Shown in pieces: positions 1-10,401 of a DNA stretch of 10,401 nt (position 1 is the stretch's first letter; every line of letters starts with the position of its first letter). Location of the stretch: assembly GCA_002308195.1 (NCBI GenBank), contig DBVU01000047.1, positions 7,078-17,478 on the forward strand. Reading direction: 5' to 3'. The notes under the pieces are model-generated. The model was given only the letters and a program-made list of their open reading frames with translations, did not search any database and had not been told where the DNA came from. The stretch is from Bacteroidales bacterium UBA1256 (GTDB lineage Bacteria; Bacteroidota; Bacteroidia; Bacteroidales; Paludibacteraceae). Position numbers and translations under genes: made by a program.

Positions 1-321
1 CTCGGGATCCTGGGGCAGGAGTTGCAGTTTCAGTTCTTCCTCTAGTTTCGGCACTTCCGGTTCGAGTGTCTCTATCTCTGTCCGAGCCATCTCACGCAGC
101 TCAGGGTCTGTCTCATTGTGAAATAGGTCTTTAGCTTCCTGCAGGTCGTTCACGGCTTTCTTGTAGCGATGTGCACACTCCAGGACGCGCTCCAGGTCAT
201 GGTAATCGCGATTGAGACGCACATAACGAGCCTGATCGGCAATAACTGCCGGATCGGTGATAAGCAGACTCACTTCGTGAAACTTAGCCTCCAGGCCTTC
301 TATCTTGTCTAAAATATCCAT
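1..321 (-). CDS. prfA: Peptide chain release factor 1, N-terminal part (cut by window edge)
   Basis: Reading the minus strand from the ATG at 321-319 gives 107 codons open to the window edge, beginning MDILDKIEGLEAKFHEV. It aligns by eye with the N-terminal helical domain of bacterial RF1: an ADQxRYxxLxRDY stretch near residues 29-41, a DPELREMA motif near 73-80, and the LLPQDPE end just before the family's conserved core. RF1 recognises UAA and UAG stop codons on the ribosome and triggers release of the finished peptide. The GGQ catalytic loop and codon-recognition motif lie beyond the window, so completeness cannot be judged. The ATG is 3 nt after the folD stop, so it should be co-transcribed with ffh and folD. 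No strong Shine-Dalgarno precedes it. RF2 (prfB) is the main alternative, but the DPELREMA and LLPQDPE stretches are typical of RF1. Confidence 0.9.
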   Translation of the reverse strand, partial: MDILDKIEGLEAKFHEVSLLITDPAVIADQARYVRLNRDYHDLERVLECAHRYKKAVNDLQEAKDLFHNETDPELREMARTEIETLEPEVPKLEEELKLQLLPQDPE

Positions 322-324
322 TCT

Positions 325-1227
325 TTACATTCCAAACTTATACGCCTGCAGCGCATTCTGTAGCAGCGAAGCGATGGTCATCGGTCCTACTCCGCCCGGC
401 ACAGGTGTGATGAAAGCGGCCTTCGGTGCCACGTCATCGAAATCGACATCGCCTACTACTCGATAACCGCGTGAAGCAGTCGGGTCTTCTATGCGATTGA
501 TGCCTACATCAATAACCGTTGCGCCTTCTGCCACCATATCTGCTTTTAGCAGTTTGGGACAACCGGCCGCTACGATGATGATATCTGCCGTGCGGCAAAT
601 AGCTGCCAAGTCGCGCGTTTTGCTATGACATATAGTGACCGTAGCATCGCCTATGGCAGACGAGCTCATGCCCGGAAAACTCAAGTACGGGCGCTGCATC
701 AGCAACATCGCGATAGGTTTGCCCACGATGTTGGAGCGGCCTATGACCACTACGTGCTTGCCTTCGGTAGATATATGATACCGCGCCAATAGTTCACGAA
801 TACCTCGTGGTGTAGCACCGATGATGGAAGGCAATCCAAGCACCGTACGTCCCACATTGGCAGGCGTCAGGCCATCTACATCCTTGCGATAATCGATAGC
901 CGCCAAGATATTCTGCTCGCTGATATGTTCCGGTAGCGGCAACTGGACGATGAAGCCGTCTATGGTGGGATCGTTGTTGAGCCGATGTATCTCTTGGAGC
1001 AAAGTCTGCTCGGTGATGTATTCTTCGTACGCAATCTTCTCCGCCTCGATGCCCACTTCTGCGCAAGCTTTCAGTTTGTTGGCCACATAGGTCTCGCTGG
1101 CCGGATTATGGCCGACGATGATGATAGCCAAGCGCGGAACACGTTTGCCTTCCGCCTTCAGCCGTTCTACCTCGCTGTGCAGTTCCGCGCAGATCTCTCC
1201 CGCTATTTTCTTACCGTCTATAATCAT
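325..1227 (-). CDS. folD: Bifunctional methylenetetrahydrofolate dehydrogenase / methenyltetrahydrofolate cyclohydrolase FolD
   Basis: FolD is a cytosolic enzyme that interconverts 5,10-methylene-THF, 5,10-methenyl-THF and 10-formyl-THF using NADP, supplying one-carbon units for purines and fMet-tRNA. The 300-residue product carries the family signatures: the YVxxK active-site region with Tyr47 and Lys51, FIVQLPLP at 92-99, KDVDG at 115-119, the Rossmann-type nucleotide site VIGRSNIVGKP at 161-171, and PGGVGPMT at 277-284. It is slightly longer than the E. coli enzyme because of an insertion around 178-195 (between MLLM and ATVTICHS), a surface loop in the NADP domain. Its ATG shares one base with the ffh stop codon (TAATG), which implies translational coupling. 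prfA begins 3 nt after its stop. All catalytic residues I can recognise are present. Confidence 0.96.
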   Translation of the reverse strand: MIIDGKKIAGEICAELHSEVERLKAEGKRVPRLAIIIVGHNPASETYVANKLKACAEVGIEAEKIAYEEYITEQTLLQEIHRLNNDPTIDGFIVQLPLPEHISEQNILAAIDYRKDVDGLTPANVGRTVLGLPSIIGATPRGIRELLARYHISTEGKHVVVIGRSNIVGKPIAMLLMQRPYLSFPGMSSSAIGDATVTICHSKTRDLAAICRTADIIIVAAGCPKLLKADMVAEGATVIDVGINRIEDPTASRGYRVVGDVDFDDVAPKAAFITPVPGGVGPMTIASLLQNALQAYKFGM

Positions 1228-2525
1228 TAGCGCTTACGCATTTGCTGCACTTTTTTCATCATCTTGCTGGTCTGCTCAAACTGCTTGAGGAAGCGGTTGA
1301 GCGCCACTATATCTACGCCTGCGCCTTTGGCGATACGGTTCTTGCGGCTACCATTGAGCAGACCTGGATTCGCACGCTCGGCAGGAGTCATCGAATTGAT
1401 CATGGCCTCGATGGGTTTGAACGCATCGTCGCTGACGTCGATATTCTTCATCGCCTTGTCCATACCCGGAATCATGCCCATCAGGTCCTTCATCGAACCC
1501 ATTTTCTTAATCTGGTTGAGTTGGCCGATGAAATCATTGAAATCGAACTGATTGTGGGCAATCTTCTTGCTGATACGGCGTGCCTCGGCTTCGTCGTACT
1601 GCTCTTGAGCACGTTCCACCAGGCTGACGACATCACCCATACCCAGAATACGGTCAGCCATACGCGACGGATGGAACACATCGAGTGCCTCCATCTTCTC
1701 GCCTGTTCCGATGAACTTGATCGGTTTGTTGACCACCGAGCGGATAGACAGGGCCGCACCACCACGTGCATCTCCATCGAGCTTGGTCAGTACCACGCCA
1801 TCAAAATCGATGCGGTCGTTGAACTCCTTGGCAGTATTCACTGCGTCCTGACCGGTCATAGCATCCACTACGAACAGCGTCTCAGACGGCTTGATAGCGT
1901 CCTTGATGGCAGCTATCTCCTGCATCATCTGCTCGTCCACTGCCAGACGACCAGCGGTATCGACGATCACTACATCGTAGCCCAGGCGCTTGGCCTCGGC
2001 TATGGCATCTTGGGCTTTCTTGACGGGATTAGCCTCTCCTTCGCCGGTATAGACCTTCGCATTGATCTGCTCGCCCAGTACACGTAACTGCTCGATGGCA
2101 GCAGGGCGATAGACGTCGCAGGCTACGAGCATGACGCGTTTGTTCTTCTTGGTCTGCAACCAGTTAGCCAGTTTGCTGGCAAAAGTGGTCTTACCGGAAC
2201 CCTGCAAACCGGACATCAGGATGACGGCAGGCGAACCTTTTAGGTTCAGTTCCTGTGCCTCGCCGCCCATCAGTTCGGCCAGTTCGTCGTGCGTGATCTT
2301 GACCATCAATTGTCCGGGACGCACACTGGTCATGACGTTTTGGCCCAGCGCTTTCTCCTTCACCTGGTCGGTGAACTGCTTCGCTGTCTTGTAGTTGACA
2401 TCGGCTTCCAGCAGGGCTTTGCGGATATCTTTGACGGTTTCCGCAATGTTTATTTCGGTGATACGGCCTTCTCCTTTTAGGATTTTGAACGACCGTTCCA
2501 GTCTCTCTGATAGATTATCGAACAT
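1227..2525 (-). CDS. ffh: Signal recognition particle protein Ffh (SRP54 GTPase)
   Basis: Ffh binds 4.5S RNA and hydrophobic signal sequences emerging from ribosomes, and delivers them to the FtsY receptor at the inner membrane. The 432-residue product has the N domain (about 1-95), the G domain with GLQGSGKTT (106-114, P loop), DTAGR (189-193), TKLD (247-250), DARGG (252-256) and GTGE (273-276), and a Met-rich M domain (about 300-432) with the RNA-binding GSRKNRIAKGAG segment at 392-403. I start at the ATG at 2525 (MFDNLSERLERSF), which matches the family N terminus and has a GGAG at 2530-2533. The frame stays open 18 codons further upstream to an ATG at 2579, but that lies inside the predicted -33 promoter box and its residues do not resemble Ffh. 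First gene of the ffh-folD-prfA operon. Confidence 0.97.
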   Translation of the reverse strand: MFDNLSERLERSFKILKGEGRITEINIAETVKDIRKALLEADVNYKTAKQFTDQVKEKALGQNVMTSVRPGQLMVKITHDELAELMGGEAQELNLKGSPAVILMSGLQGSGKTTFASKLANWLQTKKNKRVMLVACDVYRPAAIEQLRVLGEQINAKVYTGEGEANPVKKAQDAIAEAKRLGYDVVIVDTAGRLAVDEQMMQEIAAIKDAIKPSETLFVVDAMTGQDAVNTAKEFNDRIDFDGVVLTKLDGDARGGAALSIRSVVNKPIKFIGTGEKMEALDVFHPSRMADRILGMGDVVSLVERAQEQYDEAEARRISKKIAHNQFDFNDFIGQLNQIKKMGSMKDLMGMIPGMDKAMKNIDVSDDAFKPIEAMINSMTPAERANPGLLNGSRKNRIAKGAGVDIVALNRFLKQFEQTSKMMKKVQQMRKR

Positions 2526-2548
2526 AGTACTCCAAATTAAATCGGCCG

Positions 2549-2580
2549 CAAAATTACTAAAAATTTTGCACATATGCAAA
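2549..2580 (-). promoter_or_regulatory. Predicted Bacteroidetes sigma-A promoter of ffh-folD-prfA
   Basis: On the minus strand TTTG (2580-2577) is followed after exactly 20 bp by TAATTTTG (2556-2549), matching the known Bacteroidetes -33/-7 consensus TTTG and TAnnTTTG. The -33 box is extended as TTTGCATATGT, as in the other three promoters of this window. TTTGCA and TGCAAA also form a small inverted repeat at 2580-2565. Transcription would start about 7 nt past the -7 box, near 2542, giving a leader of roughly 16 nt. The start site is inferred. Confidence 0.8.
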
Positions 2581-2610
2581 TGTTTGGCTAAAAAATATCA
2601 TCTGTGGTCA

Positions 2611-2649
2611 AAAGTGTCCTTTGCGCGTCTACTTTTTATTCGACACTTT
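2611..2649. repeat. Spaced inverted repeat AAAGTGTC / GACACTTT
   Basis: The 8-bp arms at 2611-2618 and 2642-2649 are perfect inverted copies separated by 23 bp. They lie upstream of the ffh promoter, about 31-69 bp beyond its -33 box. They could be paired half-sites for a regulator or a long-loop hairpin. An 8-bp match over this distance in AT-rich DNA may also be chance. Confidence 0.35.
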
Positions 2650-2789
2650 ACCGAGACAATCACCTGACAGGCATACGAGAGAGTGTGGATAGGTGTAAAA
2701 GTAAAATCGCTAGCATTTGACTTTTTACCCTTTTTAGACTTGTTAGAATCAAAATCTCGCGATATTATGTATATTATATGTATTGGTAG

Positions 2790-2833
2790 GATACGTGATT
2801 ACCACGTTATGACCACGTGTTAACCCCGTTCAC
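2790..2833. repeat. Four phased 11-bp direct repeats, candidate operator upstream of the PagL-like gene
   Basis: Four consecutive 11-bp units start at 2790, 2801, 2812 and 2823: GATACGTGATT, ACCACGTTATG, ACCACGTGTTA, ACCCCGTTCAC. Each has a 7-bp core (GATACGT, ACCACGT, ACCACGT, ACCCCGT) followed by 4 less conserved bases. The two central cores are identical and the outer ones differ at two positions and one position. One unit per helical turn, with 7 conserved plus 4 variable bases, is the layout of operators bound by PhoB/OmpR-family response regulators. The array ends 57 bp upstream of the -33 box of the PagL-like gene. The repeats are visible; the operator role is inferred. Confidence 0.55.
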
Positions 2834-2890
2834 ACATTTTTTTTAGGCGAGCGCGCATCTTTTCGATTTTTTGATATATTTTCTCAAAAA

Positions 2891-2922
2891 TTTGCGTATG
2901 TCAGAAAAAAGCATTACTTTTG
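2891..2922 (+). promoter_or_regulatory. Predicted Bacteroidetes sigma-A promoter of the PagL-like gene
   Basis: TTTG (2891-2894) is followed after 20 bp by TACTTTTG (2915-2922), an exact match to TTTG/TAnnTTTG. The -33 box is extended as TTTGCGTATGTCAGAAA. The -7 box is the left arm of a perfect 8-bp dyad, ACTTTTGC-ACTC-GCAAAAGT (2916-2935). The inferred start of transcription is near 2929, leaving a leader of about 16 nt before the ATG at 2945 and no Shine-Dalgarno. Confidence 0.85.
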
Positions 2923-2944
2923 CACTCGCAAAAGTTCGAAACGA

Positions 2945-4333
2945 ATGCGTAAGATAGGAATAATCATATTGTTAATGGTGTGCTCGCTCGCCTGTTGGGC
3001 GCAGGATCAATGGGCTAATAGCGAGCTATTTGCCACTAAGCCTGAGCAACCGAAGATAGACTATCGTCTGTCGTTGCGGGCGGGTATGATTATGCCTGAC
3101 GGCAAAGTGGACGACATGCTCGGTCAGAAAGGTGAATGGGTAGGTCCGACCATTGGCGGCGAATTTGCTATGACATTTCATCCCAAATGGTCTTCGCTGC
3201 GCGACTGGAACGGTGCCGCCGTAGGCGTGGCGCTGAGTTACTGGAAATTTGACTGCACGCGTTGGGGCGCGGAAGATATAACCGGTCACGCCATTGCGCC
3301 ATACGCCTTTGTAGAAATACCCTTCTACACGCATCGCTACTTCGAGATTGGTGTTCGGCCGGGTATAGGCTGCTCGTTCATCACCAGGACCTACTACAAC
3401 ACCACGACCGAAGAAAACAGATACACCTCGCTACAGGTAGAGGGCGTCAACCGCTCAGTTGGTTCGGTATTCAATTTCTATTTCCCGGAAGCGCTATACA
3501 TGAATTTCCCGATTCGTGATGGCTGGTCGATTGGCATAGCCGGAGGTTGGTACCACATGAGTAACGGCAGTCTGCGTCAACCGAACTCGGGATACAACAT
3601 GTTCATGGGTGAACTGGCCGTGCGCTATCAGCCGTACAAAGACGAGAAACGAACTGCGTTCGGCGAGAGTTACCTGATAGAAGAAAAAGAGGCGGAAGAT
3701 CCGCGCGAGTATATCGTTGCGCCGCTGACGGACGACAAGAAAGAAAGTCTGAATGCAATGCAGAAAGCGCATTGCGAACTGGAACTGTCGCTGAGCGGAG
3801 GTGCCAGACAAGTATATTACAAAGACCGTCAGTCGTTCTTCTGCTCGGAGATGCAACTGGCCGCCTACTGGCGTGCACACAAGATTTTCCGTCTGGGCGG
3901 CGGTGTGGATGTGTTCTACGATGGGGCATATACCGACCGTGAGACAGCGTTTGGCAAGACCTATCTAGGCGGTGCTACGCAGACCGATTGTTGGCGCGTG
4001 GGACTGAGCGTACAACCGGAATTTGTGATAGGCAAATTTACTGCCGGTTTCCATTTTGGTATGTATGTGTTCGACCCTGTCAAGAACCGTGAAGCCAAGA
4101 CCGGAACAGACGAATACAACAAGCTCTGGACCGAACACAAGACACTAGATAAACCTTTGGTTTACGGCTACGATCTGCTGAACGCAGGTAGTGCAGGTTA
4201 TCCGGACCGTTGGCTCTATACGCAGATAGTGCTGCGCTATCGCTTCCCGTATCATATGTTTGCCCAACTGGCCATGAAAGCCCACCTGACGAAAGTGGAA
4301 TTTGTTTCGGCAGGCGTGGGAGTGTATTTGTAA
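2945..4333 (+). CDS. Outer-membrane acyloxyacyl hydrolase, PagL-like (lipid A 3-O-deacylase family)
   Basis: This 462-residue protein starts with a type I signal peptide (basic MRK, hydrophobic core, likely cut after CWA at residue 19) and continues as alternating beta-strand segments, as in an outer-membrane barrel. Residues 204-218 read HMSNGSLRQPNSGYN, matching the H-x-S-N active-site signature of PagL deacylases, where His and Ser form the catalytic pair that removes the 3-O acyl chain of lipid A. The C-terminal MKAHLTKVEFVSAGVGVYL also resembles Bacteroidota acyloxyacyl hydrolases. It is more than twice the length of Pseudomonas PagL: a second block of strands covers about 265-462. By eye, Asn218 occupies the position of the PagL acidic catalytic residue, so the third member of the triad is uncertain. 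The gene has its own promoter and faces the 4451-6621 pair. The family is fairly sure; the substrate is inferred. Confidence 0.72.
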   Translation: MRKIGIIILLMVCSLACWAQDQWANSELFATKPEQPKIDYRLSLRAGMIMPDGKVDDMLGQKGEWVGPTIGGEFAMTFHPKWSSLRDWNGAAVGVALSYWKFDCTRWGAEDITGHAIAPYAFVEIPFYTHRYFEIGVRPGIGCSFITRTYYNTTTEENRYTSLQVEGVNRSVGSVFNFYFPEALYMNFPIRDGWSIGIAGGWYHMSNGSLRQPNSGYNMFMGELAVRYQPYKDEKRTAFGESYLIEEKEAEDPREYIVAPLTDDKKESLNAMQKAHCELELSLSGGARQVYYKDRQSFFCSEMQLAAYWRAHKIFRLGGGVDVFYDGAYTDRETAFGKTYLGGATQTDCWRVGLSVQPEFVIGKFTAGFHFGMYVFDPVKNREAKTGTDEYNKLWTEHKTLDKPLVYGYDLLNAGSAGYPDRWLYTQIVLRYRFPYHMFAQLAMKAHLTKVEFVSAGVGVYL

Positions 4334-4340
4334 AGGGCGA

Positions 4341-4365
4341 GAGGCTAGAGGCTAGAGGTTAGAGG
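4341..4365. repeat. Heptanucleotide tandem repeat (GAGGCTA)
   Basis: Four units of 7 bp begin 7 nt after the stop of the PagL-like gene: GAGGCTA, GAGGCTA, GAGGTTA and a partial GAGG. It forms the left part of the repeat-rich convergence point. The related GTTTAGAGG string recurs in the repeat to its right. Slippage-prone, with no visible coding role. Confidence 0.8.
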
Positions 4366-4373
4366 CCAACGCC

Positions 4374-4429
4374 GTTTAGTGCGCCGATGGCGCGTTTAGA
4401 GGTTTAGTGCGCTGATGGCGCGTTTAGAG
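4374..4429. repeat. Two tandem 28-bp units with GC hairpin cores between convergent genes
   Basis: Two adjacent 28-bp copies (4374-4401 and 4402-4429) differ at one base. Each reads GTTTAGT, then a short dyad (GCGCC-GAT-GGCGC in the first, GCGCT-GAT-GGCGC in the second), then GTTTAGAG. A degenerate continuation follows, with a GCGG-CAAG-CCGC hairpin at 4430-4440 and GTTTAAGGGTTTAG running into the stop codon of the neighbouring minus-strand gene at 4451-4453. The hairpins could act as a bidirectional transcription barrier for the two converging genes. None is followed by a T tract, so a classic intrinsic terminator is not shown. They may equally be copies of a dispersed intergenic repeat. Confidence 0.75.
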
Positions 4430-4450
4430 CGGCAAGCCGCGTTTAAGGGT

Positions 4451-5668
4451 TTAGACGGATAAGAGCTGATCTTCGATCAGATAGACCTCTTCCATCGGAA
4501 CACCATGGTCCACCAATGGCCTGCGGTCAGGACGGAAAAGCGTAAAGAATTCCTTCGCATTTTGACACATCTTACGTGCTTCGCGATAGCTCTCGAAGGC
4601 CATCATTCTGTCGCCACGGAGCAAGAGGCAATGGCCGTAATTGATAAAATCCTTGACGTTGTGGGTCTTATGGTTGCGGATATGCTGCACCAGGATAGAC
4701 TCTGCCAAATCGGTTTTGTCCCACATCAGGTCCATTGATCCATTCAGCAAATAGAGAATCTCCATCGTACGTTGGCGCTCTGGATTATCGTGCACCAGTT
4801 CACTGAAAAGCCATGTATCAGGCAGTATCTGCACAATACCGGACAAGTATTCTTTTTCGGACGTAGGCAACCATTGCTCCACCCCCGTCATCTCCTTGTC
4901 AGCCCCCGTCAATTCTATCAGGTGACGCACCTCTTCGGGCATATCGCGTAGCGTACATTCGCCCGACCGATACAGTTCGATCCAATCGGTATTAAGCGAA
5001 TGAACAATGGCGCAGAGCGTCTCAAAAGCCTGCTCGCCATCACCTATTGCATAGGTGAATGCCTCTTGTACCAAGGGGAAGAAATCGATTCGCACATCGT
5101 AATGAACGAGTAGAATCATGATATTAGCCAGGCACTGCTCGGCCACAATGGCATTAGTAGCCTTCATGCCCTCTATCAGCTGAATCATAGCTGCATCGGA
5201 GAAGCACTCACGCAGGTTTTTGGCCAATCCCGCGACAGACAGAAGCGCCATAGACGCACGATCCGGGTCATTGAGTACCTCGGTCATCCATGCATAATCA
5301 GAAGCAGAGATACTGAGGCACGAAGAGAAATACTGCATGACCGACTGAGGATTATCGGGATTGAATCCATGCAGTGTAGGCGACAGTCCTCGCTGCAAGC
5401 GCAAGGCTGCATATACCTCGTCTGCCAAGCGATAGGCTTCGCCTGTCAGTTCGTCCAACGGATCCTCGAAAACCTCGTCATTAGAAGCCATCCAATCGGA
5501 GAACAATTGCTGATAGCGCGTGAAAAGCGAGATATAATCCGCCTCGAAGGCATTGTTCTCGCCCAACTCGTTCATCCATGTGCGAACAATAGCCAGGCCG
5601 TGCGTGATCATACGCTCGCCCAGTGCCCGTTCGATGGTGTTAACTTGTTCTTCTATCGTCTGCGCCAT
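4451..5668 (-). CDS. Conserved-looking helical protein of unknown function, coupled to the glycosyltransferase
   Basis: I do not recognise this 405-residue protein. It has no signal peptide or membrane segment, is acidic, and looks almost wholly alpha-helical, so it is probably cytoplasmic. Residues about 338-368 (a DFINYGHCLLL helix followed by GDRMMAFESYREA) look like a single TPR-type helix pair, and the rest could be a helical-repeat scaffold. The C-terminal part, about 372-405, is distinctive, with FRPDRRPLVDHGVP and EEVYLIEDQLL. The start codon overlaps the glycosyltransferase stop by one base (TGATG), and a good Shine-Dalgarno, AGAGGAG, sits at 5680-5674 inside the upstream gene, so the two are co-transcribed and translationally coupled. 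That suggests, without proving, a linked role. Its stop codon lies within the GTTTAG repeat tract. Confidence 0.8.
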   Translation of the reverse strand: MAQTIEEQVNTIERALGERMITHGLAIVRTWMNELGENNAFEADYISLFTRYQQLFSDWMASNDEVFEDPLDELTGEAYRLADEVYAALRLQRGLSPTLHGFNPDNPQSVMQYFSSCLSISASDYAWMTEVLNDPDRASMALLSVAGLAKNLRECFSDAAMIQLIEGMKATNAIVAEQCLANIMILLVHYDVRIDFFPLVQEAFTYAIGDGEQAFETLCAIVHSLNTDWIELYRSGECTLRDMPEEVRHLIELTGADKEMTGVEQWLPTSEKEYLSGIVQILPDTWLFSELVHDNPERQRTMEILYLLNGSMDLMWDKTDLAESILVQHIRNHKTHNVKDFINYGHCLLLRGDRMMAFESYREARKMCQNAKEFFTLFRPDRRPLVDHGVPMEEVYLIEDQLLSV

Positions 5669-6621
5669 CAGATCTCCTCTTTGATCAAATAATCGTTTCT
5701 GCTCGGACTATTGCGGATAATCAATTCTGCCAAGAAACCGGCCAAGAAAAGCATGCAGCCGAGAATCATCATCAGGATAGCGATATGGAAATACGGGTTG
5801 ACGCCTACAAGCATAGCTTGTACATGGTTGGAAAGGGCATAGAGTTTCATGCTTCCAACCACGATGACAGCGACGAAACCGATGAGGAACATCAGGCTGC
5901 CGACCAGTCCGAAGAAATGCATAGGTTGCTTGCCGAACCGATTGAGGAACCAGAGTGTCAGCAGGTCGAGATAACCATTGACAAAGCGGTTGAGACCAAA
6001 CTTGCTGACTCCGTATTCGCGTTTCCGGTGTTGCACCACTTTTTCTCCTATTTTGGTAAAACCGGCGTTCTTAGCCAGATACGGAATATAGCGATGCATC
6101 TCGCTGAAGACTTCGATATTTTTTACCACTTCGTTGCGATATGCCTTGAGTCCGCAGTTCATGTCGTGAAGCTTAATGCCAGTGACGCGACGAGCGGTAG
6201 CGTTGAAGAGTTTGGACGGCAAGTTTTTGGTTAACTTATTGTCATAACGCTTTTGTTTCCAGCCACTTACGAGGTCGAATCCATCTTCGCGAATCATACG
6301 ATAGAGTTCAGGAATCTCATCCGGCGAATCCTGCAGGTCAGCATCCATGGTGATGACCACATCGCCTTGCGCAGCTTGGAATCCGCAGTAGAGCGCAGCA
6401 GACTTGCCATAGTTGCGACGGAAACTGATTCCCTTCACGATTTTCTGACTCTGTTCCTTCAGTTGCCTGATCACTTCCCACGAGTTGTCGGTAGAGCCAT
6501 CATTCACAAAAATGACTTCGTAGGAGAATTTGTTCTCCTTCATGACGCGTGCAATCCATTCATAGAGATGTGGCAACGACTCCGCCTCATTATAGAGAGG
6601 CACTATAATCGAAATATCCAT
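5668..6621 (-). CDS. Family 2 glycosyltransferase with two C-terminal membrane helices (DPM1/GtrB/ArnC-like)
   Basis: This 317-residue inner-membrane enzyme has a cytosolic GT-A domain: SIIVPLYNEAESL at 4-16, FVNDGSTDNSW at 38-48 (nucleotide binding), a metal-binding DAD at 93-95 within MDADLQD, LHDMNCGLKAY at 151-161 and an R-x-YGVSKFGL loop near 201-210. Two hydrophobic helices follow at about 233-257 and 276-302, ending in a charged tail. This architecture belongs to enzymes such as GtrB, ArnC and dolichol-phosphate mannose synthase homologues, which transfer a sugar from a nucleotide donor to polyprenyl phosphate for later use on the periplasmic side. Donor and acceptor cannot be read from the sequence, so I give no symbol. 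It has its own promoter, divergent from lptD, and leads the pair with the unknown 4451-5668 gene. A role in LPS or capsule modification would suit the neighbourhood, but that is inference. Confidence 0.9.
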   Translation of the reverse strand: MDISIIVPLYNEAESLPHLYEWIARVMKENKFSYEVIFVNDGSTDNSWEVIRQLKEQSQKIVKGISFRRNYGKSAALYCGFQAAQGDVVITMDADLQDSPDEIPELYRMIREDGFDLVSGWKQKRYDNKLTKNLPSKLFNATARRVTGIKLHDMNCGLKAYRNEVVKNIEVFSEMHRYIPYLAKNAGFTKIGEKVVQHRKREYGVSKFGLNRFVNGYLDLLTLWFLNRFGKQPMHFFGLVGSLMFLIGFVAVIVVGSMKLYALSNHVQAMLVGVNPYFHIAILMMILGCMLFLAGFLAELIIRNSPSRNDYLIKEEI

Positions 6622-6642
6622 AGTTCAAAACTTTTGCGGCTG

Positions 6643-6674
6643 CAAAAGTACTGCTTTTTTTTGACATATGCAAA
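6643..6674 (-). promoter_or_regulatory. Predicted Bacteroidetes sigma-A promoter of the glycosyltransferase pair
   Basis: On the minus strand TTTG (6674-6671) is followed after 20 bp by TACTTTTG (6650-6643). The upstream box is extended as TTTGCATATGTCA. As at the PagL-like gene, the -7 box forms half of a perfect 8-bp dyad (ACTTTTGC-AGCC-GCAAAAGT, 6649-6630), followed by a similar GTTnnGAA leader. The inferred start of transcription is near 6636, about 15 nt before the ATG at 6621. Confidence 0.85.
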
Positions 6675-6704
6675 TAAAAACCAAAGATTTTTGATAGCAT
6701 TTTT

Positions 6705-6730
6705 TAAGAAAAAGTGATACTTTTTTCTTA
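6705..6730. repeat. AT-rich dyad between the divergent glycosyltransferase and lptD promoters
   Basis: The left arm TAAGAAAAAGT (6705-6715) and right arm ACTTTTTTCTTA (6719-6730) pair over 11 bp with one extra T in the right arm and a GAT centre. The right arm ends 4 bp before the lptD -33 box, and the dyad lies between the two back-to-back promoters. It could be an operator or an UP-like element. A terminator role is unlikely here because no gene ends nearby. Confidence 0.5.
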
Positions 6731-6734
6731 GAAA

Positions 6735-6766
6735 TTTGCATATGTCAGAAATTTGTAGTACCTTTG
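6735..6766 (+). promoter_or_regulatory. Predicted Bacteroidetes sigma-A promoter of lptD-slyD(-der)
   Basis: TTTG (6735-6738) is followed after 20 bp by TACCTTTG (6759-6766). The extended -33 box TTTGCATATGTCAGAAA differs at one base from that of the PagL-like gene. The inferred transcription start near 6773 leaves a leader of about 21 nt to the ATG at 6794. It also rules out the upstream in-frame TTG at 6764, which lies inside the -7 box. Confidence 0.85.
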
Positions 6767-6793
6767 CACGCTAATTTGGTGTATTGTGCGCAT

Positions 6794-9643
6794 ATGTATA
6801 CACGTGCGGCAAGAAAAACCGTAGTGACCATACGATTTAGACATATTATCCTACTGCTTACCCTACTCTGCTCTTTGGCGGTGTGGGGACAGAATGACAG
6901 TATCCCTGCGACATCTACGGATAGTGTGTCAGAAGCCGTGACAGATACCACGCAGCAAGCCGATACACCAAAGGCGAAGCCGCAGCCACGCTCGAGCGGA
7001 GACATCAAGTCGCCTATTCATTATCAGGCTAGCGACTCGATGGTGATGACCAGAAACGGAACAGCCTATCTGCACGGCAAAGGCGAACTGAAATACGAAA
7101 ACATGGAGCTGACCAGCGCTTACATCCGAATGAACATGGACAGCAGTCAGATCTATGCCCGTGGCGTGCTAGATACCGTCAGCGAAGAAGTGACCGGAAA
7201 GCCTGTCTTCAAAGACGGCAAAGACAGTTACGAATCGAGCGAGATAACCTACAACATCAAGACGCAGAAGGGTTATATCCGTCGCGTAGTGACGCAGCAA
7301 GGCGAAGGATACATCATGGCCGACAAGACCAAGAAAGCCGATGACGACGTGATGATGATGGCCGGTGGACAATATACCACCTGCGATAACCACGACCATC
7401 CGCACTTCTACCTAAAACTGACGAAAGCCAAAGTCAAACCGGGCGAATACATCGCCACCGGTCCTGCCTATATGGTAGTAGGCGATGTGCCATTGCCACT
7501 GGCTATTCCGTTCGGATTCTTCCCATTCACCGACAAATATTCGAGCGGTCTGATCATGCCTAACTTCGGTGACGACTATACGCGAGGTCTGTATCTGAGC
7601 GGTCTAGGATACTATTTCGCTATCTGCGATTACCTAGATCTGCAAGTACTGGGCGATATCTACTCACGCGGTACATGGGCAGTGCGCGCTCAATCGAAAT
7701 ACGTATGGCGCTACCATTTCTCGGGTAGCCTGAATATCAGTTACCGAAACGATGTGACGGGCGAACGTGGTATGCCCGACTATGCAGTAAGCAAGAACTT
7801 CCAGGTGCAATGGACACACTCGCAGGACGCGAAAGCCAATCCATACAACTCGTTCTCGGCCAGCGTTAACTTCGCGACTAGCGGTTACAACCGTAGCAAT
7901 ATCAATAGTTACTACAACGCTAACCTCTACTCAGAGAACACTAAGAGCAGTACGGTCAGCTACACGCAACGTTTTCCGGAGAGCCCGTGGAGTATCAGCC
8001 TGACGGCCAGTCTGACGCAACGAACCAAAGACTCAACTATATCGCTCACGGCTCCGGAACTAGCCGTCAACATGAGTAGTATCTACCCGTTCAAACTGGC
8101 ACGCGAAGCCACGCTGAAACGCAAGGGACAAGTACGAACGGGCAAAGAGAAATGGTATGAGAAGATCAAGATGAGCTACACGATGAACGGCCGAATAGCC
8201 GTCAACAACATCAAGGAGAAAGATTTTGTTCATTCTGATTTCTTCCGCGATTGGCAGACGGGTATCAAGCATTCGTTACCTATCAACGCCAGTTTCATGC
8301 TATTCAAATACCTGAGCGTGACGCCTACCATCAACATGACGGACCGTATGTATTTCCAACGTGTGGACCGCAATTGGGATGAGGCCCAGCAACAACTGCA
8401 CATGGACACCACCAACGGATTCTACAACGTATTTGACTTCAACGTGGGACTGAGCATGAGTACGAAGATATACGGATTCTACACGCCTATCAAGAAACTC
8501 TTCCCGAACGGACGAGTCGAGAAATTCCGCCACGTGCTGACTCCGCGAATTGGATTTACGTTCCACCCAGATTTTGAGAAGCGCTATTGGGGTTACTACG
8601 GCAGTTACGACCAACCGGTTTACTACAAAGACTCGGTGGATGCGGACGGCATGAAAGTGCCCACCGGCGAGTTTATACATCAGGTCTATTCGCGATACCC
8701 GAACGCTATGTATAGCAATGCGCCACGAGGTATGTCGGCGACGCTAACGTTTGGCCTGGACCAGAACCTGGAGATGAAAATCATCAACAAGGATGATACC
8801 ACAGGCAAACAGCCGTACAAAGTGGTGAGTCTGATCGATAATTTCGGTATCACAGGCGGATACAACTTCGCCGCGGATAGTATGAATTGGAGTAATTTCA
8901 ACGTCAATCTGCGATTGAAATTCCCGAAACTGAACAACTACAGTCTGAACCTGAGTACTTCGCTCGACCCGTATATGTACGAGCTGAACGCGCTTGGCAA
9001 TCCGGTCAGAACCAACAAACAATACTGGAACAATGGCAGAATGCCGCACTGGAACGGTATAAGATGGAGTTTCAGTTACACCATCAGCAACCAGACCATC
9101 AAGAAATGGAAGGAGAATGCAGCCAAACGGAGAGGCGAAAAAGTCAACTCGTCTGGCACGAGTGAAGGAGACGCCAACCTAGAGAGTATAGAGAAAGGCG
9201 AAGACGGCATGGACAAGAACGCCAAACTGGATAGCAAGAAAGAGACGGAAGTGGATGATGGCTATGTCAAGACTGATTTCCCGTGGAGCCTGAGTATCAA
9301 CTACTCGCTCGCATACGCATCGGGAAGCACCTTCGACTACGAGAAAATGTACTATAAGATGCAATTTACCAACAACCTGAGTCTGAGCGGAAATATCGGT
9401 CTGGGCAAAGGATGGAAAGTAAGTGCATCGATGAGCTATGACTTCACGCACATGGCGCTGACCAGTTGTACATTCAACGTCAGTCGTGATCTGCACTGTT
9501 GGAACATGTCGGCCAGCATCAACCCTATCGGGCCATTCAAGAGCTACACATTCCACATAGGTGTGAATGCATCAATACTGAGCGACCTGAAGTACGATAA
9601 GAATAGTAACCAATCCACCAACGCACGTATCGAATGGTGGTAA
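6794..9643 (+). CDS. lptD: LPS-assembly outer-membrane protein LptD (OstA-like domain plus barrel)
   Basis: LptD, plugged by the lipoprotein LptE, inserts LPS delivered by the Lpt bridge into the outer leaflet of the outer membrane. The 949-residue product has a signal peptide (basic residues, then IILLLTLLCSLAV, probable cut near WG-QN at 32-33), a Ser/Thr/Pro-rich linker (about 35-70), an OstA/LptA-type jellyroll (about 74-230; IHYQASDSMVM, GELKYENMEL), then DVPLPLAIPFGFFPF (231-245) leading into a large barrel (about 250-949). It is longer than E. coli LptD (784), as is usual in Bacteroidota. Residues about 770-825 form a highly charged, strand-poor insert, probably a loop. Mature cysteines are at 197, 278, 892 and 902, with no adjacent CC pair as in E. 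coli. The ATG at 6794 is chosen because the in-frame TTG at 6764 lies in the promoter. slyD follows after 14 nt. Confidence 0.88.
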   Translation: MYTRAARKTVVTIRFRHIILLLTLLCSLAVWGQNDSIPATSTDSVSEAVTDTTQQADTPKAKPQPRSSGDIKSPIHYQASDSMVMTRNGTAYLHGKGELKYENMELTSAYIRMNMDSSQIYARGVLDTVSEEVTGKPVFKDGKDSYESSEITYNIKTQKGYIRRVVTQQGEGYIMADKTKKADDDVMMMAGGQYTTCDNHDHPHFYLKLTKAKVKPGEYIATGPAYMVVGDVPLPLAIPFGFFPFTDKYSSGLIMPNFGDDYTRGLYLSGLGYYFAICDYLDLQVLGDIYSRGTWAVRAQSKYVWRYHFSGSLNISYRNDVTGERGMPDYAVSKNFQVQWTHSQDAKANPYNSFSASVNFATSGYNRSNINSYYNANLYSENTKSSTVSYTQRFPESPWSISLTASLTQRTKDSTISLTAPELAVNMSSIYPFKLAREATLKRKGQVRTGKEKWYEKIKMSYTMNGRIAVNNIKEKDFVHSDFFRDWQTGIKHSLPINASFMLFKYLSVTPTINMTDRMYFQRVDRNWDEAQQQLHMDTTNGFYNVFDFNVGLSMSTKIYGFYTPIKKLFPNGRVEKFRHVLTPRIGFTFHPDFEKRYWGYYGSYDQPVYYKDSVDADGMKVPTGEFIHQVYSRYPNAMYSNAPRGMSATLTFGLDQNLEMKIINKDDTTGKQPYKVVSLIDNFGITGGYNFAADSMNWSNFNVNLRLKFPKLNNYSLNLSTSLDPYMYELNALGNPVRTNKQYWNNGRMPHWNGIRWSFSYTISNQTIKKWKENAAKRRGEKVNSSGTSEGDANLESIEKGEDGMDKNAKLDSKKETEVDDGYVKTDFPWSLSINYSLAYASGSTFDYEKMYYKMQFTNNLSLSGNIGLGKGWKVSASMSYDFTHMALTSCTFNVSRDLHCWNMSASINPIGPFKSYTFHIGVNASILSDLKYDKNSNQSTNARIEWW

Positions 9644-9657
9644 ACACAAACAGAAAT

Positions 9658-10236
9658 ATGATAGAATTTCACAAAGTAGTAAGTGCCACGTACGAATTGT
9701 ACATCGCGGACGAGAATGGCAAAGAAGAACTGATGGAGCGCGCTAAGGAAGAGACTCCGCTAGTATGGTGTCAAGGCGAGAACATGATGCTGCCTGCATT
9801 CGAGGCAGCCATGGCAGGCAAGGAAGTGGGCGATGAGTTTGATTTTGTGCTGAAAGCCGCAGATGCGTATGGCGAGTACATACAAGAAGGACTGATGGAT
9901 CTGCCTAAGACGATGTTCTTCAACGGAGATGGCGAGTTTGATGCAGAGCGTGTGTATGTAGGAGCCATTGTGCCGATGAACACCGTAGACGGGCAAATCG
10001 TCAAAGCACAAGTATGCGAAGTAACAGACGACAAAGTAACTATTGACCTGAACCATCCTTATGCGGGAGAAGATCTGCATTTCAAGGGAAAAATCATCGA
10101 CATACGCGATGTAACGGAGGGCGAACTGAAGGCCCTGCATCATCGTGGATGCGGCAAGTGTCATAGCCATTGCGGGCAAGACGCATGCGAGAGTGATTGC
10201 AATTCTTGTGAGAAAGGATGCGGAAAACGCAAATAA
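9658..10236 (+). CDS. slyD: SlyD-like FKBP-type peptidyl-prolyl isomerase with Cys-rich metal-binding tail
   Basis: SlyD proteins are cytosolic prolyl isomerases and chaperones whose tail binds metals. The 192-residue product has the FKBP core split by an insert-in-flap domain: VVSATYELYI near 7-16, a loop with LPAFEAAMAGKEVGDEFDF (45-63), DAYGEY (69-74), the insert about 75-128, then LNHPYAGEDLHFKGKI (131-146) closing the FKBP fold. The tail after residue 160 is short and has seven Cys (165, 168, 172, 177, 181, 184, 188) and few His, unlike the His-rich E. coli tail, so metal preference may differ. An in-frame ATG at 9634 would overlap lptD by 10 nt; I prefer 9658 because MIEFHKVVS aligns better with the family start. 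It lies 14 nt after lptD and is probably co-transcribed. Confidence 0.9.
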   Translation: MIEFHKVVSATYELYIADENGKEELMERAKEETPLVWCQGENMMLPAFEAAMAGKEVGDEFDFVLKAADAYGEYIQEGLMDLPKTMFFNGDGEFDAERVYVGAIVPMNTVDGQIVKAQVCEVTDDKVTIDLNHPYAGEDLHFKGKIIDIRDVTEGELKALHHRGCGKCHSHCGQDACESDCNSCEKGCGKRK

Positions 10237-10267
10237 TTAACATATATAAACATAAATATTTGATTCT

Positions 10268-10401
10268 ATGGCGAATATAGTGGCTATAGTGGGTCGTCCC
10301 AATGTTGGGAAATCGACTCTCTTTAATCGTTTGACAGGTACTCGTCGAGCGATAGTAATGAATACGGCAGGCACCACGCGTGACCGTCAGTACGGCAAAG
10401 C
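10268..10401 (+). CDS. der: Ribosome-assembly GTPase Der (EngA), N-terminal part (cut by window edge)
   Basis: The visible 44 codons begin [20 protein letters not shown], with the P loop GRPNVGKS at 9-16 and [11 protein letters not shown] at 34-44 forming the switch I/G2 region. The TTRDR-x-YG sequence is typical of the first GTPase domain of Der, which has two tandem G domains and a KH-like domain and acts in 50S subunit maturation. Era and MnmE share the P loop but differ in the G2 region. The second G domain lies beyond the window, so the call rests on the N terminus alone. It follows slyD after a 31-nt AT-rich gap in which I see no full TAnnTTTG match, so read-through from the lptD promoter is likely. 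Confidence 0.9.

Follow-up and report, generated by a model that had tools for sequence, protein, structure and literature searches.

An extended -33 promoter element in fixed register with the -7 box in a lineage of Bacteroidales

The window, the whole stretch of 10,401 nucleotides that was analysed, encodes the signal recognition particle protein Ffh, a PagL-like outer-membrane protein, a family 2 glycosyltransferase and LptD, each preceded by a promoter of the same design (Table 1). The ffh open reading frame as listed starts at a TTG within its own promoter, and the ATG at 2525 is the inferred start. As the earlier note had claimed, all four promoters match the pattern TTTGCRTATGT-N13-TANNTTTG without a mismatch. 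Dinucleotide shuffles of the window (n = 200, up to three mismatches allowed) gave a mean of 0.05 matches and never reached four. When both strands were searched for TTG-N-TAnnTTTG pairs with spacings of 17–23, these four sites alone were found, each at a spacing of 20. The continuation CA(A/G)AAA was likewise confirmed in three of the four promoters, and ffh reads GCAAAA instead. The -33 box TTTG and the -7 box TAnnTTTG, which characterise σABfr promoters, are each present in 4/4 window sites. Of 52 lptD loci, the window counted, 47 have a TTG-N20-TAnnTTTG site in the 600 bases that precede the LptD match.

Table 1. Promoters and genes of the window
Feature	Coordinates	Strand	-33 box	Extension	-7 box	Basis
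ffh promoter	2549..2580	-	TTTG 2580-2577	CATATGT 2576-2570	TAATTTTG 2556-2549	exact match
PagL-like gene promoter	2891..2922	+	TTTG 2891-2894	CGTATGT 2895-2901	TACTTTTG 2915-2922	exact match
glycosyltransferase promoter	6643..6674	-	TTTG 6674-6671	CATATGT 6670-6664	TACTTTTG 6650-6643	exact match
lptD promoter	6735..6766	+	TTTG 6735-6738	CATATGT 6739-6745	TACCTTTG 6759-6766	exact match
ffh (SRP54)	1227..2525	-				Pfam SRP54 257 bits; ATG start inferred
PagL-like outer-membrane gene	2945..4333	+				Pfam PagL 33.1 bits, cut-off 23
family 2 glycosyltransferase	5668..6621	-				Pfam Glycos_transf_2 125 bits
lptD	6794..9643	+				Pfam LptD_2 514 bits; ATG start at 6794 inferred

The seven-base extension CRTATGT is conserved in all four window sites, but the G at -27 is not general among the relatives, in which it carries only 0.07–0.39 bits within single genomes, and the shared word is C(A/G)TATnT. 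In genome G003 the strict word occurs at 46 sites versus 245 with the looser word, and the 4/4 strict sites of the window thus suggest that its own host favours G at -27. Conservation in the relatives is also wider than the seven bases described, with C/G at -25, G at -13 and C-A at -4 and -3, and positions -22 to -17 are almost purely A/T in 210 of 251 pooled sites. The core promoter of the lineage is roughly yTTGC(A/G)TATnT(C/G)aAAAAWWWgTwGTA(A/C)(C/T)TTTGCA, with TTG 20 bases ahead of TA. A motif search seeded on the -7 box only recovered the extension in three single genomes. The motifs of the three lineage genomes hold 38.4, 34.7 and 39.1 bits compared with the 13.7–14.3 bits sufficient to mark the sites, an excess of ~20–25 bits, whereas the same search in an outgroup genome gave 17.9 versus 12.8 bits. 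Such excess information often signals a second reader, as in work on T7 promoters. Among sites found without seeding TTG, TTG is present in 46/58, 31/39 and 38/40, and the exact looser word in just 19/58, 16/39 and 12/40; many promoters therefore bear partial versions. The rpsL gene and a few others have a different -33 word.

The earlier note's proposal of a lineage-specific extended -33 element is borne out by the genomes of relatives, in which the extension is enriched genome-wide at other -33 boxes, at housekeeping genes and in fixed register, and is nearly absent from outgroups. The looser word TTGCRTATnT was scored among the TTG-N20-TAnnTTTG sites of 50 genomes. It occupies 38–51% of 381–601 such sites in 27 strong genomes, 17–32% in seven intermediate genomes, 0.5–9.4% in four weak genomes and 0–3.1% in 12 outgroup genomes. 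A single family contains a graded series from almost no element to about half of the strong promoters. The strict pattern occurs 344 times over nine relatives and has at least six matches in 11 of 150 family genomes; in an order-wide sample of 295 genomes, only two have more than one match. Viral stretches (n = 103; 80 among the matches listed, with one match each) gave no hint of enrichment.

The element forms part of a ladder of A/T-rich rungs, spaced by roughly 10.4 bases, that extends back to about -80 or further; the earlier note missed this phased pattern. A/T-rich segments cover -31 to -26 and -23 to -17, and further rungs lie near -40, -50, -60, -70 and -80; G/C positions fall between the rungs at -33/-32, -25 and around -16/-13. 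From -82 to -37 the ladder amplitudes are 4.33, 4.15 and 3.6, compared with null maxima of 1.2, 1.43 and 1.19 (1000 nulls). With divergently paired sites removed, the amplitude still reaches 3.98 versus a null maximum of 0.85 (500 nulls). The mean information of 0.26–0.34 bits at -59 to -44 is due to the ladder. In the window itself the ladder is weak, with A/T at 46/60 'on' versus 32/48 'off' positions of the four promoters.

The word is held in a rigid register with the -7 box. In three single-genome samples it lies exactly 20 bases ahead of the box in 42/60, 46/55 and 28/43 cases, and no other distance recurs beyond scattered single or double cases. Spacings of 20, 19 and 21 occur at 91/11/7, 78/6/3 and 82/18/8 sites in three lineage genomes and at 36/23/9 sites in the outgroup. 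The downstream genes have mixed housekeeping functions, and nine of ten hand-picked annotated examples, including aroC, efp, rpsP and a primary-sigma homologue, carry the extension at full score. Judged from register and gene content, the element is a core-promoter element and not a regulon operator. Transcription from σABfr promoters starts 4–5 bases after the -7 box. The RNase P model starts ~10 bases past the box in G442, G350 and G008, and this model may begin inside the RNA.

Bacteroidetes σABfr promoters (TTTG / TAnnTTTG) resemble the lineage promoters in both boxes, in their relative position and in the C or A that follows the -7 box. The lineage spacer, at 20 bases and letter-specific, departs from the σABfr promoters of B. 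thetaiotaomicron, and the dominance of spacing 20 in three lineage genomes marks their promoters as a variant form of this class, not as typical representatives. UP elements, and the wrapping of upstream promoter DNA by the α-CTD, share A/T rungs at helical steps upstream of the -35/-33 box, but the lineage ladder runs on through the spacer and a specific word stands downstream of the -33 box. In F. johnsoniae promoters (PMC6847099), A/T-rich stretches have the same phase with respect to the -7 box. Their -33 box hardly shows, whereas the lineage has a strong -33 box followed by CRTATnT at -32 to -26. The T4 MotA box of sigma appropriation (PMC6755090) is also a sequence-specific element, centred near -30, and its reader is an additional factor that acts jointly with sigma region 4, but it replaces the -35 element, and the lineage keeps TTG at -35 to -33. 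GcrA of Caulobacter (PMC7987155) is a sigma-bound cofactor at many ordinary promoters that works with methylated GANTC sites up- or downstream of promoters, unlike the lineage element with its fixed position.

The earlier note had offered contact by sigma or the α subunit as a possible explanation of the extension. This finds no sequence support, because members and non-members of the lineage have the same helix in sigma region 4.2 and the α-CTD does not change with element strength. The sigma residue compared is the one aligned with E. coli R599. Among 14 rows from genomes in which the element reaches at least 17% or strict matches are many, it is non-basic in 12; K is retained in G254 and G426 and, in a separate alignment, in G438. 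The residue is basic in 4/4 weak genomes and in 12/13 outgroup genomes, with Q in G401. These counts exclude G008 (no sigma sequence), G337 (no match) and the second sigma-like match of G487. As an explanation the change is confounded by descent and gives a weak hint at most. In the α-CTD, no change tracks element strength across 26 rows, which exclude G463, G009 and G466 (no match) and G484 (off-target match). The α row of G001 is identical to that of G469 and may reflect a binning error. For β′, available from 26 of 29 genomes, none of the 34 columns separating strong and intermediate genomes from outgroups places all three weak genomes with the outgroup; the G463 row, in a wrong frame, was scored against fixation. 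The sigma, α-CTD and β′ sequences thus yield no clear candidate for an extra contact. In the Taq open complex, DNA at -29 to -18 is reported to be without protein contact (PMC4593229). On that account, the conserved positions -29 to -25 fall in the contact-free stretch, and C-32, R-31 and T-30 alone lie within the reported contact range.

Taken together, the comparisons make it somewhat probable that the four sites serve as Bacteroidetes-type housekeeping promoters whose core, in this lineage, has grown long and rigid. The ordinary holoenzyme would bind with sigma region 4 on TTG, and the ladder would allow bending or wrapping of the DNA so that the minor grooves of the A/T rungs turn toward the polymerase, where the α-CTD could grip the upstream rungs. 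At about -32 to -25, the particular letters would be read by an extra contact. This could be a basal factor specific to the lineage and attached to the polymerase, or else a surface of the polymerase that leaves DNA untouched in model species. In its most far-reaching form, which we put forward tentatively, an undescribed basal factor or a new DNA-reading surface of the polymerase may act at about -32 to -25 of most housekeeping promoters, and the phased ladder may wrap the upstream DNA. If true, the core-promoter grammar of bacteria would have been rewritten at the level of a lineage, with intermediate and weak states persisting in related genomes. Many ordinary promoters of these gut and rumen bacteria carry an extra word at a rigid position, in DNA not known to be read by RNA polymerase. 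This indicates a hitherto undescribed trait of gene activation in the lineage, and it makes the search for the reader concrete. No description of the extension was recognised in a literature search of openly available papers, mostly judged by their listings. The finding also supplies a promoter rule for gene expression in uncultured Bacteroidales of the rumen and a sequence marker by which DNA can be assigned to the lineage.

A somewhat unlikely alternative is that DNA shape suffices and no extra contact exists, CATATnT-S-A/T-tract being two turns of the phased ladder whose curvature or groove width suits a normal polymerase. The word does fit the A/T and G/C phase of the ladder, and the AT-rich motifs at -18 and -28 of F. 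johnsoniae outweigh its -33 signal (PMC6847099). However, the upstream rungs mix A and T, whereas the word is letter-specific at four positions, with C at -32, A at -29 and T at -28 and -26, each in 0.67–0.95 of sites.

It is improbable that the word is bound by a global regulator, as the earlier note had also proposed, or by a nucleoid protein, at a site that overlaps the promoter. A palindromic TTGN8CAA does exist and can serve two divergent promoters at once (seven pairs in G434, four in G350), but its right half, CAA, is found at N7 as well as at N8, and no pair with a shared box was seen in G254. The dyad model was rejected on these two spacings. The varied positions and defined gene set expected of an operator were not found, and the regulon reading was discarded on register and gene content. 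A global regulator in the usual sense is disfavoured because the distance to the -7 box is single and the genes are not confined to one class. A basal factor bound jointly with the polymerase is a possible reader of the word.

An alternative sigma factor that reads the promoters as a large regulon is very improbable: a second promoter motif of near-palindromic form is reported for B. thetaiotaomicron (PMC7366714), but the -7 box here is the standard TAnnTTTG, the primary-sigma homologue gene itself bears the element, and the element occurs at hundreds of sites per genome. Some spacers are near-identical between sites (e.g. CAAAAAAAAGCAGTA), but an artefact, be it from base composition, from orthology or from a repeat dispersed in the genome, is hardly credible: reversed controls gave 0 (strict) or 0–1 (looser) matches, outgroup G478 has a G+C content of 0.478, similar to lineage values of 0.497, 0.523 and 0.441, and mean information falls to 0.08–0.11 bits at -125 to -60 and 0.04–0.06 bits at +31 to +74, with no letter-specific shared sequence seen far outside the promoter. 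A 'coding' control showed the same element because the simple ORF caller over-calls coding sequence (0.93), and it was dropped as a negative control. The first pooled set consisted of orthologous lptD neighbourhoods, and the analysis was therefore redone in single genomes, which gave the same logo.

Four exact copies of TTTGC(A/G)TATGT-N13-TAnnTTTG, with N13 as the gap between the word and the -7 box, are present in the window, as the earlier note had described. These four predicted extended promoters are the only TTG/TAnnTTTG pairs with a spacing of 17-23 in the whole window, and 200 shuffles of the window (≤3 mismatches) gave a mean of 0.05 matches to the extended promoter, with none reaching four. 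By the Flavobacterium johnsoniae promoter numbering (T-12 A-11 ... G-5; available text of PMC6847099), TTG occupies -35 to -33 and the extension -32 to -26. The gap that follows the PagL-like gene contains short degenerate repeats, read by eye, with GTTTAGTGCGC(C/T)GATGGCGCGTTTAGAG occurring twice.

Positions of predicted promoters and associated features in the window, in genomes (G-numbers) and in stretches of relatives (L-numbers)
Feature	Location	Strand	Downstream gene
Extended promoter	window 2580-2549	minus	ffh
Extended promoter	window 2891-2922		PagL-like gene
Extended promoter	window 6674-6643	minus	family 2 glycosyltransferase
Extended promoter	window 6735-6766		lptD
Degenerate repeats	window 4336-4450		
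Second -33 word	L117:2981-3358 (rpsL); 3 other G434 sites; 2 G350 sites		rpsL (L117)
tRNA-Gly (CCC) before RNase P RNA	L272, L278, L280, L281, L283, L284, L271, L276		

The earlier note had proposed that the extension may be lineage-specific, and a scan of related Bacteroidales bears this out. An LptD scan yielded 76 loci. Most of the genomes analysed here are metagenome-assembled, and binning errors are possible. LptD proteins of 58-75% identity come from Paludibacteraceae bacterium, uncultured Bacteroidales bacterium and Candidatus Colicola, among others, and many isolate names in this group contain rumen, omasum, deer, sheep or horse; the remaining loci (42-48%) include Muribaculaceae, Duncaniella, Barnesiella and Porphyromonadaceae. 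Across the genomes of nine relatives, the strict pattern (CRTATGT) has 344 matches, between 8 and 57 per genome, versus none when it is read backwards. It occurred in 7 of 295 genomes drawn order-wide, more than once in two (reversed control, 1 in total), and in a family draw of 150 genomes it occurred 6-61 times in 11, once or twice in 22 and not at all in 117 (control, 0). For 50 of the 76 genomes, the count of the looser TTGCRTATnT-N13-TAnnTTTG was divided by that of TTG-N20-TAnnTTTG; because reversed controls give 0-1 and 10-53 matches per genome, respectively, these shares include some chance sites. The share is 38-51% in 27 genomes, 17-32% in seven (L029, L031, L035, L038, L040, L041, L074), 0.5-9.4% in four (L030, L034, L036, L076) and 0-3.1% in 12 outgroup genomes. 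The element is graded within the family and nearly absent beyond it.

To exclude orthology, 0.36-0.40 Mb was sampled from each of three single lineage genomes (G434, G254 and G350) and an outgroup genome (G478). Sites at spacings of 20/19/21 number 91/11/7, 78/6/3, 82/18/8 and 36/23/9, respectively, and the information over -32 to -13 is 16.8, 17.3, 13.6 and 4.2 bits. When only the -7 box was used to seed a motif search, TTGCATATnT re-emerged in all three lineage genomes. The seeded motifs total 38.4, 34.7 and 39.1 bits in the lineage versus the 13.7-14.3 bits that suffice to mark the sites, and 17.9 versus 12.8 bits in the outgroup; these totals are approximate because they rest on 58, 39, 40 and 107 sites and our own ORF calls. 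TAnnTTTG lies exactly 20 bases after TTG in 42/60 (G434), 46/55 (G254) and 28/43 (G350) TTGCRTATnT words, with one or two cases at each other distance, and in 0/10 outgroup words.

The extension is found upstream of genes of varied function. Of 69 G434 promoter sites located upstream of genes, 53 agree with the extension at 7 or all 8 of its positions, 10 at 6 and 6 at 5 or fewer. Ten downstream proteins were compared with NCBIfam, nine of them picked for a full-score extension: aroC, efp, tagaturonate reductase, asparaginase, S16, two proteins without a family, aroB (302.8 bits, slightly below the cut-off of 305) and a primary-sigma homologue that falls below the cut-off of its best RpoD model and exceeds that of the general sigma-70 model. 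The tenth, S12, has a low extension score with the word TTTGGTCATGTCA. A second -33 word, TTTGGT(A/C)(A/G)(T/C), is observed in a minority of promoters, including that of S12. On the lptD side, TTG-N20-TAnnTTTG lies within 600 bases upstream in 47/52 loci, with A-29 in 47/47 sites, T-28 in 91% and more variable flanks, some rows being close relatives. RNase P RNA was detected in 24/28 genomes; of 24 loci examined (one second copy left out), 16 have TTG-N20-TAnnTTTG near the expected place and 8 lack it. The site immediately precedes RNase P in G442, G350 and G008, ∼10 bases ahead of where the RNA model begins. The site precedes tRNA-Gly (anticodon CCC) with RNase P next in eight lineage genomes, and both RNAs apparently lie behind one extended promoter.

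Upstream of TTG, the A/T share rises and falls once every 10.25-10.5 bases in the lineage samples (G434, G254 and G350; L107-L126 and L157-L196; null, 1000 row rotations each). This ladder peaks near -40, -50, -60, -70 and -80, with A/T up to 0.99 at -50 in G434, and its amplitude over -82 to -37 is 4.33, 4.15 and 3.6 versus null maxima of 1.2, 1.43 and 1.19. It remains once sites with a divergent partner are removed, is weaker at -124 to -83 (1.33; null maximum, 0.74) and is not seen past -125 in these samples; a weaker oscillation also appears at +1 to +84. In register with this ladder, CATATnT forms the next rung and the A/T tract at -22 to -17 the one after it, separated by G/C at -33/-32 and -25. 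In outgroup G478 (35 sites), the ladder is not significant (1.25, reached by 53/1000 rotations), and it is weak in the window's own four promoters (A/T at 46/60 rung versus 32/48 between-rung positions).

The accessible parts of earlier studies describe an AT-rich, variable spacer in Bacteroides thetaiotaomicron (PMC7366714), a weak -33 element with AT-rich motifs at -18 and -28 in F. johnsoniae (PMC6847099) and several TAnnTTTG variants in Flavobacterium psychrophilum (PMC9723704). Neither the available text of these studies nor the literature searches gave a description of CRTATnT that we recognised. The available text of PMC4593229 places the close contacts of the Taq open complex at -36 to -30 and -17 to +9, with none at -29 to -18. 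Sigma region 4 could read C-32, R-31 and T-30. We know of no contact to A-29, T-28, T-26 or S-25. The suggestion that sigma or the alpha subunit contacts the extension is not supported by sequence comparison: the lineage shares the region 4.2 helix LTRERVRQIKEKA with nearly all other compared sequences (exceptions, outgroup G010, G010b and G482), and alpha-CTD alignments reveal no change that tracks element strength. Beta-prime alignments reveal none either. A basic residue of sigma, at the site that we take to align with E. coli R599, is lost in most strong and intermediate genomes, with exceptions. The main rival is a reading of DNA shape alone, which would need no extra contact. Given the contact-free stretch at -29 to -18, the shared region 4.2 helix and the lack of strength-linked change in alpha-CTD and beta-prime, we instead favour promoter DNA that would be bent or wrapped, with a putative additional base-specific contact.

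The -33 boxes of tight divergent promoters (TTG boxes 0-30 bases apart) also sit at helical steps among the 75 pairs listed (G350, G434 and G003) of 179 in six lineage genomes. Gaps are 6-7, 15-19 or 26-29 in 73 of the 75, and 4 and 14 in the other two; the period is ∼10.65, with a vector strength of 0.89 versus a maximum of 0.47 in 2000 uniform simulations. Phasing is weaker but clear in 41 outgroup pairs from 19/30 genomes (0.57; 0/20000 simulations) and is therefore not confined to the lineage. A palindromic box common to both divergent promoters, TTGN8CAA, occurs in no pair of the G254 and G478 samples, in seven further pairs of G434 and in four of G350.
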